Part shown: positions 1-64,000 of the stretch, piece by piece
Layout of the letters: each line of letters starts with the position of its first letter
Numbering within the stretch: the first letter of the stretch is position 1
Made by a program: the position numbers and the translations under genes
IMG/VR virus record: IMGVR_UViG_3300007640_000033
Span: 1-64,000 of that record
Reading direction: 5' to 3' (one strand)
Origin: a virus
Length of the DNA: 64,000 bases
The notes under the pieces: generated by a model
Database searches by the model: none
What the model was told of the DNA's origin: nothing
What the model saw: only the letters and a program-made list of their open reading frames with translations

Positions 1-1
1 A

Positions 2-2896
2 TTTACAATGTTCTTCTCTGGTAGTGATGCAACTTGTCAAGTCGATGTAAGTGCGGAAAACCCAAATAATATAACATTAGATTTGTTATTATTCCCAGGT
101 TCAATCGGGTTTGGAGCATCTGCAGTTGCCGATGACCCTGTTGATACTGATGTTACAATTAATTTCTCAGTTGATTTAGGAACTGTGACTGGTAGCTCAT
201 TGAGTGTTACTAGTGGTGTTACAATATATTCAGGTGCATCATCAGGATTTACTCAAATATTCTTAGATGGTGATTATAATGATTTGGACGGTTCATTAAC
301 ATTTACAAGTGTAAGTGTAAGTGAAACAGGTTCAACTTATTCATTTATATCCACAACAGGATACACATTCAATGCCACACCTACACCAACACCATCTTCT
401 ACGGTTACACCAACACCGACAATAACCGCTAGTGTTACTCCAAGTGAAACTGTAACACCAACACCTACAGTAACTTTAACTGAAACACCAACAAATACAC
501 CAACACCTACTGAGACTGTAACACCAACGGTATCTGTAACTGATACGCCTACTCAAACACCTACTGAGACTATAACTCAAACCCCTTCAGTAACACCACA
601 AAGTACAGAAACACCAACTCCTACTCCAACTGAGACTGTTACACCAACGGTGTCTGTTTCTGATACACCAACACCTACGCCAACCGAAACTGTTACACCA
701 ACTGTATCGGTAAGTGACACACCAACACCTACTCCAACCGAGACTGTTACACCAACGGTGTCTGTTTCTGATACACCAACACCTACGCCAACTGAAACTG
801 TTACACCAACTGTATCATTATCTGATACTCCAACACCTACGCCAACTGAAACTGTTACACCAACTGTATCGGTAAGTGATACTCCAACACCTACGCCAAC
901 TGAAACTGTTACACCAACTGTATCGGTAAGTGACACACCAACTCAAACACCAACTGAAACGGTAACACCAACGGTATCTGTAAGTGATACACCAACTCAA
1001 ACGCCAACTGAGACTGTTACCCCAACGCCAACTGAAACTGTCTCAGTAAGTAATACTCCAACTCCTACACCAACTGAAACGGTAACACCAACGGTATCTG
1101 TAAGTGATACTCCAACAAATACACCGACACCTACTGAAACTGTAACACCATCACTTACACCATCGTTCACACCAACGCCATCAGTAACATCAATACCGGT
1201 AACAGGTTATGGGTTTAATTTAGTTGTATTACCATATGATTTCCCACTTTCAGGAAATACACTTATTAGTAATAATAATGGTGGTGGAATAAATGAAGGT
1301 TCTACGGACCCTAATAGTTTTTCAGGCGGTACACAACCAGATGGAATTTATTGGAATTCAATTGATATTGATGGTATTGATAGAACAGATTATTTCTCAG
1401 GATTTACAGGTCAGAGTGTTACATTGACTATGAGTCAAAATGGAAGTACTGTGGTATATTCAGGTAATACTGGCCAAGGTTCGCCTAATGGACCTACGTT
1501 TTATACTTGGGCTTCTGCAGGAAGTGGTTCAGGTTTCTTCTTTAGAAGCGGAGGAACAACAGTACCACAAAATGAAGTTGTTCTTATACAGTCGGCAGCA
1601 ACTCAATGGGTTACAGGTCAAACTGTTTATATAAGTGCTGAAATTAACCCATCAGTAACACCAACTGTTACTCCATCACAAACTTATACTCCAACACCTA
1701 CACCAACTGAAACATTAACACCAACACCTTCAGTTACGTTTAATCCATTAACTTCAACACCTACACCAACTGAAACGGTAACGCCAACTGTATCTGTATC
1801 TGATAGTCCTACGCCAACACCTACTGAAACTATTACACCATCAGTAACACCATCGTTTACTCCAACACCATCAGTAACACCTAACGCTTTGTATGGGTTT
1901 AGTGCATTTACTTTCACAACAGGTGGTGTTACTAACGGAGCTAATGGACCAACATTAGTTCAGTTACAATCGGCATATAGTGCAGAATCATGGACTCAAA
2001 ATACAAGTTTCTTAAATGTTGTTACACAAGGATATCAATTATGGACTGTACCTCAGACAGGTACTTATGAATTTGAAGTTGCTGGAGCACAGGCTGGTTC
2101 AGTAACATATCCATCATCTTCAGACGGTGGACGAGGTGTTATTGTTGAAGGTAGATATTCTCTAACTCAGGGTCAAGTTGTTACCATTGCGGTTGGCCAA
2201 ACTGCCGCTAATTTCACCCAACCAGTATCAGGATATAATGGTGCAGGTGGTGGAGGTGGTACTTTCGTAGTGTTAAGTGGGACTCCATTGTTCATTGCGG
2301 GTGGAGGTGGAGGTGACGGTGCTTGGACAGGTAATGATTCGGGTACACTAAGACAAGGATTTGATGCCGTAACCAATGTAAGTGGTACTACTTCATTCTT
2401 TGGCGCACCTGCAGGTTCCGCAGGTAATGGTGGTGAATCACACACAAATGGAACTACAACCTCAACTAACACATACGATTCAGGTGCTGGTGGCGGTTTC
2501 TCAAGTGGTGGTGAACGAGGAGATGGGTCAGTAACAAGAACCCCGACTGCACAACAAGGTGGTGGTGGTAATGGATTTAACACCGACCTTATTGGTGGTG
2601 GTTACTCAACGAGTTATGGTCAAGCCTCTGACGGTGGATTCGGTGGAGGTGGTGGTGGTTCCCCTATTTGTGGTGGAGGTGGTGGTGGCTACACTGGTGG
2701 TGGTGGAGCATACCGTACACTAAACCCTGCGTCAGACGCTGGTGGTGGAGGTGGTTCTTTCATTAATAGTAGTGCAACAAATGTAGGAACAACAGATGGA
2801 CAATATAACTCAAGTTCAACATTTAATAGTGTAAGTATTACTAATTTGGGTTCATATAATACTGGTAATGGTTATGTGACAGTAACATTAATTTGA
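2..2896 (+). CDS. Mucin-like Thr/Pro-repeat fibre protein with glycine-rich C-terminal domain (5' truncated)
   Basis: The reading frame is open to the left edge, so the true start is probably outside the window; the first ATG is at 8. A beta-rich N-terminal segment (about residues 1-122) is followed by a tract of about 270 residues dominated by Thr, Pro, Ser, Val and Glu (nt 374-1196). A globular insert follows (nt 1200-1650), then a second Thr/Pro tract (nt 1651-1890). The C-terminal region (nt 1890-2893) is full of GGGGG runs and resembles the glycine-rich domain of ALK/LTK-type and phage fibre proteins. I infer an extended, probably trimeric, tail-fibre or adhesin with a stiff stalk and a Gly-rich tip. 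The Thr/Pro tracts look like O-glycosylation acceptors, and seven glycosyltransferase-like genes follow directly. A host-surface-like protein is less likely given the phage context. Specific receptor unknown. Confidence 0.75.
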   Translation, partial: FTMFFSGSDATCQVDVSAENPNNITLDLLLFPGSIGFGASAVADDPVDTDVTINFSVDLGTVTGSSLSVTSGVTIYSGASSGFTQIFLDGDYNDLDGSLTFTSVSVSETGSTYSFISTTGYTFNATPTPTPSSTVTPTPTITASVTPSETVTPTPTVTLTETPTNTPTPTETVTPTVSVTDTPTQTPTETITQTPSVTPQSTETPTPTPTETVTPTVSVSDTPTPTPTETVTPTVSVSDTPTPTPTETVTPTVSVSDTPTPTPTETVTPTVSLSDTPTPTPTETVTPTVSVSDTPTPTPTETVTPTVSVSDTPTQTPTETVTPTVSVSDTPTQTPTETVTPTPTETVSVSNTPTPTPTETVTPTVSVSDTPTNTPTPTETVTPSLTPSFTPTPSVTSIPVTGYGFNLVVLPYDFPLSGNTLISNNNGGGINEGSTDPNSFSGGTQPDGIYWNSIDIDGIDRTDYFSGFTGQSVTLTMSQNGSTVVYSGNTGQGSPNGPTFYTWASAGSGSGFFFRSGGTTVPQNEVVLIQSAATQWVTGQTVYISAEINPSVTPTVTPSQTYTPTPTPTETLTPTPSVTFNPLTSTPTPTETVTPTVSVSDSPTPTPTETITPSVTPSFTPTPSVTPNALYGFSAFTFTTGGVTNGANGPTLVQLQSAYSAESWTQNTSFLNVVTQGYQLWTVPQTGTYEFEVAGAQAGSVTYPSSSDGGRGVIVEGRYSLTQGQVVTIAVGQTAANFTQPVSGYNGAGGGGGTFVVLSGTPLFIAGGGGGDGAWTGNDSGTLRQGFDAVTNVSGTTSFFGAPAGSAGNGGESHTNGTTTSTNTYDSGAGGGFSSGGERGDGSVTRTPTAQQGGGGNGFNTDLIGGGYSTSYGQASDGGFGGGGGGSPICGGGGGGYTGGGGAYRTLNPASDAGGGGGSFINSSATNVGTTDGQYNSSSTFNSVSITNLGSYNTGNGYVTVTLI
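608..1110 (+). repeat. 54-bp in-frame tandem repeats (18-residue Thr/Pro unit)
   Basis: About nine imperfect copies of an 18-residue unit with core TETVTPTVSVSDTP are arranged in frame. Copies differ mostly at third codon positions (for example acaccaacggtgtct against acaccaactgtatcg), with a few amino-acid swaps such as SVSD to SLSD and TPTP to TQTP. This is coding repeat DNA, not a CRISPR array: there are no unique spacers. Length variation by recombination between copies is expected. Confidence 0.9.
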
Positions 2897-2915
2897 TAGA
2901 TATAATCAATATCTA
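2897..2915 (+). terminator. Weak AT hairpin after the fibre gene
   Basis: TAGATAT-AATCA-ATATCTA forms a perfect 7-bp stem with a 5-nt loop directly after the fibre stop codon, followed by AAATTTATT and not a clean T-run. It may be a weak terminator or mRNA end-stabilising hairpin. The low GC of the stem keeps confidence low. Confidence 0.3.
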
Positions 2916-2970
2916 AAATTTATTATTCAGTTTCTTTCTTATTTTGATTACTTTTTGAAAAAAGTATTTC

Positions 2971-4224
2971 ATGAAAATTTTTGTTCAAATTGCTTCGTAT
3001 AGAGACCCTGAACTAGTCAATACGATAAAAAACATGATGGAGAATGCCTCCAAACCTGAAAATCTTAGAATCGGAATTGCCAGACAGTTTAGTGAGACAG
3101 ATAAATTTGATGATTTATCCGAATTTGAAAATGATGAACGTTTTAGAATCCTAAACATACCCTATAATGAATCAAAGGGTGTTTGTTGGGCAAGACATGC
3201 CGTACAACAACTTTACAAAGGTGAAAAATACACATTGCAAATTGATTCACACATGAGGTTTGCCCCTAATTGGGATAAAGAGATGATTGGAATGATAAAG
3301 CAACTCCAAAAGAAGGGACATAAAAAACCTCTTCTTACGGGATATGTTTCTTCATTTAATCCTGAAAATGACCCAGGTGCTAGAGTACAAGAACCATGGA
3401 GAATGGTGTTTGATAGGTTTATTCCTGAAGGTGCGGTATTTTTCTTACCTGAGACTATCCCTGGTTGGAATGACATTGATTTACCAGTCCCTGCAAGATT
3501 TTACTCGGCACACTATTGTTTCACTTTAGGTGAATTTTCTAAAGAGGTTCAACACAACCCCGAATATTATTTCCATGGCGAAGAAATATCAATTGCAGCT
3601 CGTGCTTATACTCACGGTTATGATTTATTTCACCCACACAGGGTTTTAATTTGGCATGAATATACTCGTAAGGGTAGAACAAAACAATGGGATGATGACA
3701 AAGAATGGGTTGGTAAAAACCAACATTCACACCTTACTAATAGAAAACTATTTGGTATGGATGGTGAAACCCAAGAAGGTCATGATGGTCTATATGGTTT
3801 TGGTAAAGTAAGGTCTCTAAGAGATTATGAAGAATATGCTGGAATTTTATTTGAAAAAAGAGCAGTATTACAAGAAACTTTAGATAAAAAATATCCACCT
3901 TGCAAAAGTATTGAGGAACATGGTGGTGAAGAACAATGGAAGTCTAGTTTTTCACAAATATTCAAACATTGTATTGATGTGAGTTATGATAGAGTACCTG
4001 AAAAAGATTATGATTTTTGGGTAGTTGCGTTTCACGGACAAAATGATGAAACATTATTCAGAAAAGATGCTGATAAAGCCGAAATAAATAGAATGATGAA
4101 TGACCCTGATAAGTATTGTAAAATTTGGAGAGATTTCCAAACCGCAGAAAAACCTAAATATTGGGTCGTATGGCCACACTCAGAATCAAAAGGGTGGTGT
4201 GATAGAATGACAGGTAACTTATAA
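2971..4224 (+). CDS. GT60-type polypeptide N-acetylglucosaminyltransferase
   Basis: 417 residues. The N-terminus (IFVQIASYRDPEL) and the nucleotide/metal site LQIDSHMRF are hallmarks of the Pfam GlcNAc family (PF11397, CAZy GT60). Further family-typical blocks are FHGEEIS and the following GYDLFHPHRVLIWHEYTR. Characterised members transfer GlcNAc from UDP-GlcNAc to hydroxyproline of Skp1 (Dictyostelium) or to Thr of mucins (Trypanosoma cruzi), so the acceptor is a polypeptide and the enzyme acts in the host cytoplasm here. It is the first gene of a seven-gene overlapping cassette directly downstream of a Thr/Pro-rich mucin-like fibre gene, which makes that fibre the obvious candidate acceptor (inference). 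The start ATG at 2971 has an A-rich leader and no Shine-Dalgarno. The last base is shared with the next gene's ATG. Confidence 0.8.
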   Translation: MKIFVQIASYRDPELVNTIKNMMENASKPENLRIGIARQFSETDKFDDLSEFENDERFRILNIPYNESKGVCWARHAVQQLYKGEKYTLQIDSHMRFAPNWDKEMIGMIKQLQKKGHKKPLLTGYVSSFNPENDPGARVQEPWRMVFDRFIPEGAVFFLPETIPGWNDIDLPVPARFYSAHYCFTLGEFSKEVQHNPEYYFHGEEISIAARAYTHGYDLFHPHRVLIWHEYTRKGRTKQWDDDKEWVGKNQHSHLTNRKLFGMDGETQEGHDGLYGFGKVRSLRDYEEYAGILFEKRAVLQETLDKKYPPCKSIEEHGGEEQWKSSFSQIFKHCIDVSYDRVPEKDYDFWVVAFHGQNDETLFRKDADKAEINRMMNDPDKYCKIWRDFQTAEKPKYWVVWPHSESKGWCDRMTGNL

Positions 4225-4907
4225 TGAAATACTTACATCACCATTTGGGTTTAGGAGATTGTTTTACATGTAACAGTATTGTGAGACACTATTATTCTTT
4301 AGAAAATGAATTAACAATTTTTTCATATAATCATTATTTGGTGAATGTCGAGTACATGTATTCTGATTTACCTAATCTTAGAATTATTGGTGTAAACTCT
4401 GATGCCGAAGCAGAGTCATATGTTTATCAAAACAATTTACGTGATTCATATGTTCGAGTTGGGTTTGAAAAAGTGTTACAATTAAAAAATAAATGTGAAA
4501 CTTTTGATGAAACTTTTTATGTTGGTGCTAATATTCCTTATGAGAGTCGATTTGAAAAACATTATATACCAAGAAATTTAGAAAAAGAAAAACAAGTTTA
4601 TTATGAACTAAACCCTAATAATGAACCTTTTATTTTTATTCATGAGGATAAAGATAGAGGGATGAGATTAGATAGAAATCGCATAAGAACCGATTTGAAA
4701 ATAATTGAAAATAATAAAAAGTATCTTGTAGTTGACCTACTCTATTTATTAGAGAATGCACAAGAAATACATATCATGCAATCGGCTTTGAAAGACCTTG
4801 TAAACTTTTATAAGATGAACGGAAAGTGTTTTTTACACAATTATGTTAGAGGTTATGATTCTTTTGCAAATACTAAAGGACTAAATGAATTTGAAATATT
4901 AAATTAA
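4224..4907 (+). CDS. Glycosyltransferase-cassette protein with HHLGLGD N-terminus
   Basis: 227 residues. It begins with a His/Gly motif (LHHHLGLGDCFTCN) reminiscent of the nucleotide-binding start of GT-B-type or heptosyltransferase-like proteins found in viral and bacterial surface-sugar clusters. A C-terminal segment around residues 175-195 (LLYLLENAQEIHIMQSALKDL) fits the sugar-nucleotide-binding half of such enzymes. I cannot assign a CAZy family by eye. It overlaps the upstream gene by 1 nt and the next gene begins 1 nt after its stop, so it is translationally coupled within the cassette. Likely role: sugar transfer or sugar processing; substrate unknown. Confidence 0.5.
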   Translation: MKYLHHHLGLGDCFTCNSIVRHYYSLENELTIFSYNHYLVNVEYMYSDLPNLRIIGVNSDAEAESYVYQNNLRDSYVRVGFEKVLQLKNKCETFDETFYVGANIPYESRFEKHYIPRNLEKEKQVYYELNPNNEPFIFIHEDKDRGMRLDRNRIRTDLKIIENNKKYLVVDLLYLLENAQEIHIMQSALKDLVNFYKMNGKCFLHNYVRGYDSFANTKGLNEFEILN

Positions 4908-4908
4908 A

Positions 4909-5727
4909 ATGGAAAGAAAAATTAGATTATTCGATGAAAATTTGATTGGACAGGATGGACTGTCACGATATCAAAATCCTAACACAAATTGGCAAAGAGA
5001 TATTGACGATTATGATATTGGTGTATACACCGATAGAATGTGTTTTATAAAAGAAGTTGACCCTTCAAAAGTGAATGTGGCTTGGATTATCGAACCACCA
5101 ATCATTAATGGTGAAAATTACAAACACATAGTTGAACACCAAGATAAATTCAATTGGGTTTTCTCTCATATAAAATCTTTAGGTGATAAAATTAAAAATT
5201 TTGTTTGGTTAGGTCATGGAGGTACATGGTTAAGAGAAAGAGATATGGGTGTTCGTCAAAAATCAAGAAATGTAAGTATGATTTATTCTAATAAAGAATG
5301 GAATGCTGGACATAGACTAAGACACCTGATTGCTGAACAAGTAAAAGATTTGGGGGTTGCTTTACTAGGTACTGGTTCACAACAACCGTTAGATTGGAAA
5401 TTTGAGGGTCTTTCAGATTACAGATTTAGTATTGTGATGGAAAATTCAATTGAAGATGACTATTTTACTGAAAAATTAATTGATTGTTTTTTATGTGGTA
5501 CTATACCAATTTATTATGGGACAAGAAATGTAAAACATCATTTCCGAGGAGATGGAATATTTTTCTTTGAAAATATTGAAGAACTAAAAACAATTCTAAG
5601 TGAATGTACTGAAGAAAAATACAATTCTTTGATAGATTCGGTAAACCATAATTTTGAGGTTGCAAAAACTTTTATGCATCCTGAACAACAAATTACTTCA
5701 TTTTTACATAATGCGTTACCACAATAA
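4909..5727 (+). CDS. GT10 family fucosyltransferase-like glycosyltransferase
   Basis: 272 residues. The C-terminal half carries the alpha-1,3-fucosyltransferase (GT10) signature: FSIVMENSIEDDYFTEKLID followed by GTIPIYYG (about residues 175-205). This matches the family's ENS-x-YxTEK...G-x-x-P-x-YxG motif that binds GDP-fucose. The protein is shorter than eukaryotic members but close to bacterial and viral ones. The known reaction is transfer of L-fucose from GDP-fucose to GlcNAc-containing acceptors. An enzyme that uses GlcNAc acceptors fits a cassette starting with a GlcNAc-transferase (inference). Its 3' end overlaps the next gene by 17 nt. No GDP-fucose synthesis genes are in the window, so the donor would come from the host or from genes outside it. 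Confidence 0.8.
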   Translation: MERKIRLFDENLIGQDGLSRYQNPNTNWQRDIDDYDIGVYTDRMCFIKEVDPSKVNVAWIIEPPIINGENYKHIVEHQDKFNWVFSHIKSLGDKIKNFVWLGHGGTWLRERDMGVRQKSRNVSMIYSNKEWNAGHRLRHLIAEQVKDLGVALLGTGSQQPLDWKFEGLSDYRFSIVMENSIEDDYFTEKLIDCFLCGTIPIYYGTRNVKHHFRGDGIFFFENIEELKTILSECTEEKYNSLIDSVNHNFEVAKTFMHPEQQITSFLHNALPQ

Positions 5728-6475
5728 TATTGTTGTTACCGGAGCGAATAGTACTTACTTTGACACTCTCCTAACACTTATTAGTAGTATACATAAAAAT
5801 ACCTTCGATTTTATCGATGGTATTTTTGTTTATAACTTAGGGTTAAATGACGGTGAAATATCAAAACTACAGTCTCTTGAAAAAGTATTCATAAAAGAAA
5901 TACCAAAAGATATGAGGGATAAATACCCTCACATAAATGACCCAAAAAAACACTTTGACAAATTATTTTGTTTGTATGACTCAATGTCCTATGCTTGGAA
6001 TGTATTTTGGTTAGATGCGGGTGTAATGTGTTTGAAGGACATTGAACACATTTTTCATATATTAGATAGTGACCATATTTTTTGTGTTACAGATGTTCAT
6101 CTTAATAAGAACTACACACATAAAAGATGTTCCGAACTTATGAATGCAAGTGAAAGTGAATTATTAGATAAACAATTATCTTCAGGTATATTTGGTTTTA
6201 AATCAGATGGTAGATACAGAAAATTAATTGAAGATGCTTTTGAATATGGAAAAATAGGGTGTACTGTTGGGGACGAAGAAAATCACAGACATGACCAAAG
6301 TGTTCTATCAATATTAGTTTCAAGATACGATTGTCCTAGACATGATATTGACATTTATGGATATTGGACTGATTATAGTAGAAACCTAAATACCGCAAAT
6401 GAAATCGGTGCGGTTATTTTTGTCCATAGAAGAGGACATCATGATGTAAAAGATTTAAGATATGTTCAAGTTTAA
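5711..6475 (+). CDS. Putative glycosyltransferase with WLDAG motif
   Basis: 254 residues from the ATG at 5711 (MRYHNNIVVTGAN). An in-frame upstream ATG at 5654 exists, but it would lengthen the overlap with the previous gene and adds no conserved-looking sequence. The N-terminus, NIVVTGANSTYFDTLLTLISSI, looks like the start of a GT-A fold, and FWLDAGVMCLKDIE resembles the donor/metal-binding segment seen in GT8-like and DUF1647-type enzymes. Downstream it has SSGIFGFKSDG and DQSVLSIL. The WLDAG...GxFG arrangement is shared with the genes at 7172 and 8040, suggesting related enzymes. Donor and acceptor unknown. Confidence 0.6.
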   Translation: MRYHNNIVVTGANSTYFDTLLTLISSIHKNTFDFIDGIFVYNLGLNDGEISKLQSLEKVFIKEIPKDMRDKYPHINDPKKHFDKLFCLYDSMSYAWNVFWLDAGVMCLKDIEHIFHILDSDHIFCVTDVHLNKNYTHKRCSELMNASESELLDKQLSSGIFGFKSDGRYRKLIEDAFEYGKIGCTVGDEENHRHDQSVLSILVSRYDCPRHDIDIYGYWTDYSRNLNTANEIGAVIFVHRRGHHDVKDLRYVQV

Positions 6476-7175
6476 TGATGTAAAAAAAATTGTTTTAAAT
6501 TTAGATAGACGACAAGATAGATTGGAAAAATTTCAATCTGAAATGAATTATATAGGTTGGGATTTTGAAAGATTTTCAGCTATTGATACAAATTCTTATG
6601 TTGGTTGTGGATTGTCACATCAAAAAATTGCACAAGATTTTTTAGAATCTAAAGATGATTATATTTTAGTAATGGAAGATGATTTATTTATTATGCCATA
6701 CACTAAAGAACTTATTCCTAAAATCGAACAAGCTTTGTCTAATGTAGATTGGGATTTTTTTCACTTAGGACCATCTTTACACCGACCATTGCAAATGTAT
6801 AATGACATGTTGGTTGATTTATGTAATTTACCACCAAAAGATGAAAATAAACATAGAGGTATTTTTGGTACAACTGCGTTTGTTTTAAATAAAAAATCTG
6901 CAGAAATTATTGCTAACTGGGATACTGACAAATATTATTATAACAGTCATAGACAAGTTGCTATTGATGATTATTTTGATAGAGTAGTTTACAAAAATTG
7001 TGTTGCTTTTGCACCATTTAATTTGTTCACAACACAAAGACCTGATTTTTCAGATATTAATAAAACTTTCGATTCAAATCACTACGTATTATCTTATAAT
7101 TGGAATGCATATGTACCAACTAAGATACCAACTAATATGTATGACATTGGATACTGTGAAAAACTTAGAGAATGA
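6462..7175 (+). CDS. GT25 family glycosyltransferase (LPS-type galactosyltransferase fold)
   Basis: 237 residues. KIVLNLDRRQDRLEKF near the N-terminus, GCGLSHQKIAQDFL (about residues 46-60) and YILVMEDDLF (about 67-76) are the ordered signatures of glycosyltransferase family 25 (PF01755), known from lipooligosaccharide galactosyl- and glucosyltransferases and from collagen galactosyltransferases. FHLGP and GTTAFVLNKKSAEII complete the fold. The EDD is the expected metal/nucleotide-binding acid cluster. It overlaps the upstream gene by 14 nt and the next by 4 nt. Likely elongates the glycan made by the cassette; donor sugar not predictable. Confidence 0.85.
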   Translation: MFKFNDVKKIVLNLDRRQDRLEKFQSEMNYIGWDFERFSAIDTNSYVGCGLSHQKIAQDFLESKDDYILVMEDDLFIMPYTKELIPKIEQALSNVDWDFFHLGPSLHRPLQMYNDMLVDLCNLPPKDENKHRGIFGTTAFVLNKKSAEIIANWDTDKYYYNSHRQVAIDDYFDRVVYKNCVAFAPFNLFTTQRPDFSDINKTFDSNHYVLSYNWNAYVPTKIPTNMYDIGYCEKLRE

Positions 7176-8047
7176 AAATAAAATTTATAACTTGTATATA
7201 CAATAACTTGTACGGTACTGATTTAGGTGGTAGACCTAACAGACGTGACCATTATAAATGGAGTTTATTGTCCTTACTAAAAATGACCAATGCCGACTTT
7301 TTGTGTTATACGCAAGAATCTGAATTTGAAGAACTTATTGATTTTTTCTATACTCAGAATAATATAAGTCCTGATAAATTACAAATAAAAATATTTGATT
7401 TACGAACTACAAAATATAGTGAACTAATACATTCTGTAAAAGATTATAACGCGGTTACAAGAGATGATAGGTGTGTTGAAATACAATATTCTAAATTTGA
7501 TTGGTTTAGAAAGGAAGATGGTTTGTATGATTATTACTTTTGGATTGACGCTGGATTATCACACACTGGTTTAATACCAAATAAATATTTGAATACATCA
7601 TTACCAATGATGAGGTGCTTCTATGAAAGTTCTTTATTCAATAACAAATTTTTATCTAATGTTATTAATTATTGTGATGATAAATTTTTATTATTAGCCA
7701 AAGAAAATGCCAGAAATTATTGGTCAGGAACTGTTAATGAAAAATTTTATAAAAACTATTCAAAAGAGGTTCATATAATTGGAGGAATGTTTGGTGGTAA
7801 AAAGGAATTATGGGAGAAAGTTGTAAACCAATTTGATGATTACCTTTTTGAGGTTTTACCATTTGAAGGTAGATTATATCATGAAGAACACATTATGTCA
7901 CTCATGTATCAAAATCATAAAGAATGGTTTATAACACAGGAGTTTGATACATGGTGGCATCCAGAATCGGCACCTAAAGACGTACACCCTGAATACTTTG
8001 AAAAAAATAAAAGTTTCTGTAAAATATTAGAGGATTTAAATGAGTAA
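7172..8047 (+). CDS. HtrL/WlaTC-like putative glycosyltransferase
   Basis: 291 residues. IKFITCIYNNLYGTDLGGR at the start, YYFWIDAGLSH near residue 127 and IIGGMFGGKKELWEKVV near 203 fit the HtrL_YibB/WlaTC type of surface-sugar proteins, and the last motif probably forms the acceptor side. A His-rich C-terminal segment contains WWHPESAPKDVHPE. It overlaps both neighbours (4 and 8 nt). It shares the WIDAGL...GGxFGG signature with the N-terminal half of the next gene, so the two probably arose by duplication. Biochemical activity of this family is poorly defined, so 'glycosyltransferase' rests on motif and context. Confidence 0.6.
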   Translation: MKIKFITCIYNNLYGTDLGGRPNRRDHYKWSLLSLLKMTNADFLCYTQESEFEELIDFFYTQNNISPDKLQIKIFDLRTTKYSELIHSVKDYNAVTRDDRCVEIQYSKFDWFRKEDGLYDYYFWIDAGLSHTGLIPNKYLNTSLPMMRCFYESSLFNNKFLSNVINYCDDKFLLLAKENARNYWSGTVNEKFYKNYSKEVHIIGGMFGGKKELWEKVVNQFDDYLFEVLPFEGRLYHEEHIMSLMYQNHKEWFITQEFDTWWHPESAPKDVHPEYFEKNKSFCKILEDLNE

Positions 8048-9713
8048 CCTAACATTAGTCACTGGATTGTGGAATATAGGTAGAGATAATCTACAAGAAG
8101 GATGGTCCAGAAGTTTTGAGCATTATCTAAATAAGTTTTCTCAATTATTAGAGGTCGAAAATAATATGATTATTTTTGGTGACCCTGAATTAGAGGAATT
8201 TGTTTGGTCTATTAGAAAAAAAGAAAATACCGTATTCTACACAAAAAACCAAGAATGGTTTAAGAATGAATTTTACGAAAAAATACAAGAAATAAGGACA
8301 AATCCTGATTGGTATAATTTAGCTGGGTGGTTATCAGACTCTACCCAAGCTAAATTAGAGATGTATAATCCACTTGTAATGTCAAAAATGTTTTTATTAC
8401 ATGATGCTAAAATTTTAGACCCATTCAATAGTGAATTTATGTTTTGGATTGATGCTGGACTTACCAATACTGTTCATCAGGGTTATTTTACACATGATAA
8501 AGCGTTAGATAATCTTACAAAATACATTGATAAGTTTTCATTTGTTTGTTTTCCATATGAAGCAAATAATGAGATTCATGGATTCAAGTTTAATGAAATA
8601 TGTAGAATTGCCGGTAAAAAAGTCGATAGAGTTGCTCGAGGTGGTTTTTTTGGAGGTCCAAAAGACAGTATTAGTGATGCTAATGGAATTTATTATAATT
8701 TATTATCGTCCACTTTATCTGAAAACTTAATGGGTACCGAGGAGTCCATATTTTCAATAATGTGTTATAAACACTCTGATATGTTTGATTTTTTTGAAAT
8801 CGAGTCTAATGGGTTATTTGGGAAGTTTTTTGAAGACTTAAAGAATAATACTTTAGAGAAGAAATCAATGTCTCCAATACCAATGATAAATCAAGATTTA
8901 AATATGAATAATACCGCGTTGTATGTTATAACATTCAACAGTCCTAATCAATTTGAAACTTTAATAAAATCTATGATTGGTTATGATAGAGATTTTATAG
9001 ATAAACCTAAAAAGTTTTTATTAGATAATTCGAGTGATTTATCAACAACGGAAAGATACCTTGAGATATGCGAAGAATACGGTTTTGAACATATTAAGAA
9101 AGATAATTTAGGTATTTGTGGTGGTAGACAATTTATTGCTGAACACGCAGAAGAAAATGAATTCGATTTTTATTATTTCTTTGAAGATGATATGTTTTTC
9201 TATTTAGGACCTGATGATGTATGTAGAAATGGAATGCCTAGGTTTGCCGATAGTTTATATAAAAGGTCTTTGAGAATCATAAAAGATAATAATTTTGATT
9301 TTCTAAAGTTGTCTTTTAGTGAATTTTTCGGTGATAATAAGACTCAATGGGCTTGGTATAATGTACCACAAAATTTTAGAATAAATCATTGGCCTGAAAA
9401 ACCAAATTTACCAATACAAGGACAAGACCCGAATGCTCCAAAAACAAAATTTAATAAGATTGGTGGTTTTGGTAATTTAGCATATATCTCGGGTGAGATA
9501 TATTACTGTAATTGGCCTCAAGTAGTTGCTCGTCACGGTAATAAAAAAATGTTTTTAGATGTGACTTGGTCATATCCTTATGAACAAACATGGATGAGTC
9601 ATATTTTCCAAGAAACAATCAAAGGTAATATAAATCCAGGTCTATTATTATTAACTCCAACTGAGCACGACAGGTTTGAATTTTACGATAGAAAATTAAG
9701 GAAAGAAAGTTAA
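8040..9713 (+). CDS. Two-domain glycosyltransferase: HtrL/WlaTC-like N-half fused to a GT-A C-half
   Basis: 557 residues. The N-terminal half (about 1-285) begins LTLVTGLWNIGRDNL and contains MFWIDAGLTN and GGFFGGPKD, the same signature as the gene at 7172. After a linker, about residues 295-555 start again with a new Rossmann-like beginning (ALYVITFNSPNQFETLI), then KDNLGICGGRQFIAEHAEE and YYFFEDDMFFY. EDD is typical of the donor/metal site in GT2-like GT-A enzymes. I read this as two catalytic units in one chain, possibly adding two successive sugars. The next gene starts 22 nt downstream behind a TATTTAT box, so this closes the glycosyltransferase operon. Confidence 0.65.
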   Translation: MSNLTLVTGLWNIGRDNLQEGWSRSFEHYLNKFSQLLEVENNMIIFGDPELEEFVWSIRKKENTVFYTKNQEWFKNEFYEKIQEIRTNPDWYNLAGWLSDSTQAKLEMYNPLVMSKMFLLHDAKILDPFNSEFMFWIDAGLTNTVHQGYFTHDKALDNLTKYIDKFSFVCFPYEANNEIHGFKFNEICRIAGKKVDRVARGGFFGGPKDSISDANGIYYNLLSSTLSENLMGTEESIFSIMCYKHSDMFDFFEIESNGLFGKFFEDLKNNTLEKKSMSPIPMINQDLNMNNTALYVITFNSPNQFETLIKSMIGYDRDFIDKPKKFLLDNSSDLSTTERYLEICEEYGFEHIKKDNLGICGGRQFIAEHAEENEFDFYYFFEDDMFFYLGPDDVCRNGMPRFADSLYKRSLRIIKDNNFDFLKLSFSEFFGDNKTQWAWYNVPQNFRINHWPEKPNLPIQGQDPNAPKTKFNKIGGFGNLAYISGEIYYCNWPQVVARHGNKKMFLDVTWSYPYEQTWMSHIFQETIKGNINPGLLLLTPTEHDRFEFYDRKLRKES

Positions 9714-9724
9714 CTAGTTTGTTG

Positions 9725-9735
9725 TATTTATTGAT
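9725..9735 (+). promoter_or_regulatory. TATTTAT box abutting the start codon
   Basis: TATTTATTGAT is directly followed by the ATG at 9736. The identical 11 bases plus ATGG recur at 25261. Candidate late-promoter element; its closeness to the ATG would imply a leaderless or nearly leaderless mRNA. Confidence 0.45.
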
Positions 9736-10116
9736 ATGGAATTTTTTATCAAGAAAAATGCAACACTTCCGATTCTTTTGATGCAAGTCGTAAAAGACGG
9801 TAGAGCTGATTATCATTCGTTTATGGATGAGTTGGAAACCGCGACAATTGTTTTCTCGATGGTTGATGAGACAACAGGAATTGCGAAAATTGCCAATAGA
9901 GCAGCATATATTGTTGAAAAGGTTTTTCTTGAACCAAATGCATCACCCGAATATTATATCTATTATAAATTCACTGATAGGGATACCAATAGAGTTGGTA
10001 GATTTAAAGGTGAGTTTATGATTACAAACGATGAAGGTAGATTGATAGTACCACTACGTGAAGAATTATACATCAACGTAATTGACAGTGTAATCTCAAC
10101 AACATATTGTTGTTAA
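9736..10116 (+). CDS. Small conserved phage protein (virion-associated?)
   Basis: 126 residues, function not recognised. The sequence (FFIKKNATLPILLMQVVKDG, ATIVFSMVDETTG, LIVPLREELYINV) looks like the small beta-sandwich proteins often annotated as hypothetical or BppU-like in phage structural regions: a linear polymer-like interface strand, a 'material' strand and a C-terminal RExL-type strand. It has its own TATTTAT box immediately upstream, the element that otherwise precedes virion operons, which favours a structural role. It stands alone: glycosyltransferases end 22 nt before it and a host-type promoter for DNA polymerase begins just after it. Confidence 0.5.
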   Translation: MEFFIKKNATLPILLMQVVKDGRADYHSFMDELETATIVFSMVDETTGIAKIANRAAYIVEKVFLEPNASPEYYIYYKFTDRDTNRVGRFKGEFMITNDEGRLIVPLREELYINVIDSVISTTYCC

Positions 10117-10121
10117 TTTGA

Positions 10122-10154
10122 TTTGGAAAGTTTTATTAGTTATACTTATCTTTG
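10122..10154 (+). promoter_or_regulatory. Host-type (Bacteroidota) promoter of DNA polymerase
   Basis: TTTG at 10122-10125, a 21-nt spacer and TATCTTTG at 10147-10154 match the Bacteroidota -33/-7 consensus TTTG/TAnnTTTG. Transcription would start near 10160, giving a leader of about 55 nt before the ATG at 10215. A TTG start at 10152 would lie inside the promoter. Confidence 0.6.
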
Positions 10155-10214
10155 AATGAGGAAGGTAAATGTCGTTTGTTCGGCAGCAAATACACCACTC
10201 GAAAACAAATTATT

Positions 10215-12947
10215 ATGATAAGTAACGAAGAAATCAAAACCTTTTTGGAGGGTAATGACCCTGAAGAATTCATTGTTTCTATTGAATTCGATTACATTAA
10301 AGACGAAATTTATAAAATTAAAGAAATACCGGGTAAGGGTAAGGTTATACAACGTGACCATTTTGTTCCATTTGCTTGGGTTGGCGATTTGCATGGTTTG
10401 AACTTTTATAAGAACTCAAAACACGAGCAAAAGGCTGCGATGTCAAAATACGGTATTGTTATTGAAAAACAACGTACTGAAGGTGACGCTAGATTGGAAA
10501 AAGGTCTAAAGTATTTGGTAAAGTCCCTGAAAGGGTATAGAACATTAATTCAATTCTTTAGGGATGGTGGATTGGACCCATGGGGTGAATCAGCAAGAGA
10601 CCGAATATTAGTATTACCACCTGTAGAACAATTCTTAATTCAAAAGGAAAAACGACTCTTCAAAGGTTATGAAGAATACAACGATGTAACTCGTTTTGCC
10701 TTTGACTTGGAAACGACTTCTTTGGAACCAAAAGATGGTCGTATTTTCATGATAGGAATGAAGACAAATAAAGGGTTTCACAAAGTACTTGAATGTTCTA
10801 CTGAAGACCAAGAACGTGAAGGTCTCATCAAATTTTTTGAAACTATTGATGAATTAAAGCCAAGTATTATTGGTGGTTATAACTCATTCAACTTCGACTG
10901 GTACTGGATTTTTGAAAGATGTAAGGCACTTGGATTGGATATTAAAAAGATATGTAAGTCACTTAATCCTGCAAGAACTATCTCACAATCTGAGAACTTA
11001 TTGAAGTTGGCCAATGAAGTTGAACGTTATACACAAACTCAGATTTGGGGGTATAACATTGTTGACATTCTCCATGCGGTAAGAAGAGCACAAGCAATTA
11101 ACTCTTCAATTAAGTCCGCTGGTTTGAAATATATTACTCAATACCTTGAAATTGAAGCAGATGACCGTATCTATATTCCACACGAAGACATTGGTTCAAT
11201 GTACTCCAAGAAGGAAGATTTTTGGTTGAATGTGAACAATGGTAAATACAAAAAAGCATCCGACCCCCAATTTAACAATCTTGATACAAGATTTCCTGAT
11301 GTATATAAAAAAGTCAAAGGAGATGAGTTAGTTGAAAGGTATCTTGATGATGACTTGGAAGAAACTCTACTTGTAGATGAAGAATTCAATCAGGGTTCAT
11401 TCCTTTTGGCATCATTAGTTCCTACTACATATGAGAGAGTAAGTACAATGGGTACTGCCACTTTGTGGAAGATGATTATGTTGGCTTGGTCTTACAAGTA
11501 CAACTTGGCTATTCCGGAAAAACAAAGTAAGACTGACTTTGTTGGTGGTCTTTCTCGACTTATTCGTGTAGGTTACTCAACTAATGTGTTGAAACTTGAC
11601 TTTAGTTCACTGTATCCATCTATACAACTTGTTCATGATGTATTCCCAAAATGTGACGTAACAGGTGCAATGAAAGGATTACTGAAGTATTTCCGTGATA
11701 CTCGTATTTTGTACAAACAATTGGCTGAAGAACTTTCAGAATCAGACCCTAAAAAGTCTAAGTCTTATGACCGTAAACAACTTCCGATTAAGATTTTCAT
11801 CAACTCGATGTTTGGTGCTCTTTCAGCACCTCAGGTTTATCATTGGGGTGACATGTATATGGGAGAACAGATTACCTGTACAGGACGACAATATCTTCGT
11901 CAAATGATTAAGTTCTTCATGTCCCGAGGATATCAACCATTGGTTATGGATACTGACGGTGTGAACTTTTCAGCACCTGATGATGTTGAAGAACGAAAGT
12001 ACATTGGTAGAGGACTCAACTGGAAAGTAAAAGAAGGTCGTGAATATACAGGTGCCTCTGCAGATATTGCCGAATATAATGATATTTTCATGAGAGGTGA
12101 AATGGCATTAGATAATGATGGTGTTTGGCCATCATGTATAAACATTGCAAGAAAGAATTATGCTCTTATTACAGACAGAGGAAAAATCAAACTTGTTGGT
12201 AATACAATCAAATCAAAAAAACTACCTCTATATATTGAAGAATTCTTGGATAAAGGAGTAAAAATGTTGTTGGAAGGTAAGGGTAAAGATTTTGTTGAGT
12301 ACTACTATGAATATCTAACAAAAATTTACCAACAACAAGTTCCTTTGATGAAAATTGCTCAGAGAGCTAAGGTTAAGTTGAGTATTGATGATTACATTCA
12401 AAGATGTACGCAACGAACCAAAGCGGGTAACTTAATGTCACGTATGGCACATATGGAATTAGCAATAAAAGATAATCTCAATGTAAACTTGGGTGATGTT
12501 ATTTTCTATGTAAATAATGGTAGTAGAATGTCACACGGTGATGTACAGAAAAAAGGTGATAATGTTGTAATCAATTGTTATCGTTTAGATAATGAAGAAT
12601 TGGAAAACAACCCGGAGATGTTAGGTGAATACAATGTACCAAGAGCGGTATCTACGTTTAACAAACGTATTGAACCTCTTATGGTTGTGTTCAAAGAAGA
12701 GGTTAGAAAAGAACTAATTGTTGATAATCCTGAAAAACGTGGATTATTTACTACCTCACAGTGTGAACTAATTAACGGAAACCCTATGAAACCTGGTGAC
12801 CAAGATGACTTGAATGAAGTCTTAGCTGTTTCAGAACCTGAATTACGTTATTGGGAAAAAAGAGGATTACACCCTGATTATATGTATGAGAAAGCTGAAG
12901 ATGGGTGGGAGAAATTCATCTACTCAGGACATCTTCAGTCCATCTGA
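10215..12947 (+). CDS. Family B DNA polymerase (T4 gp43-like)
   Basis: 910 residues from the ATG at 10215. The frame also opens from a TTG at 10152, but that lies inside the host-type promoter and adds an unconserved-looking stretch. Proofreading motifs: FAFDLETTSLEP (Exo I, about residue 161), YNSFNFDWYW (Exo II, about 222) and a YLDDDLEETLLV segment as Exo III. Polymerase motifs: DFSSLYPSIQ (A, about 461), KIFINSMFGAL (B, about 525) and VMDTDGVNF (C, about 577), all with intact catalytic acids. It replicates the phage genome with the SSB, recombinase and helicase encoded at 40-45 kb. Length is typical of gp43. The 3' end overlaps the convergent gene by 24 nt. No intein or intron is visible. 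Confidence 0.95.
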   Translation: MISNEEIKTFLEGNDPEEFIVSIEFDYIKDEIYKIKEIPGKGKVIQRDHFVPFAWVGDLHGLNFYKNSKHEQKAAMSKYGIVIEKQRTEGDARLEKGLKYLVKSLKGYRTLIQFFRDGGLDPWGESARDRILVLPPVEQFLIQKEKRLFKGYEEYNDVTRFAFDLETTSLEPKDGRIFMIGMKTNKGFHKVLECSTEDQEREGLIKFFETIDELKPSIIGGYNSFNFDWYWIFERCKALGLDIKKICKSLNPARTISQSENLLKLANEVERYTQTQIWGYNIVDILHAVRRAQAINSSIKSAGLKYITQYLEIEADDRIYIPHEDIGSMYSKKEDFWLNVNNGKYKKASDPQFNNLDTRFPDVYKKVKGDELVERYLDDDLEETLLVDEEFNQGSFLLASLVPTTYERVSTMGTATLWKMIMLAWSYKYNLAIPEKQSKTDFVGGLSRLIRVGYSTNVLKLDFSSLYPSIQLVHDVFPKCDVTGAMKGLLKYFRDTRILYKQLAEELSESDPKKSKSYDRKQLPIKIFINSMFGALSAPQVYHWGDMYMGEQITCTGRQYLRQMIKFFMSRGYQPLVMDTDGVNFSAPDDVEERKYIGRGLNWKVKEGREYTGASADIAEYNDIFMRGEMALDNDGVWPSCINIARKNYALITDRGKIKLVGNTIKSKKLPLYIEEFLDKGVKMLLEGKGKDFVEYYYEYLTKIYQQQVPLMKIAQRAKVKLSIDDYIQRCTQRTKAGNLMSRMAHMELAIKDNLNVNLGDVIFYVNNGSRMSHGDVQKKGDNVVINCYRLDNEELENNPEMLGEYNVPRAVSTFNKRIEPLMVVFKEEVRKELIVDNPEKRGLFTTSQCELINGNPMKPGDQDDLNEVLAVSEPELRYWEKRGLHPDYMYEKAEDGWEKFIYSGHLQSI

Positions 12948-13259
12948 TGACATAATGTACCACAATCCTGTACAGAATCTTAATTCAACACAGGCACCTC
13001 TATCGATAAGTATCTCATCAAATTCTTCATCTATCTGACCAATATCAGGTACAATGAGGACTTTGGTGAGTGCTTTTATTGTAACATGGTCAGTATTTGT
13101 ACTATTCAATTTTATTTTTGAATAATTTACATTTCTAACAACAACAACATCTTCACCTGCGGTTTCATAAAAGTCGTCTGAAACCATAGCAATTTCTGAT
13201 GTCTTAATAATTCTTCCTCTATAAAGTTTTTCTGAGGGAATACTTTTGACTACAGTCAT
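12924..13259 (-). CDS. Hypothetical small protein downstream of the neck gene
   Basis: 111 residues; not recognised. Beta-rich composition with MTVVKSIPSEKLYRGRIIKT at the start and a Val/Ile-rich middle. Its ATG lies 1 nt after the stop of the gp13-like gene, so both are in one leftward operon and it may also be a virion or assembly protein. Its 3' end overlaps the polymerase gene tail-to-tail by 24 nt, with no room for a separate terminator. Confidence 0.55.
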   Translation of the reverse strand: MTVVKSIPSEKLYRGRIIKTSEIAMVSDDFYETAGEDVVVVRNVNYSKIKLNSTNTDHVTIKALTKVLIVPDIGQIDEEFDEILIDRGACVELRFCTGLWYIMSSDGLKMS

Positions 13260-13260
13260 A

Positions 13261-14373
13261 TTATATTACATATATTTGTCTTGGGAATGCACGGTACTTG
13301 AGTTGCTTGTTCAAGTTCTCGGCAATTAATGCTTCTTTCTCCATTTGTTTTTCTGGACGAAGACGTTCTAATCTTTGTTTCAATTCCTCTTCTAACTTGG
13401 CTTTTTCATCTTTACCTTCAGTTAGTAAACTTGTATAGTCCATAGTTAGTTCAGAATCAGGTGTTTTGATATTACCTGAAAACTTACCTCTTACTCTTCC
13501 TAAAGTCTCTTTTACATAAGCAACAAACCACCTACGAACCCAAGTTTTTGCTGGTGTGTTTAGGTCAATCCAAGAAAGTTCTTCTAATGGAATATCTGAT
13601 GGTAACTTTATAATGTCAGGGTTTGCTTTCAAACAAGCATCTCTATCAGGACCTTCAACATCATAATACCAATACCACACTTGATAGTTGTTTAATGCTG
13701 CATTACCAAAATCAAATTTTCCACCAGGTGTATTCATAAGGTGAATTGCCTTTTTACCATCAGGTAATGCTGTAACCCTATAGGTTAAGTCATTACCAAT
13801 GATTCGTCTTTGAATGTTTATTTCTTGTAAACGTAATAATACATCAAAGGCTTGGGTCATAAAATATCCACCACCATATCCCAATTGTGCAAAACCACCA
13901 GGTCCACCTAATCCACCGGCACCCAAACCCCCAAAATTCCATGGGTCAAACATAAAACTATTTAATTCAGTTGGTGAAAACCACAATAATTCGTTTAATT
14001 CTCTACCTGCCGGTATTTCATATATTTGTTGGTTAGGAACCAATTGAAAATAGTCTTTTTTGAGTACGTAAGGACCTGAGTTTTGTAACCCAACAATCTT
14101 AGAATAAGCATAAGTATATTGAGTTTCCCAATCTAAACTTCTGGTAATTAGTGCGTTAGCGACAGATTTAACTTCCATGTTTAAACCGTACAAAGAGGTC
14201 CATTGAGATTCTATCAACCAATCTAAAATGTATTGTGCATAATCTTGAACTGAAAATTCCAATAAGGAATCCATCATTTCATCTTCAATTTCAACACTTC
14301 GTAATGGTGCACCTAATAAGTGTCTTACCTTCTCATAAAGTTTACCTCTTTCTGGTTCTGGAATACCTGCCAT
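13261..14373 (-). CDS. Neck / head-tail connector protein (T4 gp13-like)
   Basis: 370 residues. The N-terminal block VRHLLGAPLRSVEIEDEMMD and following QDYAQYILDW parallels the 'LGAP...VEL...Y.EYH' start of T4 gp13. A glycine-rich loop sits mid-protein (about residues 148-170). The C-terminal block (TWVRRWFVAYVKETLGRVRGKF, then a charged helix EKEALIAENLNKQL) matches the gp13 arrangement of an ALxKExLG helix followed by a long Glu/Leu helix. The protein is somewhat longer than T4 gp13 (about 309). It would join the portal to the tail. A TATTTAT box lies 12 nt upstream, consistent with late expression. Assignment rests on remembered pattern similarity, not an alignment. Confidence 0.6.
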   Translation of the reverse strand: MAGIPEPERGKLYEKVRHLLGAPLRSVEIEDEMMDSLLEFSVQDYAQYILDWLIESQWTSLYGLNMEVKSVANALITRSLDWETQYTYAYSKIVGLQNSGPYVLKKDYFQLVPNQQIYEIPAGRELNELLWFSPTELNSFMFDPWNFGGLGAGGLGGPGGFAQLGYGGGYFMTQAFDVLLRLQEINIQRRIIGNDLTYRVTALPDGKKAIHLMNTPGGKFDFGNAALNNYQVWYWYYDVEGPDRDACLKANPDIIKLPSDIPLEELSWIDLNTPAKTWVRRWFVAYVKETLGRVRGKFSGNIKTPDSELTMDYTSLLTEGKDEKAKLEEELKQRLERLRPEKQMEKEALIAENLNKQLKYRAFPRQIYVI

Positions 14374-14384
14374 AATTCTCTTTT

Positions 14385-14395
14385 ATAAATAAATA
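14385..14395 (-). promoter_or_regulatory. TATTTAT box upstream of the gp13-like gene
   Basis: On the minus strand the sequence reads TATTTATTTATAAAAGAG before the ATG at 14373, two overlapping copies of TATTTAT. Candidate late-promoter element. Confidence 0.45.
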
Positions 14396-14404
14396 TCAAT
14401 TCAT

Positions 14405-14938
14405 TTAGGATTCTATAGTATATAGAAGACCTGAGGATGGGAATGTGAATTTACCATCAACAATATCGGTAAGTTTATTATCAAAAATAAAGACAAGTTT
14501 ACCCTTTTGAAATACCAACCAATCGGTTTTATTTGGTTTTACTTGACCAGTATCTACCATAATAAATTTATCATCATCTTCTATTATTTGTCCAAACGGT
14601 TTAATCTGTGCAGTATATTCGTTTCCGTCAATACTAATAACGGCATCGGTATCTTCAAACATATCTACAGCACCACCTAATTCACCAACAATTTTTACAT
14701 TTTTGTACCCAAATTTTTTCTTCATAATTGATGCTGCAATCTCTTCTGTTTTTTCGCCTGTTTTGTGTGTTTGCATTAGAGTTGCCATTATGTTTTCAAA
14801 AGTACTTGAGTTTCTATCAAATATTCTATTCTTAAAGTAACGAACTGAGTTTGCAAATCTTTTAGCCTCTTCAATCTGTTCTTCAGGGGTTTTATTGTCA
14901 AAATTTATTTTTCTTTTTTTCATTTTTTCAGCAACCAT
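14405..14938 (-). CDS. PD-(D/E)XK-fold nuclease-like protein
   Basis: 177 residues from the ATG at 14938; an upstream TTG at 14962 would extend the overlap with the dismutase gene. The middle region has TGEKTEEIAASIMKKKFGY, then VDMFEDTDAVISIDG and EYTAQIKPFG. The order E - D - (Q)xK fits the PD-(D/E)XK restriction-endonuclease/resolvase fold (helix Glu, Asp at a beta-turn, Q-I-K in place of E-x-K). Likely role: DNA cleavage in recombination, packaging or host DNA breakdown (inference). It overlaps the upstream superoxide dismutase gene by 19 nt in the same leftward operon. No specific family recognised. Confidence 0.5.
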   Translation of the reverse strand: MVAEKMKKRKINFDNKTPEEQIEEAKRFANSVRYFKNRIFDRNSSTFENIMATLMQTHKTGEKTEEIAASIMKKKFGYKNVKIVGELGGAVDMFEDTDAVISIDGNEYTAQIKPFGQIIEDDDKFIMVDTGQVKPNKTDWLVFQKGKLVFIFDNKLTDIVDGKFTFPSSGLLYTIES

Positions 14939-15945
14939 ATTAAGGTCGTTGAGTAAATACAAAAACAGGTGTAGTTTGTGTTTAACTTATTTATAACGGA
15001 ACGACCATCACCTTCAAAATCATATATACCGGATTGTTGTCCTTCACCATATTGATTTCTTTCATAATAGTGTTCAGGAAAAACTTCCTTTAATATTTTC
15101 TGAATTGTATTCTGATAAATTCGTTTTACTTGTAAATTAGTATTGAATAACTCCTTAATTTTTTTTGTATCTTCTTTAGAACATCTTTGAGATTTTCCCT
15201 CAGTAATTACCGTTTGTAATCTTTCTTGTTGTTCGTTTTTAGTTTTATTTCTCAAATCATAAAGTTGATTCACAAAATCCCAATTTACGGCTTTCCAAAA
15301 GTTTTTAATATACATGTCTCTTTTGTTTCTGTATTTGAGATAATATGCATGTTCCCATAAATCTAACCCTAATAATGGATAACCACCATTTTCAATTACA
15401 TTCATAAGAGGATTATCCTGATTAGGTGTCGACATAATCTTTAAAGAATTTCTTTTAGTGATTACTAACCAAACCCAACCAGACCCAAACCTTTCTTTGG
15501 CAATCTGTTCAAATTTTTTCTTGAAATTATTAAAGTTTCCAAATTCTTTTTCAATATGAGATACTACATTACCTTTAGCTCTTTGAGTTTGTGGTGATAA
15601 CATTTTCCAAAACAATGCGTGGTTAAATGCACCCCCCGCGTTATTTCTTATTGATTTATCGTATCTACTTATATTCTTAATAATTTCTTCTAGTTCAACA
15701 TCACCACCTTTTTTCTTTTGTAATGCGTCGTTTAGTTTATCAACATAACCTTTATAGTGTTTGTTGTAATGATAAGACATTGTTTCGGGGTCAATAAACT
15801 GCTTTAAAGCAGAGAAGGCATACGGTAATTTTTCAATACCAATTTTTTTCATTTCCATTAAAAATAGTTTTCTTTGTTTTTCTTTTTCTTGAGTTTCAAT
15901 CTGTTCCTCAAGTAGATGAATTTTATTCTTTAGATTTTTCATCAA
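14920..15945 (-). CDS. sodA: Manganese-type superoxide dismutase with N- and C-terminal extensions
   Basis: 341 residues, against about 200 for typical Fe/Mn superoxide dismutases. The core (about 36-230) starts EKLPYAFSALKQFIDPETM. All four metal ligands can be placed: H59 (MSYHYNKH), H109 (FNHALFW), D195 and H199 (LDLWEHAYYLKYRNKR). G105 in NNAGG together with Q176 in PNQDNP is the arrangement of Mn enzymes; Fe enzymes carry the Gln at the first position. Known reaction: superoxide to oxygen and hydrogen peroxide. A charged, probably coiled-coil N-terminus (1-35) and about 110 C-terminal residues of unknown function are added. The gene lies between a SNF2 helicase and a nuclease-like gene, with an 8-bp dyad and TATTTAT box directly upstream. 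It could protect DNA or host metabolism during infection, or be virion-borne. Confidence 0.9.
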   Translation of the reverse strand: MMKNLKNKIHLLEEQIETQEKEKQRKLFLMEMKKIGIEKLPYAFSALKQFIDPETMSYHYNKHYKGYVDKLNDALQKKKGGDVELEEIIKNISRYDKSIRNNAGGAFNHALFWKMLSPQTQRAKGNVVSHIEKEFGNFNNFKKKFEQIAKERFGSGWVWLVITKRNSLKIMSTPNQDNPLMNVIENGGYPLLGLDLWEHAYYLKYRNKRDMYIKNFWKAVNWDFVNQLYDLRNKTKNEQQERLQTVITEGKSQRCSKEDTKKIKELFNTNLQVKRIYQNTIQKILKEVFPEHYYERNQYGEGQQSGIYDFEGDGRSVINKLNTNYTCFCIYSTTLIWLLKK

Positions 15946-15946
15946 T

Positions 15947-15975
15947 TTCGTGTTTATTCATATAAATAACACGAA
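15947..15975 (-). promoter_or_regulatory. Inverted repeat immediately upstream of the superoxide dismutase gene
   Basis: TTCGTGTT (15947-15954) and AACACGAA (15968-15975) are perfect 8-bp arms around a 13-nt spacer, ending 2 nt before the start codon. The spacer overlaps a minus-strand TATTTAT box (15962-15968). No T-run follows, so an operator is more likely than a terminator. Confidence 0.45.
15962..15968 (-). promoter_or_regulatory. TATTTAT box upstream of the superoxide dismutase gene
   Basis: Minus strand reads GTTATTTATATGAATAAAC, 17 nt before the ATG at 15945. It sits inside the spacer of the 8-bp dyad, as expected if a bound regulator blocked it. Confidence 0.35.
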
Positions 15976-15983
15976 GTATAATA

Positions 15984-17753
15984 TTATCTCAATTTATATA
16001 TTGAATTTAGAATTTCTTCTACAGTATCTACTTCGTTCATATGGTCACCCATTACGGTGGCAATTACTCTCTTTTTATTATTTAAAATATCATAAACCAC
16101 ACCTTCGATTGTGTTTTCAAAGATTGGGTAGTATACTAATACATTATTTTTTTGTCCAAATCTATATGCTCTATCTTCGGCTTGTGAGTGGTCTGATGGT
16201 ACAAATGATAAGTCGTTCATTACAACAGCTTCAGCGGCGGTTAGGGTAATACCAACACCCGCCGCTTTTATGTTACCAACAAAAACTTTTACTTTATCAT
16301 CATTTTGGAATTTATCAACAGCTTCTTGTCTTGCACCTTTGGATAAAGAACCATCCAAATAAACTGATGATTTACCAAAGTGTTCAACAATACGTCTTAG
16401 GGTATCAGTAAAGTTAGTAAAGACAATTACTTTTTTATCTTGTTCTAAAATATTCTCAACAATTTCTATAGTGTTTGCTATTTTTTCTTCGGCAATTACC
16501 TGTCTAACTTTTGTTAGTTTTGAGAATTGTATGGTTAATGAATTACTTTCATTGGGGTTCTTATCATACCAATCAAAGTATTCTCCCATTAAACTTTCAT
16601 ACATTTTAGATTTTAATTTCAGATAAACAGGTGTGATAATTTTATCTGGTAAATCTAAGACATCTTCTTTTAATCTACGAAGAAGGGTTGTTGAGGTTCT
16701 TTCATGGAGTTCTTCCAAATTAGAAGCACCATTTACATTCCAAATTTTTCTTGGACCCACTTTGAATTGGTAACCATTACAATATCTTTTCACATACGCC
16801 ATCCAATTTTGGGCTACAGGTGAGTCGACAATATTCAATAAATTGTAATAATTTATAGGTCGAGATGTCATGGGTGTTCCTGATAATAACCAAACCCTAT
16901 CAATAGATTCAACAATGTCGTTTATTAGTTTAGTCCTCTGTGCTTGTTTGTTTTGAATATAGTGAGCCTCATCAACAATAATCAAATCAAAATTTGTTTT
17001 TTTTATTAATGATTCTGATTTCTTTTTTGAGTCATGGAAATTTTTCACAATATCATAATTCATTATTACAAAATCGTGTTCGGTTGAATATAATTTCCCC
17101 TCGCAAATAAAAGTACTTCTGTCGGTATAATTTTGAATTTCTCTTTCCCAGTTAATCTTCAAAGATGCCGGACATATAATTAGAATTTTTTTAGCACCTG
17201 TCTCTAATGCGGCAATAACTGTTGATGTGGTCTTACCTAAACCCATATCATCCGCTAATATGAATTTTTTATTTTGATATAATTTTTCAATTGCTTCTTT
17301 TTGGTGGGATAATGGTGGTCTATGAGAATATTTTTCATAATCAATATCAATAAGTTCCACCTTATTGTCTTTTATCATTGAAGCTTTTGGTAACCAAAAA
17401 TCGGTCAATGTATCACCACTAAAAAATTTACCCCAAATATGATAAGACTTATCTCTTTCAACCAAAAGTTTTTCAACCCAAACAGTTTCAGGAATAATTG
17501 GCATCAATCTATCATTAGCTAATTTATATGCAAAATATGAATCTAATGTAATCCATTTTCTAGCAATTTTTGGTGTTGTATTATGATAACTAATAATGTA
17601 TTCAGCCTGTGCTCGGGTTGGATAGAATTTTTTATTGTTTTGTTGTTTGAGTTTAAGACCCAATAAATAATTGTTAGCCCCCTCGTAAGTTTCTAACATA
17701 CGAAGTGCTTTGACCTCTAAAGGTAGATTAATATCAGTGTTCTGTTGTTCCAA
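15984..17753 (-). CDS. SNF2-family (SMARCAL1-like) DNA helicase/translocase
   Basis: 589 residues from a TTG at 17753; the first in-frame ATG is at 17699 (MLETYEGANNY), giving 571. Motif I is ADDMGLGKTT (about residue 168), motif II VDEAHYIQN (about 257), motif III WLLSGTP and motif VI SQAEDRAYRFGQ. The C-terminal lobe has VIVFTNFTDTLRRIVEHF. This is the SNF2 set for ATP-driven translocation on duplex DNA, and a compact one as in SMARCAL1/RapA-like annealing or fork-remodelling enzymes. It may serve replication restart or recombination, as UvsW does in T4 (inference). A host-type promoter lies upstream, divergent from a virion gene, so early/middle expression is likely. Confidence 0.9.
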   Translation of the reverse strand: MEQQNTDINLPLEVKALRMLETYEGANNYLLGLKLKQQNNKKFYPTRAQAEYIISYHNTTPKIARKWITLDSYFAYKLANDRLMPIIPETVWVEKLLVERDKSYHIWGKFFSGDTLTDFWLPKASMIKDNKVELIDIDYEKYSHRPPLSHQKEAIEKLYQNKKFILADDMGLGKTTSTVIAALETGAKKILIICPASLKINWEREIQNYTDRSTFICEGKLYSTEHDFVIMNYDIVKNFHDSKKKSESLIKKTNFDLIIVDEAHYIQNKQAQRTKLINDIVESIDRVWLLSGTPMTSRPINYYNLLNIVDSPVAQNWMAYVKRYCNGYQFKVGPRKIWNVNGASNLEELHERTSTTLLRRLKEDVLDLPDKIITPVYLKLKSKMYESLMGEYFDWYDKNPNESNSLTIQFSKLTKVRQVIAEEKIANTIEIVENILEQDKKVIVFTNFTDTLRRIVEHFGKSSVYLDGSLSKGARQEAVDKFQNDDKVKVFVGNIKAAGVGITLTAAEAVVMNDLSFVPSDHSQAEDRAYRFGQKNNVLVYYPIFENTIEGVVYDILNNKKRVIATVMGDHMNEVDTVEEILNSIYKLR

Positions 17754-17768
17754 ACAATTCTTTTAGTA

Positions 17769-17800
17769 CAAATATAATAAGAATCAAGGTATTTATCAAT
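17769..17800 (-). promoter_or_regulatory. Host-type promoter of the SNF2 helicase
   Basis: On the minus strand ATTG (17797-17800), a 20-nt spacer and TATATTTG (17769-17776) match the Bacteroidota TTTG/TAnnTTTG consensus with one mismatch in the -33 box. It overlaps the divergent TATTTATC box at 17790-17797. Confidence 0.5.
17790..17797 (+). promoter_or_regulatory. TATTTATC box upstream of the connector gene
   Basis: TATTTATC lies 5 nt before the ATG at 17803. Same element as upstream of other virion genes; shared, divergently, with the -33 box of the SNF2 promoter. Confidence 0.5.
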
Positions 17801-17802
17801 AT

Positions 17803-18315
17803 ATGGAAAAAAAGGTACCTATTACCCGAATTGGTAAATTCTTTGGACAAGAGGATTTTGACTTAGACATTGATATGGGTCAAGAATGGTTAGGTGGAGA
17901 TATGAACTTCACTTTGGTTCTATATAAGGTAGATAAACTCAGAACCAAAAATGATGATGTTTATGGGGAAGTTGGCGTTGATGAAATCCAATTTTTACCA
18001 CCAATTGAGTTCAAAGCTTATGTGAAAATTGTTGAGCCCACTAATGCTTATATGGGTAGTACAAGAATTGTTCAAACTGAACCTGGTAATATGACTTTTA
18101 GTGTATATAACAAAGAATTAGATACTTTAGGTATTGATATAGACCTTGGTGACTATGTTGCCTACTATGAAACCGAAACCAAAGTAAGATATTATTCTGT
18201 AGTAAATGATGGAAAGATTACTTCAGATTTGAAACATTCTTATGGTGGTTATAAATCTTTTTACAAGACGTATGTATGTACTCCTGTAAGTTACAATGAA
18301 TTTAGAGGTATATAA
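17803..18315 (+). CDS. Virion connector protein, possibly gp14-like
   Basis: 170 residues. Not firmly recognised. The central part (IQFLPPIEFKAYVKIVEP, then DYVAYYETETKVRYYSVVNDG) and C-terminus (GYKSFYKTYVCTPVSY) resemble small neck/tail-completion proteins of T4-like phages, where a domain describing interface loops is followed by a Tyr-rich end. It sits directly before, and overlaps by 1 nt, a gp15-like gene, which is where T4 places gp14. It is shorter than T4 gp14 (256). Late-type TATTTATC box upstream. Confidence 0.4.
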   Translation: MEKKVPITRIGKFFGQEDFDLDIDMGQEWLGGDMNFTLVLYKVDKLRTKNDDVYGEVGVDEIQFLPPIEFKAYVKIVEPTNAYMGSTRIVQTEPGNMTFSVYNKELDTLGIDIDLGDYVAYYETETKVRYYSVVNDGKITSDLKHSYGGYKSFYKTYVCTPVSYNEFRGI

Positions 18316-19355
18316 TGGGATTTCCTAAAAAAATAAAAAAACATCTCCCACTTCAACCGAAGAAAATTCTTTCTGAAAGAAGAGAGGAATTATTGGATTA
18401 TATTAGGAATGATGGTACGTATCTTCCTAAATCTGTTTTACATGCCGATTTAGATAGGGGTATGTTAGATTTTGTAAAAGATGAATTACAAATTTCTGCT
18501 AGTGGTAAAAACGTTCCTGTTGTTGATATTATTATAACAACACAAAACTGGTCTCAGTTTACACAAACTTGGAACTTCCAAGATTTGGATAATAATGTCA
18601 GTCCCCCATTTATAACAGTGGTAAGACAACCCGAAGTAAAATACGGAAGTATTCCATCACTTCAATACACAATACCAAATAGAAAACAATTTTATTATGC
18701 CAGTGTACCAACATGGGACGGACAAAGAAATGGTATGGACATTTATAAAATACCACAACCTGTACCTGTTGATATAACTTTTTCAGTGAAAATTATTTGC
18801 AATAGAATGAGAGAATTAAACTCATTTAATAAAACTGTTTTACAAAAATTTTCATCTCGTCAGGCATATACTTTCATCAAAGGTCATTATGTTCCAATTA
18901 TTATGGATAATATTTCAGATGAATCTGTAATGGATATTGATAAAAGAAAATTTTATATCCAAAGTTATAACTTCACAATGATGGGATTTTTAATTGATGA
19001 AGAAGAGTTTGAAGTTTCACCTGCAATCTCAAGAGTGTTGACTGTTATGGAGATGGATACGGAACTAAAAAGAGGTGGTAAAACAAAATTCCCACCTAAC
19101 CCTGATGAGTTTGAAATTGATATACCATATGCGGTTGGTACAACATCATTTACACAAAATTATTATTTTACCGCGGACCTTACTTATGTGTCTTCAAATA
19201 ACGTTAGTAGTTATGACATCTATATAAATGGGGATTATTATGGAACTGATTTGGAATTGATACAACTAACTTCAGGTGATGTATTAGTTATTAATATTAC
19301 AAAAGATGATGCGAGTTTAGAGTCTTCTTTGAAATTACAAGCTAAGTTACTCTAA
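18315..19355 (+). CDS. Tail completion / sheath stabiliser protein (T4 gp15-like)
   Basis: 346 residues. The mid-to-C-terminal pattern (VPVDITFSVKIICNRMRELNSF, FIKGHYVPIIMDNI, FYIQSYNFTMMGFLIDEEEF) follows the gp15 layout: a P-x-x-I-x-Y/F strand, a helix counting residues, a conserved strand, then a final sheet ending in GxLxDxxxF. T4 gp15 caps the sheath/tube hexamer and joins it to the neck. The protein is longer than T4 gp15 (272), with an N-terminal arm of about 70 residues (basic start MGFPKKIKKHLPLQPKK) and about 90 C-terminal residues after the conserved block. Position between a connector gene and the sheath gene agrees. Its stop overlaps the convergent tiny gene by 4 nt. Confidence 0.6.
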   Translation: MGFPKKIKKHLPLQPKKILSERREELLDYIRNDGTYLPKSVLHADLDRGMLDFVKDELQISASGKNVPVVDIIITTQNWSQFTQTWNFQDLDNNVSPPFITVVRQPEVKYGSIPSLQYTIPNRKQFYYASVPTWDGQRNGMDIYKIPQPVPVDITFSVKIICNRMRELNSFNKTVLQKFSSRQAYTFIKGHYVPIIMDNISDESVMDIDKRKFYIQSYNFTMMGFLIDEEEFEVSPAISRVLTVMEMDTELKRGGKTKFPPNPDEFEIDIPYAVGTTSFTQNYYFTADLTYVSSNNVSSYDIYINGDYYGTDLELIQLTSGDVLVINITKDDASLESSLKLQAKLL

Positions 19356-19513
19356 TTTTCACCGTATAAATCCTTACTTTCTTTACACTTTTCAAAAATT
19401 AAGTTTTCCAAAAACTTATACATTTTTATACCTCTTTTCTCACAGTATTTTTTTAAAGCGTTGTGTGCTTCTACGGAAATCTTTAAATTCTTGATTTTAG
19501 TATCACCAGCCAT
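19352..19513 (-). CDS. Tiny ribbon-helix-helix (CopG/Arc-like) putative DNA-binding protein
   Basis: 53 residues, read from the minus strand; ATG complement at 19511-19513, stop TAG at 19352-19354. The sequence starts MAGDTKIKNLKISVEAHNAL and continues through KKYCEKRGIKMYKFLENL. A short beta-strand (KNLKIS) followed by two helices separated by a GIKM turn is the ribbon-helix-helix layout, with the IKxS-type pattern and helix residues of small phage and plasmid repressors. It sits between the gp15-like and sheath genes on the opposite strand and could repress either direction (inference). A terminator-like hairpin and TATTTAT box precede it. Confidence 0.65.
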   Translation of the reverse strand: MAGDTKIKNLKISVEAHNALKKYCEKRGIKMYKFLENLIFEKCKESKDLYGEN

Positions 19514-19519
19514 AGGTAG

Positions 19520-19543
19520 AAAAAAGGCAGAATTAAGTCTGCC
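19520..19543 (-). terminator. Intrinsic terminator/attenuator in the leader of the ribbon-helix-helix gene
   Basis: On the minus strand GGCAGA-CTTAAT-TCTGCC forms a perfect 6-bp stem followed by TTTTTT, ending 6 nt before the start codon at 19513. A terminator placed between a promoter box and the start codon suggests attenuation, or insulation from antisense transcription through the sheath gene. Confidence 0.55.
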
Positions 19544-19548
19544 AATTT

Positions 19549-19555
19549 ATAAATA
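19549..19555 (-). promoter_or_regulatory. TATTTAT box upstream of the ribbon-helix-helix gene
   Basis: Minus strand reads TATTTATAAATTGG just before the terminator hairpin. If it is a promoter, the transcript would begin at or inside the hairpin region. Confidence 0.3.
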
Positions 19556-19592
19556 GATATCAAGAAGTAAAGTTTTTTCCGTTTCTGAATAA

Positions 19593-19600
19593 TATTTATG
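19593..19600 (+). promoter_or_regulatory. TATTTATG box upstream of the tail sheath gene
   Basis: TATTTATG lies 35 nt before the sheath ATG at 19636. An A-rich leader follows with no Shine-Dalgarno sequence. Confidence 0.45.
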
Positions 19601-19635
19601 TATAAAAATAAATTTCTTTTAGAAAAAAAAATAGA

Positions 19636-22600
19636 ATGGCAACAGCAAACAAAGTATTTGTATCTCCCGGTGTATATACATCGGAAACCGACTTGAGTTT
19701 TGTAGCACAAAGTGTAGGTGTTACTACTTTAGGTCTTGTGGGTGAAACTCAAAAAGGTCCAGCGTTCGAACCAATATTCATAACTAATTATGATGAATTC
19801 CAAACATATTTTGGTGGGACGGTACCTGATAAATTTGTTAATACTCAAATACCAAAATATGAGGCGGCATATATAGCCAAATCTTATTTACAACAATCTA
19901 ACCAATTGTTTGTAACAAGAATTTTAGGATTATCGGGTTATGATGCGGGACCATCTTGGTCTATCATGACAAAAGCGAATGTTGATAAGACAACTGTTGG
20001 ACTTACCACAAGTGGCGGTACTGACTTCACATTCACTTTCTCAGGAACAAGTGCATCCACATCTTCAATTGAATTCTTAGAAACTCTTCCAGCTGAGATT
20101 AATAGTATCCTCAATAATACATACCAAACATACTCAGGAGGTGAAAGTTCAATTGATGAACAATTGACAACTCAATTATATACAATATTGAATAGCACAA
20201 CAACAAGTGCAACTTCAATATATTATTTTGGTTCTGTAGCAACAACTGCATATACAGAACATCAAAACACCACATATACCGCGGCAACTAACGTATATGA
20301 CGTACCATCTGTTTCATATGACGCAACGGACCTTACTGATGGTACTAACGACCCATGGTATTACTCACAATTTAATAACTACTCAAATAATGATTACTCA
20401 GGTTTTTCATTCTATAGTGCTGTTAGCGATTTAGTTGACTTAGGTAGTGGTTCATACTCAGGTACAGTATCAGGTTCTGTTTACACATATTCAGGAGAAG
20501 CATTTACACAATACAATAATATGGTAATTGCAACACTTCGTTCAAGAGGTATTGCAACATATTCAAATGACACAGGACCTGTATATACAGTAACAGGTCT
20601 TAGTGATGTGCAATTAGTTACCACTGGTCAATATTCTGGTGTTACAACAAATCCATACGATACATTCCAAGTGTCAGGTGTTACTTCAGATGGTACATCA
20701 TTTAGATTTGATACATCATTGACATTATCTGATACTAATTACCTTACTAAGGTGTTTGCTAGAAGTAATTTTGATAAACCAAGAAATGAAGTACCATTGT
20801 TCATTGAAGAACAATATTACAACTTATTCAATTATGCTTATAGAATGGGTTATATTAAAGGTATTAGTAGTGACTTGATTGCATTGACAAGTGCAAGAAC
20901 AGGTGGTTCTAATACAATTGGTTGGTATTTACAACAATATCAAACACCTGAAACACCTTTTATGGTTTCAGAATTAAGAGGTAACAGAGTTTATAGACTT
21001 TTCAAATTTATCTCAATATCAGATGGTAATGCTGCAAATACTGAAGTCAAAGTTTCTATTATGAATATGGATTTCAATAATTTGACGTTTGATGTTGTTG
21101 TTAGAGATTATTTTGACAATGATTCAAATCCTGTTGTTCTTGAGAAATTCACTAATTGTACTATGGACCCAACTACTAACAGTTATATTGGTGTAAAAAT
21201 TGGTACTTCAGATGGTGAATACTCTTTGAATTCAAGATTTATTATGTTAGAAATAAGCGATGATGCACCTGCGGATGCACTTCCATGTGGATTTGAAGGT
21301 TATGTAACTAGAATGTATTCTTCTACTGCTAACCCATCACCATTCCCTGTTTATAAAACAAAATATGATTATCCTGGTGAAACAATTTATGACCCACCAT
21401 TTGGTGATACATTAGGAAACGCTAATACTACAACAAGTGCTGGTGATAATAAGAGAAGAGTGTTCTTAGGATTTTCAACACAAGTTGGATATGATAGTGA
21501 TTTCTTACAATATAAAGGTCAACAATTACCATCAGATATTTGTACTGCAACTGAAAGTACACCATGGAATGTATTGACCAAAGGTTTCCACATGGACTCA
21601 GGTGCTACTGCAGTTACAATTGCAAACGCTTACACAACAAGTGGTGAGACAGCATTCTTTGTTGGTGACTCATCATTCCAAAATAACCCACAGTCTCAAA
21701 CTAACTCATATTATTACACTTACTCAAGAAAGTTCACAGTTCTTATGTATGGTGGTTTTGATGGATGGGATATATACAGAGAAAATAGAACTAACCAAGA
21801 TAGATTTGTATTAGGTGGTTCAGGTTACTTGAAAGGTGCTTGTAGTACCGACCCAAGATACCCAAGTGCAACTGGTTCGGGTACATTCAAGAGAATTACT
21901 GTTGGTAATAATACTCAGGATTATGCAAACACCGACTACTACGCATACTTGTTGGGTATACAATCATTCAATAACCCTGAAAGTACAAATATAAATGTAT
22001 TTGCAACATCAAGTATTGATTACGTAAATAACTCTAATCTTATTGATTCGGCAATCGATATGATTGAGAATGAAAGAGCGGACTCAGTTTACATTTGTAC
22101 AACACCAGATACTGATATGTACGCACCTGTAAGTAACCCAACTGATTTTATCTACCCACAAGAAGCGGTAGATACTTTGACAGATTCAGGTATTGATTCT
22201 AACTATACTGCAACTTACTATCCTTGGATTTTGGTTAGAGATACAGTAAATAATACTCAAATCTACTTACCAGCAACAGGTGAAGTTTGTAGAAACTTAG
22301 CTCTTACAGATAATGTATCATTCCCATGGTTCGCAACCGCGGGTTACACAAGAGGTTTGGTAAATTCAGTCAAAGCTAGAAAGAAACTTACTCAAGAAGA
22401 CAGAGATGTTCTTTATGAAGGAAGAATTAACCCAATCGCAACATTCTCTGATGTTGGTACTGTAATTTGGGGTAACAAAACTCTTCAAGTTAGAGAAAGT
22501 GCTCTTGATAGATTGAACGTTAGAAGATTGTTGTTACAAACAAGAAAGTTAATTTCAGCAGTCGCTGTTAGATTGTTGTTCGAACAAAACGATGAGATTG

Positions 22601-22818
22601 TTAGACAACAGTTCTTAGATTCTGTAAACCCAATCTTAGATTCAATTAGAAGAGATAGAGGTATATATGACTTTAGAGTAACGGTTTCTTCAGACCCAGC
22701 AGATTTAGATAGAAATACATTAACAGGTAAAATCTATTTGAAACCAACTAAAGCTCTTGAATTTATTGATATTGAATTCTTGATTACTCCTGCGGGAGCT
22801 TCGTTTGAAAACATCTAA
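19636..22818 (+). CDS. Contractile tail sheath protein (gp18-like)
   Basis: 1060 residues. The N-terminus VSPGVYTSETDLSF and GLVGETQKGPAFEPIFI are classic for phage sheath proteins. The C-terminal block (about 940-1058: WGNKTLQVRESALDRLNVRRLL, then IVRQQFLDSVNPIL and DFRVTVSSDPADLDRN) is the conserved sheath polymerisation/contraction domain (PF04984). The protein is much longer than T4 gp18 (659). The extra sequence is a Ser/Thr/Tyr/Gly-rich stretch, roughly residues 120-380, between the conserved ends, probably extra surface domains on the outside of the sheath. A long, strongly expressed gene with TATTTATG box upstream; a GC-rich hairpin follows the stop. Confidence 0.95.
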   Translation: MATANKVFVSPGVYTSETDLSFVAQSVGVTTLGLVGETQKGPAFEPIFITNYDEFQTYFGGTVPDKFVNTQIPKYEAAYIAKSYLQQSNQLFVTRILGLSGYDAGPSWSIMTKANVDKTTVGLTTSGGTDFTFTFSGTSASTSSIEFLETLPAEINSILNNTYQTYSGGESSIDEQLTTQLYTILNSTTTSATSIYYFGSVATTAYTEHQNTTYTAATNVYDVPSVSYDATDLTDGTNDPWYYSQFNNYSNNDYSGFSFYSAVSDLVDLGSGSYSGTVSGSVYTYSGEAFTQYNNMVIATLRSRGIATYSNDTGPVYTVTGLSDVQLVTTGQYSGVTTNPYDTFQVSGVTSDGTSFRFDTSLTLSDTNYLTKVFARSNFDKPRNEVPLFIEEQYYNLFNYAYRMGYIKGISSDLIALTSARTGGSNTIGWYLQQYQTPETPFMVSELRGNRVYRLFKFISISDGNAANTEVKVSIMNMDFNNLTFDVVVRDYFDNDSNPVVLEKFTNCTMDPTTNSYIGVKIGTSDGEYSLNSRFIMLEISDDAPADALPCGFEGYVTRMYSSTANPSPFPVYKTKYDYPGETIYDPPFGDTLGNANTTTSAGDNKRRVFLGFSTQVGYDSDFLQYKGQQLPSDICTATESTPWNVLTKGFHMDSGATAVTIANAYTTSGETAFFVGDSSFQNNPQSQTNSYYYTYSRKFTVLMYGGFDGWDIYRENRTNQDRFVLGGSGYLKGACSTDPRYPSATGSGTFKRITVGNNTQDYANTDYYAYLLGIQSFNNPESTNINVFATSSIDYVNNSNLIDSAIDMIENERADSVYICTTPDTDMYAPVSNPTDFIYPQEAVDTLTDSGIDSNYTATYYPWILVRDTVNNTQIYLPATGEVCRNLALTDNVSFPWFATAGYTRGLVNSVKARKKLTQEDRDVLYEGRINPIATFSDVGTVIWGNKTLQVRESALDRLNVRRLLLQTRKLISAVAVRLLFEQNDEIVRQQFLDSVNPILDSIRRDRGIYDFRVTVSSDPADLDRNTLTGKIYLKPTKALEFIDIEFLITPAGASFENI

Positions 22819-22821
22819 TAA

Positions 22822-23652
22822 ATGGAAAAACAAATGAAAAATATAATACCAGTGTCCGAGGGTTTTTCGGACACTGGTTTGCCTGATATGAAGTACTACG
22901 CGTTTGATTGGGACGATAATGTAGTTCATATGCCAACTGAAATTATGTTACAAAATTCTGATGGTGACGAAATTGGTATGTCAACAGAAGATTTTGCAGA
23001 ATATAGAGGTGTAATTGGAAAAGAACCTTTTGATTATAAAGGACAGGAAATTACAGGTTATGCTGAAGACCCTTTTAGAAATTTTAGAACAGACGGTGAT
23101 TCTCAATTTCTAAAGGATATAAATTCAGCAAAGTTAGGACCAGCTTGGGAGGATTTCAAAGAAGCAATAAATAATGGTTCGATATTTGCAATTATTACCG
23201 CAAGAGGACATAATCCTTTTACCTTAAGAAAGGCAGTTAAAAAATATATTGATTCAGGATACGGAGGGATTGATAAAAAACAATTAGTTAAGAATCTTAG
23301 AAAATACAGAGATTTTGTGGGTGAAGATAATATGGGTGATGAAGAAATGATTGAAACTTATTTGTCTCTAAACAAATACCACCCCGTTTCTTTTGGGACA
23401 GGTGCTGAGGCAAATCCTGAGGAATTAAAGGTGGAAGCAATGAAAGATTTTGAAAAATATGTCAGAGGAATGGCAGGGTTATTAGAAAAAACTTATAACC
23501 TTGTTTCTGATTTAGGGTTCAAATTTACCCCAACGATAGGTTTTTCTGATGACGACCCAAAGAATGTGGAAGTTATGAAGAAGAATTTTGATAAGCCAAA
23601 TAGCTTAGTTAATATTTATTCTACAGCTGGAGGAGTTAAAAGAAAAGAATAA
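22822..23652 (+). CDS. HAD-superfamily phosphatase-like protein inserted between sheath and tube genes
   Basis: 276 residues from the ATG at 22822; an alternative ATG at 22888 (MKYYAFDW, 254 residues) lies after the hairpin and starts right at the first motif. HAD motif I is YAFDWDDNVV (D29, D31), motif II IFAIITARGH (T126) and the late acidic motif GFSDDDPKNVE (D243-D245). A cap-like insertion of about 90 residues lies between motif I and motif II, and a further helical segment follows. Known HAD enzymes hydrolyse phosphate esters through an aspartyl-phosphate at the first Asp. Phage members include polynucleotide 3'-phosphatases; the substrate here is unknown. Its place between gp18- and gp19-type genes is unusual for T4-like phages. 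Confidence 0.7.
   Translation: MEKQMKNIIPVSEGFSDTGLPDMKYYAFDWDDNVVHMPTEIMLQNSDGDEIGMSTEDFAEYRGVIGKEPFDYKGQEITGYAEDPFRNFRTDGDSQFLKDINSAKLGPAWEDFKEAINNGSIFAIITARGHNPFTLRKAVKKYIDSGYGGIDKKQLVKNLRKYRDFVGEDNMGDEEMIETYLSLNKYHPVSFGTGAEANPEELKVEAMKDFEKYVRGMAGLLEKTYNLVSDLGFKFTPTIGFSDDDPKNVEVMKKNFDKPNSLVNIYSTAGGVKRKE
22849..22877 (+). terminator. Perfect 11-bp hairpin after the sheath gene
   Basis: CCAGTGTCCGA-GGGTTTT-TCGGACACTGG is a perfect 11-bp stem, GC-rich against an AT-rich background. It starts 31 nt after the sheath stop and ends 11 nt before an ATG at 22888. The T-run is weak (TTTGCC), so it may be a terminator, an RNase-resistant 3' end or a translation-masking hairpin. Confidence 0.5.
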
Positions 23653-23657
23653 TTAAG

Positions 23658-23696
23658 AACTAGTATAAACTAGAACTAGTAAGAACTGGAACTGGT
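23658..23696 (+). repeat. 16-bp tandem repeat (about 2.4 copies)
   Basis: AACTAGTATAAACTAG (23658-23673), AACTAGTAAGAACTGG (23674-23689) and AACTGGT (23690-23696). AACTRG recurs with spacing 10, 6, 10, 6. It lies just after the HAD-like stop, about 100 nt before the tail-tube start and 58 nt before its TATTTATA box. Possible protein-binding array. Confidence 0.6.
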
Positions 23697-23753
23697 TGCT
23701 AAATGAATAATAAAACTAAAAAATAAAGTCAAGAGAAAAACTTTCATAGACTA

Positions 23754-23761
23754 TATTTATA
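23754..23761 (+). promoter_or_regulatory. TATTTATA box upstream of the tail-tube gene
   Basis: TATTTATA within CTATATTTATAG, a near-palindrome, 35 nt before the ATG at 23797. The spacing equals that of the sheath gene. Confidence 0.45.
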
Positions 23762-23796
23762 GATACATAAACAACAAAAAATAAGAAAACAAAAAA

Positions 23797-24285
23797 ATGG
23801 CTGATTTATTAATGAAAATGCCGGTTCCTTACGAGCCAAAGAGAGTGAACCGATTCATATTGAGATTCCCTTCTACATTGGGTATTAACGAGTGGTTTGT
23901 TGAATCTACAGCAAGACCAAGTATAAAAATTAATTCTGTTGAAATTCCATTCTTGAATACGTCAACATACGTAGCAGGACGATTCAATTGGGATGAGATT
24001 CCTGTTGTATTTAGAGACCCGATTGGTCCATCAGCAGCACAGGCACTTATGGAATGGGTTCGTTTACATGCAGAATCAGTCACAGGTCGTATGGGTTATG
24101 CTGCGGGTTACAAAAAAGATGTTTTCTTAGAAATGTTGGACCCAACAGGTGTTGTTGTTGAAAAGTGGATTTTGGAAGGTACGTTCCTAACAAACACAAA
24201 CTTCAACGCATTGAATTACGGTCAAGATGGGTTGGCTACCATCAATACAAGTTTACGTATGGACCGTTGTATTCTTGTTTACTAA
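23797..24285 (+). CDS. Tail tube protein (gp19-like)
   Basis: 162 residues, matching the size of T4 gp19 (163). Begins MADLLMKMPVPYEPKRVNRF and has FILRFPSTLGINEWFVESTARPSI, the typical start of T4-type tube proteins in which the protein lists a matrix-facing strand followed by 'ESTxRPS'. IPVVFRDPIGPSAAQALMEWVR fits the conserved central helix and LEGTFLTNTNFNALNYGQDG the conserved C-terminal sheet. Hexamers of this protein stack to form the inner tail tube. It has its own TATTTATA box and a strong terminator (24322), as expected for a high-copy structural protein. Confidence 0.85.
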   Translation: MADLLMKMPVPYEPKRVNRFILRFPSTLGINEWFVESTARPSIKINSVEIPFLNTSTYVAGRFNWDEIPVVFRDPIGPSAAQALMEWVRLHAESVTGRMGYAAGYKKDVFLEMLDPTGVVVEKWILEGTFLTNTNFNALNYGQDGLATINTSLRMDRCILVY

Positions 24286-24321
24286 AATAGTATTGATAAA
24301 TTTTATAATAACTATATACTT

Positions 24322-24353
24322 AACCACAGGAATAAACCTGTGGTTTTGTTTTT
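24322..24353 (+). terminator. Intrinsic terminator of the tail-tube gene
   Basis: AACCACAGG-AATAAA-CCTGTGGTT is a perfect 9-bp stem followed by TTGTTTTT. It ends 7 nt before the next start codon, so it also lies in the leader of the gp26-like gene. Confidence 0.85.
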
Positions 24354-24359
24354 AATATT

Positions 24360-25112
24360 ATGTCAGACGGAAAAGAATACGGTCAAATGAATTTTACCCT
24401 CCCACACGATGTGGTACCATTACCTAGTGGAGGTGTTTTTTACAAAAATAAAAAGAAATCTGTTAAGGTTGGATACCTTACAGCATCGGATGAAAATATT
24501 ATTATTGCTGGTTTGAGAGATGATGCTCAAAAAGTAATTTATAATCTTATTAGAAATAAATTGTATGAAACAGACATTCGTCCTGAAGAGTTGATGGAGA
24601 GTGATGTTGAGGCTATATTGATATTTTTAAGAAACACATCATTTGGTGGTGATTATACCATTATAGTAACAGACCCACAAACAAACAAACGATTTGAAAC
24701 TAAAATTAGTTTAGAAGAATTGGATATTAAAAAAGGTAGGTTACCTGACCCTGATGGGACATATACTGTCACTTTACCAAAATCAGGAGTTAGTTGTAAA
24801 TTACGACCATTAACTTATGGTGAGTTAATGGAACTTCAAAAAAATGTGGACGAATATCCAAAAGGTATGATTCCACCAGAGACTCAATGGAGACTCCAAA
24901 AAATGATTATATCAATCAATAATACAGATAGTAAAGAAGATATTTCAAAGTTTATTGAACAGATGCCAATTATGGATTCTAAATTTATTAGAAACTTTTT
25001 GGATGACAATGAACCTAGATTAGATTTACGAAAAGCAGTTATGGCCCCGTCAGGAGAAAGTGTAATGGTTAACATTACATTTGGGGTCACATTTTTTCGC
25101 CCTTTCATCTGA
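24360..25112 (+). CDS. gp26-like baseplate/tail assembly protein
   Basis: 250 residues. The layout is that of T4 gp26-like proteins (PF12322): FTLPHDVVPLPSGGVFY, then VKVGYLTASDENII, a helix with IRNKLYETDIRPEELMESDV, LIFLRNTSFGGDY, and a C-terminal end ITFGVTFFRPFI. T4 gp26 helps assemble the baseplate hub. Its place between tail tube and tape-measure candidate equals that of tail assembly chaperones in other phages. The 3' end overlaps another reading frame (25081-25260) that continues as a plausible protein, suggesting frameshifting or an overlapping small gene. Its leader contains the tail-tube terminator, so expression may depend on readthrough. Confidence 0.65.
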   Translation: MSDGKEYGQMNFTLPHDVVPLPSGGVFYKNKKKSVKVGYLTASDENIIIAGLRDDAQKVIYNLIRNKLYETDIRPEELMESDVEAILIFLRNTSFGGDYTIIVTDPQTNKRFETKISLEELDIKKGRLPDPDGTYTVTLPKSGVSCKLRPLTYGELMELQKNVDEYPKGMIPPETQWRLQKMIISINNTDSKEDISKFIEQMPIMDSKFIRNFLDDNEPRLDLRKAVMAPSGESVMVNITFGVTFFRPFI

Positions 25113-25260
25113 TTACATAAGAATTCAAACTGAAGAATTCTATTATTTATCAAAAATTTTTAACGTATCATATTCTGATTTTATGATTATGCCAGTGTTT
25201 TGGCGTAAGTTCATCTTAAACAAGTATGTAGATGAACAACAAGAAAAACATAAGAAATAG
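25081..25260 (+). CDS. Out-of-frame extension / overlapping small tail gene after the gp26-like gene
   Basis: The frame is +1 relative to the gp26-like gene, open from 25066 to the TAG at 25258-25260. It reads FFALSSDYIRIQTEEFYYLS then MPVFWRKFILNKYVDEQQEK, which has helical, T4-gp51-like character and ends 11 nt before the tape-measure candidate. There is no ATG near its 5' end; a TTG at 25081 would give 59 residues. Alternatively a +1 slip on the run of six T at 25092-25097 (Phe TTT to TTC) would join it to the gp26-like protein. Programmed frameshifts at this genomic position are well known in tailed phages (usually -1; +1 in Listeria phage PSA). Confidence 0.55.
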   Translation: MGSHFFALSSDYIRIQTEEFYYLSKIFNVSYSDFMIMPVFWRKFILNKYVDEQQEKHKK

Positions 25261-25271
25261 TATTTATTGAT
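25261..25271 (+). promoter_or_regulatory. TATTTAT box abutting the tape-measure start codon
   Basis: TATTTATTGAT directly followed by ATGG, identical over 15 bases to 9725-9739. The box begins immediately after the stop codon of the overlapping small gene. Confidence 0.45.
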
Positions 25272-26903
25272 ATGGCGTTCATGGACGATTTAAAAAACGA
25301 ATTAGGAGATTCAAAAAATCTCCTCGACGCTATATTAACTAGTTTTGATGAAATTGATAAATCCGCATCCAATGTTGTAAAAACCTTTGGTGTTGGCAGG
25401 GACGGTATAAGTTCAATAAAACAACTTATTGGTGATACTATTCCTGAAATTAATAGGTTAGGAGGTAGTTTTAATGACCTTAATGATGTTATTGAAGGTA
25501 TTGCTGAATCTACAAACAGACAATTACTTGGTAACAAACAAATTTTAACTGATTTATATGCTGCACAAACAGCTTTAGGTGAAGCAGGATATGCGTTCGA
25601 TGTAGGAAAATTCCAAGATATTGGTATTGGGTTGGGAATTATTACTGACGAAATAGAAGACTCAATGAGTTATATTCGTTCAGTAGGTCTAAATGCTAGT
25701 GAAGTAATGAAAGACGTGTTGAATAACACGGAAAAAGTTAATTTATATAATTTCCAAGGAGGTGTCCAAGGATTGACAAAGATGGCATCACAAGCCTCAA
25801 TGCTTCGTATTGACATGTCAACAGCATTTAATTTAGCGGAAAAAGTTATGAACCCTGAAGGTGCTATTGAGTTTTCAGCCGCAATGCAAAGGTTAGGTGT
25901 TACGGCAGGTGCGTTAGTTGACCCATTTGCATTGATGGATGCATCAATCAATGACCCAGGAAAACTACAAGATTCACTTGTTGATGTTGCTAAATCATTG
26001 ACAATGGTTGATGAAAAAACAGGTAAAATCACAATCAACCCTGGTTCTCAAAGAAGAATGAGAGAATTAGCTGAAGCTGCGGGAATGAGTGCAGCGGACT
26101 TCTCAAAAATGGCAATAAATGCTGCGGATTTAGATAGAAGAATGAAAGAGATTAGATTCCCAAGAGATTTTTCTTCTGAGGATGATAAGAAATTTATTGC
26201 TAATATGGCCTATCTAAATGAAAAAGGTCAATACGAAGTAAAAATACAATATAAAGATGAGTCAAGTGGTGATATTGTAAGTGCAACTAAGTTAGCCTCT
26301 CAAGTAACCCAAGATGAGTTAGAGAAAACAAGAAAATTCCAAGAGAGTCAACCAAAAACTGTTGAAGAAATTGCTCGAGCACAATTAGATTTTGATAGAA
26401 GTATTGCTAGTGATATTGCTGCGGTTAGAAATGCGTTAGTTGGACCAATAACTACTGCAGATAAACTAACTCAAGTAACCGAAGGTACTAGAGGTGCCGC
26501 TGGTTATGCTGCAAGAGGCGGTATTACAAGTTTTACTGGCGTTGAAGCGATTGACTCTGATGGTAGAAGAATTACTCAAGGTGGTATTAGAAATAAAACT
26601 AATGATGAATTAGAAAGATTAGCCAGTGGTGATACTGACTTAACAACAGTTTTAGTAAAAGCTATTGATTCAGCAACCGAAATAGTTAAGAACGCAAATT
26701 TAAATGCAATTAATGAGGCATATAATAACCCAAATTTAGGTAACCAAGGAGCTGTCTCAAATGTAAACAGATATGAAATTGAAATAAAAATTAGTGATAA
26801 TAATGGTAATCTTATCAATAATCCTACGGTAATGGCTGCCATTTATGAACAAATGGAGAGATTTACTAGAGAAAATGCAACAAGAAATAACTTAAATCCT
26901 TAA
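25272..26903 (+). CDS. Putative tail tape-measure / hub protein (gp29 position)
   Basis: 543 residues, close to T4 gp29 (590). Highly helical: the N-terminal half is a run of amphipathic helices (MDDLKNELGDSKNLLDAILT, SIKQLIGDTIPEINRLGGSF, TALGEAGYAFDVGKFQDIGI) with Ala/Met-rich helices around residues 180-290. The C-terminal 60 residues return to beta (RYEIEIKISDNNGNLIN). No enzymatic domain or membrane segment is obvious. Order after tail tube and chaperone-type gene is the usual place of the tape measure. If it is one, a length of 543 residues predicts a tail of T4-like length. Hub-only function remains possible. Confidence 0.55.
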   Translation: MAFMDDLKNELGDSKNLLDAILTSFDEIDKSASNVVKTFGVGRDGISSIKQLIGDTIPEINRLGGSFNDLNDVIEGIAESTNRQLLGNKQILTDLYAAQTALGEAGYAFDVGKFQDIGIGLGIITDEIEDSMSYIRSVGLNASEVMKDVLNNTEKVNLYNFQGGVQGLTKMASQASMLRIDMSTAFNLAEKVMNPEGAIEFSAAMQRLGVTAGALVDPFALMDASINDPGKLQDSLVDVAKSLTMVDEKTGKITINPGSQRRMRELAEAAGMSAADFSKMAINAADLDRRMKEIRFPRDFSSEDDKKFIANMAYLNEKGQYEVKIQYKDESSGDIVSATKLASQVTQDELEKTRKFQESQPKTVEEIARAQLDFDRSIASDIAAVRNALVGPITTADKLTQVTEGTRGAAGYAARGGITSFTGVEAIDSDGRRITQGGIRNKTNDELERLASGDTDLTTVLVKAIDSATEIVKNANLNAINEAYNNPNLGNQGAVSNVNRYEIEIKISDNNGNLINNPTVMAAIYEQMERFTRENATRNNLNP

Positions 26904-26919
26904 AAAATTCGGTGAAAAC

Positions 26920-26927
26920 TATTTATC
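26920..26927 (+). promoter_or_regulatory. TATTTATC box upstream of the giant hub gene
   Basis: TATTTATCATAA precedes the ATG at 26932 by 4 nt after the box. The same twelve bases recur at 39130. Confidence 0.5.
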
Positions 26928-26931
26928 ATAA

Positions 26932-29900
26932 ATGCCGAGTTATTTAACCATACCAGATACCGCCGCGTTTAGGAACTCAATGATTTCTCGAAATCTGAGA
27001 CCCTACACATTACGCCCATCTATCAGACTATTCCAAGATTTTATACCAAGAGATTTACCTGTTATAGACTCTGATGATACTCTAATTGCGGATGACCCAT
27101 TTGCGGATTTGGCATATCCCCTTAACCAATATGGTCCACAAGGTGGTTATAATAAGAATATAAATTATAATAATTTATTACCAAGACCTTCAAATGAAGG
27201 TGAATATGATTTATCCGATGCTGAAAGATTACAAGAAGGTGTTCAAACTGCACCAATATGGATAAGTAAAAACAGATTTCAACCTGATTTATTTTATTTT
27301 TATCAGGATTTACCAATTATTATATTACCACAGGTAAATGCCCCATACCCTGATAATTTTGTACCTTCAACGTATTCACCATATTCTATCCTTATAAATC
27401 CTGACCCTAATGGTGATAATGGTAGACTCAGTCAAGATTCATATATTGCTCGTTTAGGTGCGGAAACTCTTAGAAAAGAGTTTGAAGAAAGAATTGGTAG
27501 AGAAGTTGAACAACTTACAATCAAAAGAGCCAATTTCTTAAACCTAAATGACCCAATAAATGTTATAAACATTATTAAGGGTACTGTACCCCTTATTGAA
27601 CCAAATTATAGTATTACAGTACCATCAGGACCAATAAATGCTGCTGTAAATTTTGGTGCAAGACTTACAGGTACATATATACCTGTTAGTCCTATTCCTG
27701 GTGATTATTTTGATGCAAATGCATATCTAAGAGTACCAGGACAAACAAGTCAATTGGCGGGTGCAGCCGGCGTTCCAATAGGACAAGGATTTTTAAATGC
27801 ATTCCTTAGACCTGTCACGGATATAAATTCTTCACAAAGATTCCTAAATAATACGGGACAAGGACAAAAATCTGTTTTATTCAATAACTTAGATTACAAC
27901 AAATTTAAACCACCATATTCAAAAACAGCTGTTGGTAGTTTGGTTCAAACTGTTTTAGGTAATCAAGGTGTAAATGAAAAAAATGGTGAGTTTTATGTTG
28001 GAAGCCCAACAAATGACCCTGCTCGTGCTTCAAACCCATCAGGTGACTTACCTATCGATGAATTTGGAAGAGAAATTGAAACCAGTGTTTATGGTTCTCA
28101 ATTAGGTAAACTTTATGAAGGGGAAGACAAAGACCTTAAGTTTGGTCTGAACGGTGTTTCATATGGTGATGGTGGTGGTATCGCCGGTGGATTTACGTGG
28201 GTATCACCAAAATACACACCAAATGCTGGTAAACACGCAACACCTGGTGGTGGTATTGGAAGTGATGACCCTGACTTTCCTACATTGGCTTGGGGTGCTA
28301 CTGAGTCTACACAATATGATTTTACAAGAGGTTCAATCCTTGACGACACTCAAAGATTAGTAAATTCACAACCAAACGGGGCTAAAAGACTTAGACATGT
28401 CGGAAATGCAATTGACCAAGTATCAAAAGTATTCAACGACGGTTACAAAGAAATGACTAAAGGTTCACGAGTTTTGAGATATGAAAATCAAAATGGTACT
28501 GAAGTTGGTATTGAATATTGTCGTGTTTGGACAAAAGATACACCATATCTACAATATAATGATTTAGTAAAGACTGAAGGTATTACAACCGAAAATAGAA
28601 GATTTACATACTCAATTTTAGATAAAACATATAACTTAAATATTGCACCTGAAAAAGGCGGTGATAGTATTGAAAATTTCCCATTAAATAACTGTGATAC
28701 AGCCAACTCAAGAGTGAAAAAGTATATGTTCTCAATTGAGAATTTAGCTTGGAGAACAGGTAATAGACCTGGTTTTAGGTATATTGATTTACCATTCTGT
28801 GAAAGAGGACCAAACGGTGGTAGAATAATGTGGTTTCCACCATACGATATTAAGGTTAGTGAATCATCTAGTGCTAACTGGAATACCACAGACTTCTTAG
28901 GTCGTCCAGAACCTGTATATACCTATAAAAATACATCAAGAACGGGTACATTATCTTGGAAAGTTATTGTTGACCACCCGTCAATCTTAAATACTATTGT
29001 TCAAAAGGTATTGGCGAATGAAAATAACAGAGAAAAAGTAGATAACATTGTTGACTCATTCTTTGCCGGGTGTAAAAAATATGATATATATGAACTTGTA
29101 AAAATTTATGGTAATATATGTCCTGATGAGATTTTCCAAATACAAGAAATTATAAATAAACCATATCCGTTACCTGATGAAGATTTTGATGTTATAAATG
29201 GTGCAATAATTCCTGGTAATATTGATTTAGGTTTTGAAGTTGCTGGTACCGATGGGGGTAATAACACCGTAGAAATTCAACCACCATTAGAAGGTAGTAC
29301 TGAAGAACAACAACCATTTGAGGAGTTTGTTGACTATACTTTTTATTTTGATAATGACGTACCTGGTCCACAAGAAACATCATCAACAACTACAACAATA
29401 AATTGGAGGGATGTAATGGATACTTACATCTCACCAACAAAACAAGGTGTATATTATCAAACGGCACAACAAAGTCAAAAAGAACCTGTTTCAGAATTTT
29501 TTAAAGTAATTGAGGAAAATAACACTCAAATTGAAAATTTTCTTAGAAGGTTATATCAAATATTAAGTGAAAACCCTAACGCTGTTGTTACTGTAGATAT
29601 TATTTCTTCGGCTTCAGCTCCAAACACTAAAGAATATAATGTTTCATTATCAAAAAGAAGATTTTCTTCAGTAGTGAATTACATATCAAATGTTACATTA
29701 TCTTCTGATGATGGACAAATTAGTTTTGGTCAATTTATAAATGCCTCACCACAAAGATTAATTTTAAACAATGTTGCTGCTTCAGGCGAAGAAACAACAG
29801 TTTACCCTAAAAGATTAAATGGTGAAAGTTCTGGTGCTATAAATTGTACTACTGATTTAAATTTTCCTGATTCAACATATTCAGTGAACGCAATGGCTTG

Positions 29901-31947
29901 TAGAAGAGCAACATTCAAAAGAATTACTGTTGAAGGTATCCCACCTGTTGTTACACCACCAACACCGGGAAATATTGATATTATACCACCACCGCCAGGA
30001 ACACCACCTGTTATAGTACCACCTGTTATAACACCGCCAAAACAAGACCCAGATATTGTTATTAAAAAATATAGGGATAATATAACAACTTTCTTGACAA
30101 GAAAAATGTTAAGTGAATGTGATTATTTCCAAGTTATTCAAGGTGATAACCCAATGGTTTATGATTCTTTGAAAGATAAATTAAAATATTTTTCACCAGC
30201 GTTCCACTCTATGACACCTGAAGGATTGAATGCTAGACTTACATTCTTACAACAATGTCTAAGACCTGGTGACACAATACCAACAGTTCAGGTGAATGCT
30301 AATGGTACTACCGAATTCAAATATGACAATGCTGTAAATACATCATTTGGTGCACCACCAGTTTTGGTATTAAGATTTGGTGACTTTTTCCACACTAAGA
30401 TTATCCCAACCAACCTACAAATAGGTTATGACCCGTTCACGTTGGATACAAACCCTGAAGGTATTGGTGTACAACCAATGATTGCTAATATTAGTTTATC
30501 ATTTAATTTTATTGGTGGTGAAGGGTTAAAAGGACCTGTTGATACATTACAGAACGCATTGAGTTTTAACTACTATGCAAATACTGAAGTCTACGATGAC
30601 AGAGCTGAAAAGACAGACCCATCTAAATTGTATGACCAAGAATTTTTACAGAAATTTATTGACCAAAAACCTGTTGTTACAACAAATACTGCCAATCAGG
30701 TAAACAGTCAAATTGAAAATGATGGTGGAAACACTATAGGTAAAGTTATATCAACCACTTCCACATCAGGAACAACTGTAGGACAAATTCAGTATAAAGA
30801 TATAATGAATGATTTGATTGACCAATCACAGAATTATTTCAATACTGTTTATAATAAGATTAAGGAAATTGGTGAACAACACAATTTAGGTGTTGTACAA
30901 TTGTATACAAAAGAAAGACAATTTATTGAAGGTTCAATACCTGTCACATCTACTACGGTGAATCTATTTGGTAAACCAGTTAAATTACAAGATAACACGG
31001 ATGAATTAATAAATTTATTAATTGATGATATTAATAATGATAATTGGATATTCTTTAGTGCTATGTTAGATGAAAATATAACGGCAAAAACTAAGAGAAA
31101 AGTTAAAAAGAATATGATTGATTATCTAAACGGACTAAAAGGAACTTTCTCAAATGATTTATATACAATAACACAAGAATTGGTAGATGCTGAGATGGAT
31201 TTAATAAAAACAATAAATAAGGTGTCTGTTGTTACAAATGATGATAGTGATTATATTGATGGGTTTATAAAACAAAAGAAAGAAGTTATTGTGTATCACA
31301 TATCAGGTACTTCTCAAGTAAGTGCTGCATCATCAGGTGTTACTGACACAAAGGAAGAATTAAAGAATGACTTTGCAACAATAGGTGACTATCTACATAA
31401 TTTCTATGAACTAATTGGTAGTGATTTTACGACAACAATTAATGGTCAAAGTATTTCTGAAAAATTGTTGTCAGGAAATTATAATACAACAACTTGTACA
31501 TTTAGTCCATTAGGGTCTTATTTAAATACAGATGTTGAGAATAGAGCATATCAAATATTGGCTCATATATTATTAGATAATATAAAAAGAGAACAATTTA
31601 CTAACGCGATTATAACACAAGATGTAATTGATTCACAAGACTTGTCTAAAGACTTCTCAATATCAAATTATTTTTCAAATTATTTTGATGATGATTTTTA
31701 TAATGTTTGTAAAAATGAACAAACACTATTTATCAGTTGGTTAGAGGCTTTCAAAGCAAACCCAACTAACAATACTACTTACTTTGGTAGTTTCACGCCT
31801 TATACTAGGGATAAAGAAAGAGTTTTTGACTTTTCAACAAAACCAGTCGGAACAACTGAAGAAAAACAGTTGTTTTTGGATTTGTATAGTACAAAAAATA
31901 CTAATAAGTCTAAAACAACGTGGATGGGTAAAGTACAACTTAACTAA
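26932..31947 (+). CDS. Giant tail hub / baseplate protein with OmpA-like domain
   Basis: 1671 residues. Residues about 600-760 contain FSIENLAWRTGNRPGF, FLGRPEPVYTYKNTSRTGTL and WKVIVDHPSILN, a block common to hub-type proteins of large T4-like phages. Residues about 800-985 look like an OmpA C-terminal domain: YTFYFDNDVPG, a helix with FLRRLYQILSENPNAVVTVD, then EYNVSLSKRRFSSVVNYI. The LSxxR arginine is kept but the peptidoglycan-binding Asp position reads SSAS. A Pro-rich linker (about 1005-1045) follows, then a second hub-like block (VLRFGDFFHTKIIPTNLQIG, VQPMIANISLSFNFIGGEGL). The C-terminal 450 residues are helical and unrecognised. Likely a central baseplate component contacting the cell wall. 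It shares its last base with the next gene's ATG. Confidence 0.6.
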   Translation: MPSYLTIPDTAAFRNSMISRNLRPYTLRPSIRLFQDFIPRDLPVIDSDDTLIADDPFADLAYPLNQYGPQGGYNKNINYNNLLPRPSNEGEYDLSDAERLQEGVQTAPIWISKNRFQPDLFYFYQDLPIIILPQVNAPYPDNFVPSTYSPYSILINPDPNGDNGRLSQDSYIARLGAETLRKEFEERIGREVEQLTIKRANFLNLNDPINVINIIKGTVPLIEPNYSITVPSGPINAAVNFGARLTGTYIPVSPIPGDYFDANAYLRVPGQTSQLAGAAGVPIGQGFLNAFLRPVTDINSSQRFLNNTGQGQKSVLFNNLDYNKFKPPYSKTAVGSLVQTVLGNQGVNEKNGEFYVGSPTNDPARASNPSGDLPIDEFGREIETSVYGSQLGKLYEGEDKDLKFGLNGVSYGDGGGIAGGFTWVSPKYTPNAGKHATPGGGIGSDDPDFPTLAWGATESTQYDFTRGSILDDTQRLVNSQPNGAKRLRHVGNAIDQVSKVFNDGYKEMTKGSRVLRYENQNGTEVGIEYCRVWTKDTPYLQYNDLVKTEGITTENRRFTYSILDKTYNLNIAPEKGGDSIENFPLNNCDTANSRVKKYMFSIENLAWRTGNRPGFRYIDLPFCERGPNGGRIMWFPPYDIKVSESSSANWNTTDFLGRPEPVYTYKNTSRTGTLSWKVIVDHPSILNTIVQKVLANENNREKVDNIVDSFFAGCKKYDIYELVKIYGNICPDEIFQIQEIINKPYPLPDEDFDVINGAIIPGNIDLGFEVAGTDGGNNTVEIQPPLEGSTEEQQPFEEFVDYTFYFDNDVPGPQETSSTTTTINWRDVMDTYISPTKQGVYYQTAQQSQKEPVSEFFKVIEENNTQIENFLRRLYQILSENPNAVVTVDIISSASAPNTKEYNVSLSKRRFSSVVNYISNVTLSSDDGQISFGQFINASPQRLILNNVAASGEETTVYPKRLNGESSGAINCTTDLNFPDSTYSVNAMACRRATFKRITVEGIPPVVTPPTPGNIDIIPPPPGTPPVIVPPVITPPKQDPDIVIKKYRDNITTFLTRKMLSECDYFQVIQGDNPMVYDSLKDKLKYFSPAFHSMTPEGLNARLTFLQQCLRPGDTIPTVQVNANGTTEFKYDNAVNTSFGAPPVLVLRFGDFFHTKIIPTNLQIGYDPFTLDTNPEGIGVQPMIANISLSFNFIGGEGLKGPVDTLQNALSFNYYANTEVYDDRAEKTDPSKLYDQEFLQKFIDQKPVVTTNTANQVNSQIENDGGNTIGKVISTTSTSGTTVGQIQYKDIMNDLIDQSQNYFNTVYNKIKEIGEQHNLGVVQLYTKERQFIEGSIPVTSTTVNLFGKPVKLQDNTDELINLLIDDINNDNWIFFSAMLDENITAKTKRKVKKNMIDYLNGLKGTFSNDLYTITQELVDAEMDLIKTINKVSVVTNDDSDYIDGFIKQKKEVIVYHISGTSQVSAASSGVTDTKEELKNDFATIGDYLHNFYELIGSDFTTTINGQSISEKLLSGNYNTTTCTFSPLGSYLNTDVENRAYQILAHILLDNIKREQFTNAIITQDVIDSQDLSKDFSISNYFSNYFDDDFYNVCKNEQTLFISWLEAFKANPTNNTTYFGSFTPYTRDKERVFDFSTKPVGTTEEKQLFLDLYSTKNTNKSKTTWMGKVQLN

Positions 31948-32270
31948 TGGCAAGACAATATTTCAATAGGTACCAATATAGTTTGATAAACGGTGAATAC
32001 AAAGTAGTTCCGTATATCAATCTACCATCCAAACCTACCGACCAATTTTTTATTTATAAAGTTGGTAAATCAAGATTGGATAAAATTTCACAAGAGTTTT
32101 ATGGAAGTCCTTACTTCGGATGGTTAATTATGTTGGCTAATCCAAAATATGGTGGTTTAGAAAACTTCATAAATGATGGTGCTATTGTAACAGTTCCATT
32201 TCCACTAGTAGCTTCATTACAAGACTATAAAGCTGCTTTAGACAACCAAGCTTTATATTATGGCCAATGA
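31947..32270 (+). CDS. gp53-like baseplate wedge protein with LysM-like fold
   Basis: 107 residues. A short N-terminal segment (RQYFNRYQYSLINGEYKVVPYI) is followed by IYKVGKSRLDKISQEFYGSP, YFGWLIMLANPKY and GAIVTVPFP, the LysM-like pattern (y.V..gd.L..Ia..fyg....W..i...N......i..G..l.iP.p) seen in T4 gp53. T4 gp53 joins wedges around the hub. It is shorter than T4 gp53 (196), having lost the C-terminal part. It overlaps the neighbours by 1 and 11 nt. Confidence 0.7.
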   Translation: MARQYFNRYQYSLINGEYKVVPYINLPSKPTDQFFIYKVGKSRLDKISQEFYGSPYFGWLIMLANPKYGGLENFINDGAIVTVPFPLVASLQDYKAALDNQALYYGQ

Positions 32271-35200
32271 TATCTTCCAACAATCGCCAGACAACTCGGG
32301 TAACATATTATGTGAATTAGATTATCAAAACATAATATTAGTTGACCCAAATAAAACTATTGATGATAATAGTAATGTTGCGGAAAGATTAGTAGACCAT
32401 GAAAATTTGGTAATGTATGCTAATTTAGAGGCACAACAAATCCCAAGAACAAGATTGGCAGTAGGAGGTTCACCTGAAGATGTTGTCAGAAATATTTCAA
32501 TAGCTGAAATAAATTTTCTAAGACCTGGTGTAAAAAACCCAAATGGTCCAAATTTCCTTACTAATGAATACACTGACGAAATTACTGGTAAAAACTCAGT
32601 GTCAGGTGAGGCTATAAACCAAAGAAAAGAACGAATAATTCAAAATTCAAATAATGATTATTATTATATTAATGAGTTAGTTGATAAAAATAATAATATT
32701 GATACAGGGTTACTTGGTATTACAAGTATTAGGATAAAAACAGGTATGAGTTTCATTCCAACAGTTACGATGGAACTTGAAGACATACAAGGTAGGGCTT
32801 TATTTGAAAAAGGAGAACAATCACCTTATGCCGTATTTTTTAATTTACCATATCCACAGTTTTACTTGACAATCAAAGGATATTATGGACAAGCTGTTAG
32901 GTATCAATTAGCGTTAGAAACCTTCAATGCCCGATTCAATACTCAAAGTGGTAACTACATGATAACTTTAGTATTTAGAGGTTTTAAATATAACATACTA
33001 AATGAAATAAAATTGGGTTATTTGTTGGCGGCACCACACATGTATGCAACAACATATAAAATTTCACCAAGTACTCCCACACAAGGTGAGGGCTCGGCAC
33101 AAAATAGTGTTGGTAACACTAGTGGCGCTGTTAGAAATGTCATAAGTGAAGGTGGTTATCAGAAAATACACGAAGTTTATAGTGAATATAAAAGCAAAGG
33201 GTTATTACCGGCTGATTTTCCTGAGTTGACTCTAAGTCAACTTATTAAGAGAATGGATAGATTTGAATTATTAATTTCAAATTCTATGGAACAAGCAGAT
33301 TTAGGTCCACTAACAGATGCTCAAAGTTATCTTATTGATGTTGAAAATTACGCAAAAGATGTTTATTCAACACCACAAGAATCATGGTTTGATAAATACA
33401 TTGACACTTCTTCATTTTTAGTTTTATCGAAAAATAATCAAAGAGTTTATAGATTAAAAAAACAATTTAGAGAAGACAGTACATCAAGAGAAAAAGCGAT
33501 ATCTGAATTAAAAGCTATTATTGTTAATTCTAATAGACTATTAAAAGAAAATTTGACTTTTGGTGACAAAGGAACATCACCAATACAAAACTCAATTGAT
33601 TTTCCTGATTTTATTGTAAATGCTGAAGCAGCTAATGTTGATTGGGAAAAAACATATATTGAATATTTTGGTAGCGCTGGAACCGCTCTTCAAATAGAAA
33701 CATTTAGAACACAATTAGTTCAAGAAGGATATTTTGACCAAATATTAGAAACAGATGCTAGCGGTAATATAAATTCGTATAATATCTTTTTTGTATTTGA
33801 GGGTGCTGACGGTACATTTTTATCTCAAATAAATCAAATGATAAAATTAGCTAACTCTAAAAAAACAGATATAGAACAATCTTTAGCATTAAAGTTATCT
33901 AAATTAGTTGAGAGTAAAAGTTCGGGTATAGGGTTTAAACCTTCAATTAGAAACTTTATTGCAGTTATCATGGCGAACACCGAAGGTTTCATAAGATTGA
34001 TGAGTGATGTTCATAGAGACGCTTATGAAAGTAGAAATAGTCCTGTAAGACAAAATGTTATAAAAGCACAAAGAACTTCAGCATCAAACCAAGATAGGAA
34101 TGAAGATTCAGAAGTTTATCCATGGCCTCAGTTTTTTGTTGAAGTTTCTGAAGGTAATGCTGAAAGATTCCAATTGAAATATATTGGAGACCCGGCATAC
34201 AGAGACCTAACCCAATCGTATAATACTAAAGCATGGCCTGAAGTTGCGTTTGTTGAAGAATTTATGCGTGGTTCTGCCGAAACTTTACAAAGACAAGAAT
34301 CAACGGCAATTGATGATGAGGTAAATACTGTGAGAAGAATTACGGTAAACGCTTTAGAATTCCCACAAACAAACGCCCCTTATTTGAATAAGGAAGAAAT
34401 AAAATATTTCTTTGAGATTTGGGAGAGATTTTATATGTTGTCACACTATACTAGACTATCTAGAGAAACCGCTCAGACAAGTGAGATTTATGATGTAATG
34501 GCAACTTTAGAAGCGGATAATATTGTAACAAGTTTAGGTGAGTCAAACCCTTATCTAATAAACAAGTTAAAACAATATGATTTTAATTCAGCAAACTACG
34601 TAAACTACTTATCTACAATCTCAAATGAAGGTAAGGGTGTTGCCATTCAACAGTTTATTAGAGATTATTATGTTACAGGTTACATCCAAGCAATAACTGA
34701 AAACACATATGAACTTTTTGATGGGGAGTATGCAAAATCAGGAGTTGCTCAAGTAAATAATAATTCTAAAGAGTTAGATAAATTAATTTCATACATAGCA
34801 TCAACTAAATCTGATTCAGTTGACGTTACTGACACATACCCATTTGTTATCAATAGTTGGACACAAGAAAATTTACAAGATGGACTACAGAGTGGTTCCG
34901 TTGAAAATGTATATAATACATCAAGGTCAATTTATTTCAATGAAGATAAAAAACTCATAGCCAATTTTACAACTAATACTAATTTACAAAGTAACAGACC
35001 TGTAACTTCATTCGGATTCAACGACCCTGTATATCCACAAATTGATGACTTTACTGAATTCTACGATACTAGGTCACCTTATTCTTGTTTTATAACTGAA
35101 GGTTCGTTGAATTATTATGACTATGATGGAAACACAACCGCGACACAGACAGCGTCTATAATGAATACCCCATACTTTACAAATGCCATCCAACAGGGTA

Positions 35201-38200
35201 CGTATGATTGGTTGAACGGTCAGGAATATCCATTTATACAAGGGGCTTATTTGTTATTGAATAGTTTGCCATTGGCAACAGTATCGGAAAGATATAAAAC
35301 AAGTGATGAGGATACTAAAAGTTACAACGACCTAAATTATATATTTGCTTCATTTAGAAAATATGGCGCAATTCATAAGTTACCTTATGCATGGATTCTA
35401 AAATATGGTAGTATTTGGCACCGTTATAAGACATATATAAACACTGGTACTGACATTTTAGATACGGTTTGGAGTGGACAAAGTTATTTGAATAACTATG
35501 ACCCTATTACTAATGATATAAAGAAAAGATATGAGATTGTAACCAATGGGGAAACATATTCAATAGTACTTGCTGATACAACAGTTGATTCTTTAGGTAC
35601 AACTGAAACCACCACAAACGTTGGTTTTTATCCTAGACTTATGAATGATTATTATGTCTTCCTAAATGGATATAATCTTTTTGCAACATATACAAGTGAA
35701 GACATACAAAGTGCTATTGACAGAGGTGAGTTGTATGTTGGTAACGTTCTGAATCAAAATATATTTGGTGAAGATACTAATGATACAAATAGAACTGTTT
35801 CTGTTTCTCCATGGAGTACTTTTGTAAAAAGAAGAAGAACAAACAACGAATATTTCATATTACCCTCAATGGGTGGTATTCCTTCAATAGGGGATGACGT
35901 AACACAAATTCAGTCCGAATGTTTTGCAAATGGGGATATGATTTTGGAGGTTTCAGGTAATACAAACATTTATGATGGAACTGTAAGAACATTTTGGGGA
36001 GCACCAACTTATGGTTATTACGAAACTGATAAGGTTACAAAACCGCAGTATAATGAGTACATGAAGGTACTTACCCAAGACATAATTGAAACTGTACAAC
36101 ACGCATTTGCAATTGATGGTTATGAGACAGTATCACCATATAAGTCCATTGAAGATGTATTTGGGGTTTTTGAAAGAGGTGTGTTAGATTTGATGGAACA
36201 AGAATTTTTGAATTTCTCAAAACCAGTTTATTCATTATCTACAACAAATGGAAGTACAAGAATTGGGGTATTCAATGTAGACCAAGGTGACCAAAATAGA
36301 CAATATAAAAATTTCCAATTATTGATTAGAAGTATTCTATTGGTTCAGAATGTTGGGTCAAATGATTTTAGTGATTTGGTAAATGAACTTACACAAAAAC
36401 AATTTGCTAACATTACAAATACGTTGAGTAACTTCATGGAATATGATGTGGTATTGAAATTAGGTAATCCATCACAATTCAATAGAAGATTATTCAATTC
36501 ATTTTCAAGCCAACCACCTGTTGATAAAATATCATTCTCACCTTATGTTCCTGGTACATTACCGGGCGATGGTGTAACTGTCGCTCAATCAAGAGCACTA
36601 AATACACCTGCTTGGAATGCTTTAGATTTATATGTTGGGTTTAGTAATATAGAAGGAATTGCCTACCCAACAACCGCAATTGCCGAAGATTCGGCTTCAT
36701 TTATTACCGATTTCTTCATAGATAATAATATTGCGTTTACTGAAAGTAATGTTATACAAACAGCACCATTGATAAAAATGTATGCCACTCAGAAATATTT
36801 GGATAACGATTTGAATGCCGCTGGATTTACAACTCTTATTGATAATCTAAGAACAACACAGGCTGATTTCCAATCAAATTCATTCAACTCGATGTTTGTG
36901 AAAGTCAGAAAAAACTTACCTTTGGTAGATGCTCAACCCGTTAGAAATAATCCAAGTATAGTAACAGGTACACAATTACACAGTGAGTTATATGAACAGT
37001 TTAAAGCTATAAACGATAAATGGATTGCGGGTTATGATTACTCAAACAAAACATTATTTGAAGATATTCTCTTCTTGGATAGAGCAAGTAGAAATATTGG
37101 AGACACTGTCATTGCTGACATCTACGATTTAAAGAATTACTTTAATTCTCTAAATGTTGACGGTACAGTACAAGATTACATTACAGGTATTCTAACAAAG
37201 AATCACTTTGTTGTAATGCCAATGCCAGCGTATATAAATTTTTATAACGTACAGAACGTTAGTCAAAACGTAACACCTAAAATTGAGGGTAGTTTAGATT
37301 TTGCAAATAAAATGTGGGGAACGTATCTAAATGTGGATACAAGAGCAACCACCTCAAAATTAGTTTGTTTCTATGTTGATAGACCATCTGAAATTTTGGA
37401 TATGAACGAAAATTCAGATTTTAGATTTAGAAATGACGGTTTTGATTTGAGAAGAGCATCAGACAATCCACTATTAGAAGACCAAACAAATAAAACGGAT
37501 TGGGCATTATCTAATAGGGTTGTTGGATTTAATGTGGATGTTGGTATTAGAAACCAAAATGTATTCCACGGGTTTACCGTTTCACAAGAACCTGGTAAAG
37601 CAACGGCTGAATCTTTACAAGCGTTGGATAATATGATTTCCCAAGCAAATGGTAAAAATACAAACACACAAAACGTGAGTTTATATTCAATTTATAAGAC
37701 AAGAAGTTATCAGTCTACAGTTCAATGTTTGGGTAACGCAATGATTCAACCTACGATGTATTACAACCTAAGACACGTACCAATGTTCAATGGTGCATAT
37801 ATGATTATGGATGTTGAACACATAGTAAGTCCCGGACAATTTGAAACAACATTTACAGGTATGAGACAACCTGTCATTGCATTATCAACCATTGATAATT
37901 ACATACAACAACTAAATCAGAATTTACTTACAAAGATTGTTGGTGAGATTAATCAAAAACGAGGACAACAAGTTCAAAGTAGAGAACAGCAATCAAATGA
38001 TATTAATAAAACACAAGAAGCGTCACAACCACAAAATAATTCTCAAACATCACCACCAAATACGTGTAATGAGAAACTTAATGTTGAATATGAAACTTTC
38101 TTGGAAGCAACCGTTACTCAAAGAACACACACATATCAAGAGGTGTACGATATTATAGTATCATCACTTGATAATGAGGCATTCAATAATCTTACTGAAA

Positions 38201-39129
38201 TACAAAAAACAACTCTTACTTATTTGGTATTTGGAACATTGTTTATTGAAAATGGTGATTCATCAGCATTCAATTCAAAGAACTATAACATTGCAAATAT
38301 TAATTTAGAAAAACTTTGGGGTGGTAATTTATCAAATTATTTCACCGAAGAATATTTCTGTGCGACGTTCCAAAGCGGTAACATTAAACCAATGGCTAGT
38401 TTTGAATTTTTAGAGGATAATATCTATTTTGCAATGATAAGATTAAAAGATAGGGTGTTGAATATGACAACAAATGCGGTTGGAGTACCAACAGTTGATA
38501 GTGAATCTGACGTTTATATAAAATATTGGCCAAGAGATAACTCATTGAGTGATGAACAAGTCACTCAAGTTAAGACAACAAGACCTGAAATTGTTACTAA
38601 GTTTGGAAAAGCCAATGATTTAGTAAATGAATTATCAGGAACACAAGACCCAACAACTAATACAACTACAAACACAAGTTCAAGCGTATTTGAAGAATTA
38701 GCTACAATTACTAAGAGTGAGATACCATATATTAGTAATAATAATCCTTATGGTACAGAATCTTTTAGTGTACAACTAAAACCAAATGTTGGTTTATGGG
38801 ATATATTTATTTTCAATTATGGTTATAAAACAATTCCTGATGACCCAAATGTTGTAGAATTAGGTGGTGGTGATTGTTCACCTTTTGTACTAAATAGGTC
38901 AAATTATATTAGTAGTGATAAACAATCTATAGTTGAAATTGATGTCTTGTATGATTTAGTTATTGCTGATGTATTAGGTGAGGATGTGGATGACTTACCA
39001 CCATCAGAATTTAGGGGACAATACCTATTCCAATTTGAAATGGCATTCCAACCAATAAATTCAGATGGTTCTCTTGATACTAGTAGAACACAAAAATATC
39101 AAAGATTCGATATTTTCTTTAAACTTTGA
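32260..39129 (+). CDS. Giant virion/baseplate protein (2289 residues)
   Basis: No complete family recognised. The N-terminal domain (about residues 145-265) has LLGITSIRIKTGMSFIPTVT, MELEDIQGRALF and LTIKGYYGQAVRYQLALETF, which resembles the first tail-hub beta-barrel of T4-like structural proteins. A long helical middle follows. Residues about 1835-1885 (YNLRHVPMFNGAYMIMDVEH, FETTFTGMRQP) look like the C-terminal part of a hub/late-control-type domain. A low-complexity Gln/Ser/Asn linker (about 1900-1940) leads to a separate C-terminal module with a helical start and a DRVLNMTTNAVG segment, perhaps a wall-active or binding domain. The gene is one of the longest in the window and very likely forms a major baseplate part. 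Confidence 0.55.
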   Translation: MANDIFQQSPDNSGNILCELDYQNIILVDPNKTIDDNSNVAERLVDHENLVMYANLEAQQIPRTRLAVGGSPEDVVRNISIAEINFLRPGVKNPNGPNFLTNEYTDEITGKNSVSGEAINQRKERIIQNSNNDYYYINELVDKNNNIDTGLLGITSIRIKTGMSFIPTVTMELEDIQGRALFEKGEQSPYAVFFNLPYPQFYLTIKGYYGQAVRYQLALETFNARFNTQSGNYMITLVFRGFKYNILNEIKLGYLLAAPHMYATTYKISPSTPTQGEGSAQNSVGNTSGAVRNVISEGGYQKIHEVYSEYKSKGLLPADFPELTLSQLIKRMDRFELLISNSMEQADLGPLTDAQSYLIDVENYAKDVYSTPQESWFDKYIDTSSFLVLSKNNQRVYRLKKQFREDSTSREKAISELKAIIVNSNRLLKENLTFGDKGTSPIQNSIDFPDFIVNAEAANVDWEKTYIEYFGSAGTALQIETFRTQLVQEGYFDQILETDASGNINSYNIFFVFEGADGTFLSQINQMIKLANSKKTDIEQSLALKLSKLVESKSSGIGFKPSIRNFIAVIMANTEGFIRLMSDVHRDAYESRNSPVRQNVIKAQRTSASNQDRNEDSEVYPWPQFFVEVSEGNAERFQLKYIGDPAYRDLTQSYNTKAWPEVAFVEEFMRGSAETLQRQESTAIDDEVNTVRRITVNALEFPQTNAPYLNKEEIKYFFEIWERFYMLSHYTRLSRETAQTSEIYDVMATLEADNIVTSLGESNPYLINKLKQYDFNSANYVNYLSTISNEGKGVAIQQFIRDYYVTGYIQAITENTYELFDGEYAKSGVAQVNNNSKELDKLISYIASTKSDSVDVTDTYPFVINSWTQENLQDGLQSGSVENVYNTSRSIYFNEDKKLIANFTTNTNLQSNRPVTSFGFNDPVYPQIDDFTEFYDTRSPYSCFITEGSLNYYDYDGNTTATQTASIMNTPYFTNAIQQGTYDWLNGQEYPFIQGAYLLLNSLPLATVSERYKTSDEDTKSYNDLNYIFASFRKYGAIHKLPYAWILKYGSIWHRYKTYINTGTDILDTVWSGQSYLNNYDPITNDIKKRYEIVTNGETYSIVLADTTVDSLGTTETTTNVGFYPRLMNDYYVFLNGYNLFATYTSEDIQSAIDRGELYVGNVLNQNIFGEDTNDTNRTVSVSPWSTFVKRRRTNNEYFILPSMGGIPSIGDDVTQIQSECFANGDMILEVSGNTNIYDGTVRTFWGAPTYGYYETDKVTKPQYNEYMKVLTQDIIETVQHAFAIDGYETVSPYKSIEDVFGVFERGVLDLMEQEFLNFSKPVYSLSTTNGSTRIGVFNVDQGDQNRQYKNFQLLIRSILLVQNVGSNDFSDLVNELTQKQFANITNTLSNFMEYDVVLKLGNPSQFNRRLFNSFSSQPPVDKISFSPYVPGTLPGDGVTVAQSRALNTPAWNALDLYVGFSNIEGIAYPTTAIAEDSASFITDFFIDNNIAFTESNVIQTAPLIKMYATQKYLDNDLNAAGFTTLIDNLRTTQADFQSNSFNSMFVKVRKNLPLVDAQPVRNNPSIVTGTQLHSELYEQFKAINDKWIAGYDYSNKTLFEDILFLDRASRNIGDTVIADIYDLKNYFNSLNVDGTVQDYITGILTKNHFVVMPMPAYINFYNVQNVSQNVTPKIEGSLDFANKMWGTYLNVDTRATTSKLVCFYVDRPSEILDMNENSDFRFRNDGFDLRRASDNPLLEDQTNKTDWALSNRVVGFNVDVGIRNQNVFHGFTVSQEPGKATAESLQALDNMISQANGKNTNTQNVSLYSIYKTRSYQSTVQCLGNAMIQPTMYYNLRHVPMFNGAYMIMDVEHIVSPGQFETTFTGMRQPVIALSTIDNYIQQLNQNLLTKIVGEINQKRGQQVQSREQQSNDINKTQEASQPQNNSQTSPPNTCNEKLNVEYETFLEATVTQRTHTYQEVYDIIVSSLDNEAFNNLTEIQKTTLTYLVFGTLFIENGDSSAFNSKNYNIANINLEKLWGGNLSNYFTEEYFCATFQSGNIKPMASFEFLEDNIYFAMIRLKDRVLNMTTNAVGVPTVDSESDVYIKYWPRDNSLSDEQVTQVKTTRPEIVTKFGKANDLVNELSGTQDPTTNTTTNTSSSVFEELATITKSEIPYISNNNPYGTESFSVQLKPNVGLWDIFIFNYGYKTIPDDPNVVELGGGDCSPFVLNRSNYISSDKQSIVEIDVLYDLVIADVLGEDVDDLPPSEFRGQYLFQFEMAFQPINSDGSLDTSRTQKYQRFDIFFKL

Positions 39130-39137
39130 TATTTATC
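39130..39137 (+). promoter_or_regulatory. TATTTATC box after the giant baseplate gene
   Basis: TATTTATCATAA begins 1 nt after the stop of the giant gene and 22 nt before the ATG at 39152; identical over twelve bases to the box at 26920. Confidence 0.5.
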
Positions 39138-39151
39138 ATAAAAAGAATGTT

Positions 39152-39376
39152 ATGGACATAAATATGATTTTAGATAGTTACCTTGGTAAAAAAACCAGAA
39201 CTAGTGAAAAAGACATGGGCGACGGTACCAAACAGGTGTGTGATTTAGATACAGGTGATTGTTATGTTGTTAGAATGAAAGACGGTCTAATCGAGAGAGT
39301 TGACAACACAATGCAAACACACAAAAGAGTCCAAGTAGAAACGCCGCAAGGAGTTAAACAATTATTAAACGGATAA
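39152..39376 (+). CDS. Small hypothetical protein
   Basis: 74 residues from the ATG at 39152. An in-frame codon upstream at 39065 lies inside the giant gene and is rejected because the TATTTATC box sits between. It has a CDLDTGDCYVVRMKDGLIER segment with two Cys five residues apart flanking an acidic turn. Not recognised. It is co-transcribed with the acidic protein that follows 4 nt later. Confidence 0.6.
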   Translation: MDINMILDSYLGKKTRTSEKDMGDGTKQVCDLDTGDCYVVRMKDGLIERVDNTMQTHKRVQVETPQGVKQLLNG

Positions 39377-39380
39377 TCCA

Positions 39381-40016
39381 ATGAGCGTTGAAAAGAAAAT
39401 ATTAGATGAAATTAATAGATACAAACGTATCAATAAGTATATAGCAGAACAAGACGTTCCCGCTCCTCCTGGAGTTGAACCTACTTCTGATGAAGAAACA
39501 CCACCTACTGAAGTTTCTCCAATACCACCAACTAATGCTGAACCAATTGATATTGAATCAGACCCTGATGTTGAAAAAATTGGTGACGAAGGTAATGTTG
39601 AAGAACCCGAAACTGGTGAATCAGACGAAGTTGATGTTACTGAATTAGTAACATCTCAAAAAGATATTGCATCAAAACAAGACCAATATTTTGAGCAATT
39701 GTTTGGTCAACTATCTAATTTAGAACAAAAATTAGGTGAAATGGATAGTTTAGTACAACAATTAAATTCATTAGAAATGAAAATTGAGAAGATGAGACCT
39801 AAAACTCCTGAAGAAAAATTAGAGTTAAGAAGTTTAGATAGTGGTCCATTTAATCAAAAACTTACAGACTTTTTTGTTGACAAAAAAGATGAAATGGAAA
39901 AGACAGGAAAGAATGAATATGTCCTAACTTCTGATGAAGTGGAGGATGTAAATCCTGACGAAATTAGAAAAACATTTGATAGTTCTTCTGATGAGGAGAA
40001 TGAATTCAGATATTGA
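39381..40016 (+). CDS. Acidic coiled-coil protein, possibly scaffold or virion-associated
   Basis: 211 residues. The start MSVEKKILDEINRYKRINKY is a short basic/amphipathic helix. Residues about 25-85 are a Pro/Glu/Asp-rich acidic linker. Residues about 88-140 form a coiled coil (QYFEQLFGQLSNLEQKLGEM), and the C-terminus is again acidic (SSDEENEFRY). The composition recalls scaffold or tail-assembly factors, but no family is recognised. The gene ends the tail block; a strong terminator with a GAAA loop follows. Confidence 0.5.
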   Translation: MSVEKKILDEINRYKRINKYIAEQDVPAPPGVEPTSDEETPPTEVSPIPPTNAEPIDIESDPDVEKIGDEGNVEEPETGESDEVDVTELVTSQKDIASKQDQYFEQLFGQLSNLEQKLGEMDSLVQQLNSLEMKIEKMRPKTPEEKLELRSLDSGPFNQKLTDFFVDKKDEMEKTGKNEYVLTSDEVEDVNPDEIRKTFDSSSDEENEFRY

Positions 40017-40043
40017 TTTTTATGTTATTTTGATTATACTATG

Positions 40044-40072
40044 GGTTGGTGGAAACACCAACCTTTTTTTTT
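40044..40072 (+). terminator. Intrinsic terminator with GAAA tetraloop at the end of the tail block
   Basis: GGTTGGTG-GAAA-CACCAACC is a perfect 8-bp stem closed by a GNRA tetraloop and followed by nine T. It separates the late tail block from the replication module. Confidence 0.95.
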
Positions 40073-40081
40073 ATAACGTCA

Positions 40082-40113
40082 TTTGACAAAGAAAAAAACA
40101 ATAACTAATTTTG
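40082..40113 (+). promoter_or_regulatory. Host-type (Bacteroidota) promoter of the replication module
   Basis: TTTG (40082-40085), a 20-nt spacer and TAATTTTG (40106-40113) match the Bacteroidota consensus TTTG/TAnnTTTG exactly. It lies just after the terminator at 40044, with the SSB ATG at 40139, so the leader would be about 20 nt. Confidence 0.75.
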
Positions 40114-40138
40114 AACTAAACAAGTAAAACAAAAAAAC

Positions 40139-40993
40139 ATGAGTAACACATTAGACGCCGTTTTGGCACAGTATGAAAAATCAAAATCCGCGGGCGGAAA
40201 CAGTAACAGCAAGATGTCCCAAGAAGAGAGAATGAAGAAGTACTTCGCTTGTATTCTTGGAGACAATCAATCATCAGGACAACGTAGAGTACGTATCCTA
40301 CCAACACCAGATGGTTCAAGTCCATTTGTTGAAGTTTGGTACCACGAAATCCAAGTTGGTGGTAAATGGCAAAAATTTTATGACCCAGGAAAAAATGACA
40401 ATGAACGTTCACCTTTGAATGAGGTTTATGAAGAACTTATGTCTACGGGTAAAGAATCCGATAAAGAGTTGGCTAAACAATATAAGTCACGTAAATTTTA
40501 CATTGTAAAAGTTGTTGACCGTGATGCTGAAGACGAGGGTGTGAAATTTTGGAGATTTAAACACAATTATAAAAATGAAGGTATCCTTGATAAGATTATT
40601 CCTATTTGGAGACAAAAAGGTGATATTACCGATTCACAAAAAGGTCGAGACCTTATCATTGAATTGACTAAGTCTAAAACAGGTGCTGGTAAAGCGTATA
40701 CCAATGTATCAACAATTATGTATGATGACCCTTGTGTTCTTCATGAGAATGCAGACACAATGAAAACGTGGTTGGAAGACGAATTGACTTGGGAAGATGT
40801 TTATTCTAAAAAACCTGTAGAATATCTTGAAGCAATTGCTCGTGGTGAAGTACCTCGTTGGGATTCTGACCAAGGAAAATACATCTATGGTGATGATATG
40901 AGTGAGACAATGACTATGGGTGGTTCAAATAGTTCTAGTAACTATACAGACCCACAGGCTAATATGGATGCGGACGAAGACCTTCCATTCTAA
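40139..40993 (+). CDS. Single-stranded DNA-binding protein (gp32-like with SSB-type tip)
   Basis: 284 residues. A basic, Ser/Asn-rich N-terminal arm (1-30) precedes an OB-fold-like core: RRVRILPTPDGSSPFVEVWY, FYIVKVVDRDAEDEGVKFWR and FKHNYKNEGILDKI parallel T4 gp32-like proteins of other phages. The zinc-binding Cys/His set of T4 gp32 is not visible. The end is a Ser/Asn-rich flexible linker terminating in DADEDLPF. This is the acidic aromatic tip typical of bacterial SSB (DDDIPF), which recruits partner proteins. It coats single-stranded DNA during replication and recombination. It is driven by a perfect host-type promoter and closed by its own terminator, as expected for a stoichiometric protein. 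Confidence 0.85.
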   Translation: MSNTLDAVLAQYEKSKSAGGNSNSKMSQEERMKKYFACILGDNQSSGQRRVRILPTPDGSSPFVEVWYHEIQVGGKWQKFYDPGKNDNERSPLNEVYEELMSTGKESDKELAKQYKSRKFYIVKVVDRDAEDEGVKFWRFKHNYKNEGILDKIIPIWRQKGDITDSQKGRDLIIELTKSKTGAGKAYTNVSTIMYDDPCVLHENADTMKTWLEDELTWEDVYSKKPVEYLEAIARGEVPRWDSDQGKYIYGDDMSETMTMGGSNSSSNYTDPQANMDADEDLPF

Positions 40994-41005
40994 AAAAACT
41001 AATCT

Positions 41006-41036
41006 GATGGTGCAGGCAATGTCTGCACCATCTTTT
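41006..41036 (+). terminator. Intrinsic terminator after the SSB gene
   Basis: GATGGTGCAG-GCAATGT-CTGCACCATC is a perfect 10-bp stem followed by TTTTATTATT. The recombinase ATG follows 15 nt later, so downstream genes may be expressed by partial readthrough, giving more SSB than recombinase. Confidence 0.9.
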
Positions 41037-41051
41037 ATTATTCAATAATAT

Positions 41052-42056
41052 ATGGCAATCAAAAAAAATGATTTTAGCTCACTGAAGAAGAAGTTTTCGA
41101 CTTCAGCAAAATACAAACCACAACGTTATTTTGACTTAGGTCAAGATTTCTTAGACGCTGTTGGTTTACCTGGTCCAGCAATTGGGCATTTAAATATGTT
41201 TCTTGGTCACTCAGACACAGGGAAAACAACTGCGTTAGTAAAGGCTGCGGTGTCTGCACAAAAACAAGGTATTTTACCGGTGTTCATTATTACAGAACAA
41301 AAATGGTCATTTGAACATGCGAAGTTGATGGGTTTTGAGTGTGAAGAGGTTGTTGATACCGAAACAGGTGAGATGGATTGGGACGGATTTTTCATCTTCA
41401 ATAATAACTTCAGTTATATTGAACAAATTACTGATTATATAAATCAACTTTTAGATGCACAAGAAAAAGGTGAATTAGAATATGATTTATTATTTCTTTG
41501 GGATTCAGTTGGTTCAGTGCCATGTAAGATGACATATGAAGGTAAAGGTGGTAAACAACACAATGCAGCGGTTTTAGCGGATAAAATAGGTATGGGTATC
41601 AACCAACGCATTTCAGGGTCTCGTAAGTCAGATTCTAAATATGAGAATACACTTGTAATTGTTAATCAACCATGGGTTGAATTACCTGATAATCCATTTG
41701 GACAACCTAAAATTAAAGCTAAAGGTGGTGAAGCAATTTGGTTGAATTCATCTTTAGTGTTTTTGTTTGGTAATCAAAAAGGTGCTGGTACAAATAAAAT
41801 TACAGCAACTAAAGACAAAAGAACTGTAAAATTTGCTATTAGAACAAAAGTGTCTGTTCTAAAAAATCACATAAATGGACTTGGTTATGAAGACGGAAGA
41901 ATTATTGTAACCCCACATGGATTTTTAGCTGGTAAAGAAGCGACTGAGGAGAAAAAGTCCATTGAACAGTATAAGAAAGATTATGCTGAATATTGGAAAG
42001 AAATTATTGGTACTGACGGAGAATTTTCTTTGAAAGAAGAAGAATCTGAACAATAA
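41052..42056 (+). CDS. uvsX: RecA/UvsX-type recombinase
   Basis: 334 residues. Walker A is GHSDTGKTT (residues 52-60) and Walker B YDLLFLWDSVGSVP (about 142-155). VIVNQPWVELPDNPFGQPK and KAKGGEAIWLNSS fit the L1/L2 DNA-binding region and the conserved Gly-Gly of RecA/UvsX. It lacks bacterial RecA's C-terminal domain and is near T4 UvsX in size (391). It forms filaments on single-stranded DNA for strand exchange and recombination-dependent replication, displacing SSB. The acidic C-terminus (EEESEQ) may modulate binding. Confidence 0.9.
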   Translation: MAIKKNDFSSLKKKFSTSAKYKPQRYFDLGQDFLDAVGLPGPAIGHLNMFLGHSDTGKTTALVKAAVSAQKQGILPVFIITEQKWSFEHAKLMGFECEEVVDTETGEMDWDGFFIFNNNFSYIEQITDYINQLLDAQEKGELEYDLLFLWDSVGSVPCKMTYEGKGGKQHNAAVLADKIGMGINQRISGSRKSDSKYENTLVIVNQPWVELPDNPFGQPKIKAKGGEAIWLNSSLVFLFGNQKGAGTNKITATKDKRTVKFAIRTKVSVLKNHINGLGYEDGRIIVTPHGFLAGKEATEEKKSIEQYKKDYAEYWKEIIGTDGEFSLKEEESEQ

Positions 42057-42066
42057 ATAAAATATT

Positions 42067-43074
42067 GTGAAAACTTTATTAGTTGATGGAGATAATTTAT
42101 TTAAAATCGGATTCCATGGAGTCAAAGAATTATTCGTTGAAGGAAATCATATTGGAGGAGTGTACCACTTTATCAACACCATTAGAAAACAAGTGGATGA
42201 CAACAACTACGACAAAGTCATCGTTTTCTGGGATGGAGAAAACAATTCAATCACTAGACGTAAGATATACCCTGACTACAAACTAAATAGAAGACAGGAA
42301 ATGAACGAACATAAGTTCGAATCATACCTTGTTCAAAAAAATAGAGTTAAAGAATATCTTGAGGAATGTTTTGTTCGTCAAGTTATGATTAATGATTGTG
42401 AGTCAGATGATGGTATTTCATATTATTGTAAAATTGCTGTCGATGAAAATAAAACAATATTTTCATCAGATAAAGACTACATCCAATTGGTTGACGATAC
42501 AACATCAATATATTCCCCAATATCTAAGATTTGGTACAAAAAAGGTGATAAAGTAAAAATATCTGAATATGAATTTCCTTTATATAACGTATTCACTTTG
42601 AAAGTATTGACTGGTGATAAATCAGACAATGTGTCAGGAATTTATTATTTGGGTGAAAAAACATTAGTTAAGTTTTTTCCTGAGATTCTTGACAAACCAA
42701 CATCTGTTGAGGATATTTTAACCAAGGCAGAAATTTTATTAAAAGAAGATAGAGAAAATGTTGTACTCAAAAATTTATTATCAGGTAAAACAAAAAGTGG
42801 TATTTTTGGAGAAGAATTTTTCAGTATTAACAAAAAAATCGTAGATTTGAAGAACCCTTTAATAACAGAAGAAGGAAAAGAAATTGTTGAACTTTATTAC
42901 CAAGAAACATTAGACCCTGAAGGTAGGGGATATAAAAACCTAATTCGTATGATGACAAAAGATGGTTTTATGAAATACCTTCCAAAAAACGATGAAGCGT
43001 TTGTAAACTTCATTAGACCCTTTATGAAACTAACAAGAAAAGAAAAAAGAAAATACAAAAAATCAAATAATTAA
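42067..43074 (+). CDS. 5'-3' exonuclease / RNase H (flap endonuclease family)
   Basis: 335 residues from a GTG start at 42067 (no ATG nearby in frame). KTLLVDGDNLFKIGFHG carries the first catalytic Asp of the PIN/FEN fold. VIVFWDGENNSITRRKIYPD holds the second acid and the clamp Arg/Tyr. DCESDDGISYYCK and FSSDKDYIQLV give the central acidic cluster, and VLTGDKSDNVSGIYYLGEKT is the helix-three-turn-helix DNA-binding motif with its Asp pair. T4 RNase H of this family removes RNA primers and processes flaps. The basic C-terminal tail (KLTRKEKRKYKKSNN) could contact DNA or SSB. Sits directly after the recombinase, 10 nt apart. Confidence 0.9.
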   Translation: MKTLLVDGDNLFKIGFHGVKELFVEGNHIGGVYHFINTIRKQVDDNNYDKVIVFWDGENNSITRRKIYPDYKLNRRQEMNEHKFESYLVQKNRVKEYLEECFVRQVMINDCESDDGISYYCKIAVDENKTIFSSDKDYIQLVDDTTSIYSPISKIWYKKGDKVKISEYEFPLYNVFTLKVLTGDKSDNVSGIYYLGEKTLVKFFPEILDKPTSVEDILTKAEILLKEDRENVVLKNLLSGKTKSGIFGEEFFSINKKIVDLKNPLITEEGKEIVELYYQETLDPEGRGYKNLIRMMTKDGFMKYLPKNDEAFVNFIRPFMKLTRKEKRKYKKSNN

Positions 43075-43077
43075 ACT

Positions 43078-43530
43078 ATGAAAGAATTAGATGTAACAAA
43101 AATGGAGTTTCTCATCACATTGAATGAGAATATTGTTGTACAACGATTTTACAATGTAAAAGGATACAATCCTGTGGCTCGTGCTTCTATGGAGTTGTAT
43201 GATTATGTAAAAGGATTATGTACGACATTGGAACATGCATTAGAGATGAAAACTGTTATCTATATGTTAGAGAATCAGGATGAAATTTTTGATGACCCAA
43301 ATATTTTAGAAACCTCAAATACTGATGGACCTGAAAGTTTTAATCTGTATATTAAGATTGGTGATGAGACAATTTGTCATAGAATTTTTGACGCCAAATT
43401 GTACCCACCTAAAATAAGATACACTCTGGATATTCGTCCGCAAGTAAAAAGTATACTTCGTGATTTGACTGACATTTTTTCAGGCAAAAAATTTAATACA
43501 ACTTATTTGAACTACCAGTTAAGTAAGTAA
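43078..43530 (+). CDS. Conserved hypothetical protein of the replication module
   Basis: 150 residues, not recognised. Begins MKELDVTKMEFLITLNENIV, with a QRFYNVKGYNPVA segment and a helical middle. The ATG lies 3 nt after the exonuclease stop, so the two are coupled. The position next to exonuclease and helicase suggests a replication accessory role, such as a helicase-loader or primosome helper, but nothing in the sequence proves it. Confidence 0.5.
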   Translation: MKELDVTKMEFLITLNENIVVQRFYNVKGYNPVARASMELYDYVKGLCTTLEHALEMKTVIYMLENQDEIFDDPNILETSNTDGPESFNLYIKIGDETICHRIFDAKLYPPKIRYTLDIRPQVKSILRDLTDIFSGKKFNTTYLNYQLSK

Positions 43531-43538
43531 TATTTATC
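43531..43538 (+). promoter_or_regulatory. TATTTATC box upstream of the replicative helicase
   Basis: TATTTATC begins directly after the stop at 43530 and lies 29 nt before the ATG at 43568. It is the one perfect eight-base match in front of a clear replication gene, so it may be chance or a gene expressed both early and late. Confidence 0.3.
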
Positions 43539-43567
43539 AAAACACTATTAAAATTAAGGTTAGCAAC

Positions 43568-44947
43568 ATGAATAAAAATTTCGATTATCTAGGACAAAAA
43601 TTTCAACTACAATTACTAAACTCACTTATTACCGATAACGAATTTGCTAACTCAATCATTGAAGTATTAGAACCAAATTATTTTGAAAGTAAGTACTTCC
43701 GTCTTATTGTTAATATGGTAAGAGAGTACTATAAAAAGTATAACCATACTCCAAATTTTGATACACTTGAACAGTTAATCAAAGCCGAATTGGCTCAAGA
43801 CATGTTAAGCAAAATTGTCTTGGATACGGTAACTGAAATCAAAGAAGCACCATTTGAAGGTAATGCTTTTGTACAAGAAAAATCTTTAAAGTTTTGTAAA
43901 CAACAAGAACTTCAAAAGGTAATGAATAAAGTACAAAAGATTATTGATAACGGTGATTTTGAAAGTTACGATAAGGCGGAAGAGTTAGTAAGAGGTGCAT
44001 TACAAGTAGGACAAAGAGATACAGGTCTTAGTGATGTATTTTCTAATTTAGATGATGTTCTTAATGATGATTTCAGACATCCGATACCAATGGGTATACC
44101 AGGTATTGATAACTTACTAAAGGGTGGATTAGCAAAAGGTGAGATTGGTGTTATATTGGCTCCAACAGGGGTTGGTAAAACTACAATTTTAACTAAGATT
44201 TGTAATCACGCTTTCAATACGGGTTATAATGTTTTGCAAATTTTCTTTGAAGACAATCCAAAAATTGTACAACGTAAACATTTCACACTTTGGACTAATA
44301 TTGCTCCTGATGAGTTATCAAATTTTAAGGACGAAGTTATGATTAAGGTTGATGAAATTAGAAATACAATGCCAAATAAATTGATATTGAAAAAATTACC
44401 TTCAGATACAATGACTATGAGTCAAATTAAAAATCAAATTAGAAAAATGATTTCTGAAGGAACAAAAATTGATATGGTTTTGTTGGATTATATTGATTGT
44501 GTTGTCCCTGAAAGTAATCTTGGTGACGAATGGAAAAGTGAAGGTTCAGTTATGAGAGCATTTGAAGCGATGTGTCACGAAATGAATTTGGTTGGATGGA
44601 CAGCAACTCAAGGTAATCGTTCATCAATATCATCTGAGGTTGTTACAACAGACCAAATGGGAGGTTCAATTAAGAAAGCACAAGTTGGTCACGTAATTAT
44701 ATCGGTTGCAAAAACATTACAACAAAAAGAAATGAAATTAGCAACAATTGCAATAACAAAATCTCGTATTGGAAAAGATGGTGTTGTTTTTGAAAACTGT
44801 AAGTTTGATAATGAATTATTAGAGATAGATACTGAAAGTTCAGTAACATTCTTAGGATTTGAAGAACAACAAGAAGAAAGAAAAAGAGACCGAGTTAAGG
44901 AGTTATTAGCTAAAAGAAAAGAGAGAGAATCTCAAAAAAGTAATTAA
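43568..44947 (+). CDS. Replicative DNA helicase (DnaB/T4 gp41-like)
   Basis: 459 residues. The N-terminal helical domain (1-130) precedes the RecA-like motor: Walker A APTGVGKTT (about residues 198-206) in GVILAPTGVGKTTILTKICN, Walker B IDMVLLDYIDCV (about 297-308), then GWTATQGNRSS (sensor/Gln) and ISVAKTLQQKEMKLA. C-terminus charged (RDRVKELLAKRKERE). This hexameric 5'-3' helicase unwinds the fork for the family B polymerase. No separate primase gene is in the window and no primase domain is fused, so primase must lie elsewhere. Confidence 0.9.
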   Translation: MNKNFDYLGQKFQLQLLNSLITDNEFANSIIEVLEPNYFESKYFRLIVNMVREYYKKYNHTPNFDTLEQLIKAELAQDMLSKIVLDTVTEIKEAPFEGNAFVQEKSLKFCKQQELQKVMNKVQKIIDNGDFESYDKAEELVRGALQVGQRDTGLSDVFSNLDDVLNDDFRHPIPMGIPGIDNLLKGGLAKGEIGVILAPTGVGKTTILTKICNHAFNTGYNVLQIFFEDNPKIVQRKHFTLWTNIAPDELSNFKDEVMIKVDEIRNTMPNKLILKKLPSDTMTMSQIKNQIRKMISEGTKIDMVLLDYIDCVVPESNLGDEWKSEGSVMRAFEAMCHEMNLVGWTATQGNRSSISSEVVTTDQMGGSIKKAQVGHVIISVAKTLQQKEMKLATIAITKSRIGKDGVVFENCKFDNELLEIDTESSVTFLGFEEQQEERKRDRVKELLAKRKERESQKSN

Positions 44948-44962
44948 ATAATATAAAATAAT

Positions 44963-46246
44963 ATGGATAATTTAATCAGTAGTATACTAGAAAATGAACC
45001 ACGTCATGTAATAAAAAGAAGTGGTGAGAAGGTTTTATTTGAATCAGATAAAATTAAGAACGCAGTTTTAAAAGCGATGGAAAGCATTGATAAAGTTGAT
45101 GTCGAAATGGCGGAAAAAATTGCAAGAATTACTAAAAAAAGTATTTTTAGAAATAATAAAGATAGAGTGCCTCATGTAGATGAGGTACATGATATGGTTG
45201 AAAATAAATTAATGGACAATGGATTGAATGATGTTGCGAAAGAATACATTATATATCGTTCAAAACACCAACCAAATATCTTCACAAAAAGAGTTAATTT
45301 AAAACCATATGAATATCCAAATCTAAATGAATATGTTGATGCTATTAGACATTCATATTGGGTACATACTGAATTTAATTTTACTTCAGACATTCAAGAC
45401 TTTAAAGTTCATTTGAGTGATAAAGAAAAAAGTGCTGTACAAAGAGCGATGTTAGCAATTTCACAAATTGAAATTGCGGTTAAAACCTTTTGGGGTGACA
45501 TTTATAAAAGATTACCAAAGCCTGAGATTGGGAATGTTGGAGCAACATTCGCGGAATCAGAAGTTAGACACGCAGATGCTTACTCACACCTACTTCAATT
45601 ATTAGGTTTGAATAAAGAATTTGAAAATTTATTGGAAGTACCTGCGATTAGAAAAAGAATCAAATATTTGGAAAAATCAATTTCTAGTTCAAAGTCTGTA
45701 GAAAATAAAGATTATTTTGAGTCTGTTGTATTGTTCTCAATGTTTGTTGAAAACGTTTCATTATTTTCACAATTCTTAGTCATTATGTCATTTAATAAAC
45801 ACAAAAATGTTTTAAAAGGTACAAGTAATGCTGTTGAAGCAACATCTAAAGAAGAAAATATTCACGCAGAATTTGGATTTGAATTGGTTAATTTGATTAA
45901 GAGAGAAAATCCTACTTGGTGGACAGACCAATTAGTAGATGATTTAATTGATGCTACTATGGAAGCTTATGAGGCAGAATCTGAAATTATTGATTGGATT
46001 TTTGAAAAAGGAGATTTAGATTTTTTGACAAAAGAACAAACTTTAGAATTTATTAAACATCGTTTTAATGTATCTTTGAATTCAATTGGTATTGATAATA
46101 TTTTTGTAATTAATGAAAGTTTGTTGGAAACAACAGAATGGTTTGATGATGAGATATTAACTACAAAACACACAGATTTCTTCAATAAAAGAAGTATCAA
46201 TTACAGTAAAAAGTCAAAATCAATTACATTAAATGATTTGTTTTAA
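44963..46246 (+). CDS. nrdB: Ribonucleotide reductase small subunit with N-terminal ATP-cone
   Basis: 427 residues. Residues about 14-104 form an ATP-cone (HVIKRSGEKVLFESDKIKNA, then VHDMVENKLMDNGLNDVAKE and YIIYRSKH), a regulatory domain normally found on the large subunit. The metal site can be placed: E170 at the position of E. coli D84, E200 and H203 (SEVRHADAY), E263 (FVENVSL), E298 and H301 (EENIHAEF). Y207 occupies the radical-Tyr position. The metal cofactor and radical type cannot be told from sequence; Glu replacing the first Asp occurs in several non-classical subclasses. Fusion of an ATP-cone to NrdB is known from Leeuwenhoekiella blandensis, where dATP causes small-subunit tetramers. 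It makes dNTPs with NrdA, encoded next. Confidence 0.95.
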   Translation: MDNLISSILENEPRHVIKRSGEKVLFESDKIKNAVLKAMESIDKVDVEMAEKIARITKKSIFRNNKDRVPHVDEVHDMVENKLMDNGLNDVAKEYIIYRSKHQPNIFTKRVNLKPYEYPNLNEYVDAIRHSYWVHTEFNFTSDIQDFKVHLSDKEKSAVQRAMLAISQIEIAVKTFWGDIYKRLPKPEIGNVGATFAESEVRHADAYSHLLQLLGLNKEFENLLEVPAIRKRIKYLEKSISSSKSVENKDYFESVVLFSMFVENVSLFSQFLVIMSFNKHKNVLKGTSNAVEATSKEENIHAEFGFELVNLIKRENPTWWTDQLVDDLIDATMEAYEAESEIIDWIFEKGDLDFLTKEQTLEFIKHRFNVSLNSIGIDNIFVINESLLETTEWFDDEILTTKHTDFFNKRSINYSKKSKSITLNDLF

Positions 46247-46266
46247 TTTATAAAAATTTTTAATAT

Positions 46267-47973
46267 ATGAATAATAGAAAACCATTCGATTGGATTAATG
46301 ATGAATCGATTACATTTCTTCGTCGCGGATATTTGAGTGAAGGAGAAGAACCATTAGAGAGAATTAAAGTAATTTCAGACCATGCTGAAAAATTATTAGG
46401 TATTAATGGATTTTCAGAAAAGTTTATGGATTACATGGGTAAAGGTTGGTATTCATTATCATCACCAGTTTGGGCTAATTTTGGTAAAAAACGAGGATTA
46501 CCCGTAAGTTGTTTTGGTTCCAACGTTGGAGACAATATTGAATCTATATTGTATACACAGGCAGAGGTTGGTGAAATGAGTAAAATGGGTGGTGGTACCT
46601 CAGGTTACTTTGGTAACATCAGACATAGAGGTGCTGAGATTACCGACAATGGACACGCACCTGGTGCGGTTCACTTTATGAATCTATTTCAAAGTGTTGT
46701 TGATAATATATCTCAAGGTTCAACCCGTAGAGGCAGATTCTCACCTTATTTACCTGTAGAACACCCTGATATCATGGAGTTCTTAGAAATTGGAACAGAA
46801 GGATTCCCTATTCAAGACCTTACTCATGCTGTTACAGTTACCGATGAGTTTATGAATGATATGGTTGCAGGTGATAAACAAAAAAGAGCGATTTGGGCGA
46901 AAGTAATTCAAAGACGAGGTGAGATTGGATATCCCTACATTATGTTTACCGATACTATGAATAATAAATCACCTGAGGTTTATAGAGATAAAGACATGAA
47001 GATTTATAATTCAAATCTTTGTTCAGAGATTGCTTTACATAATTCAGAAGAAGAATCATTTGTATGTGTACTTTCTTCAATGAACTTACTTCATTATGAA
47101 GAATGGAAAGATACTGATGCGGTTGAAACCATGGTTTATTTCTTGGATGCAGTTGTAACTGAATTTATTGATAAAATTGATTCTTTGAGACATAATGGAA
47201 CCATTGAAGGACAACGAGCATTTTTCTATTTGGAAAAATCCTATAATTTCGCTAAAAGACAACGAGCTTTAGGTTTAGGTGTTTTAGGTTGGCATTCATT
47301 GTTACAATCAAAAGGTCTTCCATTTGACTGTAGAGAAACTGCAAAATTAAATGTGGAGGTATTCAAACTCATCAAGGATAAGTCATATAAAGCATCTGAA
47401 GATTTAGCTAAAGTTTTTGGTGAACCAGAGTGTTTAGTTGGTTATGGAAGAAGAAATGTTACTTTGAATGCAATCGCACCGACAACATCTTCAGCTTTTA
47501 TTTTAGGTCAAGTTTCACAATCTATTGAACCAATATGGTCTAATTGTTATGTAAAAGATGTTGCAAAGTTGAAAGTAACAATTAAAAATCCAGTTTTAAA
47601 AGATTTATTGATTGAGTTGAAAAAAGATACTAAAACAACTTGGGATAGTATTAAGAAACATGACGGTTCAGTACAACATTTAGATTTCTTGACTGATGAA
47701 CAGAAAGAAGTATTTAGAACATTTGCGGAGATAAATCAATCATCAATTATCAATCAAGCGGCTGTACGTCAAGATTACATTGACCAATCACAATCTTTGA
47801 ACTTGATGGTTTCTCCTGATATGCCAACTAAGGATGTAAACAAACTTCTAATAGAAGCTTGGCAATTAGGTGTAAAAACTCTATACTATCAACACTCAAT
47901 GAATTCAGCTCAAGCTTTTGCTAGAAAAAAGTTAAACTTGAATGACTTACAGTGTGTTGCTTGTGAAGGGTAA
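46267..47973 (+). CDS. nrdA: Ribonucleotide reductase large subunit, ATP-cone-less class I
   Basis: 568 residues, short compared with E. coli NrdA (761), because the N-terminal ATP-cone is missing. Active-site residues are present: C82 (PVSCFGS) and C267 (FVCVLSS) as the redox pair, N250/C252/E254 (NSNLCSE) as catalytic triad, Y540-Y541 (TLYYQHS) for radical transfer, and the C-terminal thiol pair C563-x-x-C566 (CVACEG). MGGGTSGYFGNIRHRGAEIT and GSTRRGRFSPY are typical barrel segments. Allosteric overall activity control must come from the ATP-cone on NrdB. The order nrdB-nrdA closes the module; a strong terminator follows. Confidence 0.95.
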   Translation: MNNRKPFDWINDESITFLRRGYLSEGEEPLERIKVISDHAEKLLGINGFSEKFMDYMGKGWYSLSSPVWANFGKKRGLPVSCFGSNVGDNIESILYTQAEVGEMSKMGGGTSGYFGNIRHRGAEITDNGHAPGAVHFMNLFQSVVDNISQGSTRRGRFSPYLPVEHPDIMEFLEIGTEGFPIQDLTHAVTVTDEFMNDMVAGDKQKRAIWAKVIQRRGEIGYPYIMFTDTMNNKSPEVYRDKDMKIYNSNLCSEIALHNSEEESFVCVLSSMNLLHYEEWKDTDAVETMVYFLDAVVTEFIDKIDSLRHNGTIEGQRAFFYLEKSYNFAKRQRALGLGVLGWHSLLQSKGLPFDCRETAKLNVEVFKLIKDKSYKASEDLAKVFGEPECLVGYGRRNVTLNAIAPTTSSAFILGQVSQSIEPIWSNCYVKDVAKLKVTIKNPVLKDLLIELKKDTKTTWDSIKKHDGSVQHLDFLTDEQKEVFRTFAEINQSSIINQAAVRQDYIDQSQSLNLMVSPDMPTKDVNKLLIEAWQLGVKTLYYQHSMNSAQAFARKKLNLNDLQCVACEG

Positions 47974-47997
47974 TAATTATTATAATGAAAATAAAAC

Positions 47998-48023
47998 AAA
48001 AGAGGACTTCGGTCCTCTTTTTT
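47998..48023 (+). terminator. Intrinsic terminator with TTCG tetraloop at the end of the nrd operon
   Basis: AGAGGAC-TTCG-GTCCTCT is a perfect stem capped by a UUCG tetraloop and followed by five T; upstream A residues can extend pairing. It separates the replication module from the second virion block. Confidence 0.95.
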
Positions 48024-48048
48024 ATTTCTTATAAAAATAAGCTGAGTA

Positions 48049-48056
48049 TATTTATG
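48049..48056 (+). promoter_or_regulatory. TATTTATG box at the start of the second virion block
   Basis: TATTTATGGTGAT is directly followed by ATGG at 48062, close to the arrangement at 9725 and 25261. It lies 26 nt past the nrd terminator, as expected for the first promoter of a late operon. Confidence 0.5.
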
Positions 48057-48061
48057 GTGAT

Positions 48062-48511
48062 ATGGCAAACGGTAAATCATATGGTATTCAATTTCCTTTC
48101 GCATTACCAAACAAAGGTACTTATGTTGAAATAACAGAAACTGCGGATGCTGAAATTAGAACTGATTTAATTCATTTATTATTGACAAGAAAAGGTTCTA
48201 GATATTATTTGCCGGACTTTGGTACTAGATTATATGAATATTTATTTGAACCGTTAGATGGACCCACTTTTAGTTCAATTGAGGCTGAAATCAGAGAATC
48301 AGTAAATCAATACATGCCAAACTTAAAATTAACTAATATTACAATTACAACTGCCGACGATAATGATTTGAATGCTGGTGACACGGCAAACTCAAACACT
48401 TTTTTAGTACCAGGTCCTGGTGTACCTGAATATACGGCAAAAATAAGAATTGATTATCAAAACACTAACAATACTTTTGCAACAAGTGACTTTGTTGTAT
48501 TAGTTTTATAA
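48062..48511 (+). CDS. Baseplate wedge protein gp25-like
   Basis: 149 residues. LIHLLLTRKGSRYYLPDFGT (about residues 38-57), RLYEYLFEPLDGPT and ESVNQYMPNLKLTNITI are the signature of the GPW/gp25 family (PF04965), with the lysozyme-like baseplate fold of T4 gp25 (132 residues). It forms the wedge inner disc and triggers sheath attachment with gp6. It is directly followed by a gp6-like gene, an order seen in many contractile-injection systems. Confidence 0.9.
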   Translation: MANGKSYGIQFPFALPNKGTYVEITETADAEIRTDLIHLLLTRKGSRYYLPDFGTRLYEYLFEPLDGPTFSSIEAEIRESVNQYMPNLKLTNITITTADDNDLNAGDTANSNTFLVPGPGVPEYTAKIRIDYQNTNNTFATSDFVVLVL

Positions 48512-48518
48512 AGACAAC

Positions 48519-48526
48519 TATTTAAA
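48519..48526 (+). promoter_or_regulatory. TATTTAAA variant box upstream of gp6-like gene
   Basis: TATTTAAA, one mismatch to the core heptamer TATTTAT, 4 nt before the ATG at 48531. Weak member of the set. Confidence 0.25.
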
Positions 48527-48530
48527 GTAA

Positions 48531-50384
48531 ATGGCTAATAAGAGCATATCATACACTACAAGAGACTTCCAAGGAATAAGAACGGAATTACAAAATTACG
48601 TTAGAACTTATTATCCTGAATTGATTGATAATTTTAATGACGCATCGGTCTTTTCGGTATTCTTGGACCTAAACGCTGCGGTTGCTGATAATTTACATTA
48701 TCATATAGATAGAAGTATACAAGAAACTGTTCTTCAATATGCACAACAAAGAGGTTCAATCTATAATATAGCTAGAACTTATGGATTAAAACTACCAGGA
48801 CAAAGACCTTCAGTTTCATTAGTTGATTTTTCAATAACAGTTCCAGCTAATGGTGATAAGGAAGACGAAAGATATTTGGGTGTTTTGAGAAGAGGTAGTC
48901 AGGTAAATGGTGCTGGACAAGTCTTTGAAGTTGGTGATGACGTAAATTTTGCATCACCATATAATAGCCAAGGATATCCTAATAGATTGAAAATACCAAA
49001 TTTTGATTCAGGTGGTAATCTAATTAATTATACAATAACTAAAAGAGAGATTGTTGTTAATGGAATTACTAAAGTGTTCAAAAAAGTTATTACACCATCG
49101 GATGTAAAACCATTTTATGAGTTATTCTTACCTGAAAGAAATGTGTTGGGTGTTACTAGTGTAATCCAAAAAGACGGTACTAATTATGCAAATACACCTT
49201 CACCACAAGAATTTGTCACACTAAATAATAGATGGTTTGAAGTTGATGCTTTAGCAGAGGATAAAGTTTTCGTTGAAGACCCAACTAAACCAAGTGACCA
49301 ACCCGGTATTAAAGTTGGTAGGTATGTAGATGCGCCAAATAGATTTATTACTGAATATACACCTGAAGGATATTATAAGATGACATTTGGAGGTGGTACT
49401 AATACTGCTCAAGATGCTTTAGACCAATTTACAACATTAGGGGTACCTTTGAATATCCAATTATATTCTAATAATATTTCGTTGGGTAATGCATTGAAAC
49501 CAAACACGACAATCTTTATACAATATAGAGTTGGTGGTGGTTTGGGAACTAATTTAGGTGTGAATGTAATTAATCAGGTTGGTCAAGTCTCATTCTTTGT
49601 AAATGGTCCATCAGATAATATTAATAATGCTGTTGTAAATTCACTTAGATGTAATAATCCTGTTGCCGCAATTGGTGGTGCTAATCTACCAACAATTGAT
49701 GAGGCAAGAAATTATGTTGGTTATAACTTCGCATCACAAAAAAGAGCGGTGACAGTTAAAGATTATGAATCATTGATTAGAACAATGCCATCACAATTTG
49801 GAGCACCCGCTAAAGTAGCAATAACTGAAAATGATAACAAAGTTAATATACAATTACTTTCTTATGATACTACAGGTAAATTAACATCAACAGTTTCAAA
49901 TACTTTGAAAACAAATGTTGCCAATTATCTTTCTAATTATAGAATGATTAATGATTATATTTCAGTTCAAACCGCACTAGTTGTTGATTTATCATTTGAA
50001 ATTTCTGTTGTTTTAGATGCAACACAAAATCAGGGTGCAATTATCTCAGATATTATTGATGTAGTTAATACGGCATTGAATCCATTGAACAGACAATTGG
50101 GTCAGAATGTTTATTTATCTGAAATTAGAAAAGACATACAAGACCAAAATGGGGTTATTTCAGTATCAGATATTTCAGTATTCAATAAAGTCGGTGGTAA
50201 ATACTCCTCATCAGAAACCTCAATGCAATATATCGACCCTATTACTAAAAAAATAGGACCTGTACACGACACTATTTTTGCACAACCAAATCAAATTTAT
50301 CAGATAAGATTCCCTAATACTGACGTAACTGTAAGAGTACTAAATTTATCTTCAGTAACATTTGGAGGTACTTCTAATCAGTAA
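48531..50384 (+). CDS. Baseplate wedge protein gp6-like (baseplate J family)
   Basis: 617 residues, close to T4 gp6 (660). The start SISYTTRDFQGIRTELQNYV and ASVFSVFLDLNAAVADNLHY, then GSIYNIARTYGLKLPGQRPS, is the standard gp6/J-like N-terminus. A middle beta domain (VNGAGQVFEVGDDVNF) and KRAVTVKDYESLIRTMPSQF mark the second conserved block. A C-terminal domain with YLSNYRMINDYISVQTALVV and LNRQLGQNVYLSEIRKDIQD fits the J-family end. gp6 dimers build the wedge ring that unites with gp25 and gp53. Confidence 0.9.
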   Translation: MANKSISYTTRDFQGIRTELQNYVRTYYPELIDNFNDASVFSVFLDLNAAVADNLHYHIDRSIQETVLQYAQQRGSIYNIARTYGLKLPGQRPSVSLVDFSITVPANGDKEDERYLGVLRRGSQVNGAGQVFEVGDDVNFASPYNSQGYPNRLKIPNFDSGGNLINYTITKREIVVNGITKVFKKVITPSDVKPFYELFLPERNVLGVTSVIQKDGTNYANTPSPQEFVTLNNRWFEVDALAEDKVFVEDPTKPSDQPGIKVGRYVDAPNRFITEYTPEGYYKMTFGGGTNTAQDALDQFTTLGVPLNIQLYSNNISLGNALKPNTTIFIQYRVGGGLGTNLGVNVINQVGQVSFFVNGPSDNINNAVVNSLRCNNPVAAIGGANLPTIDEARNYVGYNFASQKRAVTVKDYESLIRTMPSQFGAPAKVAITENDNKVNIQLLSYDTTGKLTSTVSNTLKTNVANYLSNYRMINDYISVQTALVVDLSFEISVVLDATQNQGAIISDIIDVVNTALNPLNRQLGQNVYLSEIRKDIQDQNGVISVSDISVFNKVGGKYSSSETSMQYIDPITKKIGPVHDTIFAQPNQIYQIRFPNTDVTVRVLNLSSVTFGGTSNQ

Positions 50385-50435
50385 TCAATTTATTTATTCG
50401 GTAATAAAACTATTATTTGAAAATAGAGGATAAAC

Positions 50436-50443
50436 TATTTATC
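50436..50443 (+). promoter_or_regulatory. TATTTATC box upstream of the 1621-residue virion protein
   Basis: TATTTATC 12 nt before the ATG at 50456, preceded by AAAC as at 26916 (AAAACTATTTATC). Confidence 0.5.
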
Positions 50444-50455
50444 AAATAAAATTAC

Positions 50456-53400
50456 ATGCCTAATTCCTATAGAATAAGAACTGAAGTCGGAGTTGACAAA
50501 AATATTCAAGTACAGATTGACCAAGATTTTGATGAACTTGAAATTTTATCACTTAAGATTAGACAAAGTGATGTCTACACTAAAGACTGTTCACAATATG
50601 GTGTAATTGCCGGTAGGGTTTTAGCTAATGGTGGATTTGGTATACCAAATGCTAGGGTATCTGTTTTTATACCATTATCTCAGGAAGATGAGTTAAATCC
50701 TATTATATCAACTTTATATCCTTATCAAAATATTGGTGATTTAAATGAGGATGGTTATAGATATAATTTATTACCATATATACCATCACACGGTGGTCAC
50801 ACAGCTACTGGTACATTTCCAGAAAGAAACGACGCTTTATTTGATGAGGCGGTAATTGAGGTATTTGACAAATATTATAAGTTTACGGTCAAAACGAATT
50901 CAAGTGGTGACTATATGATTTTAGGTGTACCAACAGGTAACCATACTGTTGTGTTAGATTTAGATTTATCTGATATTGGTGAATTTTCTTTAAGTCCACA
51001 AGATTTAATTAGAATGGGTCTTGCCACAGAATCACAAGTTGCTGGTACCAGATTCAAATCATCAGAAGATTTAAATTCTTTACCTCAGATTGTTAATCTA
51101 AATAAAGCTATTGATGTTGCACCATTATGGGGTCAACCTAATGTTTGTCAAATAGCAATTTCACGAGTTGATTTTGATTTAAGACAAGAGGCTAGCATTG
51201 ATATTCAACCCACGGCCATTTTTATGGGTTCAATGATTTCGTCACCTGATGATACAAAATTGTCAACATACTGTAACCCAAAAAATAGACTTGGTAATTT
51301 ATGTGAACTTATTACAGGACCTGGTGAAATAATTGGTGTTAGACAAACCATATTCCAAGGAGAAGATGGGTACCCACTATTAGAAGTGGCTGACTTACCT
51401 AATAATGGTAATCTAATTGATGAGGATGGTACGTTCTTATTTGATGTACCCATGAATTTGGATTATGTGGTGACTAATGAATTTGGTGAAAGAATTTTCT
51501 CAAATGACCCCAAAAAAGGTATACCAACATCTTCAAAATACAGGTTCAAATTAAAATGGAAACAACCTAACACATTGAATGTTGACGTAAAAAGACCTTA
51601 TGTGTTAGTTCCAAACGTAAGAGAATGGGGGTGGAATTCAACTGGTACTAATTATAATGTCGATGATGTTGAAAAATCATATGCTTTTAGTTTAGATTGG
51701 TCTGCGTATACTAACCCTGATAGTGCGGTAGCTTGTGAAGATACTTTTTATAAATTTCAATATAACAAAGTTTATACTGTATCCCAATTTATTGATAATT
51801 TAAGTGGAGAAGAAGATAATCCATATCTTTTTATATCTAATATTTTTGGTAGGAGAGAAAAGTTTGTTGGAATTAAAGAAATAACTAGTAGGGAATGTAA
51901 AAGTACGAATAATGAATTCCCAACAAATGACGCCGTTAGAAACTTTAATCTTCAATTTTTTATAGTTTCAATTTTGTTTCAGATATTACAGATAATAATG
52001 TTACCATTGGTTTTTATATTCCATGTGGTTGCATTTCTGTGGAATGAATTTTTAATACCATTTGTCATTCTAATGTTAGCGTTATCAACCAATCAAATAA
52101 TTGGTGAAATAGCGGCAGCACAAGCTGCGATTGCTTCATCGGCAGGTGGTGGATTTGCTAACTTCTTAATGGCAATTCCATTTGCATTGAAAGCTGCTGC
52201 ATGGGCGGCATTTGGTATCAGTTTTACTGTTTTAGCTATAAAATTATATGGTACTAAATTCCCACAAATAAGGTTACCGATGATTACATATCCTGATTGT
52301 GAGGCTTGTGATTGCGGTTCGTCTGAAGGAGTTTCAAACGGAACACCAAACTTTGGTTCATCATCATTAGTTCAAACTAGTGGTTCTATATATACAATGA
52401 AAAATACAACATTCCCTATAAGTGGGAATGATTGGGCATTAGACCCTGATAGTAATAACTATGGAACTAAAAAGGCTTTGTATGAATCAGGTGTTATTAG
52501 TATTTTAGGTGGTTTAGCGAGTCCTGATGAAAGAAAAAGAATGCCTGGTATTGGTGATAAGGTGGATGGTAAAAGATTTTGGTCTAATCAACTTACGTTA
52601 TCTGAACGAATTAATAAATTTAACTTAAAACAAAATTATTTTAATAACGGTACAAATAGGGTTAAACTTTACATAGCACCAAACGTTGCATCTAATTCGG
52701 GTAAATTCCATTATGACAGTACCATCACAGTATTCTCACAGCCTGGTGTTACTTATAATGCCGGGGACTTGGTTACATTTGTTAATAGAACAAATTCAAG
52801 TGATATAAATACAATAAGTGGTGTTACTAATGACACAGGTACTAATACCATAACAGGTACATCATCAACACTAACACAAGTTACAATTCCATGGTGTAAT
52901 ACGTCTAATTATTTTTTACAAAATACAACAACATATAATTTTACAGGAGATACTACAGGATATACCATATACCACGAATACCCAACAGATATTGAGTATT
53001 GTCAGGTTATTACTGCGGTTACGGTATCTGAAGTTAGAACATTATTACAAAATACCTCAGGAGGTCCAAATTTCCAATCATTCTATAATATTATAAATGG
53101 TAGTATGGATATCTATAATGAACAAAGAAATGGTGATAAAAAAACTTTCCCATTCCCTAATGTTATAGACAATTTTGATAGTCAAGTGATTTTGATATTA
53201 CAAAGAGGTGTTGACCCTTATTCACCTTTAGTTGAGACAAAAGTTGGGTTGGGTAAAATTTTAGGAAGAACATCTGAAGATTCTATACAGGTAACAACAA
53301 ACTTAAGATTAAATATACCATTACAACCAATCCCAAGTACCTCCACTTTGAGTTTGAAACAACATAATATTTCAAACAATAACGATTCGGTAAATGGTTA

Positions 53401-55321
53401 TTTATTTTATCCATCATATTTTTATACACCAGGTTCAGGTTTTAGTGCTTATACAACATCAGCAACTACTTTATATTCTCGTTTAGATGGTAGTTCGTCA
53501 ACATTTAGACCAAACTCAAGTGCACAACCATTGAATAACGCTTCGGTAATACAGTCTAATAGAGTTAAAAGTAATGGTTCTAATAATTTATTATCATTAA
53601 CTGCGAGTGAAAGGGTTTATAAGTATTTGATTGGTGATGTATTAGATGGTGGTTCATACATGTACTTTGTAAAAGATTCATACGGTACAACACCATTTAG
53701 TCAAGACGCTTACTATTCACCGGTGTATTCAAAAACAAACTCTATGTCATTCTCTGATAAAAATAGAGTTGTTATGAGAAGTGATAGATTACCAAGTTCA
53801 GACCTACAAGAAACATCACTGAATAACAGTTATTTATTACAGCAAAATTTAAATTTTGCCATTTATAACCAAACAAATCCACAAGAAATAAACGCCGCTT
53901 TTAATGGTTATAGTACAGGTGCTTCTTTAGGTTCTAATAGTTTATCCAATAATGACTTTTTAGGTACAAATGTTTTAGACTCATATTCATGTGAGAATAT
54001 GGTTTCACTTGATTGTTATAGTGGAGATGGATATAACTTTGGTGTCATCCCTAATTGTGATGGCGATTTTGTTCAAAAAGGTTGTTATGTTCTTGTTACA
54101 AAACCATTTGTTACCTTACTAAAAGACTTTGGGTATGTCAATGAATGGGGTTATAGATTTAGATTTTTCTATGGTATTTGTCAGGGGGTAATCTCCGATG
54201 TATTCTCGAATAACTGGGTAAACGGAACGGTATATACATTCCCAATTCAAATTGATAATTACTATAATGGTAATCCATTTAGTCCTGATTTCAATCAACC
54301 AACAAGCGAATATTGTCAGAAAGCGGTTTATCTACATGAGCCAACCAATAATTTTTACCTAAGGTCGACACCTTACTATTCAGGAACCACATCAACCGCA
54401 GGTACTTTTGTTGGTGATATACCTCTTACAGGGGCATTCAATGATAGAGAGGTATTATTCCCGACAACAATAATGGATTTAGGTCCCAAAGATTTTTATC
54501 TAAAAGAATTGATACATTCATCAACTTATGATGGATATTCTGTTTCAGGATTAACAACAACATCATATGGTGATTTGAGTGATATTTTAAACGTATTTTT
54601 ATTAACTAGAATTACAAATACGGGATTTTTATCTCAGTTATTTAGTGCGGGAAATGCCTCAATAAATGGTTTGTTTGACCAAAGAAAAAATGCATATGAT
54701 AATGCGTATGGTAGAATTGATGGTGATTATGCGCAATTATCATCAATAAATTCTCAAGTTGGTGTTATAAAATTTAATAAAAATTATTATGGAACAGGAA
54801 ATCAAATAATAGTTGCTGGTAACAACAATGATAATGTTATGTTGGGTATATTCTTCTCATCATCAACATATGACATTCAATTGATGGATAATATATCACC
54901 AGGTAGAAATATTATTAATATTAATAATCTACAAGTTTTGGACACATATGGGTTTAATTCACAAGAAGTACCAATGATGCAATGGAATATAATATCAAAC
55001 ACATCATTTAATACAATATTTGGTTCTCAAAGAAATGGTTGGGCAACAAATAAAAATGATATCTATAGTATAAAGTACCAATCGTTAGATAGAATAACAT
55101 CCAAATACTTCCAAAATGGTAATAGAGATAGTACTTATAATATAAGAGGATATATTTTCGCTCAAGACCAAAACGGTAATCTTACAACAAGTACACAAGG
55201 TATAACACAAGGTAAAAAAATAGTAGGTGCTCCTTGGCACTTCTATTTTGGACTTAAGAGAGGTGCGTCGGCATTTGATAAATTTGCTAAAATTTATATA
55301 ACAGACCCAAATGAGCTCTGA
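50456..55321 (+). CDS. Giant virion protein with carboxypeptidase-regulatory-like domain and predicted membrane helices
   Basis: 1621 residues. Residues about 48-175 resemble a carboxypeptidase-regulatory/SdrD-like beta-sandwich (GVIAGRVLANGGFGIPNARV, then SSGDYMILGVPTGNHTVVLD). Residues about 500-597 are strikingly hydrophobic: FFIVSILFQILQIIMLPLVF, WNEFLIPFVILMLAL and FLMAIPFALKAAAWAAFGIS, at least three potential membrane helices, followed by a Cys-rich turn (CEACDCG). The remaining 1000 residues are Ser/Thr/Asn/Tyr-rich beta-type sequence as in fibres. No family recognised. A membrane-spanning segment inside a virion protein suggests that the protein enters the host envelope on infection, or that the hydrophobic part is buried in the baseplate. 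The stop overlaps the next gene by 11 nt. Confidence 0.6.
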   Translation: MPNSYRIRTEVGVDKNIQVQIDQDFDELEILSLKIRQSDVYTKDCSQYGVIAGRVLANGGFGIPNARVSVFIPLSQEDELNPIISTLYPYQNIGDLNEDGYRYNLLPYIPSHGGHTATGTFPERNDALFDEAVIEVFDKYYKFTVKTNSSGDYMILGVPTGNHTVVLDLDLSDIGEFSLSPQDLIRMGLATESQVAGTRFKSSEDLNSLPQIVNLNKAIDVAPLWGQPNVCQIAISRVDFDLRQEASIDIQPTAIFMGSMISSPDDTKLSTYCNPKNRLGNLCELITGPGEIIGVRQTIFQGEDGYPLLEVADLPNNGNLIDEDGTFLFDVPMNLDYVVTNEFGERIFSNDPKKGIPTSSKYRFKLKWKQPNTLNVDVKRPYVLVPNVREWGWNSTGTNYNVDDVEKSYAFSLDWSAYTNPDSAVACEDTFYKFQYNKVYTVSQFIDNLSGEEDNPYLFISNIFGRREKFVGIKEITSRECKSTNNEFPTNDAVRNFNLQFFIVSILFQILQIIMLPLVFIFHVVAFLWNEFLIPFVILMLALSTNQIIGEIAAAQAAIASSAGGGFANFLMAIPFALKAAAWAAFGISFTVLAIKLYGTKFPQIRLPMITYPDCEACDCGSSEGVSNGTPNFGSSSLVQTSGSIYTMKNTTFPISGNDWALDPDSNNYGTKKALYESGVISILGGLASPDERKRMPGIGDKVDGKRFWSNQLTLSERINKFNLKQNYFNNGTNRVKLYIAPNVASNSGKFHYDSTITVFSQPGVTYNAGDLVTFVNRTNSSDINTISGVTNDTGTNTITGTSSTLTQVTIPWCNTSNYFLQNTTTYNFTGDTTGYTIYHEYPTDIEYCQVITAVTVSEVRTLLQNTSGGPNFQSFYNIINGSMDIYNEQRNGDKKTFPFPNVIDNFDSQVILILQRGVDPYSPLVETKVGLGKILGRTSEDSIQVTTNLRLNIPLQPIPSTSTLSLKQHNISNNNDSVNGYLFYPSYFYTPGSGFSAYTTSATTLYSRLDGSSSTFRPNSSAQPLNNASVIQSNRVKSNGSNNLLSLTASERVYKYLIGDVLDGGSYMYFVKDSYGTTPFSQDAYYSPVYSKTNSMSFSDKNRVVMRSDRLPSSDLQETSLNNSYLLQQNLNFAIYNQTNPQEINAAFNGYSTGASLGSNSLSNNDFLGTNVLDSYSCENMVSLDCYSGDGYNFGVIPNCDGDFVQKGCYVLVTKPFVTLLKDFGYVNEWGYRFRFFYGICQGVISDVFSNNWVNGTVYTFPIQIDNYYNGNPFSPDFNQPTSEYCQKAVYLHEPTNNFYLRSTPYYSGTTSTAGTFVGDIPLTGAFNDREVLFPTTIMDLGPKDFYLKELIHSSTYDGYSVSGLTTTSYGDLSDILNVFLLTRITNTGFLSQLFSAGNASINGLFDQRKNAYDNAYGRIDGDYAQLSSINSQVGVIKFNKNYYGTGNQIIVAGNNNDNVMLGIFFSSSTYDIQLMDNISPGRNIININNLQVLDTYGFNSQEVPMMQWNIISNTSFNTIFGSQRNGWATNKNDIYSIKYQSLDRITSKYFQNGNRDSTYNIRGYIFAQDQNGNLTTSTQGITQGKKIVGAPWHFYFGLKRGASAFDKFAKIYITDPNEL

Positions 55322-56999
55322 AGGTAAACAAGTTGTTTTAGGTTCCTTGAAATATAAGTCTAGTACAAACCAAGACTTATTTATTCAAGTACCACTTACT
55401 GGTGAACAATCAGAAATGATTGAGTCAGATAGAACTATTGTTGTAAATGCTGCTACTGAATATGATGTTGAACGACAGAAATCAACAGTATTTAGACCAA
55501 GTGCCAAAATTAATTACATATATAATAATGATGTATTAGGTTCAACTACATACCCAATCTTATTAAATAATATGTATTATTTTAACGCTAAACAATCTTT
55601 TTATAGTGGAAAATGGAGTGGGTTTCCACAATATCATGAATTTGATTTAATTAGAAATGATGTTGACACACAACAAGTTCAATTTGTAGCAAAAAGCGCA
55701 TCAACATATAATTGGAATGTTATGTTGAGTTATGCTTATGATAATAACACAACAAAACAAATGAAATATGAATCACCTGAATATACAATTTCATGGGTTT
55801 GTAGTGATGGTATTCCATATAGAATAACAAATGAAAGATATAATGGACAAAAAGTCTTAAAATTCACCTGTCCTATGACACATGGATTATCTCAAGGAGA
55901 TTATGTTATTTTGGATAAATCTTATAATGGTTCAAATGCATTTCAAGTGGATTATATTGGTGATGATTATCAGAATAATTTAGAATACGTTTTTATATTA
56001 ATTGATATTGGATACACAGGTACTACTCTTAGTGATGGAGTTACAGGAACATTCAAAAGATGTACTGATATAAATAATAGTGGAGAAACGACCTCAACTT
56101 ATTACGTTAGAAGACAAAAAATATTGACACCAATCCAAGAAACAATTTTAGAAAAAGCCGGATTTGAATTAAATCCTTTTAGAGATGATGTTCAATACGA
56201 AACAAGTATTTTTACACCCAATCAAACAGCTAGAATTTCAAAGAAAAACAATTCACAAGCGTATACCATATCCTTCAAAGAAGATTTAGATTTTAGTGGA
56301 TTGATTGATAATCAAAAAAGACCATTATCTAAGTTATATTATTCATTTTTTAATAGAGGGTATTTTGGAATGTTTTACGATAATGGAACCAATGGACTAA
56401 AAGAGGGGTGGAAATTTAACGTTGGTACCGGAACTACTTGGTGGGATAAAAACAATCCTGATTCTGATAGTTCATTACAATTGAATAGTTATACTAAAGT
56501 TGTTGGAGGACAAACATACCAATTCAACTATAATCAAACACCAAATATTGGTGATGTATTTGATGGTGATTTTTGTGAGTGGAATAATTATGAAATGACT
56601 GAAAGAGTTGTTTCAAATATGTACCATAAAATTACATATAATCAACAAATTTTTAATACACAAGAAACACCAACAACAAATTATTATGGGTTTTATTATC
56701 AACCGTTTCATCCAACATCAATAAAAGAATTTTCATCTTATATTGAAGACGCAATTCCCACAATGGCAGATAATGTCCCAACCTATTCTTATTTCTCACA
56801 ATCAACAAATAGATTTAGGTGGAGAGATATATACCCTTATGGTATTGTAGATGAGATTGGTGTTGGTGTTGATTACCCATATCTGAATTCAGCTCATTAT
56901 CCATTTGAAAATATAATTTTTAGATTAATTCCAGAAGGGGTTAATTATAATATACAGACATTTATAACAACAGACCCAGTAATCGATGATTGTGAATAA
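55311..56999 (+). CDS. Virion structural protein (baseplate/fibre type)
   Basis: 562 residues, not assigned to a family. It is beta-rich with many Tyr/Asn/Thr residues. The N-terminus (KQVVLGSLKYKSSTNQDLFI) and segments such as FRPSAKINYIYNNDVLGSTT look like repeats of immunoglobulin-like or jelly-roll strands. PYRITNERYNGQKVLKFTCP and GLSQGDYVILDKSYNG suggest a small receptor- or chaperone-like module. Genes on both sides overlap by 11 and 14 nt, so it is translated as part of the baseplate/fibre operon. Function inferred from context. Confidence 0.5.
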   Translation: MSSEGKQVVLGSLKYKSSTNQDLFIQVPLTGEQSEMIESDRTIVVNAATEYDVERQKSTVFRPSAKINYIYNNDVLGSTTYPILLNNMYYFNAKQSFYSGKWSGFPQYHEFDLIRNDVDTQQVQFVAKSASTYNWNVMLSYAYDNNTTKQMKYESPEYTISWVCSDGIPYRITNERYNGQKVLKFTCPMTHGLSQGDYVILDKSYNGSNAFQVDYIGDDYQNNLEYVFILIDIGYTGTTLSDGVTGTFKRCTDINNSGETTSTYYVRRQKILTPIQETILEKAGFELNPFRDDVQYETSIFTPNQTARISKKNNSQAYTISFKEDLDFSGLIDNQKRPLSKLYYSFFNRGYFGMFYDNGTNGLKEGWKFNVGTGTTWWDKNNPDSDSSLQLNSYTKVVGGQTYQFNYNQTPNIGDVFDGDFCEWNNYEMTERVVSNMYHKITYNQQIFNTQETPTTNYYGFYYQPFHPTSIKEFSSYIEDAIPTMADNVPTYSYFSQSTNRFRWRDIYPYGIVDEIGVGVDYPYLNSAHYPFENIIFRLIPEGVNYNIQTFITTDPVIDDCE

Positions 57000-57774
57000 C
57001 TATAAAATAACGATACCTTCAGGTACTACGGATTTCAATTTCGTGGTTGATATGTCATGGGATATGTTAGCGCGTGATAATGAGATTGACATTTACGAGG
57101 GTAAAGTTTTGGCTTTATTATTAGGTGGTGATACTAATTTTGAGTTAGATAGGTTTGAACATGCGGAACATGATAATGGAACAGCAATAAATTACGACTT
57201 TTATTTCACATCTGCGGCAACAATAGATAGTCAAACTGTTTGGTCAAATACGTACATACAACAAGGGTTTACTGTACAAAATTTATATTATGCACAAAAC
57301 TCATTTACAAATTCATTCTTCAAGTTGGACTTTTATGATACAACGGAAGAAACTAATCAAAATAGCTACCTAACAATAATAATTCCAACAAGTCAAGGAA
57401 GAACAACACCTGCTCAATTACAAAGAGGGGTTAATGTTAATATTAGAAAACCATCATTTTTATTAGATTATGTTGGAGACAAAGAAGGTTTCTTTATTTA
57501 TTGGTTACAAGATTTTGAATATTTGGGTCTCGATAGATTTTATATGTCAGCAAAGTTTTATGACGCTAAATTAGGTGTATTTGTTAAAATGATGAATGAA
57601 CCACAGAATGTGTCAGGCACTGGTTATTACAATTTCAATGGAGCAGATAAATTCTATTATAGAGTAGATATGGATTATTCTAATCAAACATATAAGGTTT
57701 ATGATATGAATAATAGTAGAGTTGGTGATTCAGAAACAAACTCAATAAAATGGTATGAATATGTTAATCCATGA
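56986..57774 (+). CDS. Virion structural protein, unrecognised
   Basis: 262 residues from the ATG at 56986. Beta-rich, Asp/Asn/Tyr-rich: VNNYKITIPSGTTDFNFVVD, then a DWxMLA-like start to a compact domain, and a YFIYWLQDFEYLGLDRFYM-like aromatic stretch near residue 165. No known motif. It overlaps the previous gene by 14 nt and the next by 4 nt. Most likely a baseplate-associated or fibre-attachment protein. Confidence 0.45.
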   Translation: MIVNNYKITIPSGTTDFNFVVDMSWDMLARDNEIDIYEGKVLALLLGGDTNFELDRFEHAEHDNGTAINYDFYFTSAATIDSQTVWSNTYIQQGFTVQNLYYAQNSFTNSFFKLDFYDTTEETNQNSYLTIIIPTSQGRTTPAQLQRGVNVNIRKPSFLLDYVGDKEGFFIYWLQDFEYLGLDRFYMSAKFYDAKLGVFVKMMNEPQNVSGTGYYNFNGADKFYYRVDMDYSNQTYKVYDMNNSRVGDSETNSIKWYEYVNP

Positions 57775-58850
57775 TAGATACTGCTTACAAATATATTATA
57801 TCGCCTGAAAATATCAAAAATGATATTTTCCAAACCACATATGATGGGGTAACTGTTGGTGCGTACTCATCAATGACCCAAGTCCTCGCCTCAGGAATAT
57901 TAACTGGACTTACAATCCCGATATTGATTACTGAAAACACAATTGATTTGGGTTATTATTCTGTTTTTGATGGTGCTGTATATCAAAAAGAAACTGTTAC
58001 TAATTTTATTTTTTCAGCATCTTCGGCCAATTCATATACGTATTATGTTTATAATACCTCATCTGATATAAACAAATTCACAGAATTGGCGAGTTATGTA
58101 ATAGATTGGGGTGATGGTAGTCAATTAGAAACCGTAACATCGTTTGCTCCAAATAATGTATCACATTTATACCCTTCAGTACCTGAACAAAGTGGTTTGA
58201 CAATAACTATGACTCAATCAACACCATTTGGTGTTAATACAATTAAGAAAAATATTGTAATACCTTATACAGGAGTAACAATTGACAATCCAAATGGTGA
58301 GGCTTTTTTTACACCAAATGTTGGTTCATGGACTGCAACACCTGTTTCTTATGATTTTATATTCTCAGGTGACAGTGTAAATACCATTGAGAGTGAGGTA
58401 AGTGCTGATTATACAACAGTACCATTCCCTGTATCAGGGTATACGTCATCTAGAATAACAGAATTGGCTAATTATGGTTCTGTAAAATATGACGTTGGAT
58501 TAAAATATGTGAATGACATTTATATTGGTGCTATTACCAATATGACAACAGGTGTATCAGGTTATACTGCTTACACAGTTAATGATATAGATTATTATGA
58601 TTATTCAGATGGAACTACAATTTTTGTGGTTCAATCATCAGGATTTACACAAAATGACTTAGTTGCTGAACCAATTGTAAAAGATGAGAGTCTAATTGGA
58701 ATAGTTTCACCTCCAGAAATTCAATCAGATGTATTTATTGAGAGGGGTAAAAACTCGGCAAATGAAAGACTACAGAGACTCGGAGAAGTTAATAACATGG
58801 AAGCACTTACTCGTTATGGGTATGGGTTTTTTAATATTGTAAAAAAATAA
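57771..58850 (+). CDS. Virion structural protein with PKD-like domain
   Basis: 359 residues. YVIDWGDGSQLETVTSFAPN followed by VSHLYPSVPEQSGLTITMTQ (about residues 118-155) matches the PKD fold (W-x-D/F-GDGS ... H-x-Y), common in surface-binding proteins. The C-terminus (ERGKNSANERLQRLGEVNNM, about 324-343) ends in a helical stem. Unassigned family. Overlaps the previous gene by 4 nt; the next starts 4 nt later. Possibly a carbohydrate- or protein-binding part of the baseplate periphery. Confidence 0.5.
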   Translation: MIDTAYKYIISPENIKNDIFQTTYDGVTVGAYSSMTQVLASGILTGLTIPILITENTIDLGYYSVFDGAVYQKETVTNFIFSASSANSYTYYVYNTSSDINKFTELASYVIDWGDGSQLETVTSFAPNNVSHLYPSVPEQSGLTITMTQSTPFGVNTIKKNIVIPYTGVTIDNPNGEAFFTPNVGSWTATPVSYDFIFSGDSVNTIESEVSADYTTVPFPVSGYTSSRITELANYGSVKYDVGLKYVNDIYIGAITNMTTGVSGYTAYTVNDIDYYDYSDGTTIFVVQSSGFTQNDLVAEPIVKDESLIGIVSPPEIQSDVFIERGKNSANERLQRLGEVNNMEALTRYGYGFFNIVKK

Positions 58851-58854
58851 AAAA

Positions 58855-59760
58855 ATGGCGATAGGAACATACGGAACCACAAGACCAGCAGACGTTTCAC
58901 CAGAAGATGTTGATATTATCTTGAACTATACCCCTTCAAGAGATGTTACAGACAATTATGTGTTGAAATCATTAGATGCTGCATCAATTCTTAGACCTTA
59001 TTTCAATAACTCCACAACAGGTGGAAGTAATGTTGAAATATTAGGTGGGTTATATAATTTAAGATTACCTTCATCTGAATTCAATCAGGTTGGAATTTAT
59101 ACTTTATATATTCGACCTAAGCAAATTAGAACATCAATTACTGATTGTGGGGTTTTAGCTGCATTACCAAACGTAAAAGGTATTGTTATTGATTTATCAA
59201 ATGTTTCAAGTGCTGATAGAAATAAATTTGTTAGCCAAGGTCTTGTAGGTTTTAGAGTTGAGTATTTAAATTCTGACGGAACTAAGATACCTAATTTCTT
59301 TAGAATAGTAACATCTAATTTTTATTGTGAACCTGTTATTCAGAATTTGACAAATACATCTCAAAAAGCTGTCAGGTATAGATATACGGATGGGGTGTCA
59401 AATTTAGTATTCTGTACTCTTTCACCATCGTCTTCACCAACAAACAAACCGAATTCTACACCATTCATTGGTCAACCTGCTCAAAGTATTATTCTAAGTA
59501 ATACCTATTTCAATCCTATTACTATGGAAATTGAAATGGTTGAGTACGACATCCAGTCATTGGCGATAGCTCTTTACGGAAATCAAACTAAGAGTATTGA
59601 TGATGGTATCTACACGATTTACGACTCAGATAATAACATCTATAAACAATACAACCTCTATGAAATTAGAGACCAATTCAACAACTTGTTGTATGAGGTT
59701 CGTCAAGATAGAGGTACTAATATTGATTTCAGTAAGAACTTCACCAACATCACTGAATAA
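58855..59760 (+). CDS. Virion structural protein, baseplate-associated
   Basis: 301 residues, not recognised. N-terminus TYGTTRPADVSPEDVDIILN followed by a Gly/Ser-rich turn; central GIYTLYIRPKQIRTSITDCG and VLAALPNVKGIVIDLS; C-terminal helix YNLYEIRDQFNNLLYEVRQD. The arrangement looks like a wedge-to-fibre adaptor. The final A of its stop is the first base of the next ATG, indicating tight coupling with the gp7/I-like protein that follows. Confidence 0.45.
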   Translation: MAIGTYGTTRPADVSPEDVDIILNYTPSRDVTDNYVLKSLDAASILRPYFNNSTTGGSNVEILGGLYNLRLPSSEFNQVGIYTLYIRPKQIRTSITDCGVLAALPNVKGIVIDLSNVSSADRNKFVSQGLVGFRVEYLNSDGTKIPNFFRIVTSNFYCEPVIQNLTNTSQKAVRYRYTDGVSNLVFCTLSPSSSPTNKPNSTPFIGQPAQSIILSNTYFNPITMEIEMVEYDIQSLAIALYGNQTKSIDDGIYTIYDSDNNIYKQYNLYEIRDQFNNLLYEVRQDRGTNIDFSKNFTNITE

Positions 59761-62738
59761 TGGCGGATACTCGTAAATACATATACCCACCGAGACCGGC
59801 TAGTGGAGCTGGCACTTTTTCTGATAACATCGTCGGATTGCAAACCGTAGATGGTGGAGGACTTACGCAGGGTAATTTTGAATTTACAACAGGTATTGCG
59901 GAAAAGGTAAATCGTACTTTTGATATTGGTTCTTTTTCTGAACCAATATCTTTAGACACATTACAAATAGACCACACGGCTGAGTCCCGTGCAATAATTG
60001 AGAAACAATATAAAGTATATCCTAAGTTTAATACAACTCAGATATTAAACTTTACCTTATATGGTTCTTTAGCTAAAAGACTTGAAGTATCGATTACTAA
60101 AATTATAAATTGGTTTCCCGGTGCATTGGATTTTACAAATCTAAACTCTGGATATACAACAGGTAATACTGCAATAAACATTTCATATGACTCAGTTTCA
60201 AATGAAACTTACTTTGAGGTTGTATTAGCGCAAGCAAAAAACCCGTTTGATATTGACTATACACCATCGGCGGCGACTGCAATAAACAGTGTTGTAAATG
60301 ATGTATCACCACTTAGGAATTTTTATTCAAATTATTTTAAATATGTTCTTGATATAAATGGTACAACTTACCCAATTGTTGATATTGTTGCACCACAAAC
60401 AATGAGTGGACCAACATTGGGTTTATATATTTTAGGACAACCTTTCAATAGTTCAACAACAATTGATAGATTTTTAATAAGACCTAGTGATTCCGTTGTT
60501 GACCAAGTATTCAAACAGGATTTTGATGAGGTAGAACAATTTTTATTGAATAGATTATCGAATCCTATATATACCGCATTTTTCCAAGTACCAACAGAAT
60601 CACCAACAGGTCAGTTCTATACTAAAGCACAAACTGTAATTTGGCCATTAGATGGTCCTTGGAATATTTTAATTGAAGGAACCGCTTTTGACACATATCT
60701 TGAAACTGTTAGTGAAATTGCGGCTCAATTAGATACAACAAGAACTGATTATATAACCAGAAGTTTAATTACGGATGCGTTTAGAGAATTTGATACTGAA
60801 GATAGAAGGATTGAAAAAGTTCTTCAAATCTATGGAAGAAGTTTTGATGAGATTAAAAAATACATTGATGGTTTATCTTTTGTCAATTCAGTTCACTATA
60901 ATCCATCTAATGATATACCTAGTGAATTACTTAAAAATTTAGCAGAAACAATTGGTTGGGATACAAATATATCACCAATACAGAATGACGACCTAAAAGA
61001 TGCAATATTTGGTAATACAAATACAATCACCTATTCAGGATATTCAAGAGCGCTAACACCTGAAGAAATTAATGCTCAATATTTCAGAAATTTGATTCTG
61101 AATTCGGCTTACATTTTCAAGAGTAAAGGTACACCACGTTCTATCTTGGCTTTGATGAAGATGATTGGTGCTCCTGATTCTTTAATTGATTTTACTGAAA
61201 GTGTTTATTTAGCGGACCAAAAAGTTGACATGACAACTTTTGAATCTAACTATTCTCAAATCACTGGTGGAACTTATGTTGAACAATTACCAAGTTTAGA
61301 TTCACAAGTAACGTTTAAATTACAGGGTCAAACTTACACTGGATTTGGTATTACAAATATAGTACAGGAAGTAGACACTAGCCTACGTGATTACCCCATC
61401 GATGTAAATGGATATCCAAAGGCTCCAATTTCAACTGATGAATTTTTCTTTGAAAAAGGTGCGGGTTGGTATGAAACCACACCGGCACACATTAGTCCTG
61501 ATGAGGTAGTAATTACAGGTCAGGTTTTCACAGGTCAAAATCCTGACATCCAAAGCCAGTTAGAACCATTCACCTATGGTCAAAAATATTTTGATAGGTT
61601 TAGAAAGTTCCCTTATATGAAAGAAGGGTTCAAACTTCAAAGAGTTGTTGATAATAAAAAGTCTTGGGTTGAAAACGAAACTGTTGGGTTGGGTACTCTT
61701 AGGATTGGTAGAAATGCGGGGTACAATGCTTACTATTATACTTCAGATGAGAAGTTGGTATTAAATGCTAAGAACATTGATTTATTCTTAAATGCAGGAC
61801 AGGGATTAGCCTATGATGTGTGGAGGATGTCAACTAATTATAACTTCCCAATTCCATCATCTGGAGTTACAAGTTCAACTGTTAGAACAGGTGATACTGA
61901 TTGGACTGTTATTGACCCCCAACCTAGTAAGTTAACTTTCTTTGAATTCCAAGAAACTTTTTGGAAGAACATGATTGATGTTAGAAACCGTCAATACATT
62001 ACAGATGGTAAGACAGGTGGATACCCAAGATTGTATTCTATGTATTGGAATTATTTACAATCTCAAGAATTGGCTGGTTTAACAAACAACAATTACAACT
62101 ATCAGAATCTAATTGAGTACATTCAGGGTATTGGTGATTTTTGGCCTCAGTTGGTAAAACAAATGATTGCGGCAACAACCATTTGGAATACAGGTGAGAG
62201 GTTAGAGAATTCTATTTTCCACAGACAGAAAGTTGATTGGCCAAGACAAAGGGGTTGTGAATTGGTTCCTGTTCCTGCGGACCAGTGTTTTGGTACGGGT
62301 AACATTTTTGCGTACGACTGTTCGACAGAGTTTGTTGAGACGTTTATTTATCCATGGCTCAATAGTAGTTCATCGTTGACTTCGTTTAGTGAGATATTAC
62401 TTAATAGACTTACAAATTTTGCAAATACAAATGGTTTGACTTTGTCGGATTGTTTACAGAATTCATTGAAGACCACATGGTATATTGATGTAAGAATTGG
62501 AAATGATGTACTGGTATATGTACCGTACTATTATGGTTTTGGTATTGATGACGTACCGAGTAATCAGACATATAAAGAAGCCTTACAAAATAATTTGTCA
62601 ACCTTAAATGATTATGGGTTCACTTATTTTATGAATGGAAATACATTAAGGGTTACTAATTTGGATTGTATCCCTTCAAACTTGGAAAATGACTTTACCA
62701 TAAACACGACCATAGGTCTTGAAATTTCTTGTTGCTAA
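59760..62738 (+). CDS. Large baseplate wedge protein with tail-protein-I-like segment
   Basis: 992 residues. In the middle (about residues 345-480), RRIEKVLQIYGRSFDEIKKY, IDGLSFVNSVHYNPSNDIPS, LLKNLAETIGWD and SAYIFKSKGTPRSILALMKM reproduce the P2 gpI/T4 wedge pattern found in baseplate proteins that hold fibres: a helix, a disc-facing loop, then the 'KSKGTxxSI' block. The C-terminal third is aromatic-rich with several Trp-Trp-like contacts (FFEFQETFWKNMIDVRNRQY) and a Cys-rich end (CFGTGNIFAYDCS). T4 gp7 (1032 residues) is similar in size and role. It would connect the wedge ring to the SprB-like fibre encoded next. Confidence 0.65.
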   Translation: MADTRKYIYPPRPASGAGTFSDNIVGLQTVDGGGLTQGNFEFTTGIAEKVNRTFDIGSFSEPISLDTLQIDHTAESRAIIEKQYKVYPKFNTTQILNFTLYGSLAKRLEVSITKIINWFPGALDFTNLNSGYTTGNTAINISYDSVSNETYFEVVLAQAKNPFDIDYTPSAATAINSVVNDVSPLRNFYSNYFKYVLDINGTTYPIVDIVAPQTMSGPTLGLYILGQPFNSSTTIDRFLIRPSDSVVDQVFKQDFDEVEQFLLNRLSNPIYTAFFQVPTESPTGQFYTKAQTVIWPLDGPWNILIEGTAFDTYLETVSEIAAQLDTTRTDYITRSLITDAFREFDTEDRRIEKVLQIYGRSFDEIKKYIDGLSFVNSVHYNPSNDIPSELLKNLAETIGWDTNISPIQNDDLKDAIFGNTNTITYSGYSRALTPEEINAQYFRNLILNSAYIFKSKGTPRSILALMKMIGAPDSLIDFTESVYLADQKVDMTTFESNYSQITGGTYVEQLPSLDSQVTFKLQGQTYTGFGITNIVQEVDTSLRDYPIDVNGYPKAPISTDEFFFEKGAGWYETTPAHISPDEVVITGQVFTGQNPDIQSQLEPFTYGQKYFDRFRKFPYMKEGFKLQRVVDNKKSWVENETVGLGTLRIGRNAGYNAYYYTSDEKLVLNAKNIDLFLNAGQGLAYDVWRMSTNYNFPIPSSGVTSSTVRTGDTDWTVIDPQPSKLTFFEFQETFWKNMIDVRNRQYITDGKTGGYPRLYSMYWNYLQSQELAGLTNNNYNYQNLIEYIQGIGDFWPQLVKQMIAATTIWNTGERLENSIFHRQKVDWPRQRGCELVPVPADQCFGTGNIFAYDCSTEFVETFIYPWLNSSSSLTSFSEILLNRLTNFANTNGLTLSDCLQNSLKTTWYIDVRIGNDVLVYVPYYYGFGIDDVPSNQTYKEALQNNLSTLNDYGFTYFMNGNTLRVTNLDCIPSNLENDFTINTTIGLEISCC

Positions 62739-64000
62739 TGTCTGCGTTTGATTATTTTATATCGGTAACAGGTGATTGTTCAAGTACTGGTTCAGGTAGA
62801 GTTATTCTTACTTACAATGGGGGTAATCCTCCGTATACATCAGAATGGATTACACCTGACTTAGGACTTGGTGATGAAAAGAGTGGATTGGCCGCTGGAG
62901 ATTATCTTGTTAGAGCAATTGATTCGACATATCCTGTAAACCAAGAATTTTACATAAATGTTTTTGTTTCATCAGGTAGTTGTATTTCTGAAACTGCGTT
63001 TACAAATACCACTTGTGGTAATAACAATGGTACCATTTCTGTAACAGCATCCACGCAGAGTCAGGTAAATGATTTTTATTTATATGATTCTTCAGATAAT
63101 TACGTTACTTCAGGTGTTGGTGAAAATAATATAATTACGTTTAGTAATTTATCCGCTGGAACTTATTATGCGGTGGCTCAAGATATTGGTGGATGTTCAG
63201 CACACACTGAATCAATTATTATTGAATCATCCACTAATTTTGATTTTGGGTTTTATGTTGTCAACGACCCCCAATGTGATGGAAACGGTGGTAGGTTAAT
63301 TGTTACGGGATGTACAGGGGCTGCTCCTTTGACATATGCTTGGAGTAATGGATTTACTGGTTCGGCAAATACAGGACTTACAGCGGGAAATTACACATGT
63401 ACAATAACTGATGCCAATGGATGTGTTGTTTCAAAGACGGAGACTGTTTTACCTGTCAACCCTGTTGGATTGGGTTATTGGTCGGCGGTCACAACCCCAT
63501 CTTGTTTTGCGGCTGATGGTGAACTTGCCTTAATTATCACTGGTGGTACAGGACCTTATTATTATTCAGGTTCAAACGGAACCACATTGATTACGTATTC
63601 TCAAGTATTTTATTTATCAAATATAACTGCGGGTTCCTATGCTGTTACTGTTACCGATTCGGCATTGTGTGATTTTACAACCACAACTTCTATATCACAA
63701 GAAGGTGCGTTTGATTCCGTAACCATCAATACTAGAAACTCAGCATGTAGTGAATCTGATGGTCAAATTGCAATCACCCTATTTGGTGGGTATATCCCTT
63801 ATGTATATACATTGGTGTACCCTGATTCAAGTACACAAAACATTACTAGTAATTCAGCATCATATACATTTGGTGATTTGACCTCTGGTGATTATACGGT
63901 AATCATTACTAACGATAGTGGATGTGTATATACTCAAGATGTAACAATTATTGCTGAAAATGTTTATGATTTGACAACATCAGTAACTGCCAGTACTTGT
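62738..64000 (+). CDS. SprB-repeat-like fibre/adhesin protein (3' truncated)
   Basis: Open from an ATG at 62738 (shared base with the previous stop) to the window end, 421 codons, no stop. The sequence consists of about five tandem units of about 80 residues with the pattern C..xDG....T.GG..PY.Y....T....L.AG.Y....TD..GC. Examples are LTYAWSNGFTGSANTGLTAG, NYTCTITDANGC and YYYSGSNGTT. This is the SprB-repeat architecture (PF13573-like) of flavobacterial gliding adhesins and other Bacteroidota surface proteins. As a phage gene after the wedge protein it is a strong candidate for the distal tail fibre, using a host-derived fold to touch the host surface (inference). The spacing of Cys residues suggests intra-repeat contacts. 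Confidence 0.75.
   Translation, partial: MSAFDYFISVTGDCSSTGSGRVILTYNGGNPPYTSEWITPDLGLGDEKSGLAAGDYLVRAIDSTYPVNQEFYINVFVSSGSCISETAFTNTTCGNNNGTISVTASTQSQVNDFYLYDSSDNYVTSGVGENNIITFSNLSAGTYYAVAQDIGGCSAHTESIIIESSTNFDFGFYVVNDPQCDGNGGRLIVTGCTGAAPLTYAWSNGFTGSANTGLTAGNYTCTITDANGCVVSKTETVLPVNPVGLGYWSAVTTPSCFAADGELALIITGGTGPYYYSGSNGTTLITYSQVFYLSNITAGSYAVTVTDSALCDFTTTTSISQEGAFDSVTINTRNSACSESDGQIAITLFGGYIPYVYTLVYPDSSTQNITSNSASYTFGDLTSGDYTVIITNDSGCVYTQDVTIIAENVYDLTTSVTASTC

Follow-up and report, generated by a model that had tools for sequence, protein, structure and literature searches.

Virion protein O-glycosylation is rarely seen in phages, and initiation of the mucin type is held to be a eukaryotic trait. 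The locus described here raised the question of whether a phage encodes such a system of its own, with a Thr/Pro-rich (T/P-rich) protein as acceptor and an adjacent cassette of glycosyltransferases to modify it. The stretch of DNA analysed, referred to below as the window, comprises bases 1-64,000 of an IMG/VR virus record (IMGVR_UViG_3300007640_000033) that is 68,179 bases long. Its source is a T4-like phage, the record carrying a family B DNA polymerase that adjoins the cassette, a UvsX-like recombinase, a DnaB-like helicase, a ribonucleotide reductase, a baseplate wedge protein and a tail sheath; no signs of lysogeny were found among the genes examined. The phage may be a member of the moraphages, a recently described lineage of aquatic, mostly Bacteroidota-infecting phages with PolB and a gp6-type baseplate, whose core genes include four putative glycosyltransferase families, connected by the authors with glucosylation of DNA or glycosylation of the virion (PMC12619734).

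The T/P-rich protein and the adjacent cassette

The initial annotation had described a mucin-like protein followed by seven overlapping genes, most of them glycosyltransferase-like. Seven tightly packed ORFs (2971-9713) do come directly after ORF 2-2896 (Table 1), and neighbours mostly overlap, by 1-20 bases, although those at 4907/4909 merely abut. The description of most genes as glycosyltransferase-like was fair, with GT60, GT10, GT25 and YibB matches over their cut-offs, but it does not extend to 4224-4907, which has no family; the Pfam search gave no match at all for this gene or for 7172-8047. The GT8-like gene may also be read longer, with a TTG start from 5654. The predicted structure of the YibB protein (8040-9713) contained two glycosyltransferase-type domains, and its best structural matches, loosely aligned, were the two-domain glycosyltransferases LH3, ColGalT1 and LARGE1.

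Table 1. Features of the T/P-rich gene and the cassette, in window coordinates
Feature	Position	Strand	Basis or remark
T/P-rich virion-type protein, proposed main glycan acceptor	2..2896	+	964-residue ORF, 5' end lost to record start
Mucin-like tract 1	335..1216	+	residues 112-405, 294 residues: 114 Thr, 59 Pro, 31 Ser
Mucin-like tract 2	1634..1897	+	residues 545-632, 88 residues: 28 Thr, 20 Pro, 11 Ser
C-terminal glycine-rich domain of ORF 2..2896	about 2000-2893	+	resembles PF12810, slightly under cut-off (E 2e-4)
GT60 homologue of polypeptide HexNAc-transferases with metal/nucleotide motif DSHMRF; putative initiator	2971..4224	+	PF11397, fold
Family-less cassette gene, middle, exchangeable	4224..4907	+	no match; in 2/81 loci
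GT10 (fucosyltransferase-like) extender, putative	4909..5727	+	PF00852, E 2.7e-10, over cut-off
GT8-like extender, putative	5708..6475	+	PF01501, E 0.0016, weak, below Pfam cut-off
GT25 extender, putative	6462..7175	+	Pfam E 6e-13, over cut-off
WIDAG-type protein	7172..8047	+	commonest middle gene of cassette, 67/81 loci
YibB/HtrL-type protein with second GT-A-like domain, conserved last cassette gene	8040..9713	+	E 1.3e-19, over cut-off
Small conserved protein after cassette	9736..10116	+	homologues in L079 and L248 bear their own T/P tract

The first mucin-like tract of the T/P-rich protein is built on the repeat unit PTPTPTETVTPTVSVSDT, and the C-terminus of the protein resembles the ALK/LTK glycine-rich domain, at a match just below the cut-off. 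Beyond this domain, a family search with the ORF returned only PHROGs of unknown function; its identity as a tail fibre is plausible, and the acceptor of the cassette need not be a tail fibre. Within the window, tracts of this size are confined to this ORF; the longest in any other has 22 residues. A second T/P-rich protein is encoded outside the window, at 65,280-67,037 of the record, with a 317-residue tract whose repeat units are common to both proteins (k-mer similarity 0.77) and with a tail-fibre-type gene directly downstream. T/P tracts in general consist of 38% Thr, 20% Pro and about 1% Lys+Arg. A low-complexity artefact was considered as their origin and ruled out, as they lie in frame within long ORFs, are rich in Thr and Pro and poor in Lys and Arg, and recur in unrelated proteins.

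The first cassette enzyme belongs to GT60

The product of the first cassette gene matched PF11397 in Pfam with 238 bits against a cut-off of 21 (E 2.6e-70). In an alignment of 39 diverse homologues D92, H94, D102 and E205 were invariant, as were several further acidic and aromatic positions; D92 and H94 lie in the DSH motif. Because a sequence search of the PDB gave no relative, a fold search was carried out with the predicted structure, which was confident (pLDDT 92.1, pTM 0.84). The 29 best solved-structure matches in Foldseek were all ppGalNAc-Ts, with E-values down to 7e-11, at TM-scores of about 0.5 and with other GT-A enzymes (GlfT2, TarS) just somewhat lower. The assignment of this enzyme to GT60 made in the initial annotation was thus borne out both by Pfam and by predicted fold.

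GT60 enzymes initiate O-glycans on Thr of mucin-like proteins (PMC3769586; PMC8724618); the T. cruzi enzyme modifies Thr in the peptide KPPTTTTTTTTKPP (PMC3769586), and reviews describe the family as the protist counterpart of ppGalNAc-T, minus the ricin-type domain (PMC8724618). The phage enzyme shares PF11397 and a GT-A fold with the eukaryotic GT60 alpha-GlcNAc-transferases (T. cruzi TcOGNT-2, Dictyostelium Gnt2/Gnt1), and is like them in having Thr/Pro-rich, mucin-like candidate acceptors and no ricin-type lectin domain. It differs from them in its phage or bacterial source, its predicted solubility and its place in a cassette beside a putative acceptor that would need no prolyl hydroxylase. 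The ppGalNAc-Ts (GT27), which initiate mucin-type glycans in animals, have the closest solved folds and likewise T/P-rich acceptors, whereas the phage GT60 is of another sequence family, has no lectin domain and is not a Golgi enzyme. Enzymes of GT60 transfer HexNAc to Thr/Ser or hydroxyproline of a polypeptide; we propose that the phage enzyme does so to Thr, perhaps also Ser, a role suggested by its genomic association with T/P-rich proteins.

A constant frame around an exchangeable middle

Across the phage loci compared below, the ends of the cassette are constant, with GT60 first and YibB last, while the 281 ORFs between them fall into 60 families, most of which occur in just a few loci. 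Family representatives matched GT2, GT7, GT10, GT11, GT25, PLOD-type glycosyltransferases and an RXYLT1-like domain, together with FkbM methyltransferases, carbamoyl-, acetyl- and sulfotransferases, a DegT aminotransferase and a nucleotidyltransferase, and the make-up of the middle is that of a glycan-building locus. At a 19-residue hydropathy window of at least 1.9, no transmembrane-like segment was detected in any of the 281 middle proteins, nor in GT60 or YibB, and the pathway therefore looks cytosolic rather than lipid-linked. Likewise, none of the 281 was a multi-pass membrane enzyme or flippase of the kind found in serotype-conversion (Gtr) or O-antigen cassettes.

Association of GT60 with T/P-rich proteins in phages

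The GT60 protein, used as query against IMG/VR, brought up 497 relatives, of which the best 80 loci were kept; collapsing these and the window at 97% identity left 47 distinct loci, window included. By a fixed tract measure, a T/P-rich gene lay no more than three genes from the cassette in 45 of the 47, which agrees with the expectation that GT60 and T/P proteins co-occur in related phages. In these loci, which are related by descent, 73 of the 243 ORFs near the cassette carried a T/P tract, compared with none of the 184 lying farther off. The loci that lacked a tract in an earlier count were one whose contig starts 550 bp upstream (L078) and one with TPTPTP codons just before GT60 in the record (L039); among records long enough to judge, there was no convincing example of a related phage with the cassette and no T/P protein.

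The usual gene order was T/P protein(s), GT60, variable set, YibB, small conserved gene and DNA polymerase. In L017, L018 and L081 the T/P gene instead lay downstream, after YibB, and in L079 and L248 the tract was fused to the small post-cassette gene. As the T/P gene may thus be upstream, downstream or inside the post-cassette gene, the association is not one of fixed synteny. It was also found in minimal form in L267/L268 and L242, where a GT60 of 37-39% identity adjoins a T/P protein, or almost does so, and further cassette genes were not recognised. Near the more distant GT60s of L245, L249, L250 and L251 (26-34% identity) no T/P gene was found.

The converse does not hold to the same extent. 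A 111-kb record (L291) retains a homologue of the window's T/P protein and has lost the cassette, a T/P protein without cassette is also present in L311, and 69 of 80 records selected by a TPTPTPTP pattern were without PF11397. GT60 was nevertheless present in 11 of these 80 records against 0 of 35 control-pattern records, an enrichment that is suggestive and is confounded by record size and pattern. A DNA-polymerase scan for GT60-negative relatives returned almost only cassette-bearing phages or contigs ending inside the cassette; just five informative records were cassette-less, two or three of them with T/P tracts. Thus a T/P tract does not require GT60, whereas in these phages GT60 is nearly always accompanied by a tract.

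Cultured jumbo phages

In the phage collection, the only isolates with a GT60 relative were Xanthomonas phage XacN1 and Stenotrophomonas phages CM1 and RAS14 (47-48% identity), with the GT60...YibB order retained in XacN1 and RAS14. A few genes from the cassette of these two phages, on the opposite strand, lies the gene for a giant virion structural protein (phrog_10938) whose T/P tract is C-terminal or close to the C-terminus; in RAS14 and in GT60-less relatives this gene is downstream of a baseplate-wedge-type gene. No T/P tract was found in the phrog_10938 homologues of GAP32, CBB, MIJ3, XbC2 and Phosso, which have no detectable GT60 relative. Among 11 further records of the XacN1/RAS14 clade, TPTPTP-coding sequence was present in nine, including all three of 270-317 kb, and a reversed control pattern had one match. 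The XacN1 virions are reported to contain at least two glycoproteins, and ORF334, the GT60 homologue, is named by the authors as a candidate enzyme (PMC5852040).

Bacterial GT60 loci

The closest GT60 relatives in bacterial genome assemblies stand in the same kind of T/P-rich neighbourhood. In a Saprospiraceae MAG and in the isolate Jiulongibacter sediminis, GT60 and YibB are paired with a T/P protein that has a twin-arginine-like start and, in the MAG, additionally a T9SS sorting domain. In Azospirillum the T/P tract is inside a tail-sheath protein, and in Sphingomonas GT60 lies within a contractile-injection locus with a CIS_TMP neighbour. By a strict T/P measure 11 of 54 bacterial loci had a T/P neighbour, and tracts occurred in 11 of 321 ORFs no more than three genes from GT60 against 1 of 369 farther away (Fisher p 0.002, a value that overstates independence since the loci are related by descent).

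In Burkholderiales about 4-6 kb separate GT60 from a VgrG gene (PF05954/PF22178); in L399 this interval holds an Rhs gene. A repeat tail of Pro and Ser/Thr was present in 11 of 11 GT60-adjacent VgrGs against 0 of 13 other VgrGs of the same eleven genomes, as judged by eye from the C-termini and weakest in L395 and L387. The GT60-adjacent VgrGs are probably orthologous and hence not eleven independent events; their repeat units nonetheless differ (TP, PSTPE, ETPD, EEPPPS, EPSDEQ and others).

Proposed mechanism and alternative explanations

The observation made in the initial annotation was confirmed and its main idea is supported: on comparative and structural, rather than biochemical, evidence, we consider it likely that the cassette is a phage-encoded, soluble, mucin-type O-glycosylation system. 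The catalysis, sugar, linkage, acceptor residue and biological benefit that we infer would be as follows. The T/P-rich proteins would be produced in the host cytosol, where GT60 would transfer HexNAc, most likely GlcNAc from host UDP-GlcNAc, onto Thr and perhaps Ser of the tracts. The exchangeable middle enzymes, here GT10, GT8-like, GT25 and WIDAG, could then extend and cap the sugar together with the two-domain YibB, and in other phages it might be methylated, carbamoylated, acetylated or sulfated. Assembled into tail or baseplate, the glycoprotein would form a stiff, protease-resistant, sugar-coated stalk, whose sugar could vary quickly through gene exchange.

It could be envisaged instead that the tracts are unglycosylated flexible linkers, that the cassette acts elsewhere and that their adjacency arises from the clustering of tail and accessory genes. 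The occurrence of T/P tracts without GT60 in many phages, and of a T/P protein without cassette in L291, would suit such linkers; we nonetheless hold them unlikely, given that the T/P gene is found upstream, downstream or inserted in unrelated proteins across phage groups, that the same neighbourhood recurs at bacterial GT60 with a within-genome VgrG control, and that GT60-negative homologues of XacN1 ORF325 have no tract. The GT25, YibB/HtrL, FkbM-methyltransferase and acetyltransferase families, all present in the cassettes, are common in LPS and capsule loci, and would be consistent with remodelling of a host surface polysaccharide (O-antigen or capsule) for superinfection block or serotype change. 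This is very unlikely because membrane proteins are missing: with no transmembrane-like segments in the middle proteins, GT60 or YibB, there is no flippase, polymerase or Gtr-type membrane partner. Moreover, polypeptides are the substrates of GT60 and of its neighbours in fold, and the genes examined in this T4-like phage gave no sign of lysogeny.

An acceptor role for hydroxyproline instead of Thr, with a prolyl 4-hydroxylase to produce it as in Skp1, is brought to mind by the Skp1 hydroxyproline GlcNAc-transferase among the GT60 relatives and by the Pro content of the tracts. We judge it highly improbable because the hydroxylases are missing; in a search confined to PF13640 among 2OG-oxygenase families, just one of 16 records was positive, and even genomes of 270-317 kb were not. 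Phage glycosyltransferases classically act on DNA, and the second half of the protein at 8040-9713 weakly matches the beta-glucosyl-HMC-alpha-glucosyltransferase family (E 0.008). Yet the glycosylation of hypermodified pyrimidines in the phage DNA, a role suggested for the moraphage core glycosyltransferases (PMC12619734), seems to us extremely remote, because thymidylate-synthase-type genes (PF00303), needed for HMdC/HMdU, are missing from 10 of 16 GT60 records, some possibly fragments but including ones of 295 kb and 229 kb. This accords with the initial annotation, which had seen no sign of hydroxymethyl-pyrimidine synthesis in the cassette. Cellular GT60 genes, furthermore, adjoin T6SS, eCIS and T9SS-type proteins.

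Relation to known systems

The proposed O-glycosylation cassette resembles the serine-rich repeat adhesin loci of Gram-positive bacteria, in which a repeat acceptor gene lies beside a conserved initiator and variable extender glycosyltransferases and O-glycosylation is cytosolic; these differ in their initiator family (GtfA/B), in a dedicated secretion system and in serving a cellular adhesin. Chlorovirus PBCV-1, unlike the window's source, is a eukaryotic virus with capsid glycans and other glycosyltransferase families. It is similar in that the virus supplies its own glycosyltransferases for a virion protein (PMC7019647, PMC9614988). For mycobacteriophages, too, decoration of virion proteins by phage glycosyltransferases has been proposed (Freeman et al. 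2023, as cited in PMC12619734); there the glycans are reported to be on the C-termini of capsid and tail-tube subunits, in contrast to the GT60-led cassette and long T/P tracts described here. In the openly accessible full-text literature we found no earlier description of GT60 in phages, of a link between PF11397 and T/P proteins or of VgrG glycosylation. Mucin-like sugar coats, apparently undescribed before, are probably present on phage structures and bacterial injection machines.

The isolates, minimal pairs, VgrG and eCIS loci widen the pattern well past the original finding, and the gene neighbourhoods of VgrG and eCIS point to a possible bacterial use of the same chemistry on injection machines. 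Chances appear even that mucin-type O-glycosylation by GT60 is general among prokaryotes and serves both contractile machines and exported proteins, with initiator and T/P acceptor co-inherited. It would then extend to the tails and baseplates of phages, the VgrG spikes of T6SS, the sheaths of extracellular injection systems and T/P proteins of the T9SS/Tat type. If so, the eukaryotic GT60 mucin branch is matched in prokaryotes or viruses by counterparts that follow the same acceptor logic. With an identifiable acceptor, constant ends and an exchangeable middle, the phage cassette would suit study of how the sugar coats of viral stalks evolve, and it could provide soluble enzymes for the production of mucin-like glycopeptides in bacteria. 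The proposal can be tested in the cultured phages XacN1 and RAS14 and in the environmental isolate J. sediminis, and XacN1 virion proteomics, dataset PXD008065, are already public.

Proteins of the phage and of a relative

In L291, a natural relative without the cassette, the small conserved gene and the DNA polymerase gene come immediately after the homologue of the window's Thr/Pro-rich protein, and GT60 is absent across the 111 kb of this record. The phage record encodes a second Thr/Pro-rich protein, which has repeat units in common with the first and lies directly upstream of a tail-fibre-type gene. In the window's tail sheath protein, the sheath domains are confined to the C-terminal part.

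Features and their locations
Feature	Location
Homologue of the window's Thr/Pro-rich protein	L291 6856-9492
Second Thr/Pro-rich protein, 317-residue tract	record 65280-67037 (L083 5280-7037), just past window end
Tail sheath protein, 1060 residues, unusually long	window 19636-22818
Thr/Pro-rich proteins with twin-arginine-like segment, beside bacterial GT60	L355 8504-9649; L362 8941-9729; L361 9155-9874
Thr/Pro- or Pro-rich tract proteins in contractile injection-system (CIS) loci, beside GT60	L390 13127-15178; L392 6388-9996; L394 6387-10004

Genes between GT60 and YibB

Among the exchangeable middle genes of loci L009-L082 were sulfotransferases, a carbamoyltransferase, an RXYLT1-like domain and PLOD-type glycosyltransferases. 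These are types known in animal glycan pathways.

Bacterial GT60 loci

The twin-arginine-like segment in the Thr/Pro-rich proteins of L355, L362 and L361 suggests that these would be glycosylated in the cytosol and then exported as folded proteins. The tract-bearing proteins of the CIS loci include a tail sheath and a large Rv2525c-like-domain protein adjoining the CIS tape-measure gene.

A VgrG gene was seen near the GT60 gene in 11 Burkholderiales genomes (L369, L380, L385, L386, L387, L389, L393, L395, L396, L398 and L399). The GT60-near VgrGs carried a C-terminal repeat of Pro with Ser/Thr, for example pure TP repeats, while other VgrGs of the same genomes lacked it. In L399, an Rhs gene separates GT60 and VgrG.
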